Virus record (IMG/VR): IMGVR_UViG_3300046752_000076
Location: 1 to 54,973 of that record
Source of the DNA: a virus
Length of the DNA: 54,973 bases
Direction: 5' to 3' (one strand)
The notes beneath the pieces were generated by a model, which did no database searches, had not been told where the DNA came from, and worked only from the letters and a program-made list of their open reading frames with translations. The position numbers and the translations under genes are program-made. Of this stretch, positions 1 to 54,973 are shown in pieces. How positions within the stretch are numbered: the first letter of the stretch is position 1; each line of letters starts with the position of its first letter.

Positions 1-724
1 TTTCTGACAGAGGAGTTCCAGGTCGCCAGTCTAATGCTCGTTGAGCAGGCGCTCTAGATGCTAACGCACCAATAGGCGCACCAATTCCAGCAGATAAAAC
101 ACCCTCTAATGCACCTACTTTAGCTATATCGGCTGCATCGTATTCGTCTCGGATGCCTTGTTGTATCTGACGTGTTTGCTGTAATGCTTCGAAGCCAGTA
201 CCGATACCCGTACCCACGGTGCCTTCGATTGCTGCACCTCTTGCTGCACCAGACCTTACTGCTTTCTTTACTGCGTCACCCTTCGTAGCGCCTGCTGCTC
301 GTGCAGTTTTAGCTACGCGTGCTGCTTTTGATGCAGCTCCTGCGTACGGTACAAAGTTTATAGGGTCTGCAACAGTTGCCAGTCCATAATCTTTTACACG
401 TTCGAATACAGTTCCACGCGTAGGAGCGCTTCTCCATGCCTTTGATAATCGCGTCATCAATGCTTGGTCTGATCCAGCATTGTTATATTCCATCATATCT
501 AGGCCAGCAGATATAAAGTTACTGTCTTTCCAGCGATTGTCGGTATACCAATCGTCAAGCATGTCAGACGTATTGGCAAACGTCTGTCCTTTTGAACTGT
601 AGTATGTACGAAGGTCTTCTAAGAATGAGCCGTTGTTTATCAGCTCGCTGCCAGTTAGGCTTGTATAGTCGGGTGCGCTTTGCGTAGGCGAAAGCCCTGC
701 AAACAGTTCTTCAAATTTTGACAT
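1..724 (-). CDS. N-terminal part of a giant internal virion protein (open at left edge)
   Basis: The reading frame starts at an ATG at 724 (MSKFEELFAGLSPTQ...) and runs without a stop through the left edge, giving at least 241 residues. A run of small residues (VADPINFVPYAG) and a long Ala/Gly/Lys-rich stretch with possible membrane-inserting segments (GTVGTGIGTGFEAL, GVLSAGIGAPIGALASRAP) fit the amphipathic N-terminal part of podoviral ejection proteins. It is the last gene of the minus-strand virion module. The start is preceded by GGAG about ten bases upstream. The gene entering at the right edge (48509-54973) runs in the same direction and also lacks an end there, so the two are probably pieces of one gene split where the contig was opened. 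Function is inferred from position and composition; no enzymatic motif is seen in this piece. Confidence 0.7.
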   Translation of the reverse strand, partial: MSKFEELFAGLSPTQSAPDYTSLTGSELINNGSFLEDLRTYYSSKGQTFANTSDMLDDWYTDNRWKDSNFISAGLDMMEYNNAGSDQALMTRLSKAWRSAPTRGTVFERVKDYGLATVADPINFVPYAGAASKAARVAKTARAAGATKGDAVKKAVRSGAARGAAIEGTVGTGIGTGFEALQQTRQIQQGIRDEYDAADIAKVGALEGVLSAGIGAPIGALASRAPAQRALDWRPGTPLSE

Positions 725-777
725 CAGGTACTCCATTTAACCAGATGAAATCAAGTTAAATGATACCCCCCTGTAAA

Positions 778-788
778 GTCGTCCTTTT
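778..788 (-). promoter_or_regulatory. GGACGAC boundary motif, copy 1
   Basis: On the minus strand AAAAGGACGAC begins at the stop codon of the 963-aa virion gene and lies about 50 bases before the start of the giant virion protein. Thirteen bases after it is TATCAT, which could serve as a -10 box. It matches the other copies of the motif at minus-strand gene boundaries. A promoter role is inferred. Confidence 0.45.
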
Positions 789-3679
789 TAGGGTCTAGTG
801 CCGCGACGAGTAGGATTTTGATTTCCCACTCGATTAGGCGAGATTATATTTATAGGGCTGTAGATTTCTTGAAGATACTCTTGTTCTTCTTTTGTATATT
901 GAGGGTTACGTGGGTTTTCTTTTCTTTTTTGTTCAATGCTTTGCTGTAAGGTAATTTCATTAGGCTGCAAACGCTCTACTTCTGCTTTTTGTTCGGCTTC
1001 GTATGCAATCTTACCTCGTGTTATTTTATCTTTTAGTTGCTGACCCGAATTAAAAAGAGAGTTGATAGCATTATCTACTTCTTGTTTTTTAGCATTCAAA
1101 GACTGCAACTCGTTTTGAACAGTAGTGCGATCTTCAGCTAAGTTTTGATTATATAGAGGAGACTTAAGAAGCATAGATAATCTTTGGATTTCACTGTCCA
1201 AGTTATTACTTGCTGTTTCAAGGCCAAAGCCAACCTCTTTAATTTTTTCAATGGCTTCACTAACAGATCCACCGCTACCCAAAGTTGCTATATAAGCGTT
1301 CTGGTCAGACAGGTTTATTGCAGCACTGGCAAGTTGAGTGGCGTCAGGAATTATAGTCATAGCTTGAGTGCCGTTATCAACAGCAGTTTGGGCAGGAGCT
1401 ACATCGTCTGCAACGCTACCTCGATGTATGTCGAATGTGCTCTTGCGTACTTGATCTCTTGCCTTTGCATAATTCTGTTGAAACAATAAACGCTTCTGAT
1501 CGGTTCTAGGTAAATTCAAAAGCTCTGAAATGTCTTTAAGTTTTGTTGCAGCAAGCGCTATATCCATAGCGTCTTTTTCTAACTCTGCGTACTGAGAGCC
1601 TGCAAACGCGCCCTTTAAATGAACATTTTTAAAAGCGTCATTAACCATCGCACGAGTTATCCTGCCGTTGTCTAAGAAAGTAGTGCCATCTTCGGCTTTT
1701 CTAACAGCCATATTAAGAAGCTCATCGACAACACCTTTGGCAGTATCTTGAGACATTGGAATATTTAACTCAGTAGCAATGTCTTGTAGGAAGCCGCTTA
1801 CATTTGCAGAAATAAGACTTCCTACTTCTTCGGGTTTGCTATCTCCAAGCACAGCAGCATTACCGAGCACATCTTCTGAATATTGAGCTAATTCTTGTAG
1901 GTCTACTGTAATACCTCTTGTTGCGCCGAAACCATCTTCCATGGCGTTGGTAGCAGTATTAAGATTTTCAATTTCTTTTACGTCAGCAGCAGCACGTATT
2001 TTATCAAGCGCAACGTTAAACTGAGTTTCAGCCATACTTGCAAATCTATTTTCGGCATCCTCGATACCTTGGGCTGTTAGTGCTTCTACAAAGTTATTAA
2101 TGAAGTTTTCTTTAGTATTGTCGATTATAAAAGCTTTTTCATTGTCACCCATAATTGATTTAGCTATCTGATTAAGTTCTGCGGTTAGTTCTTGTGTCGC
2201 TCCACCGAACTGATCTTCGATAGTTTTTATTTGTGCTGGGTCTAGCTTTACATCTCGTCCACGTCTTTTACTGATGCTTTCTTCAAGCTTTTTGATAACG
2301 TCGGCGGCAGTAAGGTTTTCATCGACTGCATTTTTGATAATGTTGTCTGAATTTTCAACTGCGAGTTGTGCAGCCGAAATGTCTTCTTGCACTTGTGCAG
2401 CCTCTTGTTCTTCCATTCTCTTTTTAAAGAGGTTGTTGGCAGCAAGAAATGTATCAGCCCCAATTTCCACTCCTTCTGGTGGAACTAGCGTAGCTATTAA
2501 TGAGTTGTATTCCTCTTCAGTGCTGGAAAGTTGAGCAAATCTGATTGCTTCATTAGTAAGAGATGCAAGCGCTTTGTCATTTTTCTCTTTTATGTTTCTT
2601 GCTATCTGACTGTCCATGTCACCAAAATCGGGAATGGCACTTGGATCGTATTTTTCTGTTATTGCTTTTTTGCGACGGTCATATTCTTCTTGATTTGTAA
2701 TACCACGAAGTTGCTCTAGCTCTGCTGTCGCAAGATTGTTGCGTGCTTCTGCAACTAACTCTTTAGCGGTTTTTACTTCACCCGTATTTCCACTGACTAC
2801 TCTTTGGTCATATCGTTCGTTGAGTTCTTGAATAGCTCTAGCAGTTTGCTCAACACTCATGTTACGATTTATAATATCATTGAGCTGACTTCTGTATTCT
2901 TCGCCTCTTCTTTCCACAACAGGTTCGTCTGAGTTGTCAAAGTTGACATTTTTATATGCCTCATCTGGGTATTTTAACTTTAAACTTTCTAACTTACTTT
3001 TGTAGTCTTCAACACTCGTAGCAGTACGAGCTAAATCTTCTAACTCGATTGCAAAATTATTTGTATTTGTTTTAATCCAAGTATTGTGTCTACCTTTGTA
3101 AGCGTTAGTCGCGTCATCTTGCCAAAGATTGCCAGCAGCAGTCATAACGGCTTCAAGGTTTTCTTTGGTCGGGTTATCCATGTACGATTGGATAAGAGCG
3201 CTATTGTCCGTTTTCCATTTTGTCCAAGCAGCGTCTTTAGCGTTTGCTGTAGCAGCAGGAATAAGCTCTGGGTTAATGCCAAACTCTTCGAACTGAGTTT
3301 TTAATTGATCGTCGAAATTGTCTTGTCCGTACATAGTGGCAAGGTCAGTACCAATTTCTTTAGCCAATCTTCTGTTCTCTAAAGCAATCTTGCGCTCACG
3401 TTCTTTTTTAAGACGCGCTTCTTCTGCTTCCTTTTTAGCTTGTTCTTTTTTGTACTTGTCGTAGTTACGCTGCATCTGGGCTTTTGATGGTAATCCACCT
3501 AACCCAGCGCCTGTTTCTTTAATCAGATTGTTTGCGTAGTCCATACGTTCTTGAACAGTAGCACCTGGATTGGCGCTCAAGAAATCATTGTATAGTTTTG
3601 CGTTATCAAGGCGATCCGACTTACGGCGCTCTTCTCCCCGTTGGAGAGCCTTGCTAAATTCGTTTAGTCCAAAAAACAT
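788..3679 (-). CDS. Internal virion protein candidate, coiled-coil rich (963 aa)
   Basis: A large, charged, almost wholly helical protein (MFFGLNEFSKALQRG...). Residues about 60-110 are a Lys/Glu-rich coiled coil (KKEAEEARLKKERER), and further helical heptad-like stretches run through the protein; there is no signal peptide, no clear membrane span and no enzyme motif. It lies between a 395-aa virion protein and the giant virion protein, the place where T7-like phages keep internal core/ejection proteins (gp15-like in size). The tail end is Pro/Asn/Arg-rich (NPTRRGTRP). I infer a core or ejection role from size, composition and position. It could also be a long tail-associated structural protein. 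Confidence 0.7.
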   Translation of the reverse strand: MFFGLNEFSKALQRGEERRKSDRLDNAKLYNDFLSANPGATVQERMDYANNLIKETGAGLGGLPSKAQMQRNYDKYKKEQAKKEAEEARLKKERERKIALENRRLAKEIGTDLATMYGQDNFDDQLKTQFEEFGINPELIPAATANAKDAAWTKWKTDNSALIQSYMDNPTKENLEAVMTAAGNLWQDDATNAYKGRHNTWIKTNTNNFAIELEDLARTATSVEDYKSKLESLKLKYPDEAYKNVNFDNSDEPVVERRGEEYRSQLNDIINRNMSVEQTARAIQELNERYDQRVVSGNTGEVKTAKELVAEARNNLATAELEQLRGITNQEEYDRRKKAITEKYDPSAIPDFGDMDSQIARNIKEKNDKALASLTNEAIRFAQLSSTEEEYNSLIATLVPPEGVEIGADTFLAANNLFKKRMEEQEAAQVQEDISAAQLAVENSDNIIKNAVDENLTAADVIKKLEESISKRRGRDVKLDPAQIKTIEDQFGGATQELTAELNQIAKSIMGDNEKAFIIDNTKENFINNFVEALTAQGIEDAENRFASMAETQFNVALDKIRAAADVKEIENLNTATNAMEDGFGATRGITVDLQELAQYSEDVLGNAAVLGDSKPEEVGSLISANVSGFLQDIATELNIPMSQDTAKGVVDELLNMAVRKAEDGTTFLDNGRITRAMVNDAFKNVHLKGAFAGSQYAELEKDAMDIALAATKLKDISELLNLPRTDQKRLLFQQNYAKARDQVRKSTFDIHRGSVADDVAPAQTAVDNGTQAMTIIPDATQLASAAINLSDQNAYIATLGSGGSVSEAIEKIKEVGFGLETASNNLDSEIQRLSMLLKSPLYNQNLAEDRTTVQNELQSLNAKKQEVDNAINSLFNSGQQLKDKITRGKIAYEAEQKAEVERLQPNEITLQQSIEQKRKENPRNPQYTKEEQEYLQEIYSPINIISPNRVGNQNPTRRGTRP

Positions 3680-3687
3680 TTAAAGCC

Positions 3688-4875
3688 CTACGTTAATGAT
3701 TTACCACGATTTTGGTTTGTTAGTATTTTGTCGATAGCATCCCCAAAAGCAGTTCCTGCACTTTGTGCGTTGCTGATTAATGAGCTAGAAAGATTTGCTG
3801 CTGATGTTAATGCGTTACCGAAACCAGCGCTCGTACCGCCATCTGCTGCAAACTTAAAGGGTGATGCTGCCAGCGTCATTTGGTTTGCGGCATAGTCATT
3901 AAAGATACCAGACTGGGTATTCATAGTACTTAGAGCAGTAAGGTAATCATTAAGAGCCGCGTCGTTGCGTAAATTTTGTATTGAGCCAATATCGCTAATT
4001 GCCTGTGTACGAGCGTTATTGTAATTGTCGTAAACGTCTAGTCCATAATTACCCATAGCTATCTCATTATCGATTTGAGATGTTGCGTAATCAGATGCGT
4101 TGGCAATAAGGTCTTGACCAAACTTACGCTCGGTTAAGTTCATAAGCTGTTCGCCAGCAGTGGTTTCCTGTACGCCTTTCGTATATCGAAGAGCGTCATC
4201 CATGCCTGCAATCATTGCTTCGTTAAGAGCTTTGGCCTCCATGTCTGCTGCGCTTCTTGCAAGCTCAACCTCTAGAGTTGAACCACCGCCCATACCTTGA
4301 CCACCTTGATCGCTTAGTAATCCACGACGCGCTAGGTCTGCTGCACCCTTAGAGTACTGACGGTCTGCTGCGCCTCTCGCGTTTGCCATACGAGCATTGA
4401 TGAATTTGCTTGCGATACTGTCGATGTCTTGTGCAAAGTCGTAAGTGCTTGGTGCATTGTAATCAAAGATAGCGTCCTGATCTGATATACGACCTTCGCC
4501 TTGGCTCATGTATCTTTGAGATTTGTTTCTAAAGTCGCTTTCTACATTAAATAAAAATTTAAGGTCACGAGCTTCTTCTGCGTCTATCTCTCCACGATTT
4601 TCAGCTTCTTCAACTTGTCGGGCTAAAGAAAAGTAATCCTTCATGCCTTTAAAGTTCTCTACGCTTACATCGTCGTAGGTGCCAAAACCGTCGTACAGTT
4701 CTGACATAACGCGCTTCATTTCTTCGGAGCCTTGATCGTACAGCTCCATAATTTTGTTATTGCGATCTATCTCAGCCTGCGTAAGCATCTGCTGTACAGC
4801 AAGTTGATTTTTGGCGTTCTTATTCGAACTGAGCAGATTAAACCCAGAAAGTGCTGCCATAGCCATGTCAAGCAT
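3688..4875 (-). CDS. Virion protein, internal core candidate (395 aa)
   Basis: Starts MLDMAMAALSGFNLLSS, a short hydrophobic N-terminus, followed by helical sequence and a Gly-rich turn near residue 190 (RRGLLSDQGGQGMGGG). The C-terminal third is Ala/Ser/Asn-rich (FGNALTSAANLSSSLISNAQSAG), as in small core/ejection proteins that associate with membranes. It is separated by 8 bases from the 963-aa protein downstream and by 10 from the 384-aa-class protein upstream, so it belongs to the same transcript. By position and size it resembles T7 gp14-type internal proteins, but I see no diagnostic motif, so this is inference from context. Confidence 0.6.
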   Translation of the reverse strand: MLDMAMAALSGFNLLSSNKNAKNQLAVQQMLTQAEIDRNNKIMELYDQGSEEMKRVMSELYDGFGTYDDVSVENFKGMKDYFSLARQVEEAENRGEIDAEEARDLKFLFNVESDFRNKSQRYMSQGEGRISDQDAIFDYNAPSTYDFAQDIDSIASKFINARMANARGAADRQYSKGAADLARRGLLSDQGGQGMGGGSTLEVELARSAADMEAKALNEAMIAGMDDALRYTKGVQETTAGEQLMNLTERKFGQDLIANASDYATSQIDNEIAMGNYGLDVYDNYNNARTQAISDIGSIQNLRNDAALNDYLTALSTMNTQSGIFNDYAANQMTLAASPFKFAADGGTSAGFGNALTSAANLSSSLISNAQSAGTAFGDAIDKILTNQNRGKSLT

Positions 4876-4885
4876 AACTTAACTC

Positions 4886-6010
4886 CTATAAGAGATTACC
4901 GAAGCCTACTCTTCTTTCCCTTTGAAACTGGCTTAATCCTTGATTACCACCAGTCGCTCCTGCCCCGATGGGCACATTTACGTATCGTATCTCGCCCGTA
5001 TCTCTATCTTTTACGGCTCGTCTTACGAATAAACCGTTATTGCCTTGCACCGTGGGTATAAGATTACCCATCATTGTTGGATCAAGCGCAAATCCATACG
5101 CATTTAAAAACGCAGCAGGGTCGTACGCATTAGAACCAAGATCGAGATTGTCCAAGTATTTAGCAAGATCAGCTTCTGTAAGATAATCGTCAGGCAAAGA
5201 CGTGTTCGTATCACCAGCCCCTTCGTACACAATTGTGTTGCCACCGCCAGAATTGTTCATGCTGTTAAGCTGATCCTGTAAGGCAGCGATCTGATCGTTC
5301 AGATCGTCTATTAATGAATTGTCGTTAGTGGTTGTAGTATTATTAGTCGTGTCGTCGTTGTTAGTAGTATTATTATTCGTGTCATCGTTGTTGGTAGTAT
5401 TATTATTCGTGTCGTCGTTGTTGGTCGTGCTTGTATCGGCGGTTGCTGTATTTGAGCCACCACCACCACCAGTAGTGATTACGTTATTGTTTGTTAATAC
5501 ATTGTCAGTAGCAGCATTAGCATCATAAAAAGAAGCTGCTGTTTCGTTGTTACTGTCAATACTAGAAGTCACGTTACCAGTATTTGTATTCATACCAGAA
5601 GTACCAGCCTCGAACTCTGCAAAAAATGCATCATCATCTAGATCAGAAAGTATAAGTGCAGTTTCAGCGTCACTACCACTGCTGCCGCCTGTGTTCGTAG
5701 CGCTGCCTGAGCCTGTTCCGTCAAAGCCGCCAGCTAGGTTGGCGCTTCCTGTTCCAGCTACCGCTTCGGAGGAACTAATGTTTCCGTCTCCATCTGTATC
5801 TAAAGCACGGTTATCTTGAGTACTAAAGCTGTCACCAGACATTCCTGGCCCACCACCATCGATCATATCTAAAAAGCCAGTGTAGCCGCTACTGCTGCTA
5901 TTGTTGCTTCCGCCAGAATTATTGTTGCCACTACTTCCGCCGCTATCGTTGCCAAACGCTATCTGAGGTGCGTACGATAATCCTAGTAAATCAAGAAATG
6001 TGTTTTTCAT
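4886..6010 (-). CDS. Low-complexity Asn/Thr/Gly-rich virion protein
   Basis: Starts at MKNTFLDLLGL, because the ATG at 6010 has a good ribosome site (TTGGAGAG) six bases upstream; an in-frame ATG at 6040 has none. Residues about 20-260 are low complexity, rich in Gly, Ser, Asn, Thr and Asp, with a three-copy tandem repeat (TNNDD/TNNNT units). Around residues 85-95 a DTDGDGNISSSE-like segment resembles an EF-hand/dockerin calcium loop. The last 100 residues are normal globular sequence. The start overlaps the upstream acetyltransferase gene by 20 bases. It lies among virion genes, so a structural or decoration role is likely. Function is not recognised. Confidence 0.6.
   Translation of the reverse strand: MKNTFLDLLGLSYAPQIAFGNDSGGSSGNNNSGGSNNSSSSGYTGFLDMIDGGGPGMSGDSFSTQDNRALDTDGDGNISSSEAVAGTGSANLAGGFDGTGSGSATNTGGSSGSDAETALILSDLDDDAFFAEFEAGTSGMNTNTGNVTSSIDSNNETAASFYDANAATDNVLTNNNVITTGGGGGSNTATADTSTTNNDDTNNNTTNNDDTNNNTTNNDDTTNNTTTTNDNSLIDDLNDQIAALQDQLNSMNNSGGGNTIVYEGAGDTNTSLPDDYLTEADLAKYLDNLDLGSNAYDPAAFLNAYGFALDPTMMGNLIPTVQGNNGLFVRRAVKDRDTGEIRYVNVPIGAGATGGNQGLSQFQRERRVGFGNLL
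5337..5426. repeat. Tandem repeat, 3 x 30 bp, in coding sequence
   Basis: Three consecutive 30-base units (5337-5366, 5367-5396, 5397-5426), each beginning GTATTATTA and containing CGTTGTT, differ at only a few bases. They encode ten-residue Thr/Asn/Asp units in the low-complexity virion protein. Copy number is likely to vary between relatives by slippage. Confidence 0.9.
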
Positions 6011-6476
6011 TTTTTCTCTCCAAGCGGTAGTTTCGTCCAAGAGGATCGTATCCGCGTTTTTGCATTAGGCGGTCAAACGCCTCTGGGTTTATGTCTGTGG
6101 TAAATCCAAGACGAACTTCAGATACACCTTTTCCTAGCGCCCATTCCTCAAACATATCAAGTAAGCGCAATCCAACACGGGTGCCACGAAGAGGTTTTAT
6201 TACGAACCAAGCAACATCATTAGCCACTTTTTCTTGACTAAAATAATACGGGGCTGTGTATCCTGCATATAAACCCACGGGTTTATCACCCTTTCTAGCT
6301 ATGATTGCTGTTTTGTCTTCATCAGCTAAGTACCAGTTGAAGGTTTCCAAAACTCTTCTAGGGCTAAACTTTAAATCAGAGTACGAGCTTTCCTCGTGCA
6401 TTTCTCTTCCTAGTGAAACTAAAGCAGCCGCATCTTCTATTGTTGGCTTAATGTGTGAGTATGTGTATGAAGACAA
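5991..6476 (-). CDS. GNAT-family N-acetyltransferase
   Basis: A 161-aa protein of standard GNAT length. Strand-rich core (TAIIARKGDKPVGLYAGY) is followed by VAWFVIKPLRGTRVGLRLL, where R97-G-T-R-V-G fits the acetyl-CoA pyrophosphate-binding loop, then the amphipathic helix DMFEEWALGKG and the C-terminal RLMQKRGYDPLGRNY typical of the fold. The family transfers acetyl groups from acetyl-CoA to amines; the substrate cannot be read from sequence. It sits inside the virion transcript, overlapping the gene downstream by 20 bases and separated by 9 from the small gene upstream. It may modify a virion or host protein during assembly. Family call is firm, role unknown. Confidence 0.85.
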   Translation of the reverse strand: MSSYTYSHIKPTIEDAAALVSLGREMHEESSYSDLKFSPRRVLETFNWYLADEDKTAIIARKGDKPVGLYAGYTAPYYFSQEKVANDVAWFVIKPLRGTRVGLRLLDMFEEWALGKGVSEVRLGFTTDINPEAFDRLMQKRGYDPLGRNYRLERKNEKHIS

Positions 6477-6485
6477 TTCAGAACC

Positions 6486-6737
6486 TTATCCGTATCTTTT
6501 CGCAGCCTTACGTACCGCTTCATCTATATTGTAAAACTCAAGCATCCCTGACTTTGGGTTAAATGATCCTGCACCACCAATGTCTTGCAAAAGTTTAATT
6601 GTGAACGGGGATGCACGTACAACCATGCTGTCTCCCTCACGACCCATATCGTCAGCGCCTGCTTCCATTGCAGCTTGCTCTTTACGAGTTCTGATTGACA
6701 TGCCCGTGTTCGGGCCAAAAACGTCACTAAATGCCAT
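6486..6737 (-). CDS. Small virion-module protein, unknown (83 aa)
   Basis: An 83-aa protein (MAFSDVFGPNTGMSIRTRKEQ...) with a strong ribosome site (AGGAGG) before its ATG. Composition is mixed, with FTIKLLQDIGGAG in the middle and a basic C-terminus (VRKAAKRYG). It is the first gene after a GGACGAC motif about 50 bases upstream, so it may head the sub-operon that continues through the acetyltransferase to the internal proteins. Not recognised. A minor virion protein or assembly factor is possible. Confidence 0.65.
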   Translation of the reverse strand: MAFSDVFGPNTGMSIRTRKEQAAMEAGADDMGREGDSMVVRASPFTIKLLQDIGGAGSFNPKSGMLEFYNIDEAVRKAAKRYG

Positions 6738-6787
6738 ACTGGCCTCCTATGTTAATCAACAAACTATAGGGTAATAGACATGCTACA

Positions 6788-6797
6788 GTCGTCCCTA
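6788..6797 (-). promoter_or_regulatory. GGACGAC boundary motif, copy 2
   Basis: Minus strand TAGGGACGACTGTAG: the TAG is the stop of the 389-aa gene, and the motif is followed by AT-rich sequence (CTATTACCCTATAG) before the 83-aa gene. It shares GGACGACTGTAG with the copy at 24229, twelve identical bases at unrelated junctions. Confidence 0.5.
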
Positions 6798-7964
6798 TTC
6801 CATCATAAAACGGGCACGGCGCTTTGCATCTCTACGCATTACCCTAGCTGTGTATCCATGACCGTTAATTTCTGGTCGTAAATTACGCCTTCTCATCTCG
6901 TCACCTATCTCGTCGGCAGCGCTTACAGCCTCTGCTGCCAGCGATTTATCTATAGGCATGTATCTATTTGCCTCTTCGTAATTCATCATCATTTCTTGCT
7001 GTAGTTCGCGATTACTTCGTTTACCGAATAGTTCAGCAGACGCAGCCCGACCAAGAAAGCCAGCGTTTAATCTTGCATCGCCAGTATCGTACATATGCTT
7101 GAATACTTTTTTTACGTCTGAAAGAGCGTCGTAATAACTTTGCTCATCTGAACCATACGAAAGTTCAGAATATCCAGTATCGCTATCTCCAACCAAGACG
7201 CTGTAGATACCATCTCGCCCCTGCTCTACTGCAACTGATCCGCCAATTCTATCTTGTATGTCTCTTGGTAATGATGCCCTGTAACTTTCCATAGCATTTC
7301 TAGCCATCTCGGAAGTCATGTACGAACGTATATCGTCATGCTTTCTCTGAAGATGCTCTGGTGTTTTGTTGCCTCGCATGTCTGTAGACAAGTTCATTTT
7401 ACTATCTACATAAGCCATACCCGAAGTGCCCATTGGTGAGCCTAGATTTAAAGTGGCTTTACTCCCTGCGACTGGGTGCATGTGTCGAATGTCTGCCCAT
7501 CGCCAGTTACCTAGAGAGGGCGAATTTTTGGGAGACATGCCTGCCTCAACCTCATTTACGATCTTGGCTTCTTCGGGAGTTACATGAATAGACTGCTTTC
7601 CGTCGCTTTCCATGTTTTGTTTTATAGTATCACCATCCATATCCATTATCCTGTGCATATCTTGAGATCGTTGGTTAAGTTCAGTACCGCTTTCGTATAA
7701 AGGCCACATGCCTTGGTTTATTTCTTCTTCCCAATGATCGAACGCTTCGCGCTCTGTTAATGGTCTATTTGGGTTTACCTCTGGCACCCATGCTGGAACC
7801 GATACGAACTTGCCTTTGTGTGGGCCACGTTCGATCTTAATCCCCGTTGAGTAAACCGTCATTGGTCTACCGTCTTTGTCCTTACCAACCCTACCAGTGG
7901 AAACAGACTGGTTATGATAGTCCATAATCCTCTGTTCGGGATCAGTAAGATTTAGATCAGACAT
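6795..7964 (-). CDS. Virion-module protein, unknown (389 aa)
   Basis: A soluble, hydrophilic protein of 389 aa (MSDLNLTDPEQRIMDYHNQSV...). Around residues 50-60 is a short motif GPHKGKFVSVPAWVPEVNP, and the C-terminus is strongly basic (RVMRRDAKRRARFMME). No signal peptide, membrane span or enzyme motif is visible. Its start overlaps the end of the tail-fibre gene by 8 bases, which implies translational coupling, and its stop codon abuts a GGACGAC motif. It is probably a virion component or a factor linked to the fibre. Not recognised. Confidence 0.6.
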   Translation of the reverse strand: MSDLNLTDPEQRIMDYHNQSVSTGRVGKDKDGRPMTVYSTGIKIERGPHKGKFVSVPAWVPEVNPNRPLTEREAFDHWEEEINQGMWPLYESGTELNQRSQDMHRIMDMDGDTIKQNMESDGKQSIHVTPEEAKIVNEVEAGMSPKNSPSLGNWRWADIRHMHPVAGSKATLNLGSPMGTSGMAYVDSKMNLSTDMRGNKTPEHLQRKHDDIRSYMTSEMARNAMESYRASLPRDIQDRIGGSVAVEQGRDGIYSVLVGDSDTGYSELSYGSDEQSYYDALSDVKKVFKHMYDTGDARLNAGFLGRAASAELFGKRSNRELQQEMMMNYEEANRYMPIDKSLAAEAVSAADEIGDEMRRRNLRPEINGHGYTARVMRRDAKRRARFMME

Positions 7965-9525
7965 TCGTAATTACAGCCGCCAATGTCACCTCAATGTCTG
8001 TTGCGTTGTTAGCTGATGTAACAGTAAACGCGACTTCGCGAGATGTAGTAGTTGCGTCGATAGCGATTGAGGCAGATAAGTTTTGCTCAGTTAGTGTTGA
8101 GCTAACTGGGATCACATCCCCTGCGTTAATGCCGTTGATCTTTAACTGTATGTTTGCAGTGCCTGATGTAGTCTTTGCGGCGATAGCATCTACCCGTACG
8201 TTTTGTTTGAACGCTCTTGTAACCACGTAATCTTGGTTGTTTATTGTTCCACTTTCTTGGAAGAAGAACGAACGCGTAGCAAACGTATCAGGAAGCTGTG
8301 CAATAGGTAATCGACCAGTTGCGTCTAAGCCAGCAACACCATCAGCAGCTCCAATAAAAGTTTTTGGAACAAGAGCAGTAAAGTCTACGTTAGCAAATTC
8401 TAATCCACCGCCCGTAGAGTTTACACGTAGGAACTGAAGCGCGTTAGTTGTAGTAAACGCAGGGATACCAGTGTCGGGTGATGTAAGCAGCCAACCCGTA
8501 CCATTATAAAATTTAAGTACGTTAGGTGATGCAGCTATATCCACCCACATATCGCCTGCATTTGCTGGTGACGGTTCGGATGGAGAAACGTACACGCGTC
8601 CTCGGTTTGCTAGTAACCCCGAAAGACCATTAATCTTTTGTTGTGGGACTTCATCGTCTGCTACAGATAATTTAGAAAAAGGTATAAATCCGTTTGCATC
8701 TGTAAACTTATCTTCTGTCATTAATCCAGAGACACGTACCTGAGAGGTGTCTTCAACAATGATAAATGTTACGAGATCATTTTGTGTAAGTGCGCTCGTA
8801 AACGTGATCGTACTGTTAGCAGGCTGCTGCGTGTAATCGTTTGTACCGCCTTGACGCTGAAGCACGCCGTTTCGATATACGAGAACTTTTTGATCTTCGT
8901 TATGTACGAACGGGAACACAGCCTGAGATATACCAGCCAAAACATCTTCACGAGTAAAACCACTATCGTTGGCAGACTGTACTTTATAGATAGTAACTAA
9001 ATCATTAGCTTGAGTAGCATCATTTAATGTTACTGTATTAGCTGTTGGATCATTACTATGGTCAGACGTCGCGAGCAAAGCGCCGTTTAAATATATAACA
9101 ATCGCATCTGCTGCTTCATGTATGTAATTAAATGACGTTGTGCCAGTTGGGTGCGCAATAGCACCGCTACTGTCTGCCTCGTTAATTACAATGTCTAGTC
9201 TTGCAGAAAATAGTGGAGCACCGATTGTGCCAACGTCCGATCCAGAAGTACCTCTCAGTTCGGCAGCAGTAGCCAATGATTTCCAGCCTGTTTCAGCATC
9301 GACGTAACTACCGACACGATACTCAAGACCGTTAATATTATCGTTCCGTAATTCTACAGGCGCTATTAATACGCCTGTATCATCGAAGAGAACCTTCAAT
9401 AATTCAGCTACGGTATTATCACCTAATTCTGATGAGTTCAGATAACGCACAATGTTTTCAATGTCTGCGCCAATATTTCCTGAACTCGTATGATTGCCTG
9501 GATATAGGACTTTTAAGCGAGCCAT
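7957..9525 (-). CDS. Tail fibre / tail-tip protein (522 aa)
   Basis: Start chosen at the ATG at 9525 (MARLKVLYPGNHTSSG) because AAGGAG lies ten bases upstream; a longer frame to 9702 would overlap the nozzle gene. Two beta-rich repeats with the pattern VYLNGALL...NTVTLNDA...NDLVTIYKV and VYRNGVLQ...STITFTSALTQNDLVTFIIV resemble modules of phage fibre shafts. A GRVYVSPSEPSPANAGDMWVD segment and a FYNGTGWLL segment follow, and the last about 100 residues are a beta-sandwich-like domain. It follows the nozzle-like gene directly, as T7-type fibre genes tend to follow tail-tube genes. Likely a host-recognition or fibre-attachment protein. Confidence 0.7.
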   Translation of the reverse strand: MARLKVLYPGNHTSSGNIGADIENIVRYLNSSELGDNTVAELLKVLFDDTGVLIAPVELRNDNINGLEYRVGSYVDAETGWKSLATAAELRGTSGSDVGTIGAPLFSARLDIVINEADSSGAIAHPTGTTSFNYIHEAADAIVIYLNGALLATSDHSNDPTANTVTLNDATQANDLVTIYKVQSANDSGFTREDVLAGISQAVFPFVHNEDQKVLVYRNGVLQRQGGTNDYTQQPANSTITFTSALTQNDLVTFIIVEDTSQVRVSGLMTEDKFTDANGFIPFSKLSVADDEVPQQKINGLSGLLANRGRVYVSPSEPSPANAGDMWVDIAASPNVLKFYNGTGWLLTSPDTGIPAFTTTNALQFLRVNSTGGGLEFANVDFTALVPKTFIGAADGVAGLDATGRLPIAQLPDTFATRSFFFQESGTINNQDYVVTRAFKQNVRVDAIAAKTTSGTANIQLKINGINAGDVIPVSSTLTEQNLSASIAIDATTTSREVAFTVTSANNATDIEVTLAAVITNV

Positions 9526-9526
9526 T

Positions 9527-11047
9527 TTATTTCTCCTTGTGTAGCAAAAATGCAAAACTGATGACTGTAACATCAGTATCAACGTCTTTATCCTCAGTAC
9601 GGAAACGTAAACGTATACCGCGAAAGATATGGTTAAATGGAAAAGAGTAGTCTTGAACGAGCGGAGCATCGCCCCACTTTTTATCGCCTTCAATACGGTC
9701 AAGGTTCACCTCCACCGATCCAATGTCGGAGCCATTTTCATCCGTCATATCTATGTAAAACCGACCCGTACCTGTCGCTTGACAGATAAAGGTGTGACAT
9801 CTTTTTGTTCCGAGAAAATCACCAAGCCAAAGCACGGGAGTTTCTGCGTTCATCGGTGATCTACGAAGATCAGATAAACCTGTATCTTGTACGAACGTAC
9901 GGGCGGTTGCTTCGTATACGCCGTCTGCCGTACCAAACATCAATCTGCCGCCTAGAAAAGTACCGCATCTCGGTAACAATGTATCACCAAGCTGATAGTT
10001 TACGAGTTCGTACCCAGCACGAAAGTTCATGCTTAAACGCTGCGTTTGGTTTCCGCCAGCTCTAGGAAAGAATACGTGATACGTCTGCGTATCTGGATCG
10101 TACACAGCAGATATTGTTTCTGGATTAGGAGTTGTTCGTACAAGCTCTTGATATAACGGCTCGACTTCATCAGATAGCGATGCTTCAGCAATAGTAATAC
10201 CGTTTTGCTCAGATCGCATAATCGAGTGGATGCCGCGTCGAGAGCAGAACAATAAGTCTGATCCAGCATTTACGATTGTGTTATGAGCTATACACCCAAT
10301 ACGTAAGTTTGCCCTGCTATCAAGTTGCCATTGTTCAAAGTCTGGATCGATAATGTAAACAAGCGTCTGATCTTTTGTAAACACGGCAAGACGGTTTGCT
10401 TCAAACGTACCCATTCCAACAATTTCATCGGCAGTACCAATAAGATTAGATATGTCAATAAACGCTGCACGCGTTACTTCTTCAGTTGGCGCTTCCTCTT
10501 CGAGAAAGATGTCTGGATTATCAACACGACAAAATTCTACAGTAGTAGGTCTGTCCTTAAATCCAGCTACTGCTAAACGACGCTGAATAGGAACGCCAAA
10601 CTTAGGCTTGATAGAAGCAGTAGATGTCGAGAACTCAAACCCATCATATCGATACATTCTTGTATCTTGGTTGAAGACGTGAACTTTACCTTGGAAGTTT
10701 GTCATCGAGACAACAGCATCTTTTTTAAAAGCATCTCTTAGCTCATGCCCTCGATCAGATGATAAGTGTGTGCCTGCTGCATCTTCTTCTGCAAAGCAAA
10801 CTCCATCTCTATTGTAAAAACGTAGGCACTTAACAGGAAAACGATTAGAACCCTTATGTAGATAAAAGGCTGGGTCGCGAATAAGCTGACCTCGATAATC
10901 GACAAAGCAGTTCTCTAGCTGCCAAAAGTTTTGATCCTTCTCTGTTTCGAGAGCCGTAATATCACGCGATCTATCAATACCACGAAAGCCGAAGTAACTT
11001 CGGCTGTCTGATTTTACGGCTATTGGAGAGTACGATAGTCGTGACAT
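9527..11047 (-). CDS. Tail nozzle / tubular protein B candidate (506 aa)
   Basis: A beta-rich 506-aa protein (MSRLSYSPIAVKSDSRSYFGFRGIDRS...). Early residues FWQLENCFVDYRGQLIRDP resemble the start of podoviral nozzle/stabilisation proteins, in which a list of inputs is followed by repeated beta-blades (RLAVFTKDQTLVYIIDPD, HVFNQDTRMYRYDG). Start and the upstream stop share TAATG, so it is coupled to the adaptor-like gene. In T7-like phages adaptor and nozzle (gp11, gp12) lie in this order after the capsid gene, which is the basis of the call. It is shorter than T7 gp12, and I assign it by fold-like pattern and order, not by a signature motif. Confidence 0.6.
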   Translation of the reverse strand: MSRLSYSPIAVKSDSRSYFGFRGIDRSRDITALETEKDQNFWQLENCFVDYRGQLIRDPAFYLHKGSNRFPVKCLRFYNRDGVCFAEEDAAGTHLSSDRGHELRDAFKKDAVVSMTNFQGKVHVFNQDTRMYRYDGFEFSTSTASIKPKFGVPIQRRLAVAGFKDRPTTVEFCRVDNPDIFLEEEAPTEEVTRAAFIDISNLIGTADEIVGMGTFEANRLAVFTKDQTLVYIIDPDFEQWQLDSRANLRIGCIAHNTIVNAGSDLLFCSRRGIHSIMRSEQNGITIAEASLSDEVEPLYQELVRTTPNPETISAVYDPDTQTYHVFFPRAGGNQTQRLSMNFRAGYELVNYQLGDTLLPRCGTFLGGRLMFGTADGVYEATARTFVQDTGLSDLRRSPMNAETPVLWLGDFLGTKRCHTFICQATGTGRFYIDMTDENGSDIGSVEVNLDRIEGDKKWGDAPLVQDYSFPFNHIFRGIRLRFRTEDKDVDTDVTVISFAFLLHKEK

Positions 11048-11586
11048 TAATAACTGCCTGAGCTAGAAGAAGAACCTGATGAGGCAGAAGATGGATTGCC
11101 ACCCGTAGCCGTAGATGTCTTTGACGTTGTAGTGTCTGTGGTTTTCTTCGTGGATGGTGGGCAGTAAGCTGTATTGCTACCGCCATCGGTAATGCTTCTC
11201 TGGTAAGACTTGTTACCGTACGCACGTTCGTGAAGAATGTTTGCCATGTTTGCTTGATACAACTGTAAGAAAACCATGGCCTTCTCGCTGCCTTGCTGGA
11301 TAAAATAGTGAGCAGTCAAACCATCGATCATAATCATATCAGGGATTGCCCTGATTTCAGTGATGTCGTTGAAGTAATCAATGTCTCCACCTTCCCAATA
11401 AGGGTGTTGGCGTACGTCTTCGATCACTCGGTTAGCAAGCTCAATCATTAGCATCATCACTTCGCCATCAACCCTCGATGGTGAGAAGTTACCAGCACGC
11501 ACCAGAGCAGAGCGTACGAGATTTTCTAAGGGCGAATGATCGCCCCGTCCTGCCGCAAACGGCTTCTGTACGCTCTTCTCTGTCAT
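11047..11586 (-). CDS. Head-tail adaptor candidate (tubular protein A-like)
   Basis: Starts at the ATG at 11586 (MTEKSVQKPFAAG), which overlaps the upstream stop as TAATG and has AGAGGAAG in front; a start 12 codons earlier is less likely. The helical core (LENLVRSALVRAGNFSPSR...LIELANRVIEDVRQHPYW) resembles podoviral adaptor proteins such as T7 gp11 or P22 gp4, which form the ring between portal and nozzle. The last 40 residues are Ser/Thr/Gly-rich and probably flexible. It lies between the small head protein and the nozzle candidate. The assignment rests on the helical pattern, length (179 aa) and gene order. Confidence 0.6.
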   Translation of the reverse strand: MTEKSVQKPFAAGRGDHSPLENLVRSALVRAGNFSPSRVDGEVMMLMIELANRVIEDVRQHPYWEGGDIDYFNDITEIRAIPDMIMIDGLTAHYFIQQGSEKAMVFLQLYQANMANILHERAYGNKSYQRSITDGGSNTAYCPPSTKKTTDTTTSKTSTATGGNPSSASSGSSSSSGSY

Positions 11587-11945
11587 TAATCTTCCTCTGC
11601 GTTGATAACGCGGCCTGACCATACAAAGTGATGTTTCATCATCATTTCAGCAAGGTCACTTGGAACTCTCCAACTTACGTGTTCTCGTGCGCCATCCCAG
11701 ATACCCGTCACTCTTGTTTCGCCTATGCGTAAGTCGTAAACTGAACTCTCAGGATTAGCTGACACAAACATTGTGAAAGCACTTCCGCTAGGTTTTGGGG
11801 CTGCCTTTTTAGACTTTGCTTTCTTGGAAGCCTTTTCTCTGCTTTCAGATTTATCTTCCTCGACCCATGCCTCGTTTACATCGGGGGTGCTAGGGTCGTC
11901 GCCAATAAGCTGCCCCTTATCGTTTCTTGCACGTTTTTTTGCCAT
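11586..11945 (-). CDS. Small basic/acidic head protein, unknown (119 aa)
   Basis: Start set at the ATG at 11945 (MAKKRARNDKGQ), with GAGGAA eleven bases upstream. Residues 1-60 are highly charged with a KASKKAKSKKAAPKP stretch; residues 60-119 form a compact domain with WRVPSDLAEMMMKHH and FVWSGRVI. It is the first gene after the major capsid gene, separated from it by a hairpin terminator and a GGACGAC motif, so it probably heads a separate transcript with adaptor and nozzle. Phages often keep a head-completion or head-fibre protein here. Not recognised at family level. Confidence 0.65.
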   Translation of the reverse strand: MAKKRARNDKGQLIGDDPSTPDVNEAWVEEDKSESREKASKKAKSKKAAPKPSGSAFTMFVSANPESSVYDLRIGETRVTGIWDGAREHVSWRVPSDLAEMMMKHHFVWSGRVINAEED

Positions 11946-11997
11946 AAAGTTTTCCTCGTAAAATTGCTCTTTATTTATGAAGTTTATTTGCGGCTCA

Positions 11998-12008
11998 GTC
12001 GTCCTTAT
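11998..12008 (-). promoter_or_regulatory. GGACGAC boundary motif, copy 3
   Basis: Minus strand ATAAGGACGACTGAG lies four bases past the T-run of the terminator that follows the major capsid gene and about 55 bases before the next start codon. AT-rich sequence (AAATAAACTTCATAAATAAAG) follows. The order terminator, motif, gene supports a promoter-like role. Confidence 0.55.
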
Positions 12009-12010
12009 TA

Positions 12011-12043
12011 CAAAAGGGCCACGCGAGAAGCGCAGCCCTTTCT
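12011..12043 (-). terminator. Rho-independent terminator after major capsid gene
   Basis: On the minus strand AAAGGGC pairs with GCCCTTT around a GC-rich loop that contains a second GCG/CGC pairing, and the stem runs into CCCTTTT. It starts about 20 bases after the capsid stop codon. It would let capsid mRNA be produced separately from downstream tail genes. Confidence 0.7.
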
Positions 12044-12064
12044 TTAAACAGCTTATGGGAGGAG

Positions 12065-13228
12065 TTAAGCTGTTGCGTTCCAACCCTTGATGTACGCATG
12101 GGTTTTGTCCTGCAATAGTTCCAAACCACATTCGGTAAGGTACTCGTGCTTAACAGCATCCATATCGTTTGACTGACGATCACGTAGCAACTGAGTGTCG
12201 CGACCTTCCATGAAACGGTACTTGAGGTGTGGGAAGTCGATGATGACTGCCGCATTTTCCATGCCTGGAACCTGACGGAATTGAGGGTGTAAATGCACCA
12301 TCAAGTCGCCTGCGAACGTAGCATAGCGAGTTAAGTTCACACCGTATGTGCCCTCAACTACAGTTGGCTGCCAGCGATCTTTACCAAACTTCTGCAAGTG
12401 GCCTGCAACTTTTGCACCACAGAACATGATCTTCTGATTGCTTCCGAAAGCGAAAACATCTTCGATCAATGATCGGTCAAACTGATCTTCTGTCATAACG
12501 CCAGAAGCTGTTGCACGGTCATTTACGTTTGTGATGGTACTAATTAATCCACCTGTCATACGTGTTGGTTGAGCAGTAGAGGCATTTGCTTCATTCTTCT
12601 TACCGAAGAACATTGCTCGCTCAATATCCTGCATGTGCAGTTTAAGAGCTTTCGTAGCCATCTCGTCCTCTTTATCGCCTGTACGAAGATTGGTCGCACG
12701 CAAAGTTTCGGTTACGGTAAATGCCGTACGAAAGATTTGTGTGAAGTTCGAAGCCACGCTGGCGTCAAATGAGATGCCAGTCGGTGATGTCGCACCTTCT
12801 TCGTACGCTGTGCCTGCGATGAATAGATTTGCACCATCATCGATTGCAGCAGCGCCTCCGCCAATACCACGCTCAACTGTTAGTGAGGTAGCAGTACTGT
12901 CGGCAGTACAACGCATAACTTCGTTAGTCGCTGAGTTTACAATAAGTGAACCAGCTACAGCAAAAGTTCCTGCATTGTTGTTAGTGATTGTAATAGACGT
13001 AGCACTGTTGTTTACAGCACCATTGACTACTAATGCACGAGCAGGGAGTTCATCTCTGAAGTTCTTAAATTCTGGGTCATCCGTGGCTTCTGATGAAGTC
13101 ATTGATAACAAAGCGTTTAAGGGAGCGTTCCCATTTGGTTCCAAGAGTGTGAATAACTCTCGGTAATTTTTCGGGCGGAAGTCCGTTGTAAACTGACCTG
13201 TTCCCCGAAGTCCTTGAATACCAGCCAT
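12065..13228 (-). CDS. Major capsid protein (SU10/DUF5309-like candidate)
   Basis: A 387-aa protein starting MAGIQGLRGTGQFTTDFRPKN, with AAGGAG before the ATG. The opening, then LLSMTSSEATDDPEFKNFRDELP and the Ig-like/beta insertion (residues about 70-130, SATSITITNNNAGTF), matches what I know of the DUF5309/SU10-type major capsid family, which has the HK97 fold. Residues 190-260 contain the helix KALKLHMQDIERAMFFGKKNE and the C-terminal half has YMEGRDTQLL. It follows a scaffold-like gene and is bracketed by terminators, as expected for the most abundant virion protein. Length is normal for the family. Confidence 0.8.
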   Translation of the reverse strand: MAGIQGLRGTGQFTTDFRPKNYRELFTLLEPNGNAPLNALLSMTSSEATDDPEFKNFRDELPARALVVNGAVNNSATSITITNNNAGTFAVAGSLIVNSATNEVMRCTADSTATSLTVERGIGGGAAAIDDGANLFIAGTAYEEGATSPTGISFDASVASNFTQIFRTAFTVTETLRATNLRTGDKEDEMATKALKLHMQDIERAMFFGKKNEANASTAQPTRMTGGLISTITNVNDRATASGVMTEDQFDRSLIEDVFAFGSNQKIMFCGAKVAGHLQKFGKDRWQPTVVEGTYGVNLTRYATFAGDLMVHLHPQFRQVPGMENAAVIIDFPHLKYRFMEGRDTQLLRDRQSNDMDAVKHEYLTECGLELLQDKTHAYIKGWNATA

Positions 13229-13302
13229 TGCTAGTCTCCTTCTAGGTTAAGTTACTATCTTCGAGGTACTAATGACCACGCGGTACAATCACGCGAAAAT
13301 CC

Positions 13303-13312
13303 TTCGTCCCTA
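13303..13312 (-). promoter_or_regulatory. Variant GGACGA motif upstream of capsid gene
   Basis: Minus strand ATATATAGGGACGAAGGA lies about 75 bases before the capsid start and shares TAGGGACGA with copy 2. It follows a T-run (CTCTTTTTTTCGATG) that could end a transcript. It is weaker than the other copies because the last C of the core is missing. Confidence 0.35.
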
Positions 13313-13384
13313 TATATAACATCGAAAAAAAGAGCCGTAGCGCAAATCGATATTGATTTGATATTGTCAGAAAAGTTTATTGTG

Positions 13385-13394
13385 GTCGTCCCAC
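13385..13394 (-). promoter_or_regulatory. GGACGAC boundary motif, copy 4
   Basis: Minus strand AAGTGGGACGACCACAATAAAC comes four to five bases after the T-run of the scaffold terminator. The core is embedded in an imperfect palindrome (GTGGGACGACCAC). The capsid gene lies 157 bases downstream with a long untranslated leader between. Confidence 0.5.
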
Positions 13395-13398
13395 TTGT

Positions 13399-13425
13399 AA
13401 AAAAAATCGCCCCGAAGGGCGACTT
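13399..13425 (-). terminator. Rho-independent terminator after scaffold gene
   Basis: Minus strand TCGCCC-TTCG-GGGCGA, a perfect six-base GC-rich stem with the stable TTCG tetraloop, followed by eight T residues. It starts a few bases after the stop codon of the scaffold-like gene. This is a textbook intrinsic terminator. Confidence 0.93.
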
Positions 13426-13427
13426 TC

Positions 13428-14441
13428 TTAACCCATACGTTTGCTCATCGCGTTCTGTGCAAGTCGTGCAAGGGTGTCATCTCCGCCTGTTTCTGCTGCT
13501 TGGCTAGTAGGGCCACCTGATTGTGAGCGTAAATATGCCTCACGTCGTTTAGCCATTTCGCGTATGCGTTCGAACTCTGGCGCGTTCATTTGGTTTTTAA
13601 AGTCATTAACGACTTTGTTCGTAAGCCCCATGTCCACAAAGTCTTCGGCAGTATACCCACGCTCTAGTGCGTACGCACGAAAGTCATCGAGAGCTTCATC
13701 AGGCAAGCCAGCTTGCTGCTGGGCTTTATCAAGATTGTTTCGTATCGTGTTGGTTATAGTATCTTCACGAGATTGCATTGCTTCTTCTCGTGATTGATTG
13801 CCTTGCTGACCAGCCGCCATAGCTTGCTGCATGATGTTCTGGTTCATATTAACCATTTGACCCATCATTCTTTTCATTTCAGCTATTTCGATATTCATCT
13901 CACGAAACCCAGGTGGTAACGAGATGGCATTTTCATCTTCGTACTTCTGAAACTCTTCATTTAGTTTGGCAGACAAAGCCTCTGCATCACCCTGTTGGGG
14001 TGCTACTGGTTGGGCTACTCCTTCTTGTTTTGGACGAGCCTGTCCCATCTGAGCATTTTTACTCATAGCCTTTAAGCCTGCTGCCATTAACTTAGCAGCT
14101 TCTTCTGGGCCTTGACCTGTCTTTTCCATAATCATGCTAGCAAGATCATTTACAGGTTTCATCTGCGCTTGTTTGAAGTTGAGGTCACGATACCGTTCGT
14201 ACGTACCAGCAATTTGTGACGGTGAAAGAGGACGTTCTTCATCGCCAATCTTCACGTTATAAATGATTGCCTCTGCTTGAGACTTGTCGCCTTCAGTCTC
14301 AGGAGATGCAGCCGCAACTGCTTTTTCTTGTGCAGTCTCTGGTGCCTCCTTCGTCTCTGGCTTTGGTTGTGCTGGCGCACCCATTTGTGAAGCAGCAATA
14401 CGTGCTACTTGATCTGCGTCTTTTTCTGGTTGTCTAGCCAT
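13428..14441 (-). CDS. Capsid scaffolding protein
   Basis: A 337-aa, highly charged, helix-forming protein rich in Gln, Glu, Lys, Ala and Met with almost no Cys or Trp. A Pro/Glu/Ala-rich N-terminal region (KPETKEAPETAQEKA) is followed by a long Met/Gln-rich helix (NIEIAEMKRMMGQMVNMNQN) and a basic C-terminus (MAKRREAYLRSQ). Composition and its place immediately before the major capsid gene are typical of scaffolding proteins, which guide prohead assembly and then leave. Overlaps the 94-aa gene upstream by 8 bases. A strong terminator follows the stop. Confidence 0.8.
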   Translation of the reverse strand: MARQPEKDADQVARIAASQMGAPAQPKPETKEAPETAQEKAVAAASPETEGDKSQAEAIIYNVKIGDEERPLSPSQIAGTYERYRDLNFKQAQMKPVNDLASMIMEKTGQGPEEAAKLMAAGLKAMSKNAQMGQARPKQEGVAQPVAPQQGDAEALSAKLNEEFQKYEDENAISLPPGFREMNIEIAEMKRMMGQMVNMNQNIMQQAMAAGQQGNQSREEAMQSREDTITNTIRNNLDKAQQQAGLPDEALDDFRAYALERGYTAEDFVDMGLTNKVVNDFKNQMNAPEFERIREMAKRREAYLRSQSGGPTSQAAETGGDDTLARLAQNAMSKRMG

Positions 14442-14718
14442 TGTCTATCCTTTCTGAGCGGCCTTGGCGGCTCGTGGCTTCTTCAAGTGAAAGCTCACCC
14501 TCTAGTTTGTGGATGAGCCGTTCGGGCATATTAAGCAATTGCTCTGCTGCCCATATTGCACCTCGCTGAAAGTCCATCTGCTGTTGCGTCATTTCTTGGG
14601 TTCGAGCCATTGCAAGTGCGAGAGTTAGTATTTCTTCTCTCATTACTTCGTTTACGTGGTTCCAACCTTTACTTTCTGCGAGTTCAATTATGTCTTTAAC
14701 TTTGCTCTTGACGTTCAT
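14434..14718 (-). CDS. Small helical protein upstream of scaffold (94 aa)
   Basis: A 94-aa all-helical soluble protein (MNVKSKVKDIIELAESKGWNHV...). It has no Cys, no membrane span and no signal peptide. The end overlaps the scaffold start by 8 bases, so the two are translated together. It might be an assembly or head-completion factor. Not recognised. It lies directly after the cluster of minute lysine-rich proteins. Confidence 0.65.
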   Translation of the reverse strand: MNVKSKVKDIIELAESKGWNHVNEVMREEILTLALAMARTQEMTQQQMDFQRGAIWAAEQLLNMPERLIHKLEGELSLEEATSRQGRSERIDNG

Positions 14719-14733
14719 GTTGAGTTTGTTTCT

Positions 14734-14841
14734 TTACTTTTTCACCTTCAGTCCTGAAGGTTTCTTTTTGACTGGTGCTTTACCAGCGCGTACAGGCGAG
14801 CACCCCTTTTTCTTCATCCCATTTTTCTTTCCGTGTGGCAT
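14734..14841 (-). CDS. Minute lysine-rich protein 1 (35 aa)
   Basis: ATG at 14841 encodes MPHGKKNGMKKKGCSPVRAG and continues to a TAA at 14736; nearly 40 percent of the residues are Lys or Arg and there is one Cys. The start overlaps the stop of the 68-aa gene upstream as TAATG. It is too short for usual gene callers, but the coupled overlap and shared composition with six neighbours support it. Predicted role, by composition only: nucleic-acid or phospholipid binding. Confidence 0.6.
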   Translation of the reverse strand: MPHGKKNGMKKKGCSPVRAGKAPVKKKPSGLKVKK

Positions 14842-15047
14842 TACTTCTTACCTTTCTTCCAAGAGATCCTCTTGGAGCTTGTTTTCTTTCTGGCTGCGCT
14901 TGTGCATTGCGCTTTCGTAGGCCGACAGGCTGGGTAGGACTTACGCTTTTCACCCTTCTTACGACCACAGGGTTTCCCAGTTTTACAGTCTATCCATCCT
15001 TTGCCGCCGTTCTGAGCAAACCATGTACGAAGATCATTTTTTGCCAC
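14841..15047 (-). CDS. Minute lysine-rich protein 2, Cys-containing (68 aa)
   Basis: Begins with GTG at 15047 inside the end of the previous gene (overlap 14 bases) and ends as TAATG with the next. Sequence MAKNDLRTWFAQNGGKGWIDCKTGKPCGRKK... has four Cys (CKTGKPC ... CRPTKAQC), which could bind one zinc ion, and a basic tail. In other marine phages a protein of this kind (DLRxWF...GWVDCKTGKPCGR) lies among structural genes. That recollection is from family knowledge and not checked. Function unknown. Confidence 0.75.
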   Translation of the reverse strand: MAKNDLRTWFAQNGGKGWIDCKTGKPCGRKKGEKRKSYPACRPTKAQCTSAARKKTSSKRISWKKGKK

Positions 15048-15156
15048 GAGGTTTTTTCTTTTTCTTTGCAGCAGCTATCACGTCGCCACGAGTAATCTTC
15101 TTCTTGTTACCGTACTGGGCGGCAAGTTTCTTTTGAGCTGGTGTCATACGTTTCAT
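15034..15156 (-). CDS. Minute lysine-rich protein 3 (40 aa)
   Basis: ATG at 15156 encodes MKRMTPAQKKLAAQYGNKKK and ends with a Lys-run and PRGKK at 15034. About 17 of 40 residues are basic. Start overlaps the stop of the 54-aa gene upstream (ATGA), and its stop overlaps the start of the 68-aa gene. The tail resembles short basic DNA-binding arms. Not recognised. Confidence 0.65.
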   Translation of the reverse strand: MKRMTPAQKKLAAQYGNKKKITRGDVIAAAKKKKKPRGKK

Positions 15157-15317
15157 TTCTTTTTGCCTTTACTTTTGTTTCCCCAGTTTTTAGCGCCAAC
15201 CTTACGGCACTTACTCAACGCCCCACTTGCATACGCAGAAGGCCAAACTTTATATCTGGCTTTCACTTTGCTATAACAGGCGTCTTTCTTAGCCGTTTTT
15301 TTCTTCTTGGCTGGCAT
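15153..15317 (-). CDS. Minute lysine-rich protein 4, DUF5872-like (54 aa)
   Basis: ATG at 15317 encodes a 54-aa protein with a basic N-terminus (MPAKKKKTAKKDACYSKVK), then the characteristic YKVWPSAYASGALSKCRKVGA core and a basic C-terminus. The C...WPSAYASG..xxC..xG pattern is what I associate with DUF5872, a small domain of unknown function common in phages and giant viruses. Two Cys are 23 residues apart. Overlaps the next gene by 4 bases (ATGA). Confidence 0.8.
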   Translation of the reverse strand: MPAKKKKTAKKDACYSKVKARYKVWPSAYASGALSKCRKVGAKNWGNKSKGKKK

Positions 15318-15320
15318 GAC

Positions 15321-15413
15321 TTAGCCTTGCGTACACGGGCAGTCTTTGTGCTGCATGTTTCCTGTCTGAGTTTTTAAACCCAGCTTTTTAACTTCTTTGG
15401 ATGTCTTAGCCAT
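15321..15413 (-). CDS. Minute protein 5 (30 aa)
   Basis: ATG at 15413 encodes MAKTSKEVKKLGLKTQTGNM and ends HKDCPCTQG at 15321. The CPC near the end is distinctive, since two Cys this close can bind metal or form a redox pair. Start overlaps the upstream stop by one base. Supported mainly by exact packing between neighbours. Confidence 0.5.
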   Translation of the reverse strand: MAKTSKEVKKLGLKTQTGNMQHKDCPCTQG

Positions 15414-15523
15414 TAGTAACCCTTCTTCTTCTTCATAGGCTTACCAGACTTGGCCGCTGCTTTCTTAGCTGCTGCTTTACCCTTTTTTGTGTAAGGGAAT
15501 TTTTTCTTTCCTACTGTTGGCAT
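15413..15523 (-). CDS. Minute lysine-rich protein 6 (36 aa)
   Basis: ATG at 15523 encodes MPTVGKKKFPYTKKGKAAAK and ends KPMKKKKGY. Sixteen of 36 residues are Lys. The motif VGKKKFPYTKKGK resembles small basic proteins annotated in many marine phages. It shares one base with the next start (TAATG). A ribosome site, AAGGAG, lies ten bases before the ATG. Confidence 0.65.
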   Translation of the reverse strand: MPTVGKKKFPYTKKGKAAAKKAAAKSGKPMKKKKGY

Positions 15524-15533
15524 GGTATACTCC

Positions 15534-15797
15534 TTAACAGTTCCAAGCACGACGGCTCCAATAGTTAGCCGACAATTTATTTGATTTACCTTTTATCCCA
15601 CCGCTACGAGCGCAGTACGATTTCTTTCGAGAGGGCGTACCTTTCTTGATTGTCATCTTGGCATCCCCGAAGCGAATTATTTTTTCCTTGCCATTGGCGC
15701 AGGCTTTCACAACAAACTTCTTGCCGCCCGAAACCTGACGCTTCGGTTTGTTACAGGCCATAGATTTCTTGGAAGCTTTCTTTTTTGCTGCTGGCAT
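15534..15797 (-). CDS. Small basic Cys protein 7, DUF6321-like (87 aa)
   Basis: An 87-aa protein with a basic N-terminus (MPAAKKKASKKSMACNKPK), a middle segment KIIRFGDAKMTIKKGTPSRK and a C-terminal SANYWSRRAWNC. The RFGD...K...PSRKKSYCARSGGI...S.NYWSRRAW pattern is conserved in a small phage family I associate with DUF6321, often seen in marine phages. Four Cys suggest a possible metal site. AAAGGAG precedes the start. It heads the run of small basic genes and follows a GGACGAC motif about 45 bases upstream. Confidence 0.75.
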   Translation of the reverse strand: MPAAKKKASKKSMACNKPKRQVSGGKKFVVKACANGKEKIIRFGDAKMTIKKGTPSRKKSYCARSGGIKGKSNKLSANYWSRRAWNC

Positions 15798-15839
15798 AAC
15801 TAACTCCTTTAGAGCATTATGTTTATTATACAGCTACAT

Positions 15840-15849
15840 GTCGTCCTTA
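15840..15849 (-). promoter_or_regulatory. GGACGAC boundary motif, copy 5, with TATAAT
   Basis: Minus strand AATAAGGACGACATGTAGCTG is followed directly by TATAAT, nine bases after the core. The TAA is the stop of the 23-aa membrane peptide. The downstream genes are the seven small basic proteins. The consensus -10 box makes this the best promoter candidate of the set. Confidence 0.6.
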
Positions 15850-15918
15850 TTTATCGTCTTTCCAAACCGTCCAAAGCAAAATTAAAACAAAGACAATTAA
15901 TAAAATATCGACTAACAT
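15847..15918 (-). CDS. Putative membrane micropeptide (23 aa)
   Basis: ATG at 15918 encodes MLVDILLIVFVLILLWTVWK followed by DDK and a stop. It is a single hydrophobic helix with a charged C-terminal end, the pattern of small phage membrane peptides. A purine-rich AGAGGA lies just upstream (spacing short). It fills exactly the space between two GGACGAC motifs. Too short for certainty; a holin-like or membrane-regulator role is possible. Confidence 0.4.
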   Translation of the reverse strand: MLVDILLIVFVLILLWTVWKDDK

Positions 15919-15930
15919 TATCCTCTAAAT

Positions 15931-15938
15931 GTCGTCCT
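15931..15938 (-). promoter_or_regulatory. GGACGAC boundary motif, copy 6
   Basis: Minus strand GAGGACGACATTTAGAGGATAAT follows the TGA-TAG double stop of the 2OG oxygenase gene. GATAAT lies eight bases after the core. The motif precedes the 23-aa membrane peptide by about ten bases. Confidence 0.45.
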
Positions 15939-15941
15939 CTA

Positions 15942-16577
15942 TCAAAACATGCAGTCGTCAAAAACAGCATTGCAGCTAAGAATTATTCTATCTTCATCTG
16001 CCATGTGTGGATTGGTGAAATGTGCCATATGCGCTGGAAAAACAACTAACATGCCCTTCTTAGGGTTAAGGGTGTACTTATCATTCCATAATGCAAAGCC
16101 ATTTCCATAAATCATATTGTAAGAAGATGCCGCTGGATTGCGAAAAACAATCTCACCAGTACCCTCTGAGGTTGCTCCATAAAACACACAAGCTAAATGA
16201 GCAAAGCCGTGAATATGCTCTGGTGCAAAATGACCATGACCATAAATCGAAACCCAAGAATTTGTAAGGTGAAACTTCGGGTCTGTATTTAAAGCGTTTG
16301 TGTACTTTTGACACTGCCTAACGATAGCGTGATGTATTGGATCAAAGCGTTTATCTTCGTCCAGTTTAAATCTACCATGACTTGTGTAACCATGTTTTTT
16401 GTAATCTTCGGGTGACTTCGCTCGTTCAAAGTTATGCCAAGCATGACTTATAAGCTTTCCGTTAGGGTCTTGGTCACGCAAATCATAAGCGTACTCGCAC
16501 AGATCGTCAGCTAATTTTTCCCCATCGTCTATGATTTCATGTAAGATAGGAAAGCTAAAAGGGTTCTCAAACCCCAT
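15942..16577 (-). CDS. 2OG-Fe(II) oxygenase family protein
   Basis: A 211-aa protein of the double-stranded beta-helix dioxygenase type. SWVSIYGHGHFAPEHIHG supplies the first iron His (EHIH), ACVFYGATSEGTGEIVFRNP is the following sheet, and GMLVVFPAHMAHFTNP gives the distal His with DRIILSCN supplying the Arg that binds 2-oxoglutarate. This order matches PF13759/TIGR02466-type enzymes found in many marine phages. The substrate is unknown; hydroxylation of a protein or DNA base are possibilities. It overlaps the 73-aa gene upstream by 11 bases and sits between fibre genes and the small basic proteins. Confidence 0.8.
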   Translation of the reverse strand: MGFENPFSFPILHEIIDDGEKLADDLCEYAYDLRDQDPNGKLISHAWHNFERAKSPEDYKKHGYTSHGRFKLDEDKRFDPIHHAIVRQCQKYTNALNTDPKFHLTNSWVSIYGHGHFAPEHIHGFAHLACVFYGATSEGTGEIVFRNPAASSYNMIYGNGFALWNDKYTLNPKKGMLVVFPAHMAHFTNPHMADEDRIILSCNAVFDDCMF

Positions 16578-16788
16578 TTGCTTCTTTGACCCTTGCTATT
16601 AGAGAAGCTGGTTCTTCTTTAGCGATTATATAAATATGGTCGCCAAGACAAACTTTACATCCCCAACCCTCCGATGGTTTTCCTGCTTCGTCCAAAATAC
16701 CAAGAGGTATGCTCATGGTAAATTTAACAGTAGTCGGATCGAAAAAATGTTTGTGATTTTCAACGTCAGTGTAAGTAATAAATTTCAT
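16567..16788 (-). CDS. Unknown small protein (73 aa)
   Basis: MKFITYTDVENHKHFFDPTT starts a compact 73-aa protein with strands and two Cys (WGCKVCLGDH). The C-terminus ends in a short helix (LIARVKEANGV). Its end overlaps the oxygenase start by 11 bases, so the two are probably co-translated, and it could be a partner of the oxygenase or of the adjacent fibre. Not recognised. Confidence 0.6.
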   Translation of the reverse strand: MKFITYTDVENHKHFFDPTTVKFTMSIPLGILDEAGKPSEGWGCKVCLGDHIYIIAKEEPASLIARVKEANGV

Positions 16789-16796
16789 AGTGTATG

Positions 16797-17087
16797 TTAG
16801 TCTCCGTCTGGAAGATTGTTTACCTCTACTGCTTCAGCAGCAGTCTCAGTTGGTGATAACGGCATAGCTGGAACGTTACTGTAATCGTCTTCTATGTCGT
16901 CTGGAAAACTGGCTGGGTGATCGCGTAACGCTGTACGATACGCAACCCAATCAGTCTTTGCTGTATTGTATGCAGAGTAGCTTGTTGAGTTTTCCAAGAG
17001 CTTGATTATTTCTATGTCACTCTTTGCTAACTTATCATCTCTAGCCGCCCTCATGTTTTTCATAAGAAGTTCTTTATCAACAGCCAT
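16797..17087 (-). CDS. Tail-fibre assembly chaperone-like protein (96 aa)
   Basis: The middle of this 96-aa protein reads MRAARDDKLAKSD ... KTDWVAYRTALRDHPASFPDD. The R..RD..L..SD...W..YR.ALRD.P pattern is that of phage tail (fibre) assembly chaperone families such as PF16778. An acidic C-terminus follows. The ATG at 17087 overlaps the stop of the large glycine-rich fibre gene, and such chaperones usually lie right after their fibre. It likely helps fold or attach that fibre. Confidence 0.7.
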   Translation of the reverse strand: MAVDKELLMKNMRAARDDKLAKSDIEIIKLLENSTSYSAYNTAKTDWVAYRTALRDHPASFPDDIEDDYSNVPAMPLSPTETAAEAVEVNNLPDGD

Positions 17088-19231
17088 TAGCTTTCTCCGT
17101 TATATTTCATCGAAGGGTTCTCAGAGCAGTATGTGTACGGAAAGGATCGTGGCGTACCATCTGCGCCCTCACCCCAGATGATACGTACACCCCCAGGAGC
17201 ACCGTTGCCGCCGCCGCTGGAAGTTCCCGAACCACCGCCTCCACCGCCATGCGTACCGCCAACACGGACGCGATTGCCCCCGCTTCGTTCTTCTCGGCCT
17301 GTGAATTGGTTCTCGCCCCATGCACCTCGCGTACCGCCCGAACCACCGCCTCCACCGCCGTAGAAGTTAGCAGAGCTATTGTTATATGAAGTCCAATTAC
17401 CAGACGAACCGCCTAGACCAGAACCAGCATTAATATCTGATCTTGGTTTAACATTACCGTCTACGCCTCTCCAACCCTGACCATCTAGGCCAACGCCACC
17501 GCCGCCTCCTTGACCATAAGTTGAAGAATAGTTGTATCCGCAACCACCGCCGCCTCTAACACCTCGGTCACTGCTACCAGCCCTATCTTGATTACCTCTA
17601 TATCCAGCCGCACCCATTCCAACACGGCTACCGCCAGCATAGTAAGCAGCACCGCCACCATAGTGAAAGCCGTTTACAGAAGAACCGAGACCAGTGTTTA
17701 CTGCATAACCACCACCGTCACGACTGTCGTTTGCACCGTAACCACTTCCTTTGTTCCAATAATCAAGGCCATTTGGAGTGTGGTCCAACCAAGTTTTCTG
17801 ACCATTAGGATTGGAGGTTTGGTAGCCAGTGTAGCCACCACATTCACCGAATATAACAGTTTGACCGCTAGGGTTGACTATGAAACTTGATCCAGCACCA
17901 TAGCTTGAAACGTTGCTTTCACTTTGACGACCCAAGCCAACATAGACGTAATACACATCTCCTGGAGAACAGCTAATACCGTTCATCCAAGCAAGACCAG
18001 CAGCACCGCCTGCGTCGGAGGCCCAATTGTACGCACCCCCAGAACCGCCGCCTACTGCAACAGCACAAAAGGATGTAACTCCACTTGGCACTGTCCAGCG
18101 AAACTTTACTAATTGATAGTTACTGCCAGCACACCACCAAGTACTATTATCGGCATTAAAGCCCATGTAGCCATGTTTTGCGTAACCTGATGCACCTGTC
18201 AAATCGTCATAATAGGATTGGGTGGTGTAATTTATGGCATAGTGTGAACCCCAAGCACAGCCATATCCATCATTATATAAATAGGGAGAAGTGTCATCAT
18301 TTACATCATGAACACGTCTTAATGCACCAGAAGATTTAAGTGGATTGCAAGCGTTATCTGAAGTAGCTTGATCGGCAGATTTATCTTGAGTGTTTTGTGG
18401 ATTAAAGTTAGCATTATTCGGCCCGAAGTATCTTGCGCCGTAAGGGTCGCCGTATGCAATATTTTCAGTATAAGTTTTGGATACTGTTCCGTATGAGCCT
18501 AAATCTATTGTTATCGTTAGGCTGTGTGCAGAACTTGCTGCCACAATGTCACCAACATTTGTAAGATAAACTCGACCAGTAGCCGCGTCTATTTGTGGTG
18601 TTACGGCACTATTAAATCCAGATATGTTTGACATAGTAAAAACAGGAGTTGCATAACTGGTTGTCGTAGCAGCAAGGATATCTTGTTCGCCAGTAGTATT
18701 ACGAATTATTTGATTTCCAAGAGAGGCTGGGAAAGTAGGCGTAGTACCAGTAGGTACAATTTCAAGTTCATAGGTAAATTCGGTTTGTTCATCGGTGCGA
18801 CCATAAGGGTAATCTACCTTTACCTTGAAAGTATATTTACCTTCAGTGCCGCTACTAGGAGTGCCGTAAAAACGAGCCTCACCCATATCTTGATCGGTGC
18901 TGTCGCTATTTTCAGCCCACGAAATACCAGAAGGTAATCCCGTCGTAGGTGCAATAGCTTCATAGGTAACTTGACCAGACGCGGTTTCAAACGCATTATC
19001 TATGTAAAAGTATTGATCTATTGTAGGAATACTTACGCCAACATCGATCATTACTTTTACAGTAGCACCAGGTTCTATAAACCCACCGTGGGAAGCATTG
19101 TTTATGTTAGGGTGGCCTTTAGCTATCTTCACAAAGCCACCAGCCGCAGTAGAAGCCGCAGTAGTAGCCGCACCACCAGCTATATTATAGTCGCCACTGC
19201 TTATCTTATATGAACGTCTTTTCTTAGCCAT
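17087..19231 (-). CDS. Glycine-rich tail fibre / adhesin (714 aa)
   Basis: Residues 1-270 contain Ig/cadherin-like beta repeats (YTFKVKVDYPYGRTDEQTEF; SLTITIDLGSYGTVSKTYTE). From about residue 370 the protein is dominated by Gly runs separated by Ser, Asn, Tyr and aromatic residues (GGGSGGAYNW, GGGGGSGG, GGGGCGYN), ending in VRIIWGEGADGTPRSF. The Gly-rich WTVPSGVTSFCAVAVGGGSGG block resembles known glycine-rich adhesin modules that form polyglycine-II bundles at fibre tips. It is followed by a fibre-chaperone-like gene. The likely role is receptor binding; the receptor is unknown. Confidence 0.8.
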   Translation of the reverse strand: MAKKRRSYKISSGDYNIAGGAATTAASTAAGGFVKIAKGHPNINNASHGGFIEPGATVKVMIDVGVSIPTIDQYFYIDNAFETASGQVTYEAIAPTTGLPSGISWAENSDSTDQDMGEARFYGTPSSGTEGKYTFKVKVDYPYGRTDEQTEFTYELEIVPTGTTPTFPASLGNQIIRNTTGEQDILAATTTSYATPVFTMSNISGFNSAVTPQIDAATGRVYLTNVGDIVAASSAHSLTITIDLGSYGTVSKTYTENIAYGDPYGARYFGPNNANFNPQNTQDKSADQATSDNACNPLKSSGALRRVHDVNDDTSPYLYNDGYGCAWGSHYAINYTTQSYYDDLTGASGYAKHGYMGFNADNSTWWCAGSNYQLVKFRWTVPSGVTSFCAVAVGGGSGGAYNWASDAGGAAGLAWMNGISCSPGDVYYVYVGLGRQSESNVSSYGAGSSFIVNPSGQTVIFGECGGYTGYQTSNPNGQKTWLDHTPNGLDYWNKGSGYGANDSRDGGGYAVNTGLGSSVNGFHYGGGAAYYAGGSRVGMGAAGYRGNQDRAGSSDRGVRGGGGCGYNYSSTYGQGGGGGVGLDGQGWRGVDGNVKPRSDINAGSGLGGSSGNWTSYNNSSANFYGGGGGGSGGTRGAWGENQFTGREERSGGNRVRVGGTHGGGGGGSGTSSGGGNGAPGGVRIIWGEGADGTPRSFPYTYCSENPSMKYNGES

Positions 19232-19235
19232 GCTA

Positions 19236-21086
19236 TTATTCCTCTATGCCATACACTCGCACAATGATGTTGTCTTGATCTGTAGTAACCACAAGCTGTT
19301 CACCAGCAGATGCCATGATGCCAGTACGCTCTAAGATTTCATTTGAGGCGATTTCAGCTTTATCGAATTTGTCTCCTTGAGGAAGTTCAAAGAAACGCTT
19401 TTCACGCATGTAGTCTTCGCCGTTGAAGAAAAGATCGTACTTGCGATTTGCGTCACCATTTGTGTCTGTCCAGATGGTGTTCGTAACAAGCAGTGTTTGG
19501 TCATCGTGTGGTGCAGTAGATGGCTCGTCCACGATTGATACGGCTTGGCCCATGCCTGAGTGGTTGGAGCAATATGTGTAAAGTGTGTCTGGTGCGTTTG
19601 ACGGTACTGTCCACTCGATTACTCTTGCTTGACCGTTGTACGTTACGTGGTTGGTGTTCCAATCTGCTACCGTTGATGTGACTAATGTGTAGTCACTGGT
19701 AGATGATGGGCTACCCATTTGCCATATCATGCCGTCTGTGTACGCCGTACCACCAGCATGTGTGCCGTTCGCAGTAGTTGAGAAGTTCAGAGGGTGTCCG
19801 TTGTTGCTAGTGTCCATCTGATAGATACGATATGTGTGACCTCTAACAAAGGTAAGTTCTGCAACTGCACCAGTAACAGCGCCTTCAATAAACCTGTTCT
19901 GATTATCTATGCTGGCAACTTTTATACCGATTGGCTGCTTGGCGTAATGCTTGGATTGTGTCCAACTAACCCCAAGGTTTGATGTGCTGTACTTTTGACC
20001 GCCAGATACTACGAGTACGAAGTTAGTACCTTCGGCTCGAACATCGACAACCATGGCGTTCGTAACTCCTGATGGGAAGTCAAATACTGTGTAACCCGTT
20101 GTGGGCAGAGGTGAAGCTGTTGTGTAATCTGCGTATGCTACCTTGCCACCTGAGTAAGCTATGTAAATCTTACCGTCTGTAGCGTCTGTAGCAATTGCAG
20201 CCGCACCAATCATGTGACCGCTTACACCTGTTGGCGGTGACATAGAGTTTGATGTAAACTCAGCCTGTGCTTCGGGCGTATCGTCGTTCGATATGTAGTT
20301 GAAACCTGTTGAAGTACCAACAATGAAACGTTCTTCATTAGTTTTGACACCAGCAATCTTTGTGATAGCGCCTAGACCCCAAGTAAACGCAGTGTTGTAG
20401 GTAGCTGCTGCTGCTCGCCAGTCTGCAATTGTGTTCACAAGAGAACCAGAACTTCCTGGAACACCTTGTACGTACGCCATTGCGAAGGGGCCGTCTACGT
20501 TCGTAGCCCAAAGAATGTTATCGCCTGCTGTCATGCCGTAGTTGCTTGCTGAATTAGCTGCGCTACCACTGTCATTTACATAGTTGTCTATGTCATAAGT
20601 ACTGCCATTGTCAGGCGATCTTAATATTAATTCTGTCCCACTATGAAACCAGATTGGGTTTCCTAGACGTGTGGTATCTTGAACCATGTAATGATAGTCT
20701 ACACCGCCAACTGTTTGCTTAGTTTGGTACGCTAATATCTCTTTTGCAGCGATTGGCGTGGAAGCCGTGTTAGCTGACGCTGGTTCGACTGGCGTTGTTT
20801 TCATGTCTGTAACAAGAACTTCGGTTCTGTGACCGATCAAATCTAGCGTGTTCCCTGCATCTGCTGTTGTGTAAACCACAGAAGCATCAGAAGGTGTTGC
20901 GTCGTAATTTACGAAGTCACCTGTCTGGTATGTCTTGTCTGAGATATACACGTTTACGTTGGCTGCTACTGCACCATCGTTCAATACGTTTACGTTAAAG
21001 GTAGCCACTTTCGCAGAAGGTACAGTATATACAACTTCTGTGTCGCGGCTTCCGACTAATTTCTTTCCTAATAATCCGTTTGCCAT
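19236..21086 (-). CDS. Tail protein with cupredoxin-like domain (616 aa)
   Basis: The N-terminal part (LGKKLVGSRDTEVVYTVPSAKVATFNVNVLNDG) is a beta-sandwich seen in phage tail proteins, followed by propeller-like repeats (IYIAYSGGKVAYADY; FVLVVSGGQKYSTS). Residues about 412-515 form a cupredoxin domain: LTFVRGHTYRIYQMD, then GHPLNFS, and YTYCSNHSGMGQAVSI. The His, then Cys-x2-His-x2-Met, correspond to type 1 copper ligands. The C-terminal 90 residues (YDLFFNGEDYMREKRFFELP) resemble a tail anchoring domain. It belongs to the fibre block; the domain is common in marine viral structural proteins, but its use there is unknown. Confidence 0.75.
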   Translation of the reverse strand: MANGLLGKKLVGSRDTEVVYTVPSAKVATFNVNVLNDGAVAANVNVYISDKTYQTGDFVNYDATPSDASVVYTTADAGNTLDLIGHRTEVLVTDMKTTPVEPASANTASTPIAAKEILAYQTKQTVGGVDYHYMVQDTTRLGNPIWFHSGTELILRSPDNGSTYDIDNYVNDSGSAANSASNYGMTAGDNILWATNVDGPFAMAYVQGVPGSSGSLVNTIADWRAAAATYNTAFTWGLGAITKIAGVKTNEERFIVGTSTGFNYISNDDTPEAQAEFTSNSMSPPTGVSGHMIGAAAIATDATDGKIYIAYSGGKVAYADYTTASPLPTTGYTVFDFPSGVTNAMVVDVRAEGTNFVLVVSGGQKYSTSNLGVSWTQSKHYAKQPIGIKVASIDNQNRFIEGAVTGAVAELTFVRGHTYRIYQMDTSNNGHPLNFSTTANGTHAGGTAYTDGMIWQMGSPSSTSDYTLVTSTVADWNTNHVTYNGQARVIEWTVPSNAPDTLYTYCSNHSGMGQAVSIVDEPSTAPHDDQTLLVTNTIWTDTNGDANRKYDLFFNGEDYMREKRFFELPQGDKFDKAEIASNEILERTGIMASAGEQLVVTTDQDNIIVRVYGIEE

Positions 21087-21095
21087 ATTATCCTC

Positions 21096-21464
21096 TTAAC
21101 TTTGTGATAGGAAAAAGACTTTGGACGGAGACATTTGAAAAGCGTTTAACGCTGACGTAATGCTCGTCTGTAGTCCACCGAGAGCCGCTTGCTCTGTTGC
21201 GCTTGCTGCTTGTACGGCAGCAATTTGAGTTGAACCTTCTGTCTGAAGCTCGCTGACTTCAGTATTACCTTGGGCGACAACAGCATTAATTTGTGTTGTA
21301 CCTTCGGAAGAAACGGCACTCAGGTTCGCATTGCCGTTAAAAATTTCTATCATGCGAGTTAGATAAACTAAGTCAGCATTTGGTGTGGATGCGTTCAGAC
21401 CCTGTAGTCGTGTAGATAGCTCGTTGGCTAAAGACTGCTGGTCTGCTACTGATATATTAGGCAT
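21096..21464 (-). CDS. Small coiled-coil tail-associated protein (122 aa)
   Basis: A 122-aa protein with Ala/Gln/Glu-rich helical repeats (TQINAVVAQGNTEVSELQTE; STQIAAVQAASATEQAALGG) that suggest a trimeric coiled coil. It ends FQMSPSKVFFLSQS. It overlaps the 180-aa gene upstream by 8 bases and is 9 bases from the cupredoxin-bearing gene. A fibre shaft component or connector is likely from composition and place. Confidence 0.65.
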   Translation of the reverse strand: MPNISVADQQSLANELSTRLQGLNASTPNADLVYLTRMIEIFNGNANLSAVSSEGTTQINAVVAQGNTEVSELQTEGSTQIAAVQAASATEQAALGGLQTSITSALNAFQMSPSKVFFLSQS

Positions 21465-21999
21465 CTAGGGTACTCCCGTTGAAAAGGCCACCGTATAGCT
21501 GGGATATAATAATCCCCTGCTGGATTACGGTTGGTGTTGTTTGGAAAGCTTGGTTCGCATAGGTTTGCGAAAGATCACGCGCTGCCTCTGATGCTGCTTG
21601 TGCAGTTTCGGCGGCTGTCTGTGCAGTTTCAGAAGCGTTCTCGGATGATAGTGCTTCAGATGCGCTTTGCTCTGCATCAAGTCTTTTGACTTCCATATCT
21701 GCAAGAGCAGTAGCTTTGAAATTGTTGAGATCAGAAAAGAGTTGGGTAAATGAGGCTATCTCATTCGTAGCCCCGTCAGTACCAATTTTCAGAAACAGTT
21801 TTTCACTACCAGCAGTGTTATCGTAGGTAAATGTAAACGTATCAATGTCACCAGTTGCCTGATTAAATATCTTACTTAAAAGCGTAGCAAGCGATAAGCC
21901 GCCCATCTCCGCGTCTTCAAGATAGGTATCAAGAAGAGTAATGCCCGTATTCTGCGAGCGAAAATTTAGCTGTTCACTGGGTACGCGTGTACGTGCCAT
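21457..21999 (-). CDS. Tail-fibre N-terminal/shaft-like protein (180 aa)
   Basis: The first 80 residues (RVPSEQLNFRSQNTGITLLD ... DTFTFTYDNTAGSEKLFLK) look like a fibre attachment head. Residues 85-150 are an Ala/Ser/Glu coiled coil (SASEALSSENASETAQTAAE), a common phage-fibre shaft element. The C-terminal QGIIISQLYGGLFNGSTLDA is short and hydrophobic. ATG and upstream stop overlap (TAATG). Likely one part of a segmented fibre together with the 122-aa protein. Confidence 0.65.
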   Translation of the reverse strand: MARTRVPSEQLNFRSQNTGITLLDTYLEDAEMGGLSLATLLSKIFNQATGDIDTFTFTYDNTAGSEKLFLKIGTDGATNEIASFTQLFSDLNNFKATALADMEVKRLDAEQSASEALSSENASETAQTAAETAQAASEAARDLSQTYANQAFQTTPTVIQQGIIISQLYGGLFNGSTLDA

Positions 22000-22283
22000 T
22001 AGTTTTTATCTCCACACTTGCACTCTGGGCAATGAGCCATCTTTGCTAGTTGTGCTAGTCTCGAACCAGACATTCCTATTAAGTCCTCTGCGTTTGTTAC
22101 TCGTCCTGCCACGTCGCCAAGATCACGCTGTAGGCTTTCTCTAGTTTGTGATATTGCCCTAATAAGGTCTGCTATGTCGTCCCTTATAGGTTTCAATTCT
22201 TCTTCTAGTCGGGCGTTAATATATTCACGAGTATCAGTATCTATTTTCGAAGCCCAAGCGCTGCTAGGTACGGGGTTTGTCAT
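21999..22283 (-). CDS. Small coiled-coil protein with C-terminal CPECKC (94 aa)
   Basis: A 94-aa helical protein (TREYINARLEEELKPIRDDI) ending in HCPECKCGDKN, a short Cys cluster that might bind metal. Start overlaps the portal stop (ATGA), so it is coupled to portal translation. No membrane span. Possibly a portal-associated or assembly factor. Not recognised. Confidence 0.65.
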   Translation of the reverse strand: MTNPVPSSAWASKIDTDTREYINARLEEELKPIRDDIADLIRAISQTRESLQRDLGDVAGRVTNAEDLIGMSGSRLAQLAKMAHCPECKCGDKN

Positions 22284-24196
22284 TGTTTCGGAGCCTCTCT
22301 CATCGGTACTAGGTTGCCTCTTTCCACCTGACGCTCGATATTTTCTTGGGGCTGTACGTTTGCACCACGTAGTTTTTCCATCATCATCATCTGCTGTGAC
22401 GGGGTTGGCCCCTCATTTTGCTGTTCTTTTGATATTTTAAACTGATCGAGGTCTGATACACCCATACTTCGTATGGCTTCTTCGACGATTTTGCCTGAGT
22501 TATATTCCATCGCCATACCTGTTTCGTTAAGAGTACGAAGCATAGTAATCCAAGTTTCGGCGTTACGCGTGGGTTCGAGCGGCAGCGTTCCGTCTACGAC
22601 TAGGTATTCTATCTCTCCTTGTATGTCTTGGAGAGAGAAATCGAGGTATCCATCCTGCACCATATCAGCGACTTCGGATGCGCTATCACTATCAGCAATA
22701 CGGATAGAGCTTTGTGGCGCAAAGAAGTCTTGTATGTTGGCTACCATCATTCGTACCATTGGTCGTATTGAAGTTGCGGAAATCGTACGGGAGAGAACGC
22801 CTAACCTTTGCGAGCCTAACTGCGTAAGGCGCTGTATCTCTGTCGCCGTACGGATGCCGTCACTGGTTGGCATCCCTTGCTGCGCGTCAGAAGCGGCGGA
22901 TAGGCGTTGTTTGAGTTCACCCATTGCTTGAATATCTTGCCAATGCCCACGCGTAACGTCTGGTATTTGAGAAATAAATACGCCCTCACCTGGCTTTACA
23001 CCTGGCAACGTTCGTACGATGCCGTGAGGGTTCCTATCGATAAGATCGCCAATCGCTATTTGTGTGGGATCAACGAACATTAGATTAGTAAGGGCGGCTT
23101 GCACGTTATCGACACGCGAACGTAAGAGCCATGTTGCAACATCGTGTAACGGGAGGAGCAGATCGTACAACGATTGCGAATAGGTCTTATGGGCGTCGTG
23201 GTACAAGCCGCCTATAACGACAGGGAATTGTCTGCCGTATGGATTTAGCTGGCAACGGATAACTACGTTCTCGTCCAGAATTGTGACGCATAGCCACAAC
23301 TGATCTATCTGAGGTATACCTACCTCATAACCAGCTAACCTTACCCAAGTCTCATCGACAACACGGCTGTCACCTAATGCAAAGAAGGTTCCGCCGCTTT
23401 CACGTCGATTGCGTTCTGCTGGGTCTATACTTAGTCCTCGTCCTGCTTCTTTGTGCCATCTATGTCCGTCCCAGCCACCAGCAGGAGGCGTGAGGCGGTT
23501 GCGGAGCGACGGGTACTTCTTGAGTTTGGGATACATTCCCGTTTGGAGGAGGCTGTCGAAAGAAGAGAAATCAGAGAAGATGATGTATTGCATCCGTTCC
23601 CAGTCTCCCCACTGTACTCTGGGGTCGTGGAATACGCGTCTCGGATCGAAGTTTGTGATGTGGTTTGTTCGGCTCGAAGCATCCCACGTAACTTTCGTGG
23701 GTGCGTATCCGTACCGAATACTGTCAAGAAGGTGTTGGGCAAGGCGTGCTTCTCCTGCTGTTCTACGCATTTGCTGGTGTAGCAAACGCTCGATGATTGC
23801 AGATGATTTACGTGACTTGCGGTTTAAACCTTCAAGCTGAAACATTGGGTTACGGCCTGTCAGGGCGCTCATTAAATATGTAAGTACCGTGTCTGATATG
23901 GCACGGGTATCTGCTATAACTGCCTTTTCTCTAAACTGGGTAGCATGGGGATCGACATAAACGTCGTGCGCTCTATCTGCCTGTGTCCAGTGTTCATGCC
24001 TACGAGAAATGCGGTCATAGGACATCTGCATTGCCGAACGGACGTAATCCACTATACGCTGCTCCTGTTCTTCGGATAGCAGCATTGAAATGTCCTCATA
24101 AGCCATGAGGGCATTAGCGTGTTCGGATAAGTCTACGACGATGCCGTCGCCATCAGGAACATAATCCGCACGGTAATTTGTTGTAGTCAGTGCCAT
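22280..24196 (-). CDS. Portal protein (podovirus type, 638 aa)
   Basis: A 638-aa protein with portal features: an N-terminal helical part (EQRIVDYVRSAMQMSYDRIS), a middle WDAS...TNFDPRRVFHDPRV segment, the stem-loop region about residues 330-420 (LLPLHDVATWLLRSRVDNVQ; NLMFVDPTQIAIGDL), and a C-terminal Glu/Gln/Met-rich barrel-like tail (SQQMMMMEKLRGANVQ). It lies directly after terL with 39 bases between, the standard order. Its length is nearer to long podoviral portals than to HK97-type portals. It would form the dodecameric DNA gate. A GGACGAC motif sits in the gap before it. Confidence 0.85.
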   Translation of the reverse strand: MALTTTNYRADYVPDGDGIVVDLSEHANALMAYEDISMLLSEEQEQRIVDYVRSAMQMSYDRISRRHEHWTQADRAHDVYVDPHATQFREKAVIADTRAISDTVLTYLMSALTGRNPMFQLEGLNRKSRKSSAIIERLLHQQMRRTAGEARLAQHLLDSIRYGYAPTKVTWDASSRTNHITNFDPRRVFHDPRVQWGDWERMQYIIFSDFSSFDSLLQTGMYPKLKKYPSLRNRLTPPAGGWDGHRWHKEAGRGLSIDPAERNRRESGGTFFALGDSRVVDETWVRLAGYEVGIPQIDQLWLCVTILDENVVIRCQLNPYGRQFPVVIGGLYHDAHKTYSQSLYDLLLPLHDVATWLLRSRVDNVQAALTNLMFVDPTQIAIGDLIDRNPHGIVRTLPGVKPGEGVFISQIPDVTRGHWQDIQAMGELKQRLSAASDAQQGMPTSDGIRTATEIQRLTQLGSQRLGVLSRTISATSIRPMVRMMVANIQDFFAPQSSIRIADSDSASEVADMVQDGYLDFSLQDIQGEIEYLVVDGTLPLEPTRNAETWITMLRTLNETGMAMEYNSGKIVEEAIRSMGVSDLDQFKISKEQQNEGPTPSQQMMMMEKLRGANVQPQENIERQVERGNLVPMREAPKQ

Positions 24197-24228
24197 AGAG
24201 AAACATTTACTCCTATAATAACCCTACA

Positions 24229-24238
24229 GTCGTCCTTA
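24229..24238 (-). promoter_or_regulatory. GGACGAC boundary motif, copy 7
   Basis: Minus strand AATAAGGACGACTGTAGGGT followed by TATTATAGG; the TAA is the terL stop. TATTAT lies about eight bases after the core. The portal start is 33 bases further. Shares GGACGACTGTAG with copy 2. Confidence 0.55.
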
Positions 24239-25900
24239 TTCGCCCCAACCGCGCCATGCGCCGTTTTGCTTATTAAGGTCTGATTGTTGGCTCCATAAAC
24301 TGTCGCCTGCTTTGGGAAGTGCAAAGTTAGGCGGTGAATAGTATTCGCCCGTAGCTGGCGTACGAGCGAGAACATCGAGGCCGATTGATAAAGCATCAAC
24401 CATATCGTCGTGCGTACCCGATGGGAACGTCTGCATTTCGTCGTGAAAGTCGTCGAGCCAGTTGGCTGCGCTGGGTATAAATACCCTACCGCCTTCGATA
24501 AGTGGGAGTACAGAAGCTAGTCGAGATACCTTGTCGCTAGATACTTTATAAGGGATGACTGAAACACCGCTCTCACGTTTAAGTTCTTGGATTAAAGATT
24601 GACCCGATGCTTTGTCCTCGATGTAGATGCCTCGTAAGCCTCGACCTCTCCACTGGTTGTTGAGAACAATCATTCTTCGTTTAAGATCGGGGAACTCGAA
24701 GCGCTCTCGTACAACGTCAACGATGTAGATGTCGCCAGTTGCGTCTAACCCCATAGTCATCATTACTGAGAAATCGCTATCCTGTCGGGCTTTGAAGGCT
24801 GTGTCTGCCGCTATTATGAGAGTGTTGAATTTTTCTGGCTTCATATCCTCTGGGTAGGTACGCCACCAGTGAGATCGGATCATGTTACCACCTTGGATGT
24901 AGGGTGTCTGTTGGTACAGTGATGCGAACTCTCTAGGGTTTAGTCTTTGACGACGTTCCAAATCTTCGAGGGTAAACCGTTCGGGCCATAGGGCGCTCTT
25001 TTCAGTCTTACGTATGTATCTTTTACCAGCGCCAAGTTTGCTGGCTTCGCCAGGTGCGAGGTACTCTGGGTGTTCGACTGGTAGATTGGAACGGGAAATT
25101 TTACCAGCGTCTCCTTGAATTGCTTTTTCTTCGATGGCTGGAAAATTGATGTGAAGCCAACGTCCTTCGTTCCAGTCGTCGGTTTGCATGAGCCGTCCTG
25201 CGAGGTCGTCGGGGTGCCAACGGGTGAGTATGATGATTTGTGCTGGGGGTACACCGTCGATGTCGGGTTGGAGACGCGTAGAGAGAGCGGATATATAATA
25301 ATTCCAGACTTTATTTCTCTGCGTGGCACTCTCAGCTTCCTCTCTAGACTTTAATGGGTCATCAAACAGTAAAAGATTTGCGGCTCGACCTGACGTTGTA
25401 CCGCCAACGCCTATGAAATACGCAGCTCCACCGCCTGTCGTACGCCATTGGTCTACAGCTCTGCTGTCTTGTGACATTTCAAACTCTGGAAATGCTTGCG
25501 TAGTTAGCGGTTCGTTGCAGAGATCACGGACTTGTCGCCCAAAGTCGGTAGCAAGTTGGGAGTTGTAGGACGTGGACATGATGAAACGGCTGGGTTTTCG
25601 CGACATGAAGTACGCAGGGAATAGAATAGAGCCGTACGTAGACTTGCCGTGTCGTGGTGGCATGGTGATGAGTAGGTTTCGTACAGGTACTTCCTCTGTC
25701 TTCTCGCGTTCGGCTGCCGACAGGTTGTGATGCGACGTGAGGGTGTTCTTCTCTAGTTTGTCGAGGGCGTCGATCATGTCGAGATGGAACTGAGGTAGCT
25801 TCCAGTTGGGCATTTGTAGACGTACCCACCCAAGAAGGCTCTCTTCTGCTGCTTTTAGCTTGAGTAAATGCTTGGCAGCGTCCTGTGCAGTTACATTCAT
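24236..25900 (-). CDS. terL: Terminase large subunit
   Basis: A 554-aa terminase with all key motifs. Walker A is PPRHGKST (residues 81-88), Walker B is LLLFDDP (D180, D181), and the coupling region TRWHPDDLAGRL follows. The nuclease domain has LIIAADTAF (first Asp), YIEDKASG and the final HDDMVDALS. These place it in the Terminase_6 family that cuts and pumps phage DNA into the prohead. Its ATG overlaps the terS stop (ATGA). Family assignment is firm; the packaging mode (headful or other) cannot be read here. Confidence 0.95.
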   Translation of the reverse strand: MNVTAQDAAKHLLKLKAAEESLLGWVRLQMPNWKLPQFHLDMIDALDKLEKNTLTSHHNLSAAEREKTEEVPVRNLLITMPPRHGKSTYGSILFPAYFMSRKPSRFIMSTSYNSQLATDFGRQVRDLCNEPLTTQAFPEFEMSQDSRAVDQWRTTGGGAAYFIGVGGTTSGRAANLLLFDDPLKSREEAESATQRNKVWNYYISALSTRLQPDIDGVPPAQIIILTRWHPDDLAGRLMQTDDWNEGRWLHINFPAIEEKAIQGDAGKISRSNLPVEHPEYLAPGEASKLGAGKRYIRKTEKSALWPERFTLEDLERRQRLNPREFASLYQQTPYIQGGNMIRSHWWRTYPEDMKPEKFNTLIIAADTAFKARQDSDFSVMMTMGLDATGDIYIVDVVRERFEFPDLKRRMIVLNNQWRGRGLRGIYIEDKASGQSLIQELKRESGVSVIPYKVSSDKVSRLASVLPLIEGGRVFIPSAANWLDDFHDEMQTFPSGTHDDMVDALSIGLDVLARTPATGEYYSPPNFALPKAGDSLWSQQSDLNKQNGAWRGWGE

Positions 25901-26223
25901 TCTTCTTCCTCCACAGCTTCCCCGTCAATTATCTGGTTCATGCCCGAAGCTATGGCTTCAAGCTGCTCACGAGACATTTTTTCTGGGGCTTCTTGGATTT
26001 GATGCTCGTGCTGTACGAACTGTGCAGTTAGATCGGGCATGACTTTGTTTAGCATCGCCGTGAACACCCGTGCTTGGGTCGGGTTCCAGTCCTGCTTACC
26101 CATAACTACTGCATGAGCTTCATCGATTTGCTTTTCTACACGGCGGTAGAGGCCAGCACGCATGTTAGCGACCTGTAGCGGAGAAAGTTTCGCGCCAGTT
26201 TGTATTAAATTTTTACGTGACAT
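25897..26223 (-). CDS. terS: Terminase small subunit candidate
   Basis: A 108-aa helical protein (MSRKNLIQTGAKLSPLQVAN...) with a conserved-looking core WNPTQARVFTAMLNKVMPDL and an acidic C-terminus (GEAVEEEE). Size and helix content fit short T7 gp18-like small terminases. It overlaps terL by four bases. It is the first gene of the late minus-strand module, 413 bases from the divergent early operon. Recognition of the packaging site is its presumed role. Confidence 0.75.
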   Translation of the reverse strand: MSRKNLIQTGAKLSPLQVANMRAGLYRRVEKQIDEAHAVVMGKQDWNPTQARVFTAMLNKVMPDLTAQFVQHEHQIQEAPEKMSREQLEAIASGMNQIIDGEAVEEEE

Positions 26224-26636
26224 TAAGGTTTCCAGACGTTTTCAATTTTGCTCAGATTTCTCAGAGGGTCGGCAATGGCAATTCGCGAAAACTGATCGGC
26301 GGAATGGGGTGCCGCCCCCCTCCTTTTTTCTTTTTGGCGCATATGTGGCGCAAAAGCCTCGCAAACTGTTGATTTTACACGATTTTCTGTCCCCAACTAG
26401 GGGAAAAACGAGTGGTTTTGGGTGGTCAAAAATTCCCAAATTCGCTCCTTCCGCGTAAAAAAATTAGCCATACGCGTATGTTACGCATCTGCGTTACGCA
26501 TGTCGTCCTGCGTGGGCACGACCAAAGATAAATCTTTGAGGAACATCAGAGGGTGCCAGCTCCGATCTGGAGGATGGCCTGTGCCCAAATGGTTGGGCGC
26601 GGTTCTATGTATGCGTAACACAAAAGGAGAAATCGC
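26224..26636. promoter_or_regulatory. Divergent early/late control region
   Basis: No convincing gene lies here. It holds a hairpin with a T-run on the plus strand at about 26300-26331 (GGCGG...CCGCC then TTTTTT), a CCCC-AACTA-GGGG hairpin at 26393-26402, a perfect 12-base palindrome CATACGCGTATG at 26469-26480, two direct repeats TTACGCAT at 26481 and 26494 with an inverted copy ATGCGTAA at 26611, and a GGACGAC motif on the minus strand at 26502-26508. AAGGAG precedes the first early gene. I see no clear -35/-10 pair. It probably holds the switch between early and late transcription. Confidence 0.6.
26502..26508 (-). promoter_or_regulatory. GGACGAC motif, copy 8, upstream of terminase
   Basis: Minus strand CGCAGGACGACATGCGTAACGC, 280 bases before the terS start and inside the repeats of TTACGCAT. 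If the motif marks late promoters, this copy would serve the packaging genes. Confidence 0.4.
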
Positions 26637-27041
26637 ATGACAAAATCAAACACAGACGTAGCAGTATTCTCAGCAAAAACAGCCGCAGCCGCATGGATCA
26701 ATGCGCGTAACGCAGCCGCGAAGAAAGTCATCCGCGACAAAGTCGCCGCGACAGCGAAGACCAACAAGCGCAAGCGTTGGAGCCGCTTGCTCAAGGACAT
26801 CGACGCCAACGACAAGGTGCGCGTAAAAGCGCGTGCATCTGGCGATTGGAAACCCGTCAACGATGCGCGTCCTGTAACGCCTGCGAAGCCGAAGGCCACG
26901 AAGCCAAAGGCAAAAGCGCCCGTTGCCGCTGAAGGCGTAACGCCTGTTGACGCTGCCAAAGCGTTGGCGGCTCTCGTAGGCGCGGATTTGGGCGGCTCTC
27001 CAGAAGCGCTCGCGTTGGTGGCTTTCATCAACCGTTCGTAA
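26637..27041 (+). CDS. Basic Ala/Lys-rich nucleoid-like early protein (134 aa)
   Basis: First gene of the early operon, with AAAGGAG nine bases before the ATG. The first 75 residues are Ala/Lys/Arg-rich helix (SAKTAAAAWINARNAAAKKV), followed by a histone-H1-like Pro/Lys/Ala tail (PAKPKATKPKAKAPVAAE) and a small Ala/Leu C-terminal helix. Composition suggests DNA or RNA binding, possibly host nucleoid interference. The gene is more GC-rich than the virion genes and is followed by a strong terminator, so it is expressed separately. Not assigned to a family. Confidence 0.7.
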   Translation: MTKSNTDVAVFSAKTAAAAWINARNAAAKKVIRDKVAATAKTNKRKRWSRLLKDIDANDKVRVKARASGDWKPVNDARPVTPAKPKATKPKAKAPVAAEGVTPVDAAKALAALVGADLGGSPEALALVAFINRS

Positions 27042-27064
27042 CACCCACACCTGAAGCACATCTC

Positions 27065-27101
27065 AAAGCTCCGCAACGCGCAAGCGTTGTGGGGCTTTTT
27101 T
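27065..27101 (+). terminator. Strong rho-independent terminator after first early gene
   Basis: AAGCTCCGCAACGC and GCGTTGTGGGGCTT form a 14-base stem with a GCAA tetraloop and only G-T wobbles, followed by TTTTTT. It begins 24 bases past the stop codon. Confidence 0.95.
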
Positions 27102-27141
27102 GTGCGCTTCTGCACAGCAACGAGGACGAAAGGAGAACTAC

Positions 27142-27345
27142 ATGGCCTCAAAACAACAACACCCGATCACGTCCAAACACGATGATCCACATGATGACGT
27201 AACGCGCTGGCTTCCAATCAGCGAACCAGTCAGCAGCATAGTCGCCAAAACGCGTACCCGATACGAACTGACCCGAGACGCTCGCGAGTTCTGCGAGGCA
27301 GTCGATAACGAGTTCGTCATGGGCTACATGAGGTTCGGCTCGTGA
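27142..27345 (+). CDS. Early protein, unknown (67 aa)
   Basis: Start at the ATG at 27142, with AAAGGAG eight bases ahead; an earlier in-frame start at 27100 lies in the terminator tail. The protein (MASKQQHPITSKHDDPHDDV...) has a His/Asp-rich beginning and an aromatic C-terminus (FVMGYMRFGS). The stop overlaps the next gene's GTG start. Not recognised; one of a set of tiny early genes that may alter the host. Confidence 0.6.
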   Translation: MASKQQHPITSKHDDPHDDVTRWLPISEPVSSIVAKTRTRYELTRDAREFCEAVDNEFVMGYMRFGS

Positions 27346-27491
27346 CACGCGTTCAACAAGCCGCGTTGGTGATTGCCTACTCAGGCATCACCGCACTCAT
27401 CGTACTCGAATGGATTTCGGGTTGTGGCACGCCTGATGGTCAGTGCCTCGTTATTCCAAACATCTACACAACCATAACAGGAGGACAATAA
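27342..27491 (+). CDS. Small membrane protein, unknown (49 aa)
   Basis: GTG at 27342 overlaps the previous stop (GTGA). The frame encodes MTRVQQAALVIAYSGITALI, a single hydrophobic helix, then VLEWISGCGTPDGQC with two Cys, and ends at the TAA that overlaps the next ATG (TAATG). Precise packing between two genes supports it. A membrane-anchored early peptide is likely; role unknown. Confidence 0.6.
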   Translation: MTRVQQAALVIAYSGITALIVLEWISGCGTPDGQCLVIPNIYTTITGGQ

Positions 27492-27790
27492 TGGCAATAA
27501 TCACAAACAACCCGACTGCGTATGATGCTGCATCGTGGATCATAGCCTTATGGGAGCCGCTTCAACACTGGCGTCATGACTTGTGCGAAGAAGGCGACGA
27601 AGAAGACGACAAGGATTGGGATGAAGTCTGCACAGTCATGGCGTGGCTCACCTCAGAACTCGGCTACGAGTACAACAGCAATGGCGATCTCTGCCTGATA
27701 CCAGAGGAACCTGACGACGAACCAGACCCGAAAGTCGAGGAGCAAATACGAACGCTAGTGCGGAGGGTGCTCAATGAAGGATCAAATTGA
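27491..27790 (+). CDS. Acidic early protein, unknown (99 aa)
   Basis: Start at the ATG at 27491 (MAIITNNPTAYDAASWIIAL), which has AGGAGG seven bases upstream; a start at 27443 lies inside the membrane-protein gene. The middle is very acidic (CEEGDEEDDKDWDEV), as is the C-terminal EEPDDEPDPKVEEQ. Acidic phage proteins of this size sometimes mimic DNA and inhibit host DNA-binding proteins, but that is only a possibility here. Overlaps the next gene by 17 bases. Confidence 0.65.
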   Translation: MAIITNNPTAYDAASWIIALWEPLQHWRHDLCEEGDEEDDKDWDEVCTVMAWLTSELGYEYNSNGDLCLIPEEPDDEPDPKVEEQIRTLVRRVLNEGSN

Positions 27791-27977
27791 CGGGTACGTT
27801 CGTACGCTTGAGAACAGAGCGCACGCAGCGTTGTTTCACCACCACTCACGAGAGGATGGTGATGCCACGTCGTATGGCGAGTTCTTAGCTTACGTACGAG
27901 TTATCAGCGACTTCACTGGCGAGCACCGATTAGAGGTGCTTCAGCGCATAGCTGACGAAGCAAAAGTACCAGCGTGA
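27774..27977 (+). CDS. Early protein, unknown (67 aa)
   Basis: MKDQIDGYVRTLENRAHAAL begins a 67-aa helical protein with a HHHSREDGD segment. GGAGG lies seven bases before the ATG, inside the end of the previous gene. No motif recognised. Part of the early operon of small genes. Confidence 0.6.
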   Translation: MKDQIDGYVRTLENRAHAALFHHHSREDGDATSYGEFLAYVRVISDFTGEHRLEVLQRIADEAKVPA

Positions 27978-28055
27978 ACATCGGTGAGGGCAAGTTCGCT
28001 TGCCCGATCCCATGTCCACAAGGACATGACAACCAGACATGAAAAGGAGAACCAT

Positions 28056-28793
28056 ATGTCTAACATTAAATCACGAAAAATCAGCATCAAAGCATCCGAA
28101 GCAATCGCAAAAACATTTGTGGAAAGCGGAGAGCTAGGGGAAAAAAATAATGCGCTCGATGCAGCGAGAGACACAACGCAAAGTGCCTTGCAAGAGTGCA
28201 TCAACCAGTTTGCCTTAGCGTCGGAAGCGCGTAAGCATTTCGATAGCTTAGACCCTACGGTTCAATTCGGTTTGCAACCTAGGTACATAGACACGGATTG
28301 CAGTTTCCGAGTGAGTGTAGATACACCTGAGTTGACGTACAACTGTAGTGAAAGCTACGAAACAGGCGTGTCCGAATGGGATTGGCGGCGTGAAGCAGAC
28401 CCACGTACACATACGCCAAATGCTTGGTGGTGGTTCGATAGTCGCGCATTGGAAGTCATACTGGCTACACAGGGAGCAGAGATTGCCAATAAGCTAGACC
28501 TACGCAAAGAGCTTGAGGCAAAAATGTTTAGCCACCCTCTTCTCATAGCGTCAGTCAACGCATCTAGGGCTTACAATGATTGGCGAGATAATATGTATGA
28601 CCTAAAAAGACGTATCGAGAACGACATACAAGGTCGCTCAGTATCGCAAGTCTTAAACGCATGGCCTGAACTTGTGGACGCCATCAACAAATACTATGAC
28701 GTGCCAGTAGTTGTGCAACAGCCTTTAAAGCAGCCACTTTCTGCCGTGATCGCAGAGGTAACAACACCCCTAATTACACAGGCTGCCGAATGA
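28056..28793 (+). CDS. Early protein, unknown (245 aa)
   Basis: Start at the ATG at 28056 (MSNIKSRKISIKASEAIAKT), with AAAGGAG eight bases before; the frame could open at 27984 without a ribosome site. A soluble mixed protein with helical ends and a central region rich in aromatic residues (EWDWRREADPRTHTPNAWWW). No catalytic motif recognised. Its stop overlaps the methyltransferase-like start (ATGA). It may work with that enzyme, but only adjacency suggests this. Confidence 0.6.
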   Translation: MSNIKSRKISIKASEAIAKTFVESGELGEKNNALDAARDTTQSALQECINQFALASEARKHFDSLDPTVQFGLQPRYIDTDCSFRVSVDTPELTYNCSESYETGVSEWDWRREADPRTHTPNAWWWFDSRALEVILATQGAEIANKLDLRKELEAKMFSHPLLIASVNASRAYNDWRDNMYDLKRRIENDIQGRSVSQVLNAWPELVDAINKYYDVPVVVQQPLKQPLSAVIAEVTTPLITQAAE

Positions 28794-29458
28794 TACACTC
28801 TCGCTTTACGAAGGTGTTGATTGGTTGCGAGACGTCAGGCATCGTACGCGATGCCTTTCTCTCTCGTGGCTATGACGCATGGAGTTGCGATGTCCTGCCT
28901 GCCGACACGAAAACTAATCGTCACATACAGGATGATATAAGGAACGTGTTAGCGCTCGATGAGTGGCACCTAGTATTCGTAGCTCATCCACCCTGTACAC
29001 GATTGTGTAACAGTGGTGTTCGGTGGCTATCAAAACCACCACCCAACAAAACGAAAGCCCAGATGTGGGATGAACTAGACGAGGGCGCTGAGTTGTTCAG
29101 TGCCCTTTGGAACGCGGATGTGCCCTGCTTGGCTGTCGAAAACCCAGTCATGCACAAGTACGCAAAGGAACGCATCCGTAACTACGAACCATTTGCGCAG
29201 TCGATACAGCCTTGGGAGTTTGCAACCCACGAGGATAGTCCCGACAACGTGAAGAAGCGTACGTGTTTTTGGCTACGTAACCTACCACCACTAGCCAAGA
29301 CAGGTACGTTGGATGGCTCGACGGCAAGAGCCGAGGTGCATAACGCACCACCCAGCAAGGATCGCTGGAAGTTACGATCCAAGTTTTACCCAGGCGTTGC
29401 CGACGCAATGGCTACGCAATGGGGTAAGGCTGCATTGAAATCTTTAATAGGAGTATGA
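28790..29458 (+). CDS. DNA cytosine methyltransferase-like protein (222 aa)
   Basis: The order of motifs is that of C5-methyltransferases: VLIGCETSGIVRDAF (residues 9-23, AdoMet-binding motif I), SCDVLPAD (motif II), FVAHPPCTRLC with the catalytic Cys in HPPC (66-69), and AVENPVMHKY (ENP, 117-119, in place of the usual ENV). It ends with a short C-terminal domain and has no obvious target-recognition domain, being half the length of restriction-type enzymes. The family transfers methyl from AdoMet to cytosine C5; this short ENP version may act differently. It is coupled to its neighbours by ATGA overlaps. Could protect phage DNA from host restriction. Confidence 0.7.
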   Translation: MIHSRFTKVLIGCETSGIVRDAFLSRGYDAWSCDVLPADTKTNRHIQDDIRNVLALDEWHLVFVAHPPCTRLCNSGVRWLSKPPPNKTKAQMWDELDEGAELFSALWNADVPCLAVENPVMHKYAKERIRNYEPFAQSIQPWEFATHEDSPDNVKKRTCFWLRNLPPLAKTGTLDGSTARAEVHNAPPSKDRWKLRSKFYPGVADAMATQWGKAALKSLIGV

Positions 29459-29937
29459 TTATGAAACATACATATGGGGTCGGTATGGAACATCGAAAAA
29501 CTTTATACTTAATACGTGGGCTTACTGGCAGTGGTAAGACTTCGTTAGCAGCGCTTATTGACGACGGGCTGTGGTGCGAACACCAAATGCAAGCGTGGTC
29601 ATATAGTACCGATGACTACTTTACTAAACCAAATGGTGAGTATCACTTCGATGCTTCGCAACTTAAAAAAGCACACGCTTTCACTCAAGCAGAAGTTCGG
29701 GCGCATATGAAGGGGCTGCATGAACACGCAGATGCACTGATTGTTCACAACACCTTCTCATGTAACTGGGAGATGAAACCCTACAAGGACATGGCGAAGG
29801 AGTATGGTTGGTCAGTGTTCGTGATCGAGTGCCAGAATGATTTTGGTACGACGCACGATGTACCCGATGAGGTACGTGACCGTATGTCAGAGCGGTGGGA
29901 AAGAAACAAGGACGATCAACCCACAGGTAACGGGTAG
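29455..29937 (+). CDS. P-loop kinase (polynucleotide kinase/N4BP2-like)
   Basis: A 160-aa P-loop protein: LYLIRGLTGSGKTSLAALID holds Walker A GLTGSGKT (residues 22-29). WSYSTDDYFTKPNGEYHFD with the DD and the following basic KKAHAFTQAEVRAHM matches AAA_33-type kinases related to polynucleotide kinase and N4BP2, and ADALIVHNTFSCNWEM is the Walker B-like strand. The start overlaps the preceding stop (ATGA); an ATG at 29485 is an alternative. Possible roles are 5'-phosphorylation of nucleic acid or kinase of a modified base or small molecule. Confidence 0.75.
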   Translation: MIMKHTYGVGMEHRKTLYLIRGLTGSGKTSLAALIDDGLWCEHQMQAWSYSTDDYFTKPNGEYHFDASQLKKAHAFTQAEVRAHMKGLHEHADALIVHNTFSCNWEMKPYKDMAKEYGWSVFVIECQNDFGTTHDVPDEVRDRMSERWERNKDDQPTGNG

Positions 29938-29960
29938 TGTAGGTAGGTAAGGAGTTCAAA

Positions 29961-30320
29961 ATGAAGCCTGCATTATTTGTTTTTGCTGACGAGGTTGGGA
30001 GTAGCTGCGTATACGTACACCAGTGCGACCAAGCTACGGCATACCATATGATTACGAACACGGTGACACACGAATGGGCACCGAGTTTGGAGCGGTTCTG
30101 TGCTGAAGAACTTTCCGCATTGTTTATAGCCGCGAACAAGAAGAAACCATTCGACATGATTGTAACTGGTGAATTTGATGAGACGGATAGCTACGAAGAA
30201 GTAGATGCGGTCTACGAAATCTACAAGTCACAAGACGGCAAGGCTATTCACATCATGCCAGTCACTTCAGACGACGGAGTAACGTCGATCTGGGAGTTCA
30301 GGAAAACCCTGCTCCACTAA
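29961..30320 (+). CDS. Early protein, unknown (119 aa)
   Basis: MKPALFVFADEVGSSCVYVH begins a 119-aa acidic, beta-rich protein. AAGGAG precedes the ATG. The C-terminal part has IMPVTSDDGVTSIWEFRKTL. No motif recognised. Two hairpins and then a promoter follow, so it is the last gene of the first early transcript. Confidence 0.6.
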   Translation: MKPALFVFADEVGSSCVYVHQCDQATAYHMITNTVTHEWAPSLERFCAEELSALFIAANKKKPFDMIVTGEFDETDSYEEVDAVYEIYKSQDGKAIHIMPVTSDDGVTSIWEFRKTLLH

Positions 30321-30344
30321 AAATTCTCTACACGTACGGGCGGC

Positions 30345-30367
30345 CAGAAATATCAAAGATATTTCTG
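30345..30367 (+). terminator. Hairpin 1 in leader region (possible terminator)
   Basis: CAGAAATATC and GATATTTCTG form a perfect ten-base stem with an AAA loop. It lacks a T-run, so it may be an RNA-stability or processing hairpin. It lies 25 bases after the stop of the 119-aa gene. Confidence 0.55.
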
Positions 30368-30382
30368 AGGTTCCTAGAGCTA

Positions 30383-30410
30383 TAGTCTTCGGCAATTCTG
30401 CCGAGGTCTA
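30383..30410 (+). terminator. Hairpin 2 in leader region (possible terminator)
   Basis: TAGTCTTCGGCA pairs with TGCCGAGGTCTA (11 of 12 positions, one T-T mismatch and one G-T pair) around ATTC. It is followed by TCTTATG, a weak T-tail. Together with hairpin 1 it separates the first early transcript from the ATPase/VWA transcript. Confidence 0.55.
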
Positions 30411-30434
30411 TCTTATGCTGTACTAGCATAGTAT

Positions 30435-30463
30435 TTGACACATCGTACGTTGTGTTATATACG
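30435..30463 (+). promoter_or_regulatory. Sigma70-type promoter with embedded operator
   Basis: TTGACA at 30435-30440 and TATACG at 30458-30463 are separated by 17 bases. Within this, ACACA-T-CGTACG-T-TGTGT (30438-30455) is an 18-base palindrome with only one unpaired position per side, overlapping the -35 end. This drives the AAA+/VWA gene pair starting 25 bases later and looks repressor-controlled. Confidence 0.75.
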
Positions 30464-30487
30464 CTACATATTCAACAAGGAAATCAA

Positions 30488-32101
30488 ATGTCAAACTTAA
30501 CTATCAAACGAATTGCTGAGACACATAACGCTCGTGAAGCACAGAAAGTTCTTCGCGGTGTTATCCAACACAAGCTTCCGTACGATCACGACTGGTGGCA
30601 ACCAGTTGTCAACGCAGCTTGTGCGTCCCCAGCGATCAACAATACTCACCCAAAGTCACGTTCGATGAAGAGTGTCAGCGTCTCGCAGATACTTGATCGT
30701 ATGAACGTGGATGGCCTTACGTTTCTCATCAACTACTTCAATACGGTAGGCACGGAAGAGGCTGCGTTGCTTCTTGCAAATGACTTCGTGCATCTCGATA
30801 GCCACGCGAAGCTCGATGAGATTACGAGTTGGCCTTTCACGCAAGACCTCGCAACCCTCGATGAACTGTACGAGACTGATCTCGAAAACGATCTCATGGA
30901 AATCGGTGGCTGCGCTGTCGAGGCCGAGCCAGAAGCTGAGGCCGAGGCCGAGGTCGAGCCAGAGGTTGAAGCAGATACATCCGATACGTACTCCGTACCT
31001 GATGCCATTGCTTCGGCTGCCAACGTACTGCTTGAGGCTGCCACTGGCGGTGACGAGAAAGACTTGCAAGCACTGCTTGACGAGGTGGTTACGCTTCGCA
31101 AGAAGCCTGACTACGCTGCCGTGCCAGAGGTTGATGCTACAGGCGACATACCGTTCGGCGCACCCATACGAAAGAACGTACAGGATGTGTTCGGTATCAA
31201 GCACAAGATGCTAGACTTCGAGATCAATGCGTACGAGTGGGCTGGCACCAACCCTTTGGTGCCTGTTGTTGATGAGAACTATATCTTCAACGTCGATGCT
31301 CTGCATGACTGCTTGTGGGCGCGTAATAATAAAGAGAACGCGTGGCTATCGGGTCATACTGGTACTGGCAAGTCTACCTTTGTCGAGCAAGTATGTGCCC
31401 GTACTGGCTACATGTTGGTTCGTGTCAACATGGACAGCGGTATCGAGCGTGACACGTTCGTCGGTATCATGGGTCTTGAGGCTGATGAGAACGGCAACAA
31501 CATCAGCAAGTTCGTGGACGGTATACTGCCGAAAGCAATGCAGATGCCGTGTATTCTCCTGCTCGATGAGCTTGATGCTGTACGTCCAGATATTGCGTAC
31601 GTATTGCAGCCTGTCCTTGAGGGCAAGTCGTTACGATTGCTTGAGGATGGTGGCCGTATGGTTCACCCACATATGGACTTCCATATCTGTGCGACTGGTA
31701 ACTCTACTGGTCAAGGCGATAGCTCTGGTATGTACGCGGCTGCTGTCAAAATTCAGTCTCGTGCTCTGGTCAATCGGTTCGCTACTCACATTCGTATCGA
31801 TTACCTATCTCTTGCTGACGAGATGGCGCTGGTTCGCAACGCTGCTCCAACGCTGAGTGCCAAGTCGGAAGAGTACATCCAAGACTTCGTGATGAACTAC
31901 CGACAAGGCTTCCTAGATGGGACGATTGTAACACCCATATCACCTCGTAACACCGCTACGATTGGCAAGTACGTAGCCAGTCTTGAGGATCGCATTGGTT
32001 GCTTGGCTTCTGTCAAGAAAGCACTGCACATGAACGTGATGCTGACCATCGATGAGGCTGATGCCATTGCGGTAACTGGCATCATGGATCGCATATCATA
32101 A
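30488..32101 (+). CDS. MoxR/CobS-like AAA+ ATPase
   Basis: Start at the ATG at 30488 (MSNLTIKRIAETHNAREAQK), with AAGGA eight bases upstream. Residues 1-135 are a helical N-domain, 140-165 a Glu/Ala-rich linker, and 230-520 an AAA+ domain: Walker A GHTGTGKST (289-297), Walker B ILLLDELD (356-363), sensor ATGNSTGQGDSSGMY, then NRF and arginine-rich helices. The ATGN..GxGD..GxY pattern is typical of CobS, the cobalt-chelatase ATPase, and of MoxR ATPases. It sits directly before a VWA gene, the standard MoxR-VWA pairing. No other cobalamin gene is present, so a chaperone/remodelling role is as likely as chelation. Confidence 0.85.
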   Translation: MSNLTIKRIAETHNAREAQKVLRGVIQHKLPYDHDWWQPVVNAACASPAINNTHPKSRSMKSVSVSQILDRMNVDGLTFLINYFNTVGTEEAALLLANDFVHLDSHAKLDEITSWPFTQDLATLDELYETDLENDLMEIGGCAVEAEPEAEAEAEVEPEVEADTSDTYSVPDAIASAANVLLEAATGGDEKDLQALLDEVVTLRKKPDYAAVPEVDATGDIPFGAPIRKNVQDVFGIKHKMLDFEINAYEWAGTNPLVPVVDENYIFNVDALHDCLWARNNKENAWLSGHTGTGKSTFVEQVCARTGYMLVRVNMDSGIERDTFVGIMGLEADENGNNISKFVDGILPKAMQMPCILLLDELDAVRPDIAYVLQPVLEGKSLRLLEDGGRMVHPHMDFHICATGNSTGQGDSSGMYAAAVKIQSRALVNRFATHIRIDYLSLADEMALVRNAAPTLSAKSEEYIQDFVMNYRQGFLDGTIVTPISPRNTATIGKYVASLEDRIGCLASVKKALHMNVMLTIDEADAIAVTGIMDRIS

Positions 32102-32125
32102 TCAAATTTCAACAAGGAGTAACAA

Positions 32126-34105
32126 ATGTTTTCGCAAAATTCTGTATCTGCCCTAGCGACTGAGCTAGACAAGCTGTCTCGCATCATGGGTAACAAGAAC
32201 GTACGTACCACTTTCAACGGGAGTGGTGCTTACACCGATGGTCATACTGTCAACGTGCCAGCAATGGACATGGACGCGCAGCTTGACCCAACCCACCAAG
32301 CGATCATGCGTGGCTATCATATACACGAGGTCAGCCACGTTACTGACACTGACTTCAGCGTGTTCAACAAACGTGGCGTCAAGAAGATCAAGGACACATG
32401 GAACTGCTGTGAGGATGTGTTCGTAGAGCGCAAGGCTATGGAGAAATTTCCAGGAGCAAGGCGTTCTCTCCAACAGACAATCAATCACGTACTTGAGAAA
32501 GAGAACGAGCACTGGGCTGACAACCCAGAGAAGGATGAGAAGCGTCGAGAGAAGTGGTGGACAGAGATACCATACGCTGCTCTGCAAGTGGCTCGTAGGA
32601 AGATGGGGTACGACAGCGAGGCACTGGATCAGTACATTGATGACATGCCAAAGGAACTAATGAGAGAAGCGCGGAAGTTCTCCACGAAGATGATCGACGC
32701 TGACAATTCACATGATGCTCTGGCGGTTGCTCGTGCAATCGAGCGCCGCATGAAGAAGCTTGGTGAGGAGTACGTCGAAGAGGAACAGGAGAAGCAACAG
32801 CAAGGGATCGGTCAGCCCAACCCAGAAGGTGACGAGCAAGGGCGTATTGAGAACGGTAGCGATCAAAACTCTGACGACGGCGACAGTGATGGCGACGGAG
32901 ACGACAACGGTGATGGCGATGGCGACGGAACGAACGGTGGCGGCGACGGCGAAGACGGCGACGGCGGTGCTGGCGGTAGCGGCGGTGACGATGAAGACGG
33001 CGACGCTGACACTGGTACGAACGCTCAACCCATTACCATCGATCCCAACGAGGGTGGCTTCAGTACTGCTGATGCTGAAGAGCGTGCAAAGGGTGCGATG
33101 AACGCTGTCTTTGGCAAGTACTCAAGCAAGGATGCCAAACACGTTTGCACTGACAAAGCGGAAGTGTTCGACGATCACAAGCAAGTTTGGTCGTGGCTGT
33201 ATGATGTTGCCAATAGAACGGACAACGGTAAACGCGTCCACGCGCACATCAAAAACAACATTCAGGGACATAGGACTACGCCCCATGGGAGTACGCATCT
33301 TACCACCAGAAACAACACGAAGATTATGAATGAGCGTATGCCTGATGATGTTCGTTTGTATAGCGCTAGACTTGCACGTCTACTGTTGTCGCAAGAGGAC
33401 AGACGTAAAGAAGGTGGTCATCGTTCTGGCAAGATCGATGCGCGTAGGCTTTCACAAATCAAAGCAGGCAACACCAATGTCTTTGCACGTAACAGTGTAA
33501 CCAAGACTGCTGAGACGCGCATCATGGTTGCGGTTGATGGTTCGTCCAGTATGCAATGGGAGCCTACCGTTTCTGCAATACTGGCTCTCAACCAGTGCCT
33601 TGGTCGTGCCAATGTCAAGTTTGATATTGTCGAATGGGGTGGCGTATCATGGGGGCATCAAGACAAAGTGTTTGGAGACAGACCTTGGCTTGTCTATCAC
33701 AAGAAATCTTCCGACAACTGGCGAAAGATCAACACTGGCTTTGAGTTCCAGCCAGTCGGCGGCGACACACCCACGTACTCTAGCATGGTTGGTACTGCTC
33801 GTATTATGAGCGAGTGGCAAGAGCCTCGACGCGTGCTCCTGTTCCTTACTGATGGCAAACCCAATGGTAGGGAACATGAGAGCAAGGTGGTTGGTGATCT
33901 TGTCAAGGATATGTTCGCTGGCGGTATCGAAAGCTACGCCGTTTATATTGGACGGCAGCTCAAAGAAAATTCTGTTACGAGACAATTGTTGGACATGATG
34001 TTCGATGACAAATGGACAGAGTGTACGTTCGAGAAGCTTGGCGAGACATTGCTCGGCGGTATCGAGAGGCTGCTCATCAAAGGGGGTCACGCCCATGCCG
34101 CGTGA
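32126..34105 (+). CDS. CobT-like VWA protein with metallopeptidase motif
   Basis: A 659-aa protein in three parts. Residues 1-200 hold YHIHEVSHVTD (HExxH at 67-71) with NCCEDVFVERK about 25 residues later offering the third zinc ligand, a gluzincin-like pattern. Residues about 215-310 are a very acidic Asp/Gly linker (DSDGDGDDNGDGDGDG), as in CobT. Residues about 460-650 are a VWA domain: IMVAVDGSSSMQW (MIDAS DxSxS) and LFLTDGKPNG. It follows its AAA+ partner by 24 bases with AAGGAG before the ATG. CobT proper is a chelatase subunit; phage relatives with HExxH may instead be ATPase-driven proteases. Family firm, activity open. Confidence 0.85.
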   Translation: MFSQNSVSALATELDKLSRIMGNKNVRTTFNGSGAYTDGHTVNVPAMDMDAQLDPTHQAIMRGYHIHEVSHVTDTDFSVFNKRGVKKIKDTWNCCEDVFVERKAMEKFPGARRSLQQTINHVLEKENEHWADNPEKDEKRREKWWTEIPYAALQVARRKMGYDSEALDQYIDDMPKELMREARKFSTKMIDADNSHDALAVARAIERRMKKLGEEYVEEEQEKQQQGIGQPNPEGDEQGRIENGSDQNSDDGDSDGDGDDNGDGDGDGTNGGGDGEDGDGGAGGSGGDDEDGDADTGTNAQPITIDPNEGGFSTADAEERAKGAMNAVFGKYSSKDAKHVCTDKAEVFDDHKQVWSWLYDVANRTDNGKRVHAHIKNNIQGHRTTPHGSTHLTTRNNTKIMNERMPDDVRLYSARLARLLLSQEDRRKEGGHRSGKIDARRLSQIKAGNTNVFARNSVTKTAETRIMVAVDGSSSMQWEPTVSAILALNQCLGRANVKFDIVEWGGVSWGHQDKVFGDRPWLVYHKKSSDNWRKINTGFEFQPVGGDTPTYSSMVGTARIMSEWQEPRRVLLFLTDGKPNGREHESKVVGDLVKDMFAGGIESYAVYIGRQLKENSVTRQLLDMMFDDKWTECTFEKLGETLLGGIERLLIKGGHAHAA

Positions 34106-34415
34106 TCTCAAACTACCCAGAAGTTTTGACCCGAAGGTCAATCCCACCATGAAACGAGACTGGTTCAAGCTGGCTGATGGCTGGCGACCACACTCATGGT
34201 GGTGGCATGTGGCGTACGTCATCCGATCAAAGCGCGTACGCCACGCCGATGAAGAAAAGATTAAGCGCGTGATGCGCTTGATCGATAACAAACTTCCCCA
34301 TCTACAGGAGGATTACACCCGTGGAAGTACTAACACAAGCAGTACTCTGCCTAGCATTGAACGTATACTTCGAGGCGAGGTCAGAGGATACGAGGGGACA
34401 ACTCGCCGTGGCTGA
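34095..34415 (+). CDS. Small basic protein, unknown (106 aa)
   Basis: Start at the ATG at 34095 (MPRDLKLPRSFDPKVNPTMK), overlapping the VWA gene end by 11 bases. Trp/His-rich in the middle (WRPHSWWWHVAYVIRSKRV) and basic. It overlaps the cell-wall hydrolase gene by 95 bases in another frame, so the last 30 residues may be incidental. A perfect ten-base inverted repeat (GTGGCGTACG at 34209, CGTACGCCAC at 34235) lies inside. Not recognised; it may belong to the VWA/ATPase set. Confidence 0.6.
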   Translation: MPRDLKLPRSFDPKVNPTMKRDWFKLADGWRPHSWWWHVAYVIRSKRVRHADEEKIKRVMRLIDNKLPHLQEDYTRGSTNTSSTLPSIERILRGEVRGYEGTTRRG

Positions 34416-34707
34416 AGTCACACTCAATCGAGTGAAGAGCGAGAAATATCCCGACAATATTTGTGATGTTGTGTGGCAACGAAAGCAGTTTAGTTGGACG
34501 CACGATGGCAAGAGCGACAACCCAAAGCACGCAAAGGCTTGGGAGAAAGCGCAACGAATAGCGCTGTTCGCAATCACGACAGGCAACAAGATAGTGGGAG
34601 ATGACGTCACCCACTATCACGCAAGTTATACGCAACCGTACTGGACAAACTCTTATGAACGCGTTGCGCAAGTTGGAACACATATTTTCTACAAGAGAAA
34701 GGGTTAG
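34321..34707 (+). CDS. SleB-type cell wall hydrolase (128 aa)
   Basis: GTG start at 34321 with a strong AGGAGG twelve bases upstream. ALNVYFEARSED (catalytic Glu about residue 18), LAVAEVTLNRVKSEKYPDNICDVVWQ, QFSWTHDGK and DVTHYHA match the Hydrolase_2/SleB family of lytic enzymes in order and spacing. These cleave the peptidoglycan sugar backbone. There is no signal peptide, so export would need a holin or another route. It lies in the early plus-strand operon, separate from the amidase of the lysis cassette. It could be an endolysin or help during infection. Confidence 0.85.
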   Translation: MEVLTQAVLCLALNVYFEARSEDTRGQLAVAEVTLNRVKSEKYPDNICDVVWQRKQFSWTHDGKSDNPKHAKAWEKAQRIALFAITTGNKIVGDDVTHYHASYTQPYWTNSYERVAQVGTHIFYKRKG

Positions 34708-34710
34708 AAT

Positions 34711-34887
34711 ATGTTGGTAAGAAATAAAGTTGAGGTAGTGAACGCGCTCAAGCGAATGGAAGTTAAGGTCGGTAACTTACGCCTTGAGTTCAAAGCGACA
34801 GGCAACCCACGAAAGTATGACATGGATGAGATGCTTACGCTCATCGACAAAGTTAAATCTAATTTAGCAGGAGCAGAAAAGACATGA
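34711..34887 (+). CDS. Small helical protein, unknown (58 aa)
   Basis: ATG at 34711 encodes MLVRNKVEVVNALKRMEVKV and ends with TGA overlapping the next ATG (ATGA). It looks like a single amphipathic helical domain. Tight spacing (three bases from the hydrolase stop) supports it as a gene. Confidence 0.6.
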   Translation: MLVRNKVEVVNALKRMEVKVGNLRLEFKATGNPRKYDMDEMLTLIDKVKSNLAGAEKT

Positions 34888-35246
34888 CGGATTTTAATCA
34901 CGAAGATGTATTAAGAGAAAAGATGCTTGCGTTCGAAAGAGCGCAAGTGAAACTCAAACTAAGACCAGTGCTTCCGTGCGATAGGAAAAGCGAAGACCGA
35001 GTTATTAAGACTTCCGAAGAAAAGCGCGAGGCCAGGATCAAACTCTACGAAATCATCTTAGAGAACATGAACGACAGCGAAGTCGTGACCGCGCAGGAGA
35101 TAGCCGTTCGTACGAACATACCAATGCAGTCGGCAGCGAACTACTTACGCTCGATGGAGAAGGAAGAGTATGTGGCTGCGATACCCAGAGTGAGTAAGAA
35201 TAATCGATGCTGGGCGTTCGCAAAAACAGGGAAGATGGTGGCATGA
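34884..35246 (+). CDS. Winged-helix DNA-binding protein candidate (120 aa)
   Basis: The middle of this 120-aa protein (YEIILENMNDSEVVTAQEIA ... NIPMQSAANYLRSMEKEEYV) has the helix-turn-helix plus wing spacing of MarR/replication-type winged helices, with an aromatic-rich wing (NRCWAFAKTG). It is coupled to both neighbours by ATGA overlaps. It may regulate early or replication genes. The fold call is from pattern only. Confidence 0.6.
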   Translation: MTDFNHEDVLREKMLAFERAQVKLKLRPVLPCDRKSEDRVIKTSEEKREARIKLYEIILENMNDSEVVTAQEIAVRTNIPMQSAANYLRSMEKEEYVAAIPRVSKNNRCWAFAKTGKMVA

Positions 35247-35458
35247 CAGAAAAGAAACCAACAGCGATATACAAGTTTACCGAGCATGAGGTTATCACCC
35301 TCATGCTTGCGTTAGAAGATGGGATCAAGACAGGGAGAGAGCGCAAAGAAAAAAAGGCAGTCAAAGATATGATGGCGTTATTCGAGCGCCTCATGCTTGA
35401 CCTTGCGATGGCGAAGATGCTCTGGGATGAGCAGTCGGATGGAAAGTATTTGCAATGA
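35243..35458 (+). CDS. Small helical protein, unknown (71 aa)
   Basis: Start at the ATG at 35243 (MTEKKPTAIYKFTEHEVITL), overlapping the previous stop. The protein is a helical, Met- and Lys-rich 71-mer without Cys or membrane span. Overlap with the next gene is ATGA. Not recognised. Confidence 0.6.
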   Translation: MTEKKPTAIYKFTEHEVITLMLALEDGIKTGRERKEKKAVKDMMALFERLMLDLAMAKMLWDEQSDGKYLQ

Positions 35459-35736
35459 GCGAAGATCGCCAACCAGAAATCAAATACGTACGAAAGAGAT
35501 TGTATGTCACCGACGACCAAACGCCTGCGTTGTCGGTTGACGATGATGGATATGTGCGCTGCGGCCTGACCGTTGATATGCGTACGAACGATATGCTTGT
35601 CTTGGGACTGGTGCTGTCACTCAAAAATAAGAAATGGAAAGCTGACCTGATCGAACGCGTAAAAGAAAAGATGGAAGGTGCAACGACGCCGACATCTCGA
35701 AGCGTTCGCATCATGGAACTTTTAGGCGACGATTAA
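35455..35736 (+). CDS. Early protein, unknown (93 aa)
   Basis: MSEDRQPEIKYVRKRLYVTD starts a 93-aa protein with a beta-rich first half (YVRCGLTVDMRTNDMLVLGL) and a basic helix (KADLIERVKEKM). It is the last gene of the plus-strand early operon; a terminator hairpin follows 41 bases after the stop. Not recognised. Confidence 0.6.
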   Translation: MSEDRQPEIKYVRKRLYVTDDQTPALSVDDDGYVRCGLTVDMRTNDMLVLGLVLSLKNKKWKADLIERVKEKMEGATTPTSRSVRIMELLGDD

Positions 35737-35777
35737 TCATGTACTAGGGGGCACCCGAGAAGGCTTGGCTGAAATGA

Positions 35778-35845
35778 AAAACCGCCCAGTAGATCAAGCT
35801 GATTAGCAAGCCCACACAAGACCCTACTGAGCGGTTTTATTTTTC
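35778..35845. terminator. Bidirectional terminator between convergent operons
   Basis: AAAACCGC and CAGTAG on the left pair with CTACTG and GCGGTTTT on the right (14 pairs, one internal mismatch) around a 31-base loop, followed on the plus strand by ATTTTT and on the minus strand by GGTTTTT. It lies between the early plus operon and the minus-strand gene ending at 36025. Confidence 0.8.
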
Positions 35846-36024
35846 CCCACACCGATCATGTAACTCGGCGGTAGCTACTCTGGGGCTACAGTCTCAGGCG
35901 AAAGGAGATATCCTTCTCTGTAGTGACGCGGTTATCGGCTTGTATGAAAACAATATATAGAACCGAAGCGCACTCACGCCTTACGCATTAGGTGAGCCTT
36001 CGTCCATCAAGACCCACCCAATTC
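35846..36024. other. Non-coding stretch with small inverted repeats
   Basis: No gene seen. It contains GTAGC-GCTAC at about 35871-35890, AAGGA-GATA-TCCTT at 35901-35914 and CTCAC-GTGAG at about 35971-35995, the last enclosing TTACGCAT as found in the early/late control region. It may carry ends of convergent transcripts or a small RNA; nothing further can be supported. Confidence 0.35.
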
Positions 36025-36753
36025 CTAAACGCACGTTGGGTTCACTTGCTCCATTCGACGTGCATAAACTATTGTTGTATGTGCCTTACCCACACTGTTG
36101 TGAGTTGTGTAACTGGCTTCCACCAATCTCCCACCACGACATAACCTTACACACGCCGATTGTACCTTGGTGTAACAACCGTTCTGTGTGCTATCAAAGT
36201 CTTTACGTTTGACAGGATTGATCGAGAGTATAGACCATAACACGTCCACGAAACCCATAGGCTCAATCGACAACACGTCGAGGATCATATCGTCGAGTTC
36301 ACCGTTAGACATGTGTAGTAAAGTTGTGAACATTTGATCTCTTATTTTGAGCAAACTATCTGCGTCTGTCGCATCAGTCACAACTTCTCTGGGTCTGTCG
36401 TCGGTGACAACTTCAGCCCATTCGGTAAGTATCTCGTCGTCCGTTTTATCTTCAACGTCGATTACTTCTTCGTCGTCGTCTTCTTCGATGAGAACTGTAT
36501 CTTCGTCCTCAGTATCAAGCCTGATTGCTATCCACTTAGCTAAGTGAAGTCGCTCTGGAAAATTAGGCTTGACCGTTGCTTTATATCTGTCGCCAACACG
36601 AACATCACAAGCGTTCGCCATAGCAACTGAGATGTAACACACCTCGTTTTCTGGTGTGGTTGAAAATGCTGCGCCTGTCTTTGCGCAACCTGTTACTTCT
36701 AGAACTGTAGTTGTGTATCTCTGCATCTTAATAACCATTAAATTTGTGTTCAT
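36025..36753 (-). CDS. Unknown protein near attP (242 aa)
   Basis: Begins MNTNLMVIKMQRYTTTVLEV; a second ATG (MQRYTT, 36726) is possible. The first 80 residues look like a beta-barrel/OB-type fold (VRVGDRYKATVKPNFPERLH), followed by an acidic linker (IEEDDDEEVIDVEDKTDDE) and a helical domain with MSNGELDDMILDVL. The C-terminal part has several Cys and VYARRM. Located at the end of the integrase-side minus transcript and close to attP, a placement typical of lysogeny cargo. Not recognised. Confidence 0.6.
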   Translation of the reverse strand: MNTNLMVIKMQRYTTTVLEVTGCAKTGAAFSTTPENEVCYISVAMANACDVRVGDRYKATVKPNFPERLHLAKWIAIRLDTEDEDTVLIEEDDDEEVIDVEDKTDDEILTEWAEVVTDDRPREVVTDATDADSLLKIRDQMFTTLLHMSNGELDDMILDVLSIEPMGFVDVLWSILSINPVKRKDFDSTQNGCYTKVQSACVRLCRGGRLVEASYTTHNSVGKAHTTIVYARRMEQVNPTCV

Positions 36754-36845
36754 CCCTAACGATGAGTTGATATGTGAACCAAGTTGTGTGACAACTTGGA
36801 CTGCTCAATGAACACCAAAAGTTATATAAGGTATGTAGGATTTCT

Positions 36846-36885
36846 CTTAGCAGGGGAGCGCCTTCGACCACTCGGCCACGTCTCC
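36846..36885 (-). tRNA. Partial tRNA-Ser(GCU), 5' half: probable attP core
   Basis: Reading the minus strand from 36885: GGAGACG (acceptor 5' strand), TG, GCC-GAGTGGTCGAA-GGC (D arm), G, CTCCC (anticodon stem) and CTGCTAA (anticodon loop with GCT), then one base that still fits a tRNA before the match ends (GAGAAATCC instead of GGGAG...). It is therefore the 40-base 5' half of a serine tRNA gene, not a working tRNA. It lies 97 bases beyond the integrase gene. Phage tRNA halves next to integrases are usually attP cores, so integration into the host tRNA-Ser(GCU) gene is inferred. Confidence 0.85.
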
Positions 36886-36981
36886 GTGGATGGTGATACG
36901 CGTTACGCTTTTGATCTGCAAGAGTTATTTCCATGAGCTTATGTATAACTTTCGATGTCCAAATTAGTTGTGTGGCTGACG

Positions 36982-37992
36982 CTACGTAAGCGACATCACG
37001 GCTGCTTTGTGATCTTCGTATGTTGTGTTCATGTATCGCATGACCATCTTCAAATCACTGTGCCCAAGTAAATCAGCGATCACTTTAGGCGGTACGCCAT
37101 TACGTGCAAGACGTGTAGCGAATGTGTGGCGTAGTGTGTACGGACTTTTATTTATCTTTAGTTTATCCGTCACCTTACGCCAGTGATACCCGATCTGTTT
37201 GTTCGTTTCGAACGGTCTGCCTTCCAGCAAGAACGGATATAAACTTGGCGGTGGATCACTCTTTGGTATTGTTGCGAGTGCCCTGTCGTTAAGGGGCACC
37301 CGACGCTCCCTGAGTTCTCCGTCTGCTCCCTTATACGAGCCGAGGACTACCGTACTGTTGGTAAAGTCTACGGCTGTATAAGTTAAACGCATTGCTTCTA
37401 TTGGTCGTGCGCCAGTATGCAAAAGGAAAGTACACAATCGTCTCACGTCAGGATGCAAATCAGGAAAGATTAATTCTATCTCTTCCACTGACAGCGTATC
37501 GGTTTTGTGTTTTCCCTCTCGCGGCTTCTTTATTTTTATACTGTCACGTAACCCTAAAGATGCAGCAAAATTTAGCAGACCTTGTAATTGGTTTAAGTCA
37601 CGTCTGATCGTAGAGTTCGCATTGCCTTTGTTGACGTGTACCTCTTCAACATATTCCTCAATATCATTAAGGTCTATCTTGTTGACTTGGTAGTCACCAA
37701 AGTAATCCGTCAATCGCATTACGTAATCCACTGTAGACTTTGAGCTGCCTGTGTGCGGCGACTTTAAATATCTACGCGCTACGGATTTGAATTTGTTTTG
37801 TGCTCCATGAGTATTCTTCGCACCTAACTTAATCGCACCCGATAAAACCTTCGCTTCAAACTCAGCGCATAGGTCTTTAGCGTGGACGTAATCATGTGTA
37901 CCCAGAGTATGCCTTACTCGTAATCCTTGGAACGAGCCAATGGCGTGGTACATTTTACGACCAGAAATTTTTTTAACTTTGAATAACGGCAT
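36982..37992 (-). CDS. int: Tyrosine-family integrase
   Basis: A 336-aa tyrosine recombinase with the three expected parts: an N-terminal arm-binding region (FKVKKISGRKMYHAIGSFQG), a SAM-like core-binding domain (about 60-160) and the catalytic domain. Active residues: R196 in HTGARPIEAMRL, K221 in SYKGADG, Y285-x-x-R288-H289 in SPYTLRHTFATRL, H311 in LLGHSD and the nucleophile Y320 in MRYMNTT. All are present, so it should be active. AGGAG lies eight bases before the ATG. With the adjacent tRNA-Ser half it makes a site-specific integration module. Confidence 0.95.
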   Translation of the reverse strand: MPLFKVKKISGRKMYHAIGSFQGLRVRHTLGTHDYVHAKDLCAEFEAKVLSGAIKLGAKNTHGAQNKFKSVARRYLKSPHTGSSKSTVDYVMRLTDYFGDYQVNKIDLNDIEEYVEEVHVNKGNANSTIRRDLNQLQGLLNFAASLGLRDSIKIKKPREGKHKTDTLSVEEIELIFPDLHPDVRRLCTFLLHTGARPIEAMRLTYTAVDFTNSTVVLGSYKGADGELRERRVPLNDRALATIPKSDPPPSLYPFLLEGRPFETNKQIGYHWRKVTDKLKINKSPYTLRHTFATRLARNGVPPKVIADLLGHSDLKMVMRYMNTTYEDHKAAVMSLT

Positions 37993-37995
37993 CCG

Positions 37996-38190
37996 TTACA
38001 CTCCTACGGGTGGGGCTAGGGGAACAACGGGAATACTCCATGCTCTACCACTGACCCAATCTGACTGAGGTACTCCGCACCTCTGCATCATTTTAAATCT
38101 CTGAATAATTCTTGACGTTGATGTGCATAAGTAGGACCAATTATAGTGTGACCCTTTAGCTATGTTATGTTTCATATAGTTAGGGAACAT
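37996..38190 (-). CDS. Small protein between integrase and LuxR gene (64 aa)
   Basis: MFPNYMKHNIAKGSHYNWSY begins a 64-aa basic protein; the start overlaps the LuxR-type stop (TAATG) and the integrase begins three bases after its stop. The middle (RIIQRFKMMQRCGVPQSDWV) could be a small helix-turn-helix. Genes in this position are often excisionases (recombination directionality factors), but I cannot confirm that fold here. The Pro-rich end (IPVVPLAPPVGV) is unusual. Confidence 0.5.
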   Translation of the reverse strand: MFPNYMKHNIAKGSHYNWSYLCTSTSRIIQRFKMMQRCGVPQSDWVSGRAWSIPVVPLAPPVGV

Positions 38191-38729
38191 TATTCTGTTT
38201 CCCTTCTGTAAATCGCAGCGTGTGGATCGTTGCCGACTTCAAAAGTCTTGCCCCAATCTACTGGCAAACCACCAGATGCTTTCTGGTAATCTGTCGGGTC
38301 AACCCGTTCCATAATATCGTTTAGAACGAGGGCTGCCTGACCCCTTGTTTTAGTTCCAACCTTCTTGCAGACCGCACGTACATGCAACTTCACAGTATTC
38401 TCTCCGATATTTAGAACTTGGCCTATGTCTTTATTAGACCATCCTTCTATTAAGAGCTGTGATGTAACATGTTGCTTAGATGTCATAGTACGTAGCAAAG
38501 ATAATTCTGCTGCGGATACTTTAACATCTTGAGCAAGTACGTTGCTTTGGTTGGCAGTACTATTACTAAGTAATAAGTTTGTAATAATGTCCAACTTGGC
38601 TTCAATTCTGGCTAAGTCGAACTTCAAAGTTTGTACTGACATGTTAATATCTTGATCCTTAAAAGTTGATAAGTGAGTTGATAGAAGTTTATCTTCTATA
38701 TCTTCTATGTAGTGTTTACGATACACCAT
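38190..38729 (-). CDS. LuxR-type HTH regulator (179 aa)
   Basis: Start taken at ATG 38729 (MVYRKHYIEDIEDK), with AGGAAAAGG ten bases before; a TTG at 38759 lies upstream. The C-terminal 65 residues are a GerE/LuxR helix-turn-helix: SKQHVTSQLLIEGWSNKDIG, then GENTVKLHVRAVCKKVGTKT and RGQAALV. The N-terminal part is a helical, possibly coiled-coil region (LKFDLARIEAKLDIITNLLL) instead of an autoinducer or receiver domain. It probably controls the lysis-lysogeny choice or integrase expression. The operon order regulator, small protein, integrase supports that. Confidence 0.8.
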   Translation of the reverse strand: MVYRKHYIEDIEDKLLSTHLSTFKDQDINMSVQTLKFDLARIEAKLDIITNLLLSNSTANQSNVLAQDVKVSAAELSLLRTMTSKQHVTSQLLIEGWSNKDIGQVLNIGENTVKLHVRAVCKKVGTKTRGQAALVLNDIMERVDPTDYQKASGGLPVDWGKTFEVGNDPHAAIYRRETE

Positions 38730-38803
38730 TGTCAACAACCTTTTCCTAGTTACGCACAACTTTGTACGTAAAACACTGATAATAAATGAAACTTTTTATA
38801 ACT

Positions 38804-39202
38804 TTAGATGTGTGCTTTTAAAACAAAGCAAGCTTTCATACGTTTAACCAAGTAATCTGTATACCCCGACCAAAACTTTTTAAGTTCTGGTGAGGCCGCT
38901 AGGTTTTGATACTTTGAACGACACGGCTGTTCGGGGCAACGGGTGTGTACTGCCCATCCTTCTGCAACCATCACATCTAAAATATGGTTGCAACCTCGCT
39001 GACTTAATTGCGCACCTTTCGCAATTTTGTTAGCTGAAATACCTTTCTCTCCCCCCTCTAATATAAGGAGAGCGACGTCCCATCTCGACCAAGACGAGAA
39101 AATGTAATTACACAACCTCTTATTATGGTCGAGCTTTAAGTCTTCAAGTCTTTTCGAACTTGTAACACACAGATTAAGGACTTCACGTTCAATAGGTTTC
39201 AT
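38804..39202 (-). CDS. MarR-like winged-helix regulator (132 aa)
   Basis: A 132-aa protein: SWSRWDVALLILEGGEKGISANKIAKGAQLSQRGCNHILD is a winged-helix DNA-binding region, followed by MVAEGWAVHTRC and a C-terminal helix (WSGYTDYLVKRMKACF) suited to dimerisation, the MarR arrangement. It lies 75 bases upstream of the LuxR-type gene on the same strand. Repressor of lysogeny or lysis genes is a reasonable guess; its operator is not identified. Confidence 0.7.
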   Translation of the reverse strand: MKPIEREVLNLCVTSSKRLEDLKLDHNKRLCNYIFSSWSRWDVALLILEGGEKGISANKIAKGAQLSQRGCNHILDVMVAEGWAVHTRCPEQPCRSKYQNLAASPELKKFWSGYTDYLVKRMKACFVLKAHI

Positions 39203-39313
39203 GGTTTGAAAAATTAATAATCAGTTTCATTACCACTACAGTTTCGAAAAAAAATAGTAAAGTAAACTGAACTGAGTTCGCTTAATATACAAGCCTAATG
39301 AACATAATAGTTA

Positions 39314-39523
39314 CTAATCGCACACCCGATGGTGTGTTTCGTTATGAACTATAACGTCTGTGAGCATCTCTTTATCGTTCTTCATTAACCAATCGGCTAC
39401 CTCGTCGTTGTCAAAGTAGATGGGGTAGGCTATATCGCAGTACGTATCACCGCTTATCTTTGCGCACCCAAGTAGAGGCACGATCAGACAACTCAGTATC
39501 ATCCATAGCTTTAATTTCATCAT
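39314..39523 (-). CDS. Outer-membrane spanin lipoprotein (Rz1-like)
   Basis: A 69-aa protein with a signal and lipobox: MMKLKLWMILSCLIVPLLGC, in which LLGC is the lipidation site (Cys20). The mature part ends NETHHRVCD. The gene overlaps the end of the inner-membrane partner gene by 77 bases in a different frame, a hallmark of spanin pairs. The mature sequence (IYFDNDEVADWLMKNDKEML) is typical of phage lipoproteins beside lysins. It would link to the inner spanin and fuse the two membranes at lysis. Confidence 0.75.
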   Translation of the reverse strand: MMKLKLWMILSCLIVPLLGCAKISGDTYCDIAYPIYFDNDEVADWLMKNDKEMLTDVIVHNETHHRVCD

Positions 39524-39686
39524 CGATTACTTTCTGTATTTTTAAATTTGACAGGCGTTTTTCGTCTATCTTTCTTTTGATTTTGTCCTGACCCCTTGCG
39601 ACACCTGTTGAATAAATTCCAATCAGGCCAAGTACGAACGCTGCGCCAACGAGCGCGTAGAGCTGAAGCTTTTGCATACCAAACAT
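39447..39686 (-). CDS. Inner-membrane spanin candidate (Rz-like)
   Basis: A 79-aa protein with an N-terminal membrane helix (LYALVGAAFVLGLIGIYSTG, about residues 10-29) and a charged periplasmic helix (KIKRKIDEKRLSNLKIQKVI). The lipoprotein gene begins within its last third, the usual Rz/Rz1 embedding. It follows the amidase gene with no gap. It would span the periplasm with the lipoprotein as partner. Confidence 0.75.
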   Translation of the reverse strand: MFGMQKLQLYALVGAAFVLGLIGIYSTGVARGQDKIKRKIDEKRLSNLKIQKVIDDEIKAMDDTELSDRASTWVRKDKR

Positions 39687-40358
39687 TTACTTCCAGCCTT
39701 CTGCCCAAGCCTTAATTCTTTCTCTCATTATATAAACGCCGAAAAGAATAGTGAGGCCAGCAAAACCCAGAATGATATACTGACTTGTTTCGTTCATGCC
39801 TGAGAGTGAAGTGACGGCAGTACCAGCACTGGCTGCAACTGTAGCTGCTGATGCCTTAACTGTTTTACTTTGGGTTGGTTTCGTACGCTCGGGCTTCTTA
39901 GCCGTTGCTTCGGAGAGCGACATGCCAGCCAACCATTTCTGTACGCGAAAGCCAGGACATGCTTTGGACGAGATGCGATTGTGTCCAATCACTCGCTCGC
40001 TCTTTATGTTGTACTGACCCTGTAGCTTTCGTATCAGTTCGTATGCTGCTGCTAGTTGTAGCGGTGTGAAGTGATCGGTTGCTAGGTCGTCTGCATCTGA
40101 ACCGAAGCCACCAAAAAGTGCGATGCCAATACTATCTTTATTATGACCACGCGCATGACTACCGATCATCTCGATAGGTCTGCCCTGTACGACTTCTCCG
40201 TTGCGACCTATGAGGTAATGATATCCAATCGCCTTCCATCCCCGATCTACGACGTGCCACTTTTCCACTTCTTTGACTTGTTCGTTAATTGTTTTCTTAT
40301 CCCACCAATCGGGACGGGTCGCGGTACAGTGGACAATGATCTGTCTAATCTGTCTCAT
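39687..40358 (-). CDS. N-acetylmuramoyl-L-alanine amidase with C-terminal membrane span
   Basis: A T7-lysozyme-like Amidase_2 enzyme of 223 aa. Zinc ligands H10 (IIVHCTAT), H126 (VIGHNRIS) and C134 (SKACPGF) are present, as are the catalytic Tyr in GYHYL and K132; the spacing H-x5-K-x-C equals that of T7 lysozyme. After an Ala/Thr/Lys linker (residues about 150-185) comes a membrane helix (YIILGFAGLTILFGVYIM) and basic end. It cuts the amide bond between MurNAc and L-alanine. The membrane segment is unusual for T7-type lysozymes and may anchor or self-export it. GGGAG precedes the start. Confidence 0.9.
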   Translation of the reverse strand: MRQIRQIIVHCTATRPDWWDKKTINEQVKEVEKWHVVDRGWKAIGYHYLIGRNGEVVQGRPIEMIGSHARGHNKDSIGIALFGGFGSDADDLATDHFTPLQLAAAYELIRKLQGQYNIKSERVIGHNRISSKACPGFRVQKWLAGMSLSEATAKKPERTKPTQSKTVKASAATVAASAGTAVTSLSGMNETSQYIILGFAGLTILFGVYIMRERIKAWAEGWK

Positions 40359-40753
40359 AGTTTAAACTCCCTGTGTAAACTTTCTGTTTGAGCTTCAAGT
40401 GTGAAGTCTATTGGGTTTATTTTAAGAGATATGGGGGGTTTGTCGTCCCATCTGCGAGCTAGGACTAGGCCAGTATCGAGAGCTACGAACAGATACACAC
40501 CGTCGTAAAAATCTTTACGGGCTTCGTTGACTTTAAAACAGTATCGGTAGTTGTCTGAGTACCTATCTTTTCGGTGGTATGGTTTACGTGACGACTTTAC
40601 TTGTACGCGAATAATATCACCGTTTGGATGTGATACCCATAGGTCATCGTGAGGGAGGTCTACGTGAGTGGTGCGTAGTCCCAGCTTTTCTAAAACGTAC
40701 GCCGCATAAAATTCTGCTGCACGTCCAGAGTAAATATTGTTCTGATTGCTCAG
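40355..40753 (-). CDS. PD-(D/E)XK nuclease-like protein with no standard start codon
   Basis: A 132-codon open frame from 40753 to TGA at 40355 that overlaps the amidase ATG (ATGA). It encodes GRAAEFYAAYVLEKLG, HVDLPHDDLW and GDIIRVQVKSS, the order of PD-(D/E)XK restriction-endonuclease/resolvase-like proteins (E14, D36/D37, Q51-V-K53), then YRYCFKVN and FYDGVYLFVALD. The frame opens with CTG immediately after the TAA of the preceding gene, in the same frame; no ATG, GTG or TTG occurs before the motif region. It is either started at CTG or ATT, or made by readthrough of that TAA. Function suggested: DNA nuclease. Confidence 0.7.
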   Translation of the reverse strand: MSNQNNIYSGRAAEFYAAYVLEKLGLRTTHVDLPHDDLWVSHPNGDIIRVQVKSSRKPYHRKDRYSDNYRYCFKVNEARKDFYDGVYLFVALDTGLVLARRWDDKPPISLKINPIDFTLEAQTESLHREFKL

Positions 40754-41029
40754 TTATCTGTTGCGCAGTAAGTTTTCTAAATGTGTAATGGTCGCTTTTG
40801 CTGTCGCTAAATCTGATCGTAATTCTGCGATCTCTCCCAATAGTTGTTCTATCTGCTCCGTTTTATCGTCAAGTTTTTCAGCCAAACGATCTACTTGGTA
40901 CTTGAGTGTGTTCTGGTACTCAGCGTTAGCATCGCGTCGTGCTTTCTCTCGCATCGATACGAAGCTCCAAAACCCAGCGCTTCCGATTAGTGCTACGGCT
41001 AGTGTGATTATGTGCTCAAGTCCCACCAT
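40754..41029 (-). CDS. Membrane-anchored coiled-coil protein (91 aa)
   Basis: An N-terminal membrane helix (HIITLAVALIGSAGFWSFVS) is followed by a long heptad coiled coil (LKYQVDRLAEKLDDKTEQIE). GGGAAG precedes the ATG. It lies in the lysis cassette. It might be a second spanin-like or a holin-regulating protein. The stop codon TAA is in frame with the nuclease-like sequence that follows, so a fusion by readthrough is conceivable. Confidence 0.65.
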   Translation of the reverse strand: MVGLEHIITLAVALIGSAGFWSFVSMREKARRDANAEYQNTLKYQVDRLAEKLDDKTEQIEQLLGEIAELRSDLATAKATITHLENLLRNR

Positions 41030-41036
41030 TACTTCC

Positions 41037-41222
41037 CTATGTCTGCGTACCTATGTCTACGCAACGTGAAATATGAAAGCCACCTTCGGGCTTACTAATG
41101 TTTAACATCTGTTCGTTGTTGATACGTTGCAACTCACATGCCTCTTGTGTCGTAAAAATAAATGGCAACGGCTGTATTCTGTACTCGCTTCCAACAAACA
41201 ATAAAAACACAGCCACCCACAT
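41037..41222 (-). CDS. Small exported protein, lysis cassette (61 aa)
   Basis: MWVAVFLLFVGSEYRIQPLP begins with a short hydrophobic signal-like segment, then an exported part with two Cys (EACELQR, SRCVDI) that could form a disulfide. Start overlaps the preceding stop (TGATG). It resembles the 54-residue protein at 41411 in layout. Function unknown. Confidence 0.6.
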   Translation of the reverse strand: MWVAVFLLFVGSEYRIQPLPFIFTTQEACELQRINNEQMLNISKPEGGFHISRCVDIGTQT

Positions 41223-41410
41223 CAGCTTAACTTCTTCTTTAAGTATAGTAGAGTAGCGTAGACTGTTATCAGATATACAGTTGCTATGCTGACATCGACT
41301 AGGTGCTCGCGCATATGGTAAATAAACTCTATGCCTGCCTGTACGTCACCTTCAGTATAACCTACGTTTACGTTCTTCGTACCAGTAAAGTTCTCGATGG
41401 TTTGTTCCAT
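41222..41410 (-). CDS. Holin candidate, single C-terminal membrane helix (62 aa)
   Basis: A 62-aa protein with a soluble N-terminus (NFTGTKNVNVGYTEGDVQAG) and a C-terminal membrane helix (VSIATVYLITVYATLLYL) ending KKKLS. Size, position among lysis genes and the basic tail suit a class III-type holin or a pinholin, but one helix is not diagnostic. The ATG abuts the stop of the 54-aa gene upstream. Confidence 0.5.
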   Translation of the reverse strand: MEQTIENFTGTKNVNVGYTEGDVQAGIEFIYHMREHLVDVSIATVYLITVYATLLYLKKKLS

Positions 41411-41575
41411 TTACTTCTCCGCCCATAGGCAAGCTAGTGTTTCGTTCGACTTAGTTACTATTACTTTTGCTTCGTCCTTTTCCTGCTGGCATATTTCTTC
41501 CGACCCGTGCGTACTGATTTGGTAGTAGTTAATCTCACCAGTCGTTGTGAAATTGATCCACACTAAAAACCACAT
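41411..41575 (-). CDS. Small exported protein, lysis cassette (54 aa)
   Basis: ATG at 41575 encodes MWFLVWINFTTTGEINYYQI and ends LACLWAEK at a TAA touching the next ATG. It has two Cys (EEICQQ, LACLW) and a short hydrophobic start, similar in plan to the protein at 41037. Tight packing supports expression. Function unknown. Confidence 0.55.
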   Translation of the reverse strand: MWFLVWINFTTTGEINYYQISTHGSEEICQQEKDEAKVIVTKSNETLACLWAEK

Positions 41576-41636
41576 GCCCTATCTTCCCTTCCTAGTTCAG
41601 CTTTCGTGCAGCGCAGCCCTAGCGGAGCTGCCCCAA

Positions 41637-42128
41637 CTAAGCGATCCCCTTGAACCTCAAGACCCCGTAACCCAATAATCCTAGAAGCCCTAAAAATAGT
41701 ACGCCTGCTGCTACGTACCCAAGAAATTCCATACGTTCGTTGTGATCTGCTAGTGCTTGCTTGCGTGCTTTGGCGCGTGCAGCACGCGCTTCGTTTTCAA
41801 AAATTAGGAAGCGATCCCAACTCCCTGGCCTCCCGTACAAGCGGCACATCGATCTTAAATTTTCTCTATTCTCTTTTAATTCTTCTAACTTTTGGAAAGC
41901 TTCGAAGTCGCTGGCTGACTTACCCAAGAACTTATTGTAGATAGAGTTCTTGTCCTTATCTACCATAGCCTTCAGCTTCTCTTCACTATCGAGAACCACA
42001 CCAATTTTGTCGGCAACGGAGGCTAACTCCTTGCCGTTCTGTATCGATTGCTTGATCACCCCGTATGCTGCGTTACACGCGCTTGCCAGTGCGATTACTT
42101 CTGCTACCGCCACGTCGAACTTCTCCAT
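41637..42128 (-). CDS. Tail-anchored helical protein (163 aa)
   Basis: A 163-aa helical protein (MEKFDVAVAEVIALASACNA...) with a central basic stretch (ENEARAARAKARKQALADHN) and a C-terminal membrane helix (YVAAGVLFLGLLGLLGYGVL). Proteins of this pattern recur in marine phages near lysis or tail genes, as far as I know without known function. It might be a holin accessory or an ejection-related protein. Overlaps the small basic gene upstream by 56 bases. Confidence 0.65.
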   Translation of the reverse strand: MEKFDVAVAEVIALASACNAAYGVIKQSIQNGKELASVADKIGVVLDSEEKLKAMVDKDKNSIYNKFLGKSASDFEAFQKLEELKENRENLRSMCRLYGRPGSWDRFLIFENEARAARAKARKQALADHNERMEFLGYVAAGVLFLGLLGLLGYGVLRFKGIA

Positions 42129-42225
42129 TGACAGACACGGTTGTCTTTGGTGTTCGTAAGATTTTTTGGTACGCAGTCTTTGCTGCCTTACCCCGTCGTG
42201 AATTTGATTTTGCTTTACGTGCCAT
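42073..42225 (-). CDS. Small basic protein (50 aa), probable
   Basis: ATG at 42225 encodes MARKAKSNSRRGKAAKTAYQ and ends RSNRTGKRV, with about a third Lys/Arg. It overlaps the next gene by 56 bases in another frame and follows a GGACGAC motif by about 33 bases. Ribosome site is weak. Composition resembles the small basic proteins of the virion module. Confidence 0.4.
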   Translation of the reverse strand: MARKAKSNSRRGKAAKTAYQKILRTPKTTVSVNGEVRRGGSRSNRTGKRV

Positions 42226-42257
42226 GAAGATCAACATAACCGATATGAGTTTGCTAT

Positions 42258-42264
42258 GTCGTCC
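42258..42264 (-). promoter_or_regulatory. GGACGAC boundary motif, copy 9
   Basis: Minus strand TTAGAGGACGACATAGCAAACTC follows the stop of the PD-(D/E)XK resolvase-like gene by six bases. It resembles copy 6 (AGAGGACGACAT). It is the only copy outside the virion module and precedes the lysis-side genes. Confidence 0.45.
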
Positions 42265-42269
42265 TCTAA

Positions 42270-42647
42270 CTAGGAAATAGAACCTGTCTCCAACAAGTAC
42301 GAGAGGTAAAGTTCACGCCAATCATGCAGTCTCATTACTACTAAGCTTTCACCCAGCTTCTCACCATTACGTCGCGTAATAACAACTGGCTTTTCTGGTG
42401 CGTGTGTAAGACGTATGTTTCTTTCTGCTTGCTTCATAGCTTCTCGAACATTTAAACGCTCTACGCGTTTTGCTTCTATAAAAATATCTGGCGTACCGAT
42501 TATGTCGGCACCACCCACTACTCCTATCTTGCCACCGCCAGAAAGCGGTGCTCTTTGGCATCTGTTTTCATTAAAGATATGATCGTTGAACCAATGTGCT
42601 AGGTCTACTTCGTACCTATCACCTTTTCTTTTCTGTGGATTAGCCAT
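42270..42647 (-). CDS. PD-(D/E)XK resolvase-like nuclease (125 aa)
   Basis: A 125-aa protein with the classic motif: E13 (RKGDRYEVDLAHWF), then GTPDIFIEAKRVE, where P53-D54...E58-A-K60 is PD-x3-E-x-K. It is short like phage Holliday-junction-resolvase-type enzymes that clear branched DNA before packaging. It is adjacent to the Zn-ribbon HTH gene (overlap by one base) and near primase-helicase. Substrate preference cannot be told. Confidence 0.8.
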   Translation of the reverse strand: MANPQKRKGDRYEVDLAHWFNDHIFNENRCQRAPLSGGGKIGVVGGADIIGTPDIFIEAKRVERLNVREAMKQAERNIRLTHAPEKPVVITRRNGEKLGESLVVMRLHDWRELYLSYLLETGSIS

Positions 42648-43003
42648 TAGAACGGCACCTCTGGTTTGTAAGGCTTCTTCCTCGCCTGAGTTTTATGCTC
42701 TTCTTCGTAAGCTATTCGTCTAGCGTCTGCCTCTTTGTCTAGGCATGGGTCGCAACGGTACTGGTTCTTAGCTCTGGGTTTTATACAGCCGCAGTTAAGA
42801 CAAGGCCGCCTCCACATTTTTGGAGACGGCTTGATTTGGTACTTGGCACCTGGAAAGTATTGAAGATTGAGCCTCATTAATATTCGTTTGAGCGTATCGA
42901 TACAAACGTCGTAACGCTCTGCTAATTCTTTGTGAGAGTAAGTATTATGAAATCGTTTTAGCCAAGCCACCTCTTCATCAGGTAGCTTTGTTTTTCTTGA
43001 CAT
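42647..43003 (-). CDS. HTH and zinc-ribbon protein (118 aa)
   Basis: Start chosen at ATG 43003 (MSRKTKLPDEEVAWLKRFHN) with AAGGGGGT nearby; earlier starts at 43034 or beyond extend into AT-rich control DNA. Residues about 15-50 (YSHKELAERYDVCIDTLKRI) form a helix-turn-helix like those of sigma-region or transposase type. Residues 65-95 form a zinc ribbon (CLNCGC ... YRCDPC). It lies at one side of the inverted-repeat region at 43.1-43.2 kb and could bind there. Function inferred as transcription or replication control. Confidence 0.65.
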   Translation of the reverse strand: MSRKTKLPDEEVAWLKRFHNTYSHKELAERYDVCIDTLKRILMRLNLQYFPGAKYQIKPSPKMWRRPCLNCGCIKPRAKNQYRCDPCLDKEADARRIAYEEEHKTQARKKPYKPEVPF

Positions 43004-43300
43004 GACCCCCTTCAATGCAATTTCTTGAATGAACATGTTTCGTTTTGTAACATATATACAACTATGGGTAAACGTAAGTTGTGTAAAAATATATACTTTG
43101 GTCTTGACAATACGAACGAACACGATAAAATCGCAAGCGATGTAGGCGACTGCAAGCGAATACAAGCTACGCTTAGTAGCTTGTATGAACGCAGCACAAA
43201 GACGTAACGTAGACGCGATTTTATCGGTTTTCAAAAACAAATATTACGAACGATTGTGCGACAATTTTTTTTTGTACGAACGGTTATATTGGTTATATTT
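43004..43300. other. Candidate replication origin / control region
   Basis: A 297-base non-coding AT-rich interval between the primase-helicase and the HTH/Zn-ribbon gene. It contains nested inverted repeats: CGATAAAATCGC (43123-43134) with GCGATTTTATCG (43215-43226) outside, and ATACAAGCTA (43160-43169) with TAGCTTGTAT (43177-43186) inside. Three copies of TACGAACG occur (43111, 43245, 43275), and a T9 run and two TTATATT(T/G) repeats lie at 43264-43300. Phage origins often adjoin the initiator primase and hold such repeats. An alternative is an operator region for the adjacent regulator. Confidence 0.5.
43104..43131 (+). promoter_or_regulatory. Plus-strand sigma70-type promoter within candidate origin
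   Basis: TTGACA (43104-43109) and TAAAAT (43126-43131) with a 16-base spacer. It points towards the minus-strand primase-helicase gene with no plus-strand gene behind it, so it would make an antisense or origin transcript starting near 43138, just before the inner hairpin. Confidence 0.6.
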
Positions 43301-45226
43301 TTACTGCGAGTTAGACACCCACGATGGTACGACTGTTTCGCGTGTTGATTTCGTCCACTCTTCTACTGTTGAAACGGGACGACCAACCCTGTCTGCAATC
43401 TCTCCATCTGATAGCGGTGGGCGAATAGCACCTGTCGCATCTGTCCACTCTTTTGCAAAACCGATAGCCCTTTGCTTCGCTGTCTTTGGGCTAATGACCT
43501 TTATCGTGTCGTCCATTGATGATGAGGTAAACGCTAGATTATATACTGGCTCATGCGCGTCAGACCACTCACGAACTTTCCCGTACCGTATCTGCATCAT
43601 CACGTCTATCCGACGACCTTCTGCCTCGGCAGCAGCTAAGATGTCAGTAAATGGACTAGCAGGAATGTTACCTTCGTAGAGGCCAGCCTTTACATCAGCA
43701 GTCTCTTGATCCCAGAACACTTGTGTAATCTTCATCTGAGTTTCGAGTACAGTTAATTGATTAGAGCTTCCTGCTTCTCTGCCCGACGCTGTACCCTCGG
43801 ACGGTTTGTTGCTGTGGTGCAGCAACCAAACAACCAGCCCTGCATTACGTAACTTCAAACAAAGTTGGTTGATGTACCCCCACTGTTCGGCAGAGTTTTC
43901 TTGTAGACCTGGAAACGCCGAACGAATGGTATCGATAACCACATGCGTAGGCTTCGTGGCTTTAATCCACTGCTCAAAATTTTTGATGCCAGCTTCGTTC
44001 ATTAAGTTCATATCTCGTTGATCGTGGAACGGTGCCCAAATCATAAAGTCACTGGCTGCCTCTCCGTACGAACGACGTGATCGATCAAGAAACTTAGCGA
44101 TGTTAGCCCTGCTGTTTTCAAAATCGAAATACAAAACTTTTGATCTTTCAGCTATATCGAACGGCCCAAAACGATGTTGCCCAGAACACGCTGCGTACAA
44201 AAGATTACGTACGAACATAGATTTACCATGACCACTATACCCAAACACTTGGACAATCGTGCCTGTCGTTGGGACAATCGGATCGATATAGAACTTCATA
44301 TTATCCACGTACTTCTGTAACTCGTCCAAGCTGTCAGTAGTAATAGGATTAAATACGTTAGGCTCTGGTTGCTTGACCTCTACTATATTGCCTTTCCGTA
44401 TCTCTGCTTGCTCTGCTCTCTCGCACATCTGGCGCACTTTTTTATCGTCAATATGATTTTGGAAAAACTCATTCATAAAAAGTTGAGCACCACTTTCTAA
44501 GTCTGCGCCTCTCTCTCCTTGTCCAGCAAGTGAGGATATATACTTATAAAGCCTATCGTCTCTGCCATTACCGCCACCGTCAGGTAACTTACCTACCTTT
44601 GCAACTAACTCTTCAGTGCGCTGCCAAATAGGTTTGTCTACATAAACGTCGTCAAGGCTCATACCTTCTAAACGAAATTGGCTGATGTCTACTACATTAC
44701 TAGACTTAGAAACTGTAAATCGAGGCGGCTTATAAACAGGCATGTCATCAAAGTCAGTGCCTTCAGATATAACCCATTCGTAGTTTTTGCTTGGCGGTGC
44801 AAGGCAGTAACCTTTAGAACCACGCAAGTCCAACCCATCTATCTGAGGCCATTCGCTACCATCAGTTGTAGAGCCAGCTCTATTTTTTATCCACCCCGAT
44901 CCGCTCGGAAACGAAAAGTAAAAATGACGACCACGTTTTGTCTTTACTTGTATCGGTGTCTTAGTCAGGCCAAACTTCTCTGCTGCTTCGAGAGCCTCAT
45001 TATTATCGCAATCAACAATAACAAGGCCGCTCAGTTCGCATGAAGCAATTGCTACATTAGCATTTGGTGATCTTTTCCACCATGAAATTACCTCTTCTTC
45101 TGAAGGTAATCTCTTCTCGTCAACATAGATACCCCACTTTTCAGTTGGTTGTTTCGTATCTGGTGCGATTGGTATCGGCAACCAGCCCTGATCCAGATAC
45201 TCTAGTGCTGCGTCTAAGGTGTTCAT
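43301..45226 (-). CDS. Primase-polymerase / RepA-type helicase
   Basis: A 641-aa fusion. Residues 1-160 are an archaeo-eukaryotic-type prim-pol domain: WLPIPIAPDTKQP, the catalytic VIVDCDN (D72, D74), RGRHFYFSFP (H101) and GLDLRGSKGYCLAPPS. Residues 310-490 are a RecA-fold RepA/DnaB-type helicase: Walker A GYSGHGKS (329-336), VLYFDFE, Walker B HVVIDTIRS (D432) and VVWLLHHSNKP. The C-terminal 40 residues (LSDGEIADRVGRPVSTVEEW) form a helix-turn-helix. It would prime and unwind phage DNA, with a host polymerase extending. GGAGG precedes the ATG. Confidence 0.9.
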   Translation of the reverse strand: MNTLDAALEYLDQGWLPIPIAPDTKQPTEKWGIYVDEKRLPSEEEVISWWKRSPNANVAIASCELSGLVIVDCDNNEALEAAEKFGLTKTPIQVKTKRGRHFYFSFPSGSGWIKNRAGSTTDGSEWPQIDGLDLRGSKGYCLAPPSKNYEWVISEGTDFDDMPVYKPPRFTVSKSSNVVDISQFRLEGMSLDDVYVDKPIWQRTEELVAKVGKLPDGGGNGRDDRLYKYISSLAGQGERGADLESGAQLFMNEFFQNHIDDKKVRQMCERAEQAEIRKGNIVEVKQPEPNVFNPITTDSLDELQKYVDNMKFYIDPIVPTTGTIVQVFGYSGHGKSMFVRNLLYAACSGQHRFGPFDIAERSKVLYFDFENSRANIAKFLDRSRRSYGEAASDFMIWAPFHDQRDMNLMNEAGIKNFEQWIKATKPTHVVIDTIRSAFPGLQENSAEQWGYINQLCLKLRNAGLVVWLLHHSNKPSEGTASGREAGSSNQLTVLETQMKITQVFWDQETADVKAGLYEGNIPASPFTDILAAAEAEGRRIDVMMQIRYGKVREWSDAHEPVYNLAFTSSSMDDTIKVISPKTAKQRAIGFAKEWTDATGAIRPPLSDGEIADRVGRPVSTVEEWTKSTRETVVPSWVSNSQ

Positions 45227-45416
45227 TCATTTCCTCCGTGAAGTATTGATCGAGGTCAAGCGTAGGCCAAGCCTCTTTGATGCGTGATAAGTAAGTGGAG
45301 GAAACAAAGTCTCTTCGTACCCACCCGTAAGGGGTAGTGCGGCAAATGCCTAATGACTTAGCTACGTACGGTGCGCCGCCAAGATCATCTATTAGTTTTT
45401 GTATGTCGAAGTGCAT
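45141..45416 (-). CDS. Cro/YdaS-like HTH repressor (91 aa)
   Basis: MHFDIQKLIDDLGGAPYVAK begins a helix-turn-helix typical of Cro/YdaS: LGGAPYVAKSLGICRTTPYG then WVRRDFVSSTYLSRI. Residues after 60 are probably flexible, and the gene overlaps the primase-helicase start by 86 bases. It is divergent from the recombination operon starting at 45520, and a palindrome overlapping that operon's promoter is a likely operator. Repressor of replication/recombination genes is the probable role. Confidence 0.75.
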   Translation of the reverse strand: MHFDIQKLIDDLGGAPYVAKSLGICRTTPYGWVRRDFVSSTYLSRIKEAWPTLDLDQYFTEEMNEHLRRSTRVSGSGLVADTNRTRYETTN

Positions 45417-45432
45417 TTTTTTTGTTTTCCTC

Positions 45433-45465
45433 TTGCAATAATGTTGGATGTATCATATACGATAC
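45433..45465 (+). promoter_or_regulatory. Promoter and operator of the recombination operon
   Basis: TTGCAA (45433-45438), a 17-base spacer and TATACG (45456-45461), the same -10 as the promoter at 30458. GTATC-ATATAC-GATAC (45450-45465) is a palindrome covering the -10. Further on, GATC-TGTATAAA-GATC lies before the first gene. Binding of the divergent Cro-like protein would block this promoter. Confidence 0.65.
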
Positions 45466-45519
45466 TTAAACACAACCTATGATCTGTATAAAGATCGATA
45501 AAATTCAAGGGTCAACTTC

Positions 45520-45939
45520 ATGGAAGAAGAAATAATATTCGGTGACAATCTTCTATCTGTTCCTAAACACCCAAAGGAAGATAGACTTCGCCAACACGCT
45601 ACCCAATACGCAGAAACCCTAGCAAAGCTTGAGCATCTTAAAGATAATATAGACTATCTTAAAGAAATTTTGCTCTCTGATCTACCCCAAGAGGCAGGAG
45701 ATTACCCTGTCGAAATGGACGACGGACGTACTCTGATGATTAAGGTACCAGAGAAATGGACGTGGGATAAGAAGTTGTTAAAAGATACCTACGAAGTATC
45801 TGGACTTCCTGAATGTGTATCACAAAGTTTTCTCGTTGATCGGAAAAAATACGAAGCCGCCCCCGACAACGTGAGAGAGGTGCTCAAGAAAGCACTGACT
45901 ATTCAATGCGGCTCACCAACAATCAAGGTTCAACAATGA
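45520..45939 (+). CDS. Unknown protein of recombination operon (139 aa)
   Basis: A 139-aa soluble protein with an N-terminal coiled coil (YAETLAKLEHLKDNIDYLKE) and a C-terminal part with EKWTWDKKLLKDTYEVSGLP and QSFLVDRKKYEAAPDNV. I recall similar genes beside Sak4-type ATPases in other phages, but no function. AAGG lies before the start. Its stop overlaps the ATPase start (ATGA). Confidence 0.65.
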   Translation: MEEEIIFGDNLLSVPKHPKEDRLRQHATQYAETLAKLEHLKDNIDYLKEILLSDLPQEAGDYPVEMDDGRTLMIKVPEKWTWDKKLLKDTYEVSGLPECVSQSFLVDRKKYEAAPDNVREVLKKALTIQCGSPTIKVQQ

Positions 45940-46718
45940 AGATAACACCGCTCAAGACAACGGATGCTACTATTAGTAGCAAATCCAAGACCTTGGTGTA
46001 CGGGCCACACGGATCGGGTAAGACAACCCAGTGTGCGAACTACGCCAAACGATTTGGGAAGGGCATCATTCTATCAGGAGAAGGTGGGCTTTCGTCTATC
46101 TCTGATATGGAAATTGATTACCTTCCCTTTAGTACGTTTAAAGCAGAGCCTAAAAAAGAAGGTTCATATTCTTTTGTTCAGTTGATGCACTACATGGCAT
46201 CGGACGAGTTTAAAAAAGAAAAGTACCAATGGGTTGCGATAGACAGCGTGACAGAGCTTTCGCAAAGATGCTTTGCAGAAGTGGAACAGGCGCAAAAAGA
46301 TAAAGCAAATAGCTATGATCTGTGGACTATCTACGGACGAGAGATAACTGCTGCGCTCAAGTGGATAAGAGACTTGGATATGCACGTCGTAATGATGTCT
46401 CTTGCTACTGCAAAAGAAGACAAAAGTAACGGCACGACGATGTACTGGCCTATGATGAACCAAGCTAAAATATCAGAGCTGTTGCCTGCGTTATTTGATA
46501 ATGTGTTTGCTCTTATACGAAAGACAAACGAGCAGAACGGCAAGATGACCGTTCAAAGGTATTTGGTGACTGACCAAGTAGGTGGTTGGTACGGCAAGGT
46601 TCGTGACCCCAATCGTCGCCTAGCTCCATTCGAGAACGAGCACGATGTCACCAAGTTATTGGATATAATTTACATGAAAGATGATGAGTACAAAAAGAGG
46701 AGTACAGTAAATGAGTGA
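45936..46718 (+). CDS. Sak4-like RecA-fold ATPase (AAA_24)
   Basis: Start at the ATG at 45936 (MKITPLKTTDATISSKSKTL) overlapping the preceding stop. Walker A is GPHGSGKTT near residue 25, GIILSGEGGLSSISDMEIDY follows, and Walker B is WVAIDSVTELSQRC. HVVMMSLATAKEDKSNG and the Gln/Tyr-rich YWPMMNQAKISELLP complete the AAA_24/Sak4 pattern. Sak4 proteins are short RecA-like ATPases that assist single-strand annealing recombination in phages. Followed by an SSB-like gene and a nuclease gene, as in typical Sak4 operons. Confidence 0.85.
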   Translation: MKITPLKTTDATISSKSKTLVYGPHGSGKTTQCANYAKRFGKGIILSGEGGLSSISDMEIDYLPFSTFKAEPKKEGSYSFVQLMHYMASDEFKKEKYQWVAIDSVTELSQRCFAEVEQAQKDKANSYDLWTIYGREITAALKWIRDLDMHVVMMSLATAKEDKSNGTTMYWPMMNQAKISELLPALFDNVFALIRKTNEQNGKMTVQRYLVTDQVGGWYGKVRDPNRRLAPFENEHDVTKLLDIIYMKDDEYKKRSTVNE

Positions 46719-47151
46719 TTTCATGGGACTAGAGGGCATGGATTTATCCGATGTCGAAGTAAGCACTAACAGAATATTAAGCGTTGGTAGGCACGTCGTT
46801 AAGATTAACGATGCTACCGTTGAGAAGGATGATGGTAAAGATACTGCTCGCCTTGTTCTTTCTTACGAAAATTCTGACGGTAGTATTCGTCAATGGATTT
46901 ATCTGTATCATGGCGGTTCGCCCAAAGCTACCGAGGTTGGCAAGAAGCAGCTTAAAGAGTTGCTCCTAATGACAGGCCACGACGGTAAAGAAGCACCTAA
47001 CGCCTCTTACTTTAAGGGTAAGTCTGTAGGCATCAACGTAAAGAATGAAGAATATAATGGTAAGACCCAATCGAAGGTGTCTTACTTCTTTACGCCTAAA
47101 GAAAAGGAAGCTTCTAGCGGTGACATTAAAGATGACGAAATTCCTTTTTGA
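46711..47151 (+). CDS. DUF669-type single-strand DNA-binding protein
   Basis: A 146-aa OB-fold-type protein: RHVVKINDATVEKDDGKDTA, LVLSYENSDGSIRQWIYLYH and KGKSVGINVKNEEYNGKTQS are strands of a DUF669-like domain. The end DDEIPF matches the acidic C-terminal tip of bacterial SSB (DDDIPF), which binds recombination and replication partners. It overlaps the Sak4-like gene by 8 bases and the nuclease gene by one. It should coat single-stranded phage DNA for annealing and replication. Confidence 0.85.
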   Translation: MSDFMGLEGMDLSDVEVSTNRILSVGRHVVKINDATVEKDDGKDTARLVLSYENSDGSIRQWIYLYHGGSPKATEVGKKQLKELLLMTGHDGKEAPNASYFKGKSVGINVKNEEYNGKTQSKVSYFFTPKEKEASSGDIKDDEIPF

Positions 47152-47978
47152 TGCACCCAATACACCCCCTAGCGCAAAGTGTTCTTGATGCTATAGATCA
47201 GGGCTACGAGCAGGAAGATCGAGGAGAGGCACGATGTTATATCGGTGCTAGTATGGCAGGGACAGATTGCGTAGCGCAAATGTCTCTTTCTCTTCGTGGC
47301 TTCCCTGATGTACCTGTTGATCCACAGTTACAGAGAATATTTTTTGCTGGGCACAAGATCGAGGATTGGGTTGTTTACGACCTTAAAAGAAGAGCCGATC
47401 TTAGGGTGTTTGAGAAAGACGATTTAACAGGTCGTCAGCATAGGAAAGAGTGGCTGAACGGTCATGTGGTTTGTAACTCAGATGGGCTTGTAGACTTTGA
47501 AGATGGTTCGGGTCAGGCAATCCTAGAGATCAAATCGATGAACGATGCAAACTTTAAGAAGTTTATGTCAGTCGGAGTAAAGGCATCGCATCGAAAGTAT
47601 TATCGGCAAATGCAGATGATGATGGCGATGTTTAGGATCGAGCGTAGTTTGTTTGTTTCGTACAATAAAAATAACAGTCAATATCATTGTGAAATAGTTC
47701 TATTCGATCAAGAAGAATGGGACGAAATGTACGTTAAGATACAAGCTGCTCTTGATGGGCAGGCAGGACGTGTCGCTGCGACACCCGAAGATTGGAGATG
47801 CAAGTCGTGCTTCAAGAGGGAAAGCTGTTGGAATATTCCAGATGTTCGTCCTGCCTGTCGTTTCTGTAAACATAGCTTTGCGAATAAAGATGGTGGGTGG
47901 ACATGCAAGCTGAACAATCAAGAGTGTGAAGGCACTTGCGATCAGTACGAAATGTTTAGACCAACCGAGAAAGTATAA
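47151..47978 (+). CDS. Cas4/RecB-like PD-(D/E)XK exonuclease
   Basis: ATG at 47151 overlaps the SSB-like stop (TGATG); an in-frame TTG lies just before. The 275-aa protein has the PD-(D/E)XK order GHKIEDW (E71), NSDGLVD (D111) and AILEIKS (E126-x-K128), then YYRQMQMMMAMF. At the end are CKSCFKRESCW and a second set CRFCKHSF...TCKLN...CEGTCDQY, as in Cas4-like nucleases with iron-sulfur or zinc sites; here an extra Zn-ribbon-like block follows. Acts as recombination exonuclease with the Sak4/SSB pair. Confidence 0.85.
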   Translation: MHPIHPLAQSVLDAIDQGYEQEDRGEARCYIGASMAGTDCVAQMSLSLRGFPDVPVDPQLQRIFFAGHKIEDWVVYDLKRRADLRVFEKDDLTGRQHRKEWLNGHVVCNSDGLVDFEDGSGQAILEIKSMNDANFKKFMSVGVKASHRKYYRQMQMMMAMFRIERSLFVSYNKNNSQYHCEIVLFDQEEWDEMYVKIQAALDGQAGRVAATPEDWRCKSCFKRESCWNIPDVRPACRFCKHSFANKDGGWTCKLNNQECEGTCDQYEMFRPTEKV

Positions 47979-47980
47979 CA

Positions 47981-48211
47981 ATGGACGAAATATTTACTGA
48001 ATTAAGTGATGCACGTCAGGGTATTATCAGGAAAGAAGCTGAGATCGAGAGTATATACGAACGACTTGAGGCTTTAGATACGACAGATGTTGACGATATT
48101 CACCGTGCCAAAACAAAGTTACGGCATGAGAAAGAGCGTCTGGTTGATCTTAAATGTAGAGCAACCGAACTTGAAATTGACCTTATGAGAAGGCAGAAAA
48201 AATATGAGTAA
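47981..48211 (+). CDS. Coiled-coil protein, unknown (76 aa)
   Basis: A 76-aa acidic-basic coiled coil (RQGIIRKEAEIESIYERLEA; KTKLRHEKERLVDLKCRATE). It starts two bases after the nuclease stop and overlaps the next gene by 8. It may serve as an oligomer or subunit bridge of the recombination proteins. Not recognised. Confidence 0.6.
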   Translation: MDEIFTELSDARQGIIRKEAEIESIYERLEALDTTDVDDIHRAKTKLRHEKERLVDLKCRATELEIDLMRRQKKYE

Positions 48212-48512
48212 GCTGCGCGACCTACCTTTGGATGAGGGTAAGAGACTAATTAACACTGACCGTAACAAAGAGTATGGCGAACCATACGATAACTTCTCTG
48301 ACATAGCTGCGATGATAACGGCTATACTGCGAAGCATCCTCAAAGATGGTGAGCGCGTACGTGTCGAGCATGTTGCAATGATAATGATTATCGTCAAGCT
48401 TTCGCGTATGACCACATCACCCGATAAGTTCGATAGTTGGGCAGACATTGCAGGCTACGTAGGAACTGGATGGGAAGCTATTGCTGTTGATCGGGGGATA
48501 AATACCGACTAA
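48204..48512 (+). CDS. DUF6378-like small helical protein (102 aa)
   Basis: A 102-aa protein with TDRNKEYGEPYDNFSDIAAM, GERVRVEHVAMIMIIVKLSR and FDSWADIAGYVG. The RN..YG...NF..IA...........D........K..R.......D.W.DIAGY pattern is one I know from a phage family of MazG-like all-alpha proteins (DUF6378). Some relatives may act on nucleotides, but no pyrophosphohydrolase metal motif is plain here. Its stop overlaps the stop of the convergent giant virion gene by 3 bases. Confidence 0.75.
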   Translation: MSKLRDLPLDEGKRLINTDRNKEYGEPYDNFSDIAAMITAILRSILKDGERVRVEHVAMIMIIVKLSRMTTSPDKFDSWADIAGYVGTGWEAIAVDRGINTD

Positions 48513-51500
48513 CCCCAACCATTACCCCAGCCTGATTTACTACCGCCCTTCTTGCTGCGCTCTCCTGCAACACTATCTACGATACCTTCTTTAGCCCAAG
48601 ACACGCCACCGAGAACTGGTACTCGTCCTACTACTTCTCGAACTGCTGCTCTCTTTTCTCCGTTGGTATCGTCTTGATCCCACCATGATCGAGCACCTTG
48701 AAGCACAGTCGTAGCGTCATTGAATAGCCCAACTGTCGGGCCACCAATTGTTTCTAAGTTTCTTTGTGCTCCGTACGCACCGTTATCAGATTGTGAAGCT
48801 ATGTCGTACATCAGCTCGCCAATAAGACCAAGACCACCTAAAGCTATCATACCATCAAAGTACCAACCCATAAGCATATCCATGTCTTCGTTTTCTTCAA
48901 AGGCAGTGGTCAGTGTTTCAGAAAGCTTTCGTTCACGTAAGGTAAACTCCCTGTTATCTTCACCACCACGACCTTGAATAATGTCTTTCGTACCGACAGC
49001 TATACCACCCATGGCAGGGCCAGCTACTAAAAGCGCAGCCAGTGGTGCAAGTCTATTGTCACTTTGTCCTACAAAAGCTTTTGCGAAGTTAGCGCCACGT
49101 TCAGCAGTAGTGTTACCTCTAAATGCTTCGCCAGCCACAGTGTTTATCAGTCTTGTCATCATCAAAGGATATGATTTCAACTGAAACGCAATCGCACCTA
49201 GCGGTGTTTGTGCCCATAACGGTATGTCATTTGGGTTAGGCGTAAAGATCATTTGGTTTGTCAGCTTAATCATAGAAGCCGAAACTTTATCAGCCATTGG
49301 ATGTTCGTTATTTGTAAAACGGCTTTCCATTATCATATCTAAATCAAGTGACTGATCTTGTACTAACTCACCTAAACCCTCTTCGTTAAGTATACGACGA
49401 GCAATACGACCAGCTCTAGAATTCGGACGCTGCTTTAAAATTCTATGCTGGGCTTTAACGTGTTCGTACGATACGGCAGCAGCCACATCTCTCATCATGT
49501 CTGTCCAGGGGGTAAGCAATGTGGCGTTAAAAAAGCCAGTCATAAACTGCGTACTATCTACCCCATGAGCAACCGTAAGTCTTTGATGCACTGCGTTTTC
49601 TGTAGCAGCACCGATATTTCGGATCATATCTCGATACTCTGGATCAACTGCAAACTTACGAAGAGATTTAACATATGCGCCCATATCACCCGTTCGTACT
49701 AACGGCAGCACTAGATCACCAAGAGACGTTAAGGTTGTGAACCCAAGTAGTGTAACTGCGTTGACCCCACGTAACCATTTAGAAGCGTTACGCATAGAAA
49801 ATGTTCCATGTACTCCATCAATAGGTCGTCGCATTGCAGAGTTCATAAAACCTTGTGCGTGCTGTAGGTTTCTGTTTGATGGTACGTCGGTAAGACCTTT
49901 TGTGTCGCCTAGCGCACTAGCTATTGCAGAAGCTCTTTTTTTAAAGTTGTTACGTAAAAGCTCTGCGTCTGGGTTGTCGTCAAGCCTATCACCAAGAAGT
50001 TCCATAATGTTAGCTTCTATCTCAGGTGCTGTTTTACCGTCCCTTGCCATATCAATAAGCTGTTGAGCTTTTTGTTCTGCTTCAAACTTATTTTTTATTG
50101 GCGCATAGAAATAATCATTTCTAAACGTCTGGGTTTTGGTGCCGTGATCTGTCATGCCTGATCGCGTCCAATTAGTTGTAATAATCTTATTGCTTGAAAG
50201 CAGCTTTCCAATAGCCTGACGAGCGTTCATTGGCTGAGACAGGATAGCCATGTAATCATGGTATCCATGTGCGCCTACTCCAAATTTTTCTGATATGTCT
50301 ATACGATGTTCTAAGTTGTCACTGTATTTAGTCATAGCAACGAGCAGATCATTCTCTAAAAACACACCCAAGCTATCAGGTACATCCATGTCAGCAAACT
50401 CTGGGAACTCGTCAAGGCGAATAAGTCTGGTGTAGTCTAAGTGATCTGACTGATCTCCTGCTTTATCGGCGTTACGTTTAAAGTTTTGCGCTGGGTTAGA
50501 GTACACACCATCTTCGTCTGTAAGTCTTTGCATTACGCGTCGAGCTGCCGCTTCTGCTTTAGCCGCTTCGCCTGTTCCGTTTCTTTCTGCCAAGAAATAC
50601 TTTTTAAGTCTGCGAACAAACTCTTCTGGGTCGGCTTGGATCAAGTCCTTGCGCCATACCTGTGGGAAATAGTTTTTCTTTAAGTTGCCAACAAGAGCAC
50701 CAGATGCACGCAATCGACCAGTAGCTTCGTCAAGATAACCACGTACATGGTCATATGTAATCCTTTCTGATGGGTCAAGTTCACCAACTTTATTTGCATC
50801 TCGTAGCGCACTGATAATTCGTAAGTGGCTGGCTGGCTGTGTCATACGGCGTCTTGGGTTGATGCCCATTGCACCCATTGCACTTTCAGCCATCATTTGT
50901 GGCCCTGTTCGAAAGTAGTTTGTAAGTTTATTTTTACTATCAGGTAACTCTTTTAGCATTTTTGTAAGAGGTATAATAAACTTACCCATACGTGCGTTTG
51001 TTCTTTCAAAGTGACCACCACTTCCATCCGTAGGCTCAAAGAAATTAGCAAGATTTCTTATACCCGAACGGTTCATTATTTTTGAGTTAGTACGAAACGG
51101 ATTGTAAATATTAGACTTACGTATTTCGGCTGCTGCATCAGCAGGCATACCTCTTCCCCTGGCAACTGCCACCATTGCTTCTAGCGTACGAGCAGGAACG
51201 CCAGCTTCTTCTAGTTCTCCTGCTGCTTGGTTTATAACTCGTATTGTGTTGTCACCTTCGACGGCTTGGATTATTCTACCGTTTACTGAGTGAAGCTGTG
51301 AACCTTCACCAATAACAGGTGTTGATGCTTCAAACACATCACTTCGTATGTTACGAACGTTTCGGTTAGACAGCATCATTTTAACGTCACCAAGATTTAC
51401 GCTAGTAAAACCAGCCTCTTGCATTGACTTCTTAAACTTACGAACGCCGCCCATAATTCCTACAACCTTACGTGCCATTTCTTCGGCAGTATGCACACCC

Positions 51501-54500
51501 GTAATTGCGTCAAGGTCGTTAGCTTCTCTGTTCTTACCTAGTGATCTCATTTGCCCGATTAGTGTAGTGATAAGATCATCTGATCCTGCCATGTTTTCAA
51601 TAAATACAGCAGGAGTTGTATCTCTTACAAAAACAGGTTCTACAGTTGTAGATACTTCAACACCTAATCCTTGCAATTCTTCGGAAAGAAGATCATCCAT
51701 TGTGTATAGTTTATCTATGTGGGCTGACGAAGAACTGTTGTCTAATCTGGCAGTATTAATCTTTGCCCTTGCTAAACTAATTTGATCGACCAGCTCTGTT
51801 GCATCTTCTTTTTTATCTACTGGTGCAGAAGATATTAAAGCCTCTCTTACGTTCTCCATCGTATTGCTTGGTGCTCTAGTTACATATTGACCAGAACCAA
51901 ACACACCATCTCTTACACCGTCGCGATAAAAAGGAATAACGCTGTCGCCAGTAAACTCTCGCACGGCGGCATACCCAGAAGCTGTGTAGTCGCTAATTAT
52001 TTCGTGAGAAAAGTCTTCAGCAAACTCTGCTGGTACACGGTCAACAAACCTAGTTCGAGGACTTCCTTTTGATGGATTGGCACTACCGATCATGTCTCCA
52101 TAGGCAGTGATGCCAGAAAATCTTTCTCTCGCAACAGGACTTTTAATCATGCCGTTGAGTACATACCCAGCAGCTTCGGAAGCGTCTTGCTCTAGCTCTT
52201 CCAAAAAGTCATCAAACAAGTCAGCATCTTCGCCATCCATTATTCTAGAAATAGATTTTAGCTGTGGCTTACTTGAGTTAATGTCGTTTACTTCAGCAAG
52301 TGTATCGGCAAAAAGTTTCTCTGGCGATATGTTAAGTACTTGAGATGCCTTAGATAATACATTTCGAGAAGCGTGCGTAATAACATTGCTAGAATACAAC
52401 GCTTCTCCTACGAACGTAATAGCTTGCGTAACATCATCGCTTCGTTGCAAATTTGTCGCTGCTGTTCGTACGGCTTTTCTGTACGAAGAGTACGAATTTG
52501 CGTCAATTGATTGTGGCAGGCTTTCTGACCCAAGCCGAGCCATCCTTGCTGTAACTGTTCTAGCAGCAAGTTCGGTGTCGTTGCTTCGGTGTGTAATGCC
52601 TCGGAGATACTCACGCATTTTCATTGTAGCATTTGATGGTATCCCATTCTCGAAAGACGTACCCATATCTTGTGATTGCTCGATTATTATAGCATTACTT
52701 ACAGGTGTGGATTGTCTAGCCTTTCGAGCCTGCTTTCTGGTACGCATTAAGTGTTTTAAAATATTAGTTGCTTGCTCTGGTGATGCGCCAAAACCCTTTA
52801 TAACCTGTCCGTCTGCTGACATAGCAAGGCCAAGAGTTATTTCTGGTTGCTGCACAGATACTGCTATACCCTGATTGCCCCCCGTTTTTTCCTTGGACTG
52901 CATTTTATTAAAGATCGCCTGCTCTTCTTGAGTAAGCACAACATCTTTTGTTTCGGTATTAACAAGATGCTTAACTCTATTAGATAGCTTCTTACCAAAC
53001 TCGGTTGGCTTACCGTCTTTACCTATCTGACGACGATACTCGCTAAGAGCTTCAGCAAGTGAGTAATTGTTTAGATCATTACCCTTAGTGGATTTTGTTA
53101 CCTCTCCTGCAAACTCTCTGGCGTTTACTTTACCCTGATCTTGCATAATAGTTTGCATAGTTTTCTTAAACTTAGCTCTATTAAGATTAGTGACGCGCTT
53201 TACTTTTTGCTCGAAGTTCTTGATCTTTTCTATCTTTGCAGGAGTGAAAGAGTTTGCTTGGCGAAGCGACAACACTACGTCTGAAAGCTTGGCTTCTGGT
53301 ATATCACCGTACTCAATGTCTAGGTATGCCTCATTGATTTCGTCAAGCTTACCCTCTGAATATCTCTCAAGACCTTTATCCCAAAGCTCGATAATGTCTT
53401 TTTCCATATCAGAGTGGAATACAGAACCACCAATAATACTATCATCGCCTGCTTCGCTAACGGTGTAATCTGTAGATGCAGTGATCTCGTTTATTTGTTT
53501 AGCGTAATCACTCATACGCTTATGGCCTTTGATTGCTTTAAAAGCACCAGTATACCTACCGATAAGTACTGTATCTGTTGGCGTAATCTTGCCGTCTACT
53601 GAGCTACGTCTTGCTGCAATACCACGCGCTCTTTGTGTCATCGTTATAGATGAGAAAGCGTTTGCAATAGACCTTGCGGCAAAGGCAAGTTTTGCTGGAT
53701 CATGTAAATCAGGGTATCCTTCACGCGCTGCTTTAAACGCATGGATGCCTTCTCTGATTTCCATATACCTTGCCTGCAATGCTTTACCCAGTTTTGAGCT
53801 TGCATCTTTAGGGTTTGTAAACCTTGTGCGTAACGCTTCGTCTTTGTTTGCAATCATTTTTTCAAAGATTGCTTCGTACTCTTTAGAAACAAAATGCCTG
53901 TTTGTAATGTGGTTCCATAGCTTCTTAATAAGATCAGCAGCTTTATCAAAAAAGCTCATAGGAGCTATAGGAGCATTGTATTTGTGGTGTGCATATGTCG
54001 CGAACTGATTTGCAAAAACTTCAGCCGCATTTTGTTTTGCATTAGCAACCCCTGCGCTTTTGCCATTTATTTGTACGAGGGGAGAATGTGCATCGAGCAA
54101 AGTTCCTTCAACCCTGTCAGAGACAAAGCCTCCGTCAAACTTACCGTTAGCGTAATAGTATTCACCAACCTGTTCCCAAAACTCTCTTTTAAGTTCTGGC
54201 GTCATTAAGTTATCGTAAGCCCAATGACCAAGTTCGTGCATAATTGTAAACGATCCAGTTATGCCAGTCTTTGTACCGTCACGATCCATTTTGTCAGGAT
54301 CAAGAAAGATGCGGTTAAAATCATCACCCATTATAACCGCGCCTTCAGCTTCGGCTTGTAGGTTTTCCATATAGTTCGGAGAATTTATAGTACGGTCTTT
54401 AAACGTTTCTGCCTTTGCAGAATAAAGACCATTTACGTTGTCATCCATCATAACTGATAAATCGTAATTTTTTAGCCGCTCAAATATTGGTGCTCGATCT

Positions 54501-54973
54501 GATGGAGATATTGCTCTTATCATTCTCTCAACGTGAGCAAACTGGGTTTTATTAAGATTAGTTGCTAATTTACGTAACTGATCTACAGACTTTTGAATAC
54601 CCTGTGTTGGCTTACGTATGCCAAAAGGAGCTTCGTTTCCTATTACTTCTAGGTAAGCGTTGATGCTATCTAGCTTACGTTCAAAATCTACTTCTTGCCC
54701 TCCAACAAAAGTTCTCCAATCAGAACCTTCAAGATCATTAAGCACATCATTCAAAGCGCCTATGCTTGGCTGAGAAGCTAAAAAGTCGTCTAATGTTTCT
54801 TCTACCACACCGCTATCAACAAGTCTCGAACCAATCCAAAGTCTATTGGCAAGCTGTTTACCCTCTGGTGTAGAAGCAAGTCTTTTAATATCTACAACCG
54901 TAGCTGCTATATCTTCGTAGTTCATCGGCCCTTTGGGTACATTCGTACGAACTTCTTTTGGAGCAGGCTGCGC
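48509..54973 (-). CDS. Giant internal virion (ejection) protein with HELGH metallopeptidase motif (open at right edge)
   Basis: The frame is open for 16 codons beyond an internal ATG at 54925 to the window edge, so it is incomplete at its start; at least 2,154 residues are present. Counting from that ATG, HELGH at 230-234 with GHWAYDNL following is a zinc metallopeptidase motif. Residues about 1000-1070 contain FYRDGVRDGVFGSGQYVTRAP, which faintly resembles an ADP-ribosyltransferase loop. Long coiled coils and helical parts make up the rest, and hydrophobic helices near the end (LLVAGPAMGGIAVGTKD; WYFDGMIALGGLGLIGELMY) could enter membranes. Size and plan fit polyvalent ejection proteins of podoviruses. 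The C-terminus ends Gly/Ser/Lys-rich. Confidence 0.8.
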   Translation of the reverse strand, partial: AQPAPKEVRTNVPKGPMNYEDIAATVVDIKRLASTPEGKQLANRLWIGSRLVDSGVVEETLDDFLASQPSIGALNDVLNDLEGSDWRTFVGGQEVDFERKLDSINAYLEVIGNEAPFGIRKPTQGIQKSVDQLRKLATNLNKTQFAHVERMIRAISPSDRAPIFERLKNYDLSVMMDDNVNGLYSAKAETFKDRTINSPNYMENLQAEAEGAVIMGDDFNRIFLDPDKMDRDGTKTGITGSFTIMHELGHWAYDNLMTPELKREFWEQVGEYYYANGKFDGGFVSDRVEGTLLDAHSPLVQINGKSAGVANAKQNAAEVFANQFATYAHHKYNAPIAPMSFFDKAADLIKKLWNHITNRHFVSKEYEAIFEKMIANKDEALRTRFTNPKDASSKLGKALQARYMEIREGIHAFKAAREGYPDLHDPAKLAFAARSIANAFSSITMTQRARGIAARRSSVDGKITPTDTVLIGRYTGAFKAIKGHKRMSDYAKQINEITASTDYTVSEAGDDSIIGGSVFHSDMEKDIIELWDKGLERYSEGKLDEINEAYLDIEYGDIPEAKLSDVVLSLRQANSFTPAKIEKIKNFEQKVKRVTNLNRAKFKKTMQTIMQDQGKVNAREFAGEVTKSTKGNDLNNYSLAEALSEYRRQIGKDGKPTEFGKKLSNRVKHLVNTETKDVVLTQEEQAIFNKMQSKEKTGGNQGIAVSVQQPEITLGLAMSADGQVIKGFGASPEQATNILKHLMRTRKQARKARQSTPVSNAIIIEQSQDMGTSFENGIPSNATMKMREYLRGITHRSNDTELAARTVTARMARLGSESLPQSIDANSYSSYRKAVRTAATNLQRSDDVTQAITFVGEALYSSNVITHASRNVLSKASQVLNISPEKLFADTLAEVNDINSSKPQLKSISRIMDGEDADLFDDFLEELEQDASEAAGYVLNGMIKSPVARERFSGITAYGDMIGSANPSKGSPRTRFVDRVPAEFAEDFSHEIISDYTASGYAAVREFTGDSVIPFYRDGVRDGVFGSGQYVTRAPSNTMENVREALISSAPVDKKEDATELVDQISLARAKINTARLDNSSSSAHIDKLYTMDDLLSEELQGLGVEVSTTVEPVFVRDTTPAVFIENMAGSDDLITTLIGQMRSLGKNREANDLDAITGVHTAEEMARKVVGIMGGVRKFKKSMQEAGFTSVNLGDVKMMLSNRNVRNIRSDVFEASTPVIGEGSQLHSVNGRIIQAVEGDNTIRVINQAAGELEEAGVPARTLEAMVAVARGRGMPADAAAEIRKSNIYNPFRTNSKIMNRSGIRNLANFFEPTDGSGGHFERTNARMGKFIIPLTKMLKELPDSKNKLTNYFRTGPQMMAESAMGAMGINPRRRMTQPASHLRIISALRDANKVGELDPSERITYDHVRGYLDEATGRLRASGALVGNLKKNYFPQVWRKDLIQADPEEFVRRLKKYFLAERNGTGEAAKAEAAARRVMQRLTDEDGVYSNPAQNFKRNADKAGDQSDHLDYTRLIRLDEFPEFADMDVPDSLGVFLENDLLVAMTKYSDNLEHRIDISEKFGVGAHGYHDYMAILSQPMNARQAIGKLLSSNKIITTNWTRSGMTDHGTKTQTFRNDYFYAPIKNKFEAEQKAQQLIDMARDGKTAPEIEANIMELLGDRLDDNPDAELLRNNFKKRASAIASALGDTKGLTDVPSNRNLQHAQGFMNSAMRRPIDGVHGTFSMRNASKWLRGVNAVTLLGFTTLTSLGDLVLPLVRTGDMGAYVKSLRKFAVDPEYRDMIRNIGAATENAVHQRLTVAHGVDSTQFMTGFFNATLLTPWTDMMRDVAAAVSYEHVKAQHRILKQRPNSRAGRIARRILNEEGLGELVQDQSLDLDMIMESRFTNNEHPMADKVSASMIKLTNQMIFTPNPNDIPLWAQTPLGAIAFQLKSYPLMMTRLINTVAGEAFRGNTTAERGANFAKAFVGQSDNRLAPLAALLVAGPAMGGIAVGTKDIIQGRGGEDNREFTLRERKLSETLTTAFEENEDMDMLMGWYFDGMIALGGLGLIGELMYDIASQSDNGAYGAQRNLETIGGPTVGLFNDATTVLQGARSWWDQDDTNGEKRAAVREVVGRVPVLGGVSWAKEGIVDSVAGERSKKGGSKSGWGNGWG

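Follow-up and report, generated by a model that had tools for sequence, protein, structure and literature searches.

The gene and its neighborhood

The stretch of DNA analyzed here (the window) is the whole of the IMG/VR virus record IMGVR_UViG_3300046752_000076, with a length of 54,973 nucleotides. It contains a gene for a 616-amino-acid protein, and part of this protein resembles a cupredoxin (Table 1). The genes for the portal protein and the terminase large subunit lie on one side of it, and those for a fiber-like protein and a tail assembly chaperone lie on the other. Because of this gene order, the 616-amino-acid protein is placed in the tail block, which bears out its description in the first-pass annotation as a tail-fiber-block protein. 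Close relatives of the same length are found in IMG/VR, mostly at 77–87% identity. The full-length protein has no Pfam family above the cut-off and no PHROG match, and its full-length AlphaFold2 model (pLDDT 38) is too poor for use. Searched by itself, the domain matches PHROGs that bear the names baseplate wedge subunit, wedge/tail-fiber connector, and tail fiber.

Table 1. Features of the window, with positions, strand, and the basis of each assignment.
Feature	Position	Strand	Basis
2OG-Fe(II) oxygenase	15942..16577	-	
Tail assembly chaperone	16797..17087	-	PF16778, E 3.7e-8; tail-fiber assembly PHROGs
Fiber-like protein with Ig-like and Gly-rich regions	17087..19231	-	He_PIG, E 8e-7; Gly_rich_2 just below cut-off
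616-aa tail-block protein, carrier of the domain	19236..21086	-	ORF list; same-length IMG/VR relatives
Cupredoxin-like domain, aa 408-520	19527..19865	-	Alignments A2 and A4; AlphaFold2 model, pLDDT 82
M512, candidate axial Met ligand	19551..19553	-	Alignment conservation
H509, second candidate His ligand	19560..19562	-	Alignment conservation
C506, candidate Cys ligand	19569..19571	-	Alignment conservation; sole cysteine in 616 aa
H431, N-terminal candidate His ligand (GHPLNFS)	19794..19796	-	Alignment conservation
Portal protein, SU10 type	22280..24196	-	PF23899, E 8e-25
CobS-like AAA ATPase, then CobT-like protein	30452..34105	+	phrog_249, E 4e-52; PF06213, E 0.0013, below cut-off
Tyrosine-type integrase	36982..37992	-	phrog_1, E 2e-51
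2138-aa ORF	48509..54925	-	

Several other genes of the window deserve mention. The 2OG-Fe(II) oxygenase gene lies directly behind the tail genes. The CobS-like gene is followed by one whose product is only weakly CobT-like, and from their sequences the two are possibly a cobalt-chelatase subunit pair carried by a phage. The presence of an integrase suggests that the phage may be temperate. A frame of 2138 amino acids matched neither Pfam nor PHROG within the limits applied.

A candidate copper site in a probable cupredoxin domain

The motifs GHPLNFS and YCSNHSGMG, which the first-pass annotation had located within residues of about 412–515, occupy residues 430–436 and 505–513 of the protein. 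They provide H431, C506, H509, and M512, and these follow the order His...Cys-x(2-4)-His-x(2-4)-Met of a type 1 copper site. A C-x2-H-x2-M motif with an upstream histidine at the matching distance is found in about 0.015% of shuffled versions of the 616-amino-acid protein. Type 1 copper proteins have this arrangement, a Cys-His-His-Met set with the spacing C-x2-H-x2-M; amicyanin has the same spacing as the phage domain, whereas that of plastocyanin is C-x2-H-x4-M.

In the AlphaFold2 model of the domain, built from an 80-row alignment (pLDDT 82, pTM 0.76), C506 is at a strand end, and the loop that leads into the last strand contains H509 and M512. In the Greek-key beta-sandwich of a cupredoxin, the Cys, His, and Met are expected around this loop, and on this point the model agrees. 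Plastocyanin-type cupredoxins are alike in this respect, with the cysteine at a strand end and the histidine and methionine in the next loop, and the order and type of ligands are the same in the plastocyanin, pseudoazurin, and amicyanin family (PF00127). However, the plastocyanin-type proteins are small soluble electron carriers, while the phage domain is embedded in a tail protein and, unlike PF00127 proteins, has its own conserved S-rich and GTH-GG stretches. The window domain also has a helix-containing insert at about residues 470–486, which shorter relatives lack.

The relationship to cupredoxins is traced through intermediate sequences. A search of the PDB with the single sequence gave no match, and the window domain did not match PF00127, its score not reaching the gathering cut-off; of the 14 members tested, one matched at E 0.029. 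When the family profile was compared with the PDB, the best eight matches were seven plastocyanins and one pseudoazurin, individually weak (E 0.05–0.16), and the copper ligands lined up with each other in the alignments displayed. Five cellular bridge sequences exceed the cut-off of Pfam Copper-bind, and the family profile matches them in the same place. In hhalign, this bridge set aligned with the phage family at E 2.6e-12, and the direct comparison with 15 ordinary cellular cupredoxins was weak. From these sequence comparisons, we conclude that the domain is homologous to cupredoxins by way of the bridge chain, without direct membership of PF00127. The plant At5g54830-like domain (PF25489) was tried as another candidate and discarded, its weak match being below the cut-off in all members tested.

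The structural comparisons are modest. In VIA-align, the top entries were AcoP cupredoxin structures and copper nitrite reductase at Z 4.8–5.3, one dystrophin-complex entry scored 4.9, and Ig-like and other entries scored at most 4.0, all values at which (Z below 8) a match may reflect merely a common arrangement. The best solved neighbor, AcoP of Acidithiobacillus ferrooxidans (7z3i, 7z3f), aligns at Z 5.3 over 90 residues; it differs in having 17% identity and in being a respiratory-chain protein rather than a virion protein. Foldseek of the model against the PDB gave no significant match (mostly antibodies), and in BFVD the model matched cyanophage tail proteins. Another structural match to the model in BFVD (E 3.5e-4) was A0A481Z6J5, a 124-amino-acid giant-virus "beta-sandwich protein" from Pithovirus LCPAC302.

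Conservation and loss of the four ligands

The four ligands are the sole invariant columns of alignment A4 (80 divergent rows, 37% mean column identity), an alignment that excludes degenerate copies and whose genome matches came from a pattern containing C-x2-H-x2-M. Two sets that are free of ligand selection agree with this conservation. With a ligand-free query taken from the middle segment, 77 distinct copies were obtained among the matches listed, and all four ligands are present in the 76 that are complete (76/76). With whole-domain tblastn, the phage records gave 25 copies with the His-Cys-His-Met set (HCHM). The exceptions were EGTL in P-SSM7, KGTL in S-CAM22, K-D-H-V in MED4-213 (its last position is gapped in the alignment), and a copy in S-H9-1 whose second half does not align; each of these phages has an intact copy as well. 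The degenerate copies of P-SSM7 and S-CAM22 lie in baseplate proteins. Such ligand-less copies beside intact ones would be natural negative controls for copper tests.

The manner in which the ligands are lost is also informative. Clustering at 70% leaves 81 representatives, with 76 HCHM and one each of DCHL, NSNL, EGTL, KGTL, and HCHK, the last being a cellular bridge sequence. A single ligand was lost in one case compared to 13 expected under independent loss, and so few were seen in none of 20,000 shuffles. In the degenerate phage copies (NSNL, EGTL, KGTL, DCHL), several ligands are gone together and the rest of the domain is kept, although P-SSM7 and S-CAM22 are related, so that these multi-loss events number about three independent ones. 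In the subset that was not ligand-selected, 27 of 29 representatives are HCHM, and the two degenerate copies put the ligand columns in third to sixth place for conservation, after the core F and G. In proteins closely related to that of the window, the ligands are fixed and the positions between them vary (CSNHSGM, CHSHSGM, CNAHSGM, CHAHSGM, CHVHANM). The ligand codons show synonymous changes, and the pairwise dN/dS of the domain is mostly about 0.05–0.15. The pattern shows that selection keeps the four residues together.

One could consider the domain to be a beta-sandwich spacer only, in which the four residues were inherited from a copper-binding ancestor and are kept, metal-free, for packing or stability. 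The ligand-less copies in phage baseplate proteins imply that the fold works without metal, and the adjoining gene also encodes Ig-like and Gly-rich structural regions, both of which suit a spacer. A spacer would, however, be expected to lose its ligands one by one, which is not the trend observed, nor does it account for ligands that stay while the residues between them vary. This possibility is weakened because the copies that lose the site drop several ligands together and retain the rest of the domain, and it is now considered unlikely. The "beta-fold only" alternative in the first-pass annotation is disfavored for the same reason.

A site that holds a metal other than copper, such as zinc or iron, and thereby stabilizes the domain would also explain a ligand set that behaves as a unit, since this suits any metal. 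Here the argument against it comes from the ligands themselves, which have the type 1 copper arrangement, and from the nearest relatives with solved structures, which are blue copper proteins; a different metal is therefore regarded as distinctly improbable. The reading of the domain as a cupredoxin with complete type 1 ligands, proposed in the first-pass annotation, is strongly supported by the conservation, the near all-or-none loss, the plastocyanin profile match, and the Copper-bind bridges. It is very probable that residues 408–520 are a cupredoxin which the virion displays and whose predicted type-1-like copper site is intact.

Distribution in marine phages and cells

The domain is widespread. 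A pattern scan with the window domain confirmed 402 IMG/VR stretches, and scans with the N-terminal half and with the middle of the domain confirmed at least 598 and at least 565, respectively. In a consensus-domain search, 59 of 50,697 phage records carried it. The carriers infect Synechococcus, Prochlorococcus, Pelagibacter, and Methylophilales, along with a few uncultured records; they include myophages as well as short-genome pelagiphages and are marine wherever a record was opened and gave its source. The domain is hosted by tail-fiber, baseplate, and other virion proteins. The first-pass annotation notes that such domains occur in marine phage structural proteins; the one in the window has hundreds of homologues and is common to hundreds of marine phages. 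The same domain is contained in phrog_708, phrog_677, and phrog_27200, which are cyanophage baseplate or tail-fiber families whose names make no mention of copper or cupredoxin; outside the domain, the 616-amino-acid protein shows no relationship to these families at the thresholds applied. Cultured carriers of the conserved site include P-SSM2, S-TIM5, and HTVC028P.

In the cellular genome collections, 60 loci also encode the domain, on contigs of which some may be phage-derived. Cellular copies occur in open reading frames of about 6,000–12,000 amino acids of Flavobacteriaceae and Photobacterium. At five loci, the domain forms the end of lipoproteins that, judging by their sequences, have collagen-like repeats in Poseidoniales and cadherin-like repeats in Gammaproteobacteria. 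Phages and the surface proteins of marine cells may have exchanged the domain.

A proposed role at the host surface

The role of the domain, to go by its context, is most likely that of a copper-bearing extracellular adhesion or surface module. The apo-protein would fold in the host cytoplasm with its cysteine free and reduced. Because phage proteins fold in the cytoplasm, copper loading is placed after lysis, when the metal would be taken up in seawater or at the host envelope. With a limited copper supply in both seawater and cytoplasm, the site might lack a metal altogether or contain a different one. Once loaded, the domain would serve for adhesion or locking at the surface of the host and not for electron transfer. 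Adhesion is preferred because no redox partner was recognized among the neighboring genes examined and because the relatives in cells are carried by lipoproteins and giant adhesin-like proteins. The explanation as a whole, in which H431, C506, H509, and M512 form a mononuclear copper site in an adhesive surface module of tail-fiber and baseplate proteins that is loaded after lysis, is on balance a probable one.

Iron offers a point of comparison. HxH iron sites have been described in the tail fibers of phages such as T4 (gp37) and Alteromonas phage R22Y, and they share with the phage domain a metal in the tail fiber (predicted here) and the same ecological argument (PMC11705849). The fold and the ligands differ, and no HxH motif is present in the 616-amino-acid protein or in three neighboring tail-block proteins. 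By analogy with the published proposal for iron in tail fibers (PMC11705849), the tail copper could be a Trojan horse recognized by a copper-uptake receptor of the host, a role for which tail-fiber and baseplate proteins would be suitably located. No result here indicates a copper receptor, the hosts are diverse, and baseplate copies need not contact a receptor; this use of copper is highly improbable.

Significance

The literature found on metal in marine phage tails discusses iron only (PMC11705849). A search of the open-licence literature found no report of a cupredoxin or blue copper in cyanophages, phage tails, tail fibers, or virions, and none of a copper measurement on such tails; this absence is weak evidence. 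The type of domain is known, and, as far as checked, there is apparently no description of a complete, selected, putative copper site in tail proteins that are widespread in marine phages. The finding gives a functional lead for domains of tail and baseplate proteins whose annotation names no function. To judge from these sequences, marine phage tails may well carry copper. A broader picture, in which a large share of marine tailed phages have type 1 copper in their tail fibers and baseplates and use it in host contact, with virions as a seawater reservoir of strongly bound copper, is for now a doubtful one. Since the site is present in cultured phages, the copper content of virions, the dependence of adsorption on copper, and any action of phages as copper ligands would all be directly measurable.

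Follow-up and report, generated by a model that had tools for sequence, protein, structure and literature searches.

A C5-cytosine methyltransferase-like phage protein of PHROG 757 without a target-recognition domain, and its kinase-like neighbour

A short methyltransferase-like gene that is directly followed by a P-loop kinase-like gene raises the question of whether the two products modify DNA bases together. The stretch analysed here, below called the window, is a virus record 54,973 bases long. Its genes include terminase, portal-like, major head, integrase, primase, Sak4-like, SSB and Cas4-type exonuclease genes. A rightward run in it encodes a 244-aa protein, the methyltransferase-like protein (MT), the kinase-like protein, a 119-aa protein, a CobS-like AAA+ ATPase and a CobT-like protein. 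We suggest, with a probability of roughly 0.6, that MT is a stand-alone C5-cytosine DNA methyltransferase of PHROG 757 that lacks a target-recognition domain (TRD) and probably serves restriction avoidance, and that the kinase is independent of it. The features discussed are:

28059..28793, plus strand: uncharacterised 244-aa protein whose reading frame runs into the start of MT
28790..29458, plus strand: TRD-less C5-cytosine methyltransferase-like protein (MT), PHROG 757, 222 aa, ATG start
28823..28840, plus strand: motif-I-like AdoMet loop GCETSG, residues 12-17, with Glu14 and Ser16 invariant in an alignment of 101 relatives; putative role taken from the fold
28985..28999, plus strand: motif IV HPPCT, residues 66-70 (HPPC, 66-69), with Cys69 the predicted catalytic nucleophile
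29138..29146, plus strand: motif VI ENP, residues 117-119, instead of ENV, conserved in the 101 relatives
29255..29272, plus strand: K156-x-T158-x-x-W161 at the position of motif VIII, instead of QxRxR; putative equivalent
29363..29422, plus strand: RWKxRSxxxxGxAxAMAxQW, residues 192-211, at the position of motif X, instead of QxGN; putative equivalent
29455..29937 (start may be 29461), plus strand: P-loop kinase-like protein, AAA_33, PHROG 2071; not judged part of the MT system
30452..32101, plus strand: CobS-like AAA+ ATPase, which lies 3' of MT in the window and also in loci L055, L077 and L020
32126..34105, plus strand: CobT-like protein with a possible VWA-type C-terminus (VWA profile matches below Pfam cut-offs)
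15942-16577, minus strand: 2OG-Fe(II) oxygenase, PF13759, PHROG 81

The original prediction placed GCETSG, HPPC and ENP within 222 residues at 28790-29458, with no visible TRD, and all of this was confirmed on the plus strand. The three motifs and the lack of room for a TRD are hallmarks of the family and not oddities. The MT start overlaps the end of the upstream open reading frame by ATGA (28790-28793), and its stop (29456-29458) overlaps a possible ATG, at 29455, of the kinase-like reading frame. A second kinase ATG lies at 29461, 7 bases 3' of an AGGAG, and we consider it the likelier start.

MT matches PHROG 757, annotated as 'DNA methyltransferase', with an E value of 1.9e-53 (residues 7-217 on profile positions 15-224 of 247), and by this match it is a further member of a known, large phage methyltransferase family. 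A Pfam and NCBIfam scan of the window MT gave no match, PF00145 not reaching its cut-off. At E <= 0.1, PF00145 was found in only 3 of 101 relatives (best 0.004). The same model reached E 0.19 in one of six further members, at 11.5 bits against a cut-off of 22, and two Vequintavirinae members with a near-canonical motif I also fell below the Pfam cut-off. A PDB sequence search with the branch to which the window belongs gave no true relative.

By tblastn with the window MT, a relative was detected in 154 of the 50,697 phage records searched, and in 22 of the 72,556 plasmid records. With a divergent member from Escherichia phage FFH2 as query, 1,544 phage records were matched, including phages that annotate the gene as 'Dcm-like C5 cytosine methyltransferase'. 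A relative is encoded in 295 of 298 IMG/VR stretches matched by pattern. The PHROG 757 match, the 154 phage records and these IMG/VR stretches together show that the motif set is not due to chance. Among stretches from bacterial and archaeal genome contigs, at least 529 of 595 encode relatives, and the 80 kept among the matches listed are mostly alphaproteobacterial. The family occurs in Caudoviricetes, Pf and other inoviruses, Microviridae and a Methanosarcina virus. Carriers include Flavobacterium and Vibrio phages, P-SSP7 (gp12), Bcep1 (gp12) and an inovirus of porcine source. It should be noted that the microvirus relative comes from a 5.6-kb 'unverified' record and that its protein matches the profile over residues 1-160 only. 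A second methyltransferase gene lies nearby in five of eight fetched MT regions (Labrenzia V1, phi3LM21, Rivra, snork9-1 and Bcep1). Divergent PHROG 757 members were also seen in the Vequintavirinae PVP-SE1 (locus L467, 6013-6741) and FFH2 (L468, 5686-6450), with helicase/primase-type ATPase and DNA polymerase genes beside or near them.

Conservation was assessed in an alignment of 101 sequences, made up of 96 of 107 representatives plus the window, L078, L090, L170 and L250; the window's own locus, eight annotated-record loci, L039 and L075 were left out. Twelve of 329 MT hits had been dropped for having no stop within the locus, an internal stop or fewer than 150 aa. Glu14 and Ser16 of the GCETSG loop are invariant, as is Asp34 at the place of motif II (101/101). 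Cys69 of motif IV is present in 99 of the 101; the other two, L146 and L206, have PPY instead of PPC and may be inactive or repurposed. L206 also has EAP for ENP. Glu117 and Pro119 are found in all 101 sequences and Asn118 in 100, and thus ENP is the family's own form of motif VI. K156, T158 and W161 are each present in 100. A set of seven members that included the two distant Vequintavirinae has 18 invariant columns, among them P-C-T, E-N-P, KxT and RS; motif I of both Vequintavirinae members is a canonical-looking SLFDGSG.

The AlphaFold2 model of MT (pLDDT 94.2, pTM 0.90) has the class I AdoMet-methyltransferase fold of the C5 type. VIA-align 2 aligned nearly the whole model with DNMT3B (6kdl; Z 12.2, 192 residues, rmsd 3.7), M.HhaI (2z6u; Z 11.8, 195 residues, rmsd 3.8) and M.HaeIII (1dct; Z 11.6, 188 residues, rmsd 3.6), and the 50 entries listed are C5 DNA methyltransferases. 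This was a second look at 1,000 chains ranked by Foldseek. Foldseek itself gave nothing against the PDB at E <= 0.001; its first rows were other AdoMet enzymes and an epimerase, with M.HaeIII at rank 7. Against viral predicted structures, several annotated cytosine methyltransferases were found at E <= 0.001. For a comparison of profiles, 37 loci were scanned for canonical C5 enzymes, and 17 passed a motif and length filter. With hhalign the MT family scored 32.9 against these 17, compared with a maximum of 23.1 for 100 column shuffles and 13.3 for the reversed profile. The aligned region places PPC on PPC, but the hhalign probability is only about 25%, so the sequence evidence alone is weak. 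The catalytic Cys of motif IV and the Glu of motif VI that mark the superfamily are both present in the family. The family profile, the conserved catalytic residues and the predicted fold all bear out the description as cytosine-methyltransferase-like and without a TRD.

In C5-methyltransferases, motif VIII has the form QxRxR and motif X the form QxGN. In the MT family these and ENV are not present, and ENP, KxT(xxW) and RS...GxAxA(MAxQW) are found instead, family-wide. No TRD was found between motifs VIII and X in any of the 101 members: the gap between Leu165 and Arg192 is 23-44 residues (median 26), which leaves no TRD-sized insert. The distance from Thr158 to Gly202 in the window MT is 43 residues, against 131 from Arg158 to Gly290 in one canonical C5-methyltransferase (L411). 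The replacement of the DNA-contact motifs VIII and X counts against the reading, and DNA is thus no more than a predicted substrate.

A specificity subunit encoded by a separate gene was also considered and rejected: when neighbours within 4 kb of MT were clustered for the 107 representatives, no family occurred in more than five loci. With a looser criterion, taking flanks of up to 10 kb at the 80 closest loci, long proteins that by eye resemble primases formed a cluster present in 23, and other clusters, tail- and terminase-like by eye, in up to 22.

As for the surroundings of MT, the upstream 244-aa protein was found in no more than two of the 410 loci searched, that of the window itself and the identical contig L054. 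The CobS- and CobT-like genes (30452-34105) also follow MT in L055 and L077, with a CobS-like fragment in L020, and are better kept neighbours of MT than the kinase is. Two endolysin-like genes lie on opposite strands at 34321-34707 and 39687-40358, matching PHROG 938 ('endolysin') and PHROG 822 ('amidase'). Scanning the window with Rfam and for tRNA genes gave no hit. The oxygenase gene lies near a tail assembly chaperone gene (16797-17087), about 12 kb from MT. A TET-type oxidation step was rejected: the sole 2OG oxygenase recognised in the window matches PF13759 and no TET/JBP model.

The original prediction also described the next gene as a polynucleotide-kinase-like P-loop protein. A P-loop kinase-like protein it is, matching AAA_33 (E 6e-07, 30.3 bits, cut-off 27) and PHROG 2071 'ATPase' (1.6e-31), with a weaker match to the polynucleotide kinase family PHROG 505 (2.8e-05). 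Relatives occur in 614 phage records. Among nine kinase phages examined, an RNA ligase gene is adjacent to the kinase in five and one gene away in two; the nine were picked by hand from hit lists, not at random, and in some cases the hit list had already shown the ligase. Several also have NAD or PRPP enzymes nearby. In a listing of 60 evenly spaced kinase records, an RNA ligase is named in seven rows as one of the features that the match itself covers. The window proteins scanned, which exclude a 2138-aa open reading frame and several short ones, contained no recognisable separate RNA ligase. A scan of viral sequences with the window kinase gave one locus, and with the kinase of L330 six, L330 included. 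We read the kinase as an independent accessory gene, most likely of the polynucleotide-kinase/RNA-repair kind.

If MT and the kinase acted jointly, they would be expected to occur together elsewhere. A tblastn search at E <= 1e-3 took in 410 loci and the window as positive control, and none of the 408 other MT loci, many of which are truncated, gave a relative of the kinase. For 317 loci with an intact MT reading frame, at least 1 kb of downstream DNA was available in 290 and at least 3 kb in 232. L054 ends inside MT, and some loci represent the same phage from two collections. Further records were chosen by hand: 23 viral records from the 80 closest loci, 34 from other MT loci and 14 bacterial genomes from the 80 bacterial stretches. 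The kinase was not found in the 23 viral records (some of them fragments) or the 14 bacterial genomes; both searches ran with no positive control, and an empty answer of this kind shows nothing by itself. In the set of 34, with a positive window control, it was absent from 33; the lone exception, G142, has a relative of the kinase, split into two pieces, some 15 kb away from MT. Six records of phages of the same type, with terminases 52-58% identical to that of the window, had no kinase, and three positive controls (the window and two kinase phages) matched. These six are a subset of the 23, and all but one are shorter than 30 kb and therefore fragments. L055 and L077 likewise have no kinase between MT and the CobS-like gene downstream of it. 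The co-occurrence check thus came out negative, and the two families show no linkage in the MT loci, viral records and bacterial genomes searched.

The reciprocal search covered 14 kinase records, namely five of the six loci from the scan with the L330 kinase (L456 was left out) and the nine picked phages. Three hold a distant MT relative, all of them Vequintavirinae and with the two genes tens of kb apart. KT934943, OR449013 and OZ035771 appear in both result lists, that for the kinase and that for MT with the FFH2 query. The two families can therefore share a genome without being linked, and their adjacency in the window is an exception.

These results bear on the proposal that MT and the coupled kinase form one hypermodification pathway of methylation, oxidation, phosphorylation and substitution, in line with the possible joint base modification (methylation followed by phosphorylation-driven changes) that the original prediction had offered. 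It draws on the adjacency of the two genes, overlapping or nearly so, on the 2OG-Fe(II) oxygenase at 15942-16577 and on genomes that have both families unlinked (3/14 kinase records and 1/34 MT records). The proposal is unsupported by the co-occurrence counts (0/408 loci, 0/23 and 1/34 viral records, 0/14 bacterial genomes), and the RNA ligase near the kinase in seven of the nine picked phages also speaks against it, as does an oxygenase of the PF13759 and not the TET/JBP type, far from MT and near a tail gene. In positions 25000-59446 of M6, a phage reported to have 5-NedU, there was no convincing relative of MT or of the kinase, the best kinase tblastn match having E 0.37 over 12 residues. 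A further point against it is that both families occur in some Vequintavirinae, a subfamily reported as restriction-susceptible (PMC8594841). We regard such a pathway as very improbable; the pairing looks like a neighbour effect.

We return to the reading of MT as a stand-alone C5-cytosine DNA methyltransferase. In C5-methyltransferases the Cys and the Glu act on C6 and on N3/N4, respectively. MT is predicted to have an AdoMet-binding core and a Cys/Glu pair that would activate cytosine for C5 methylation. If MT works like its fold relatives, C6 of a flipped cytosine would be attacked by Cys69 and N3/N4 held by Glu117, and the methyl group placed on C5 would come from AdoMet bound in the GCETSG pocket. 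As there is no TRD, specificity is expected to be low or set by few contacts. MT is probably made during infection, and the phage DNA would then carry 5-methylcytosine at short or degenerate sites and thereby escape some host restriction enzymes. The computation itself shows the family, the fold, the conserved residues, the missing TRD and the lack of linkage to the kinase; DNA as substrate, 5-methylcytosine as product, low specificity and the role in restriction avoidance are what we infer.

Orphan methyltransferases whose targets are degenerate have been described as a means by which mobile elements counter restriction (PMC12707154; PMC7736820), and such modifiers may shield mobile DNA from a wide range of restriction enzymes (PMC12707154). 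The BASEL study (PMC8594841) describes Vequintavirinae as exceptionally susceptible to restriction and reports for Drexlerviridae no simple link between methyltransferase genes and resistance, which was not predicted by them. Both observations count against a strong protective effect, and the role and specificity given here for MT are therefore predictions. Three members of this subfamily, which may or may not be among the phages tested in BASEL, carry a distant MT relative.

Three other readings of MT itself were weighed. A more far-reaching version, which we hold as a tentative possibility, is that PHROG 757 is a distinct class of C5-methyltransferases that gave up target recognition. Lacking a TRD and with altered DNA-contact motifs, they would be promiscuous, perhaps with single-stranded or replicating DNA as substrate, in the way that M.EcoGIX is for adenine; the finding of the family in inoviruses, microviruses and replication modules would fit this. 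A second reading, in which MT is a DNA methyltransferase that controls phage replication, packaging or gene expression and does not serve restriction avoidance, appears unlikely. MT does lie near replication genes in phi3LM21, PVP-SE1 and FFH2, and the cluster of long, primase-like proteins recurs in 23 of the 80 closest loci, but the spread of the family is patchy and accessory. For instance, PMC7549136 gives a dcm gene after PA0718, presumably of the MT family, in 21 of 182 Pf prophages, six of the 21 being pseudogenes. Slightly less likely still is a C5-methyltransferase acting on RNA (tRNA or mRNA) or nucleotides, in which the TRD would have been lost as duplex DNA is not the substrate. 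The missing TRD and the replacement of the DNA-contact motifs VIII and X across 101 members would be explained in this way, but the 50 fold neighbours listed are DNA methyltransferases, and the two distant Vequintavirinae members lie beside or near helicase/primase and DNA polymerase genes. An RNA-modifying luxury also seems less likely in a 5.6-kb microvirus, the record being 'unverified' and its match limited as noted above.

What is notable about MT is the family-wide absence of a TRD. The family is found in well over a thousand phage records, yet the members scanned fall below the Pfam cut-off. If a C5 core without a TRD, as predicted here, is promiscuous, the family would be a small cytosine-directed equivalent of the non-specific adenine methyltransferases and a general anti-restriction device. 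No title or opening abstract describing a TRD-less C5 phage methyltransferase was found in a literature search that lay outside most subscription journals, and the same search gave no reported activity for the family and nothing for P-SSP7 gp12.

Among known proteins, P-SSP7 gp12, Bcep1 gp12 and the Pf-phage cytosine methyltransferase of PHROG 757 belong to the same family as the window MT by profile and tblastn, and so does the PHROG 757 'Dcm-like C5 cytosine methyltransferase' of the Escherichia phages MaxBurger and JeanPiccard. The seven members aligned have PPCT, ENP, KxT and RS...GxAxA in common with the window MT, the Flavobacterium member having PECT. The window's branch has GCExSG at motif I, whereas the two Vequintavirinae members have SLFDGSG, and it is 21-24% identical to these two. 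The window kinase is, like PHROG 2071 and polynucleotide kinase-like proteins, a small P-loop kinase-like protein; it differs from the PHROG 2071-type kinases of the picked phages in its setting, with no RNA ligase recognised in the window proteins scanned. With canonical C5 enzymes (PF00145, such as M.HhaI and M.HaeIII, and DNMT3A/3B) MT shares the fold, the motif order and the catalytic Cys and Glu, but it has no TRD, has ENP for ENV and KxT for QxRxR, lacks QxGN and is not detected by Pfam. In its proposed role, one orphan enzyme covering many sites, MT resembles M.EcoGII, M.EcoGIX and M.BceJIII (PMC12707154, PMC7736820); M.EcoGIX and M.BceJIII are described in PMC7736820 as promiscuous and acting on single strands. 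These enzymes modify adenine, unlike the predicted cytosine methyltransferase of the window, and are likened to it by role.
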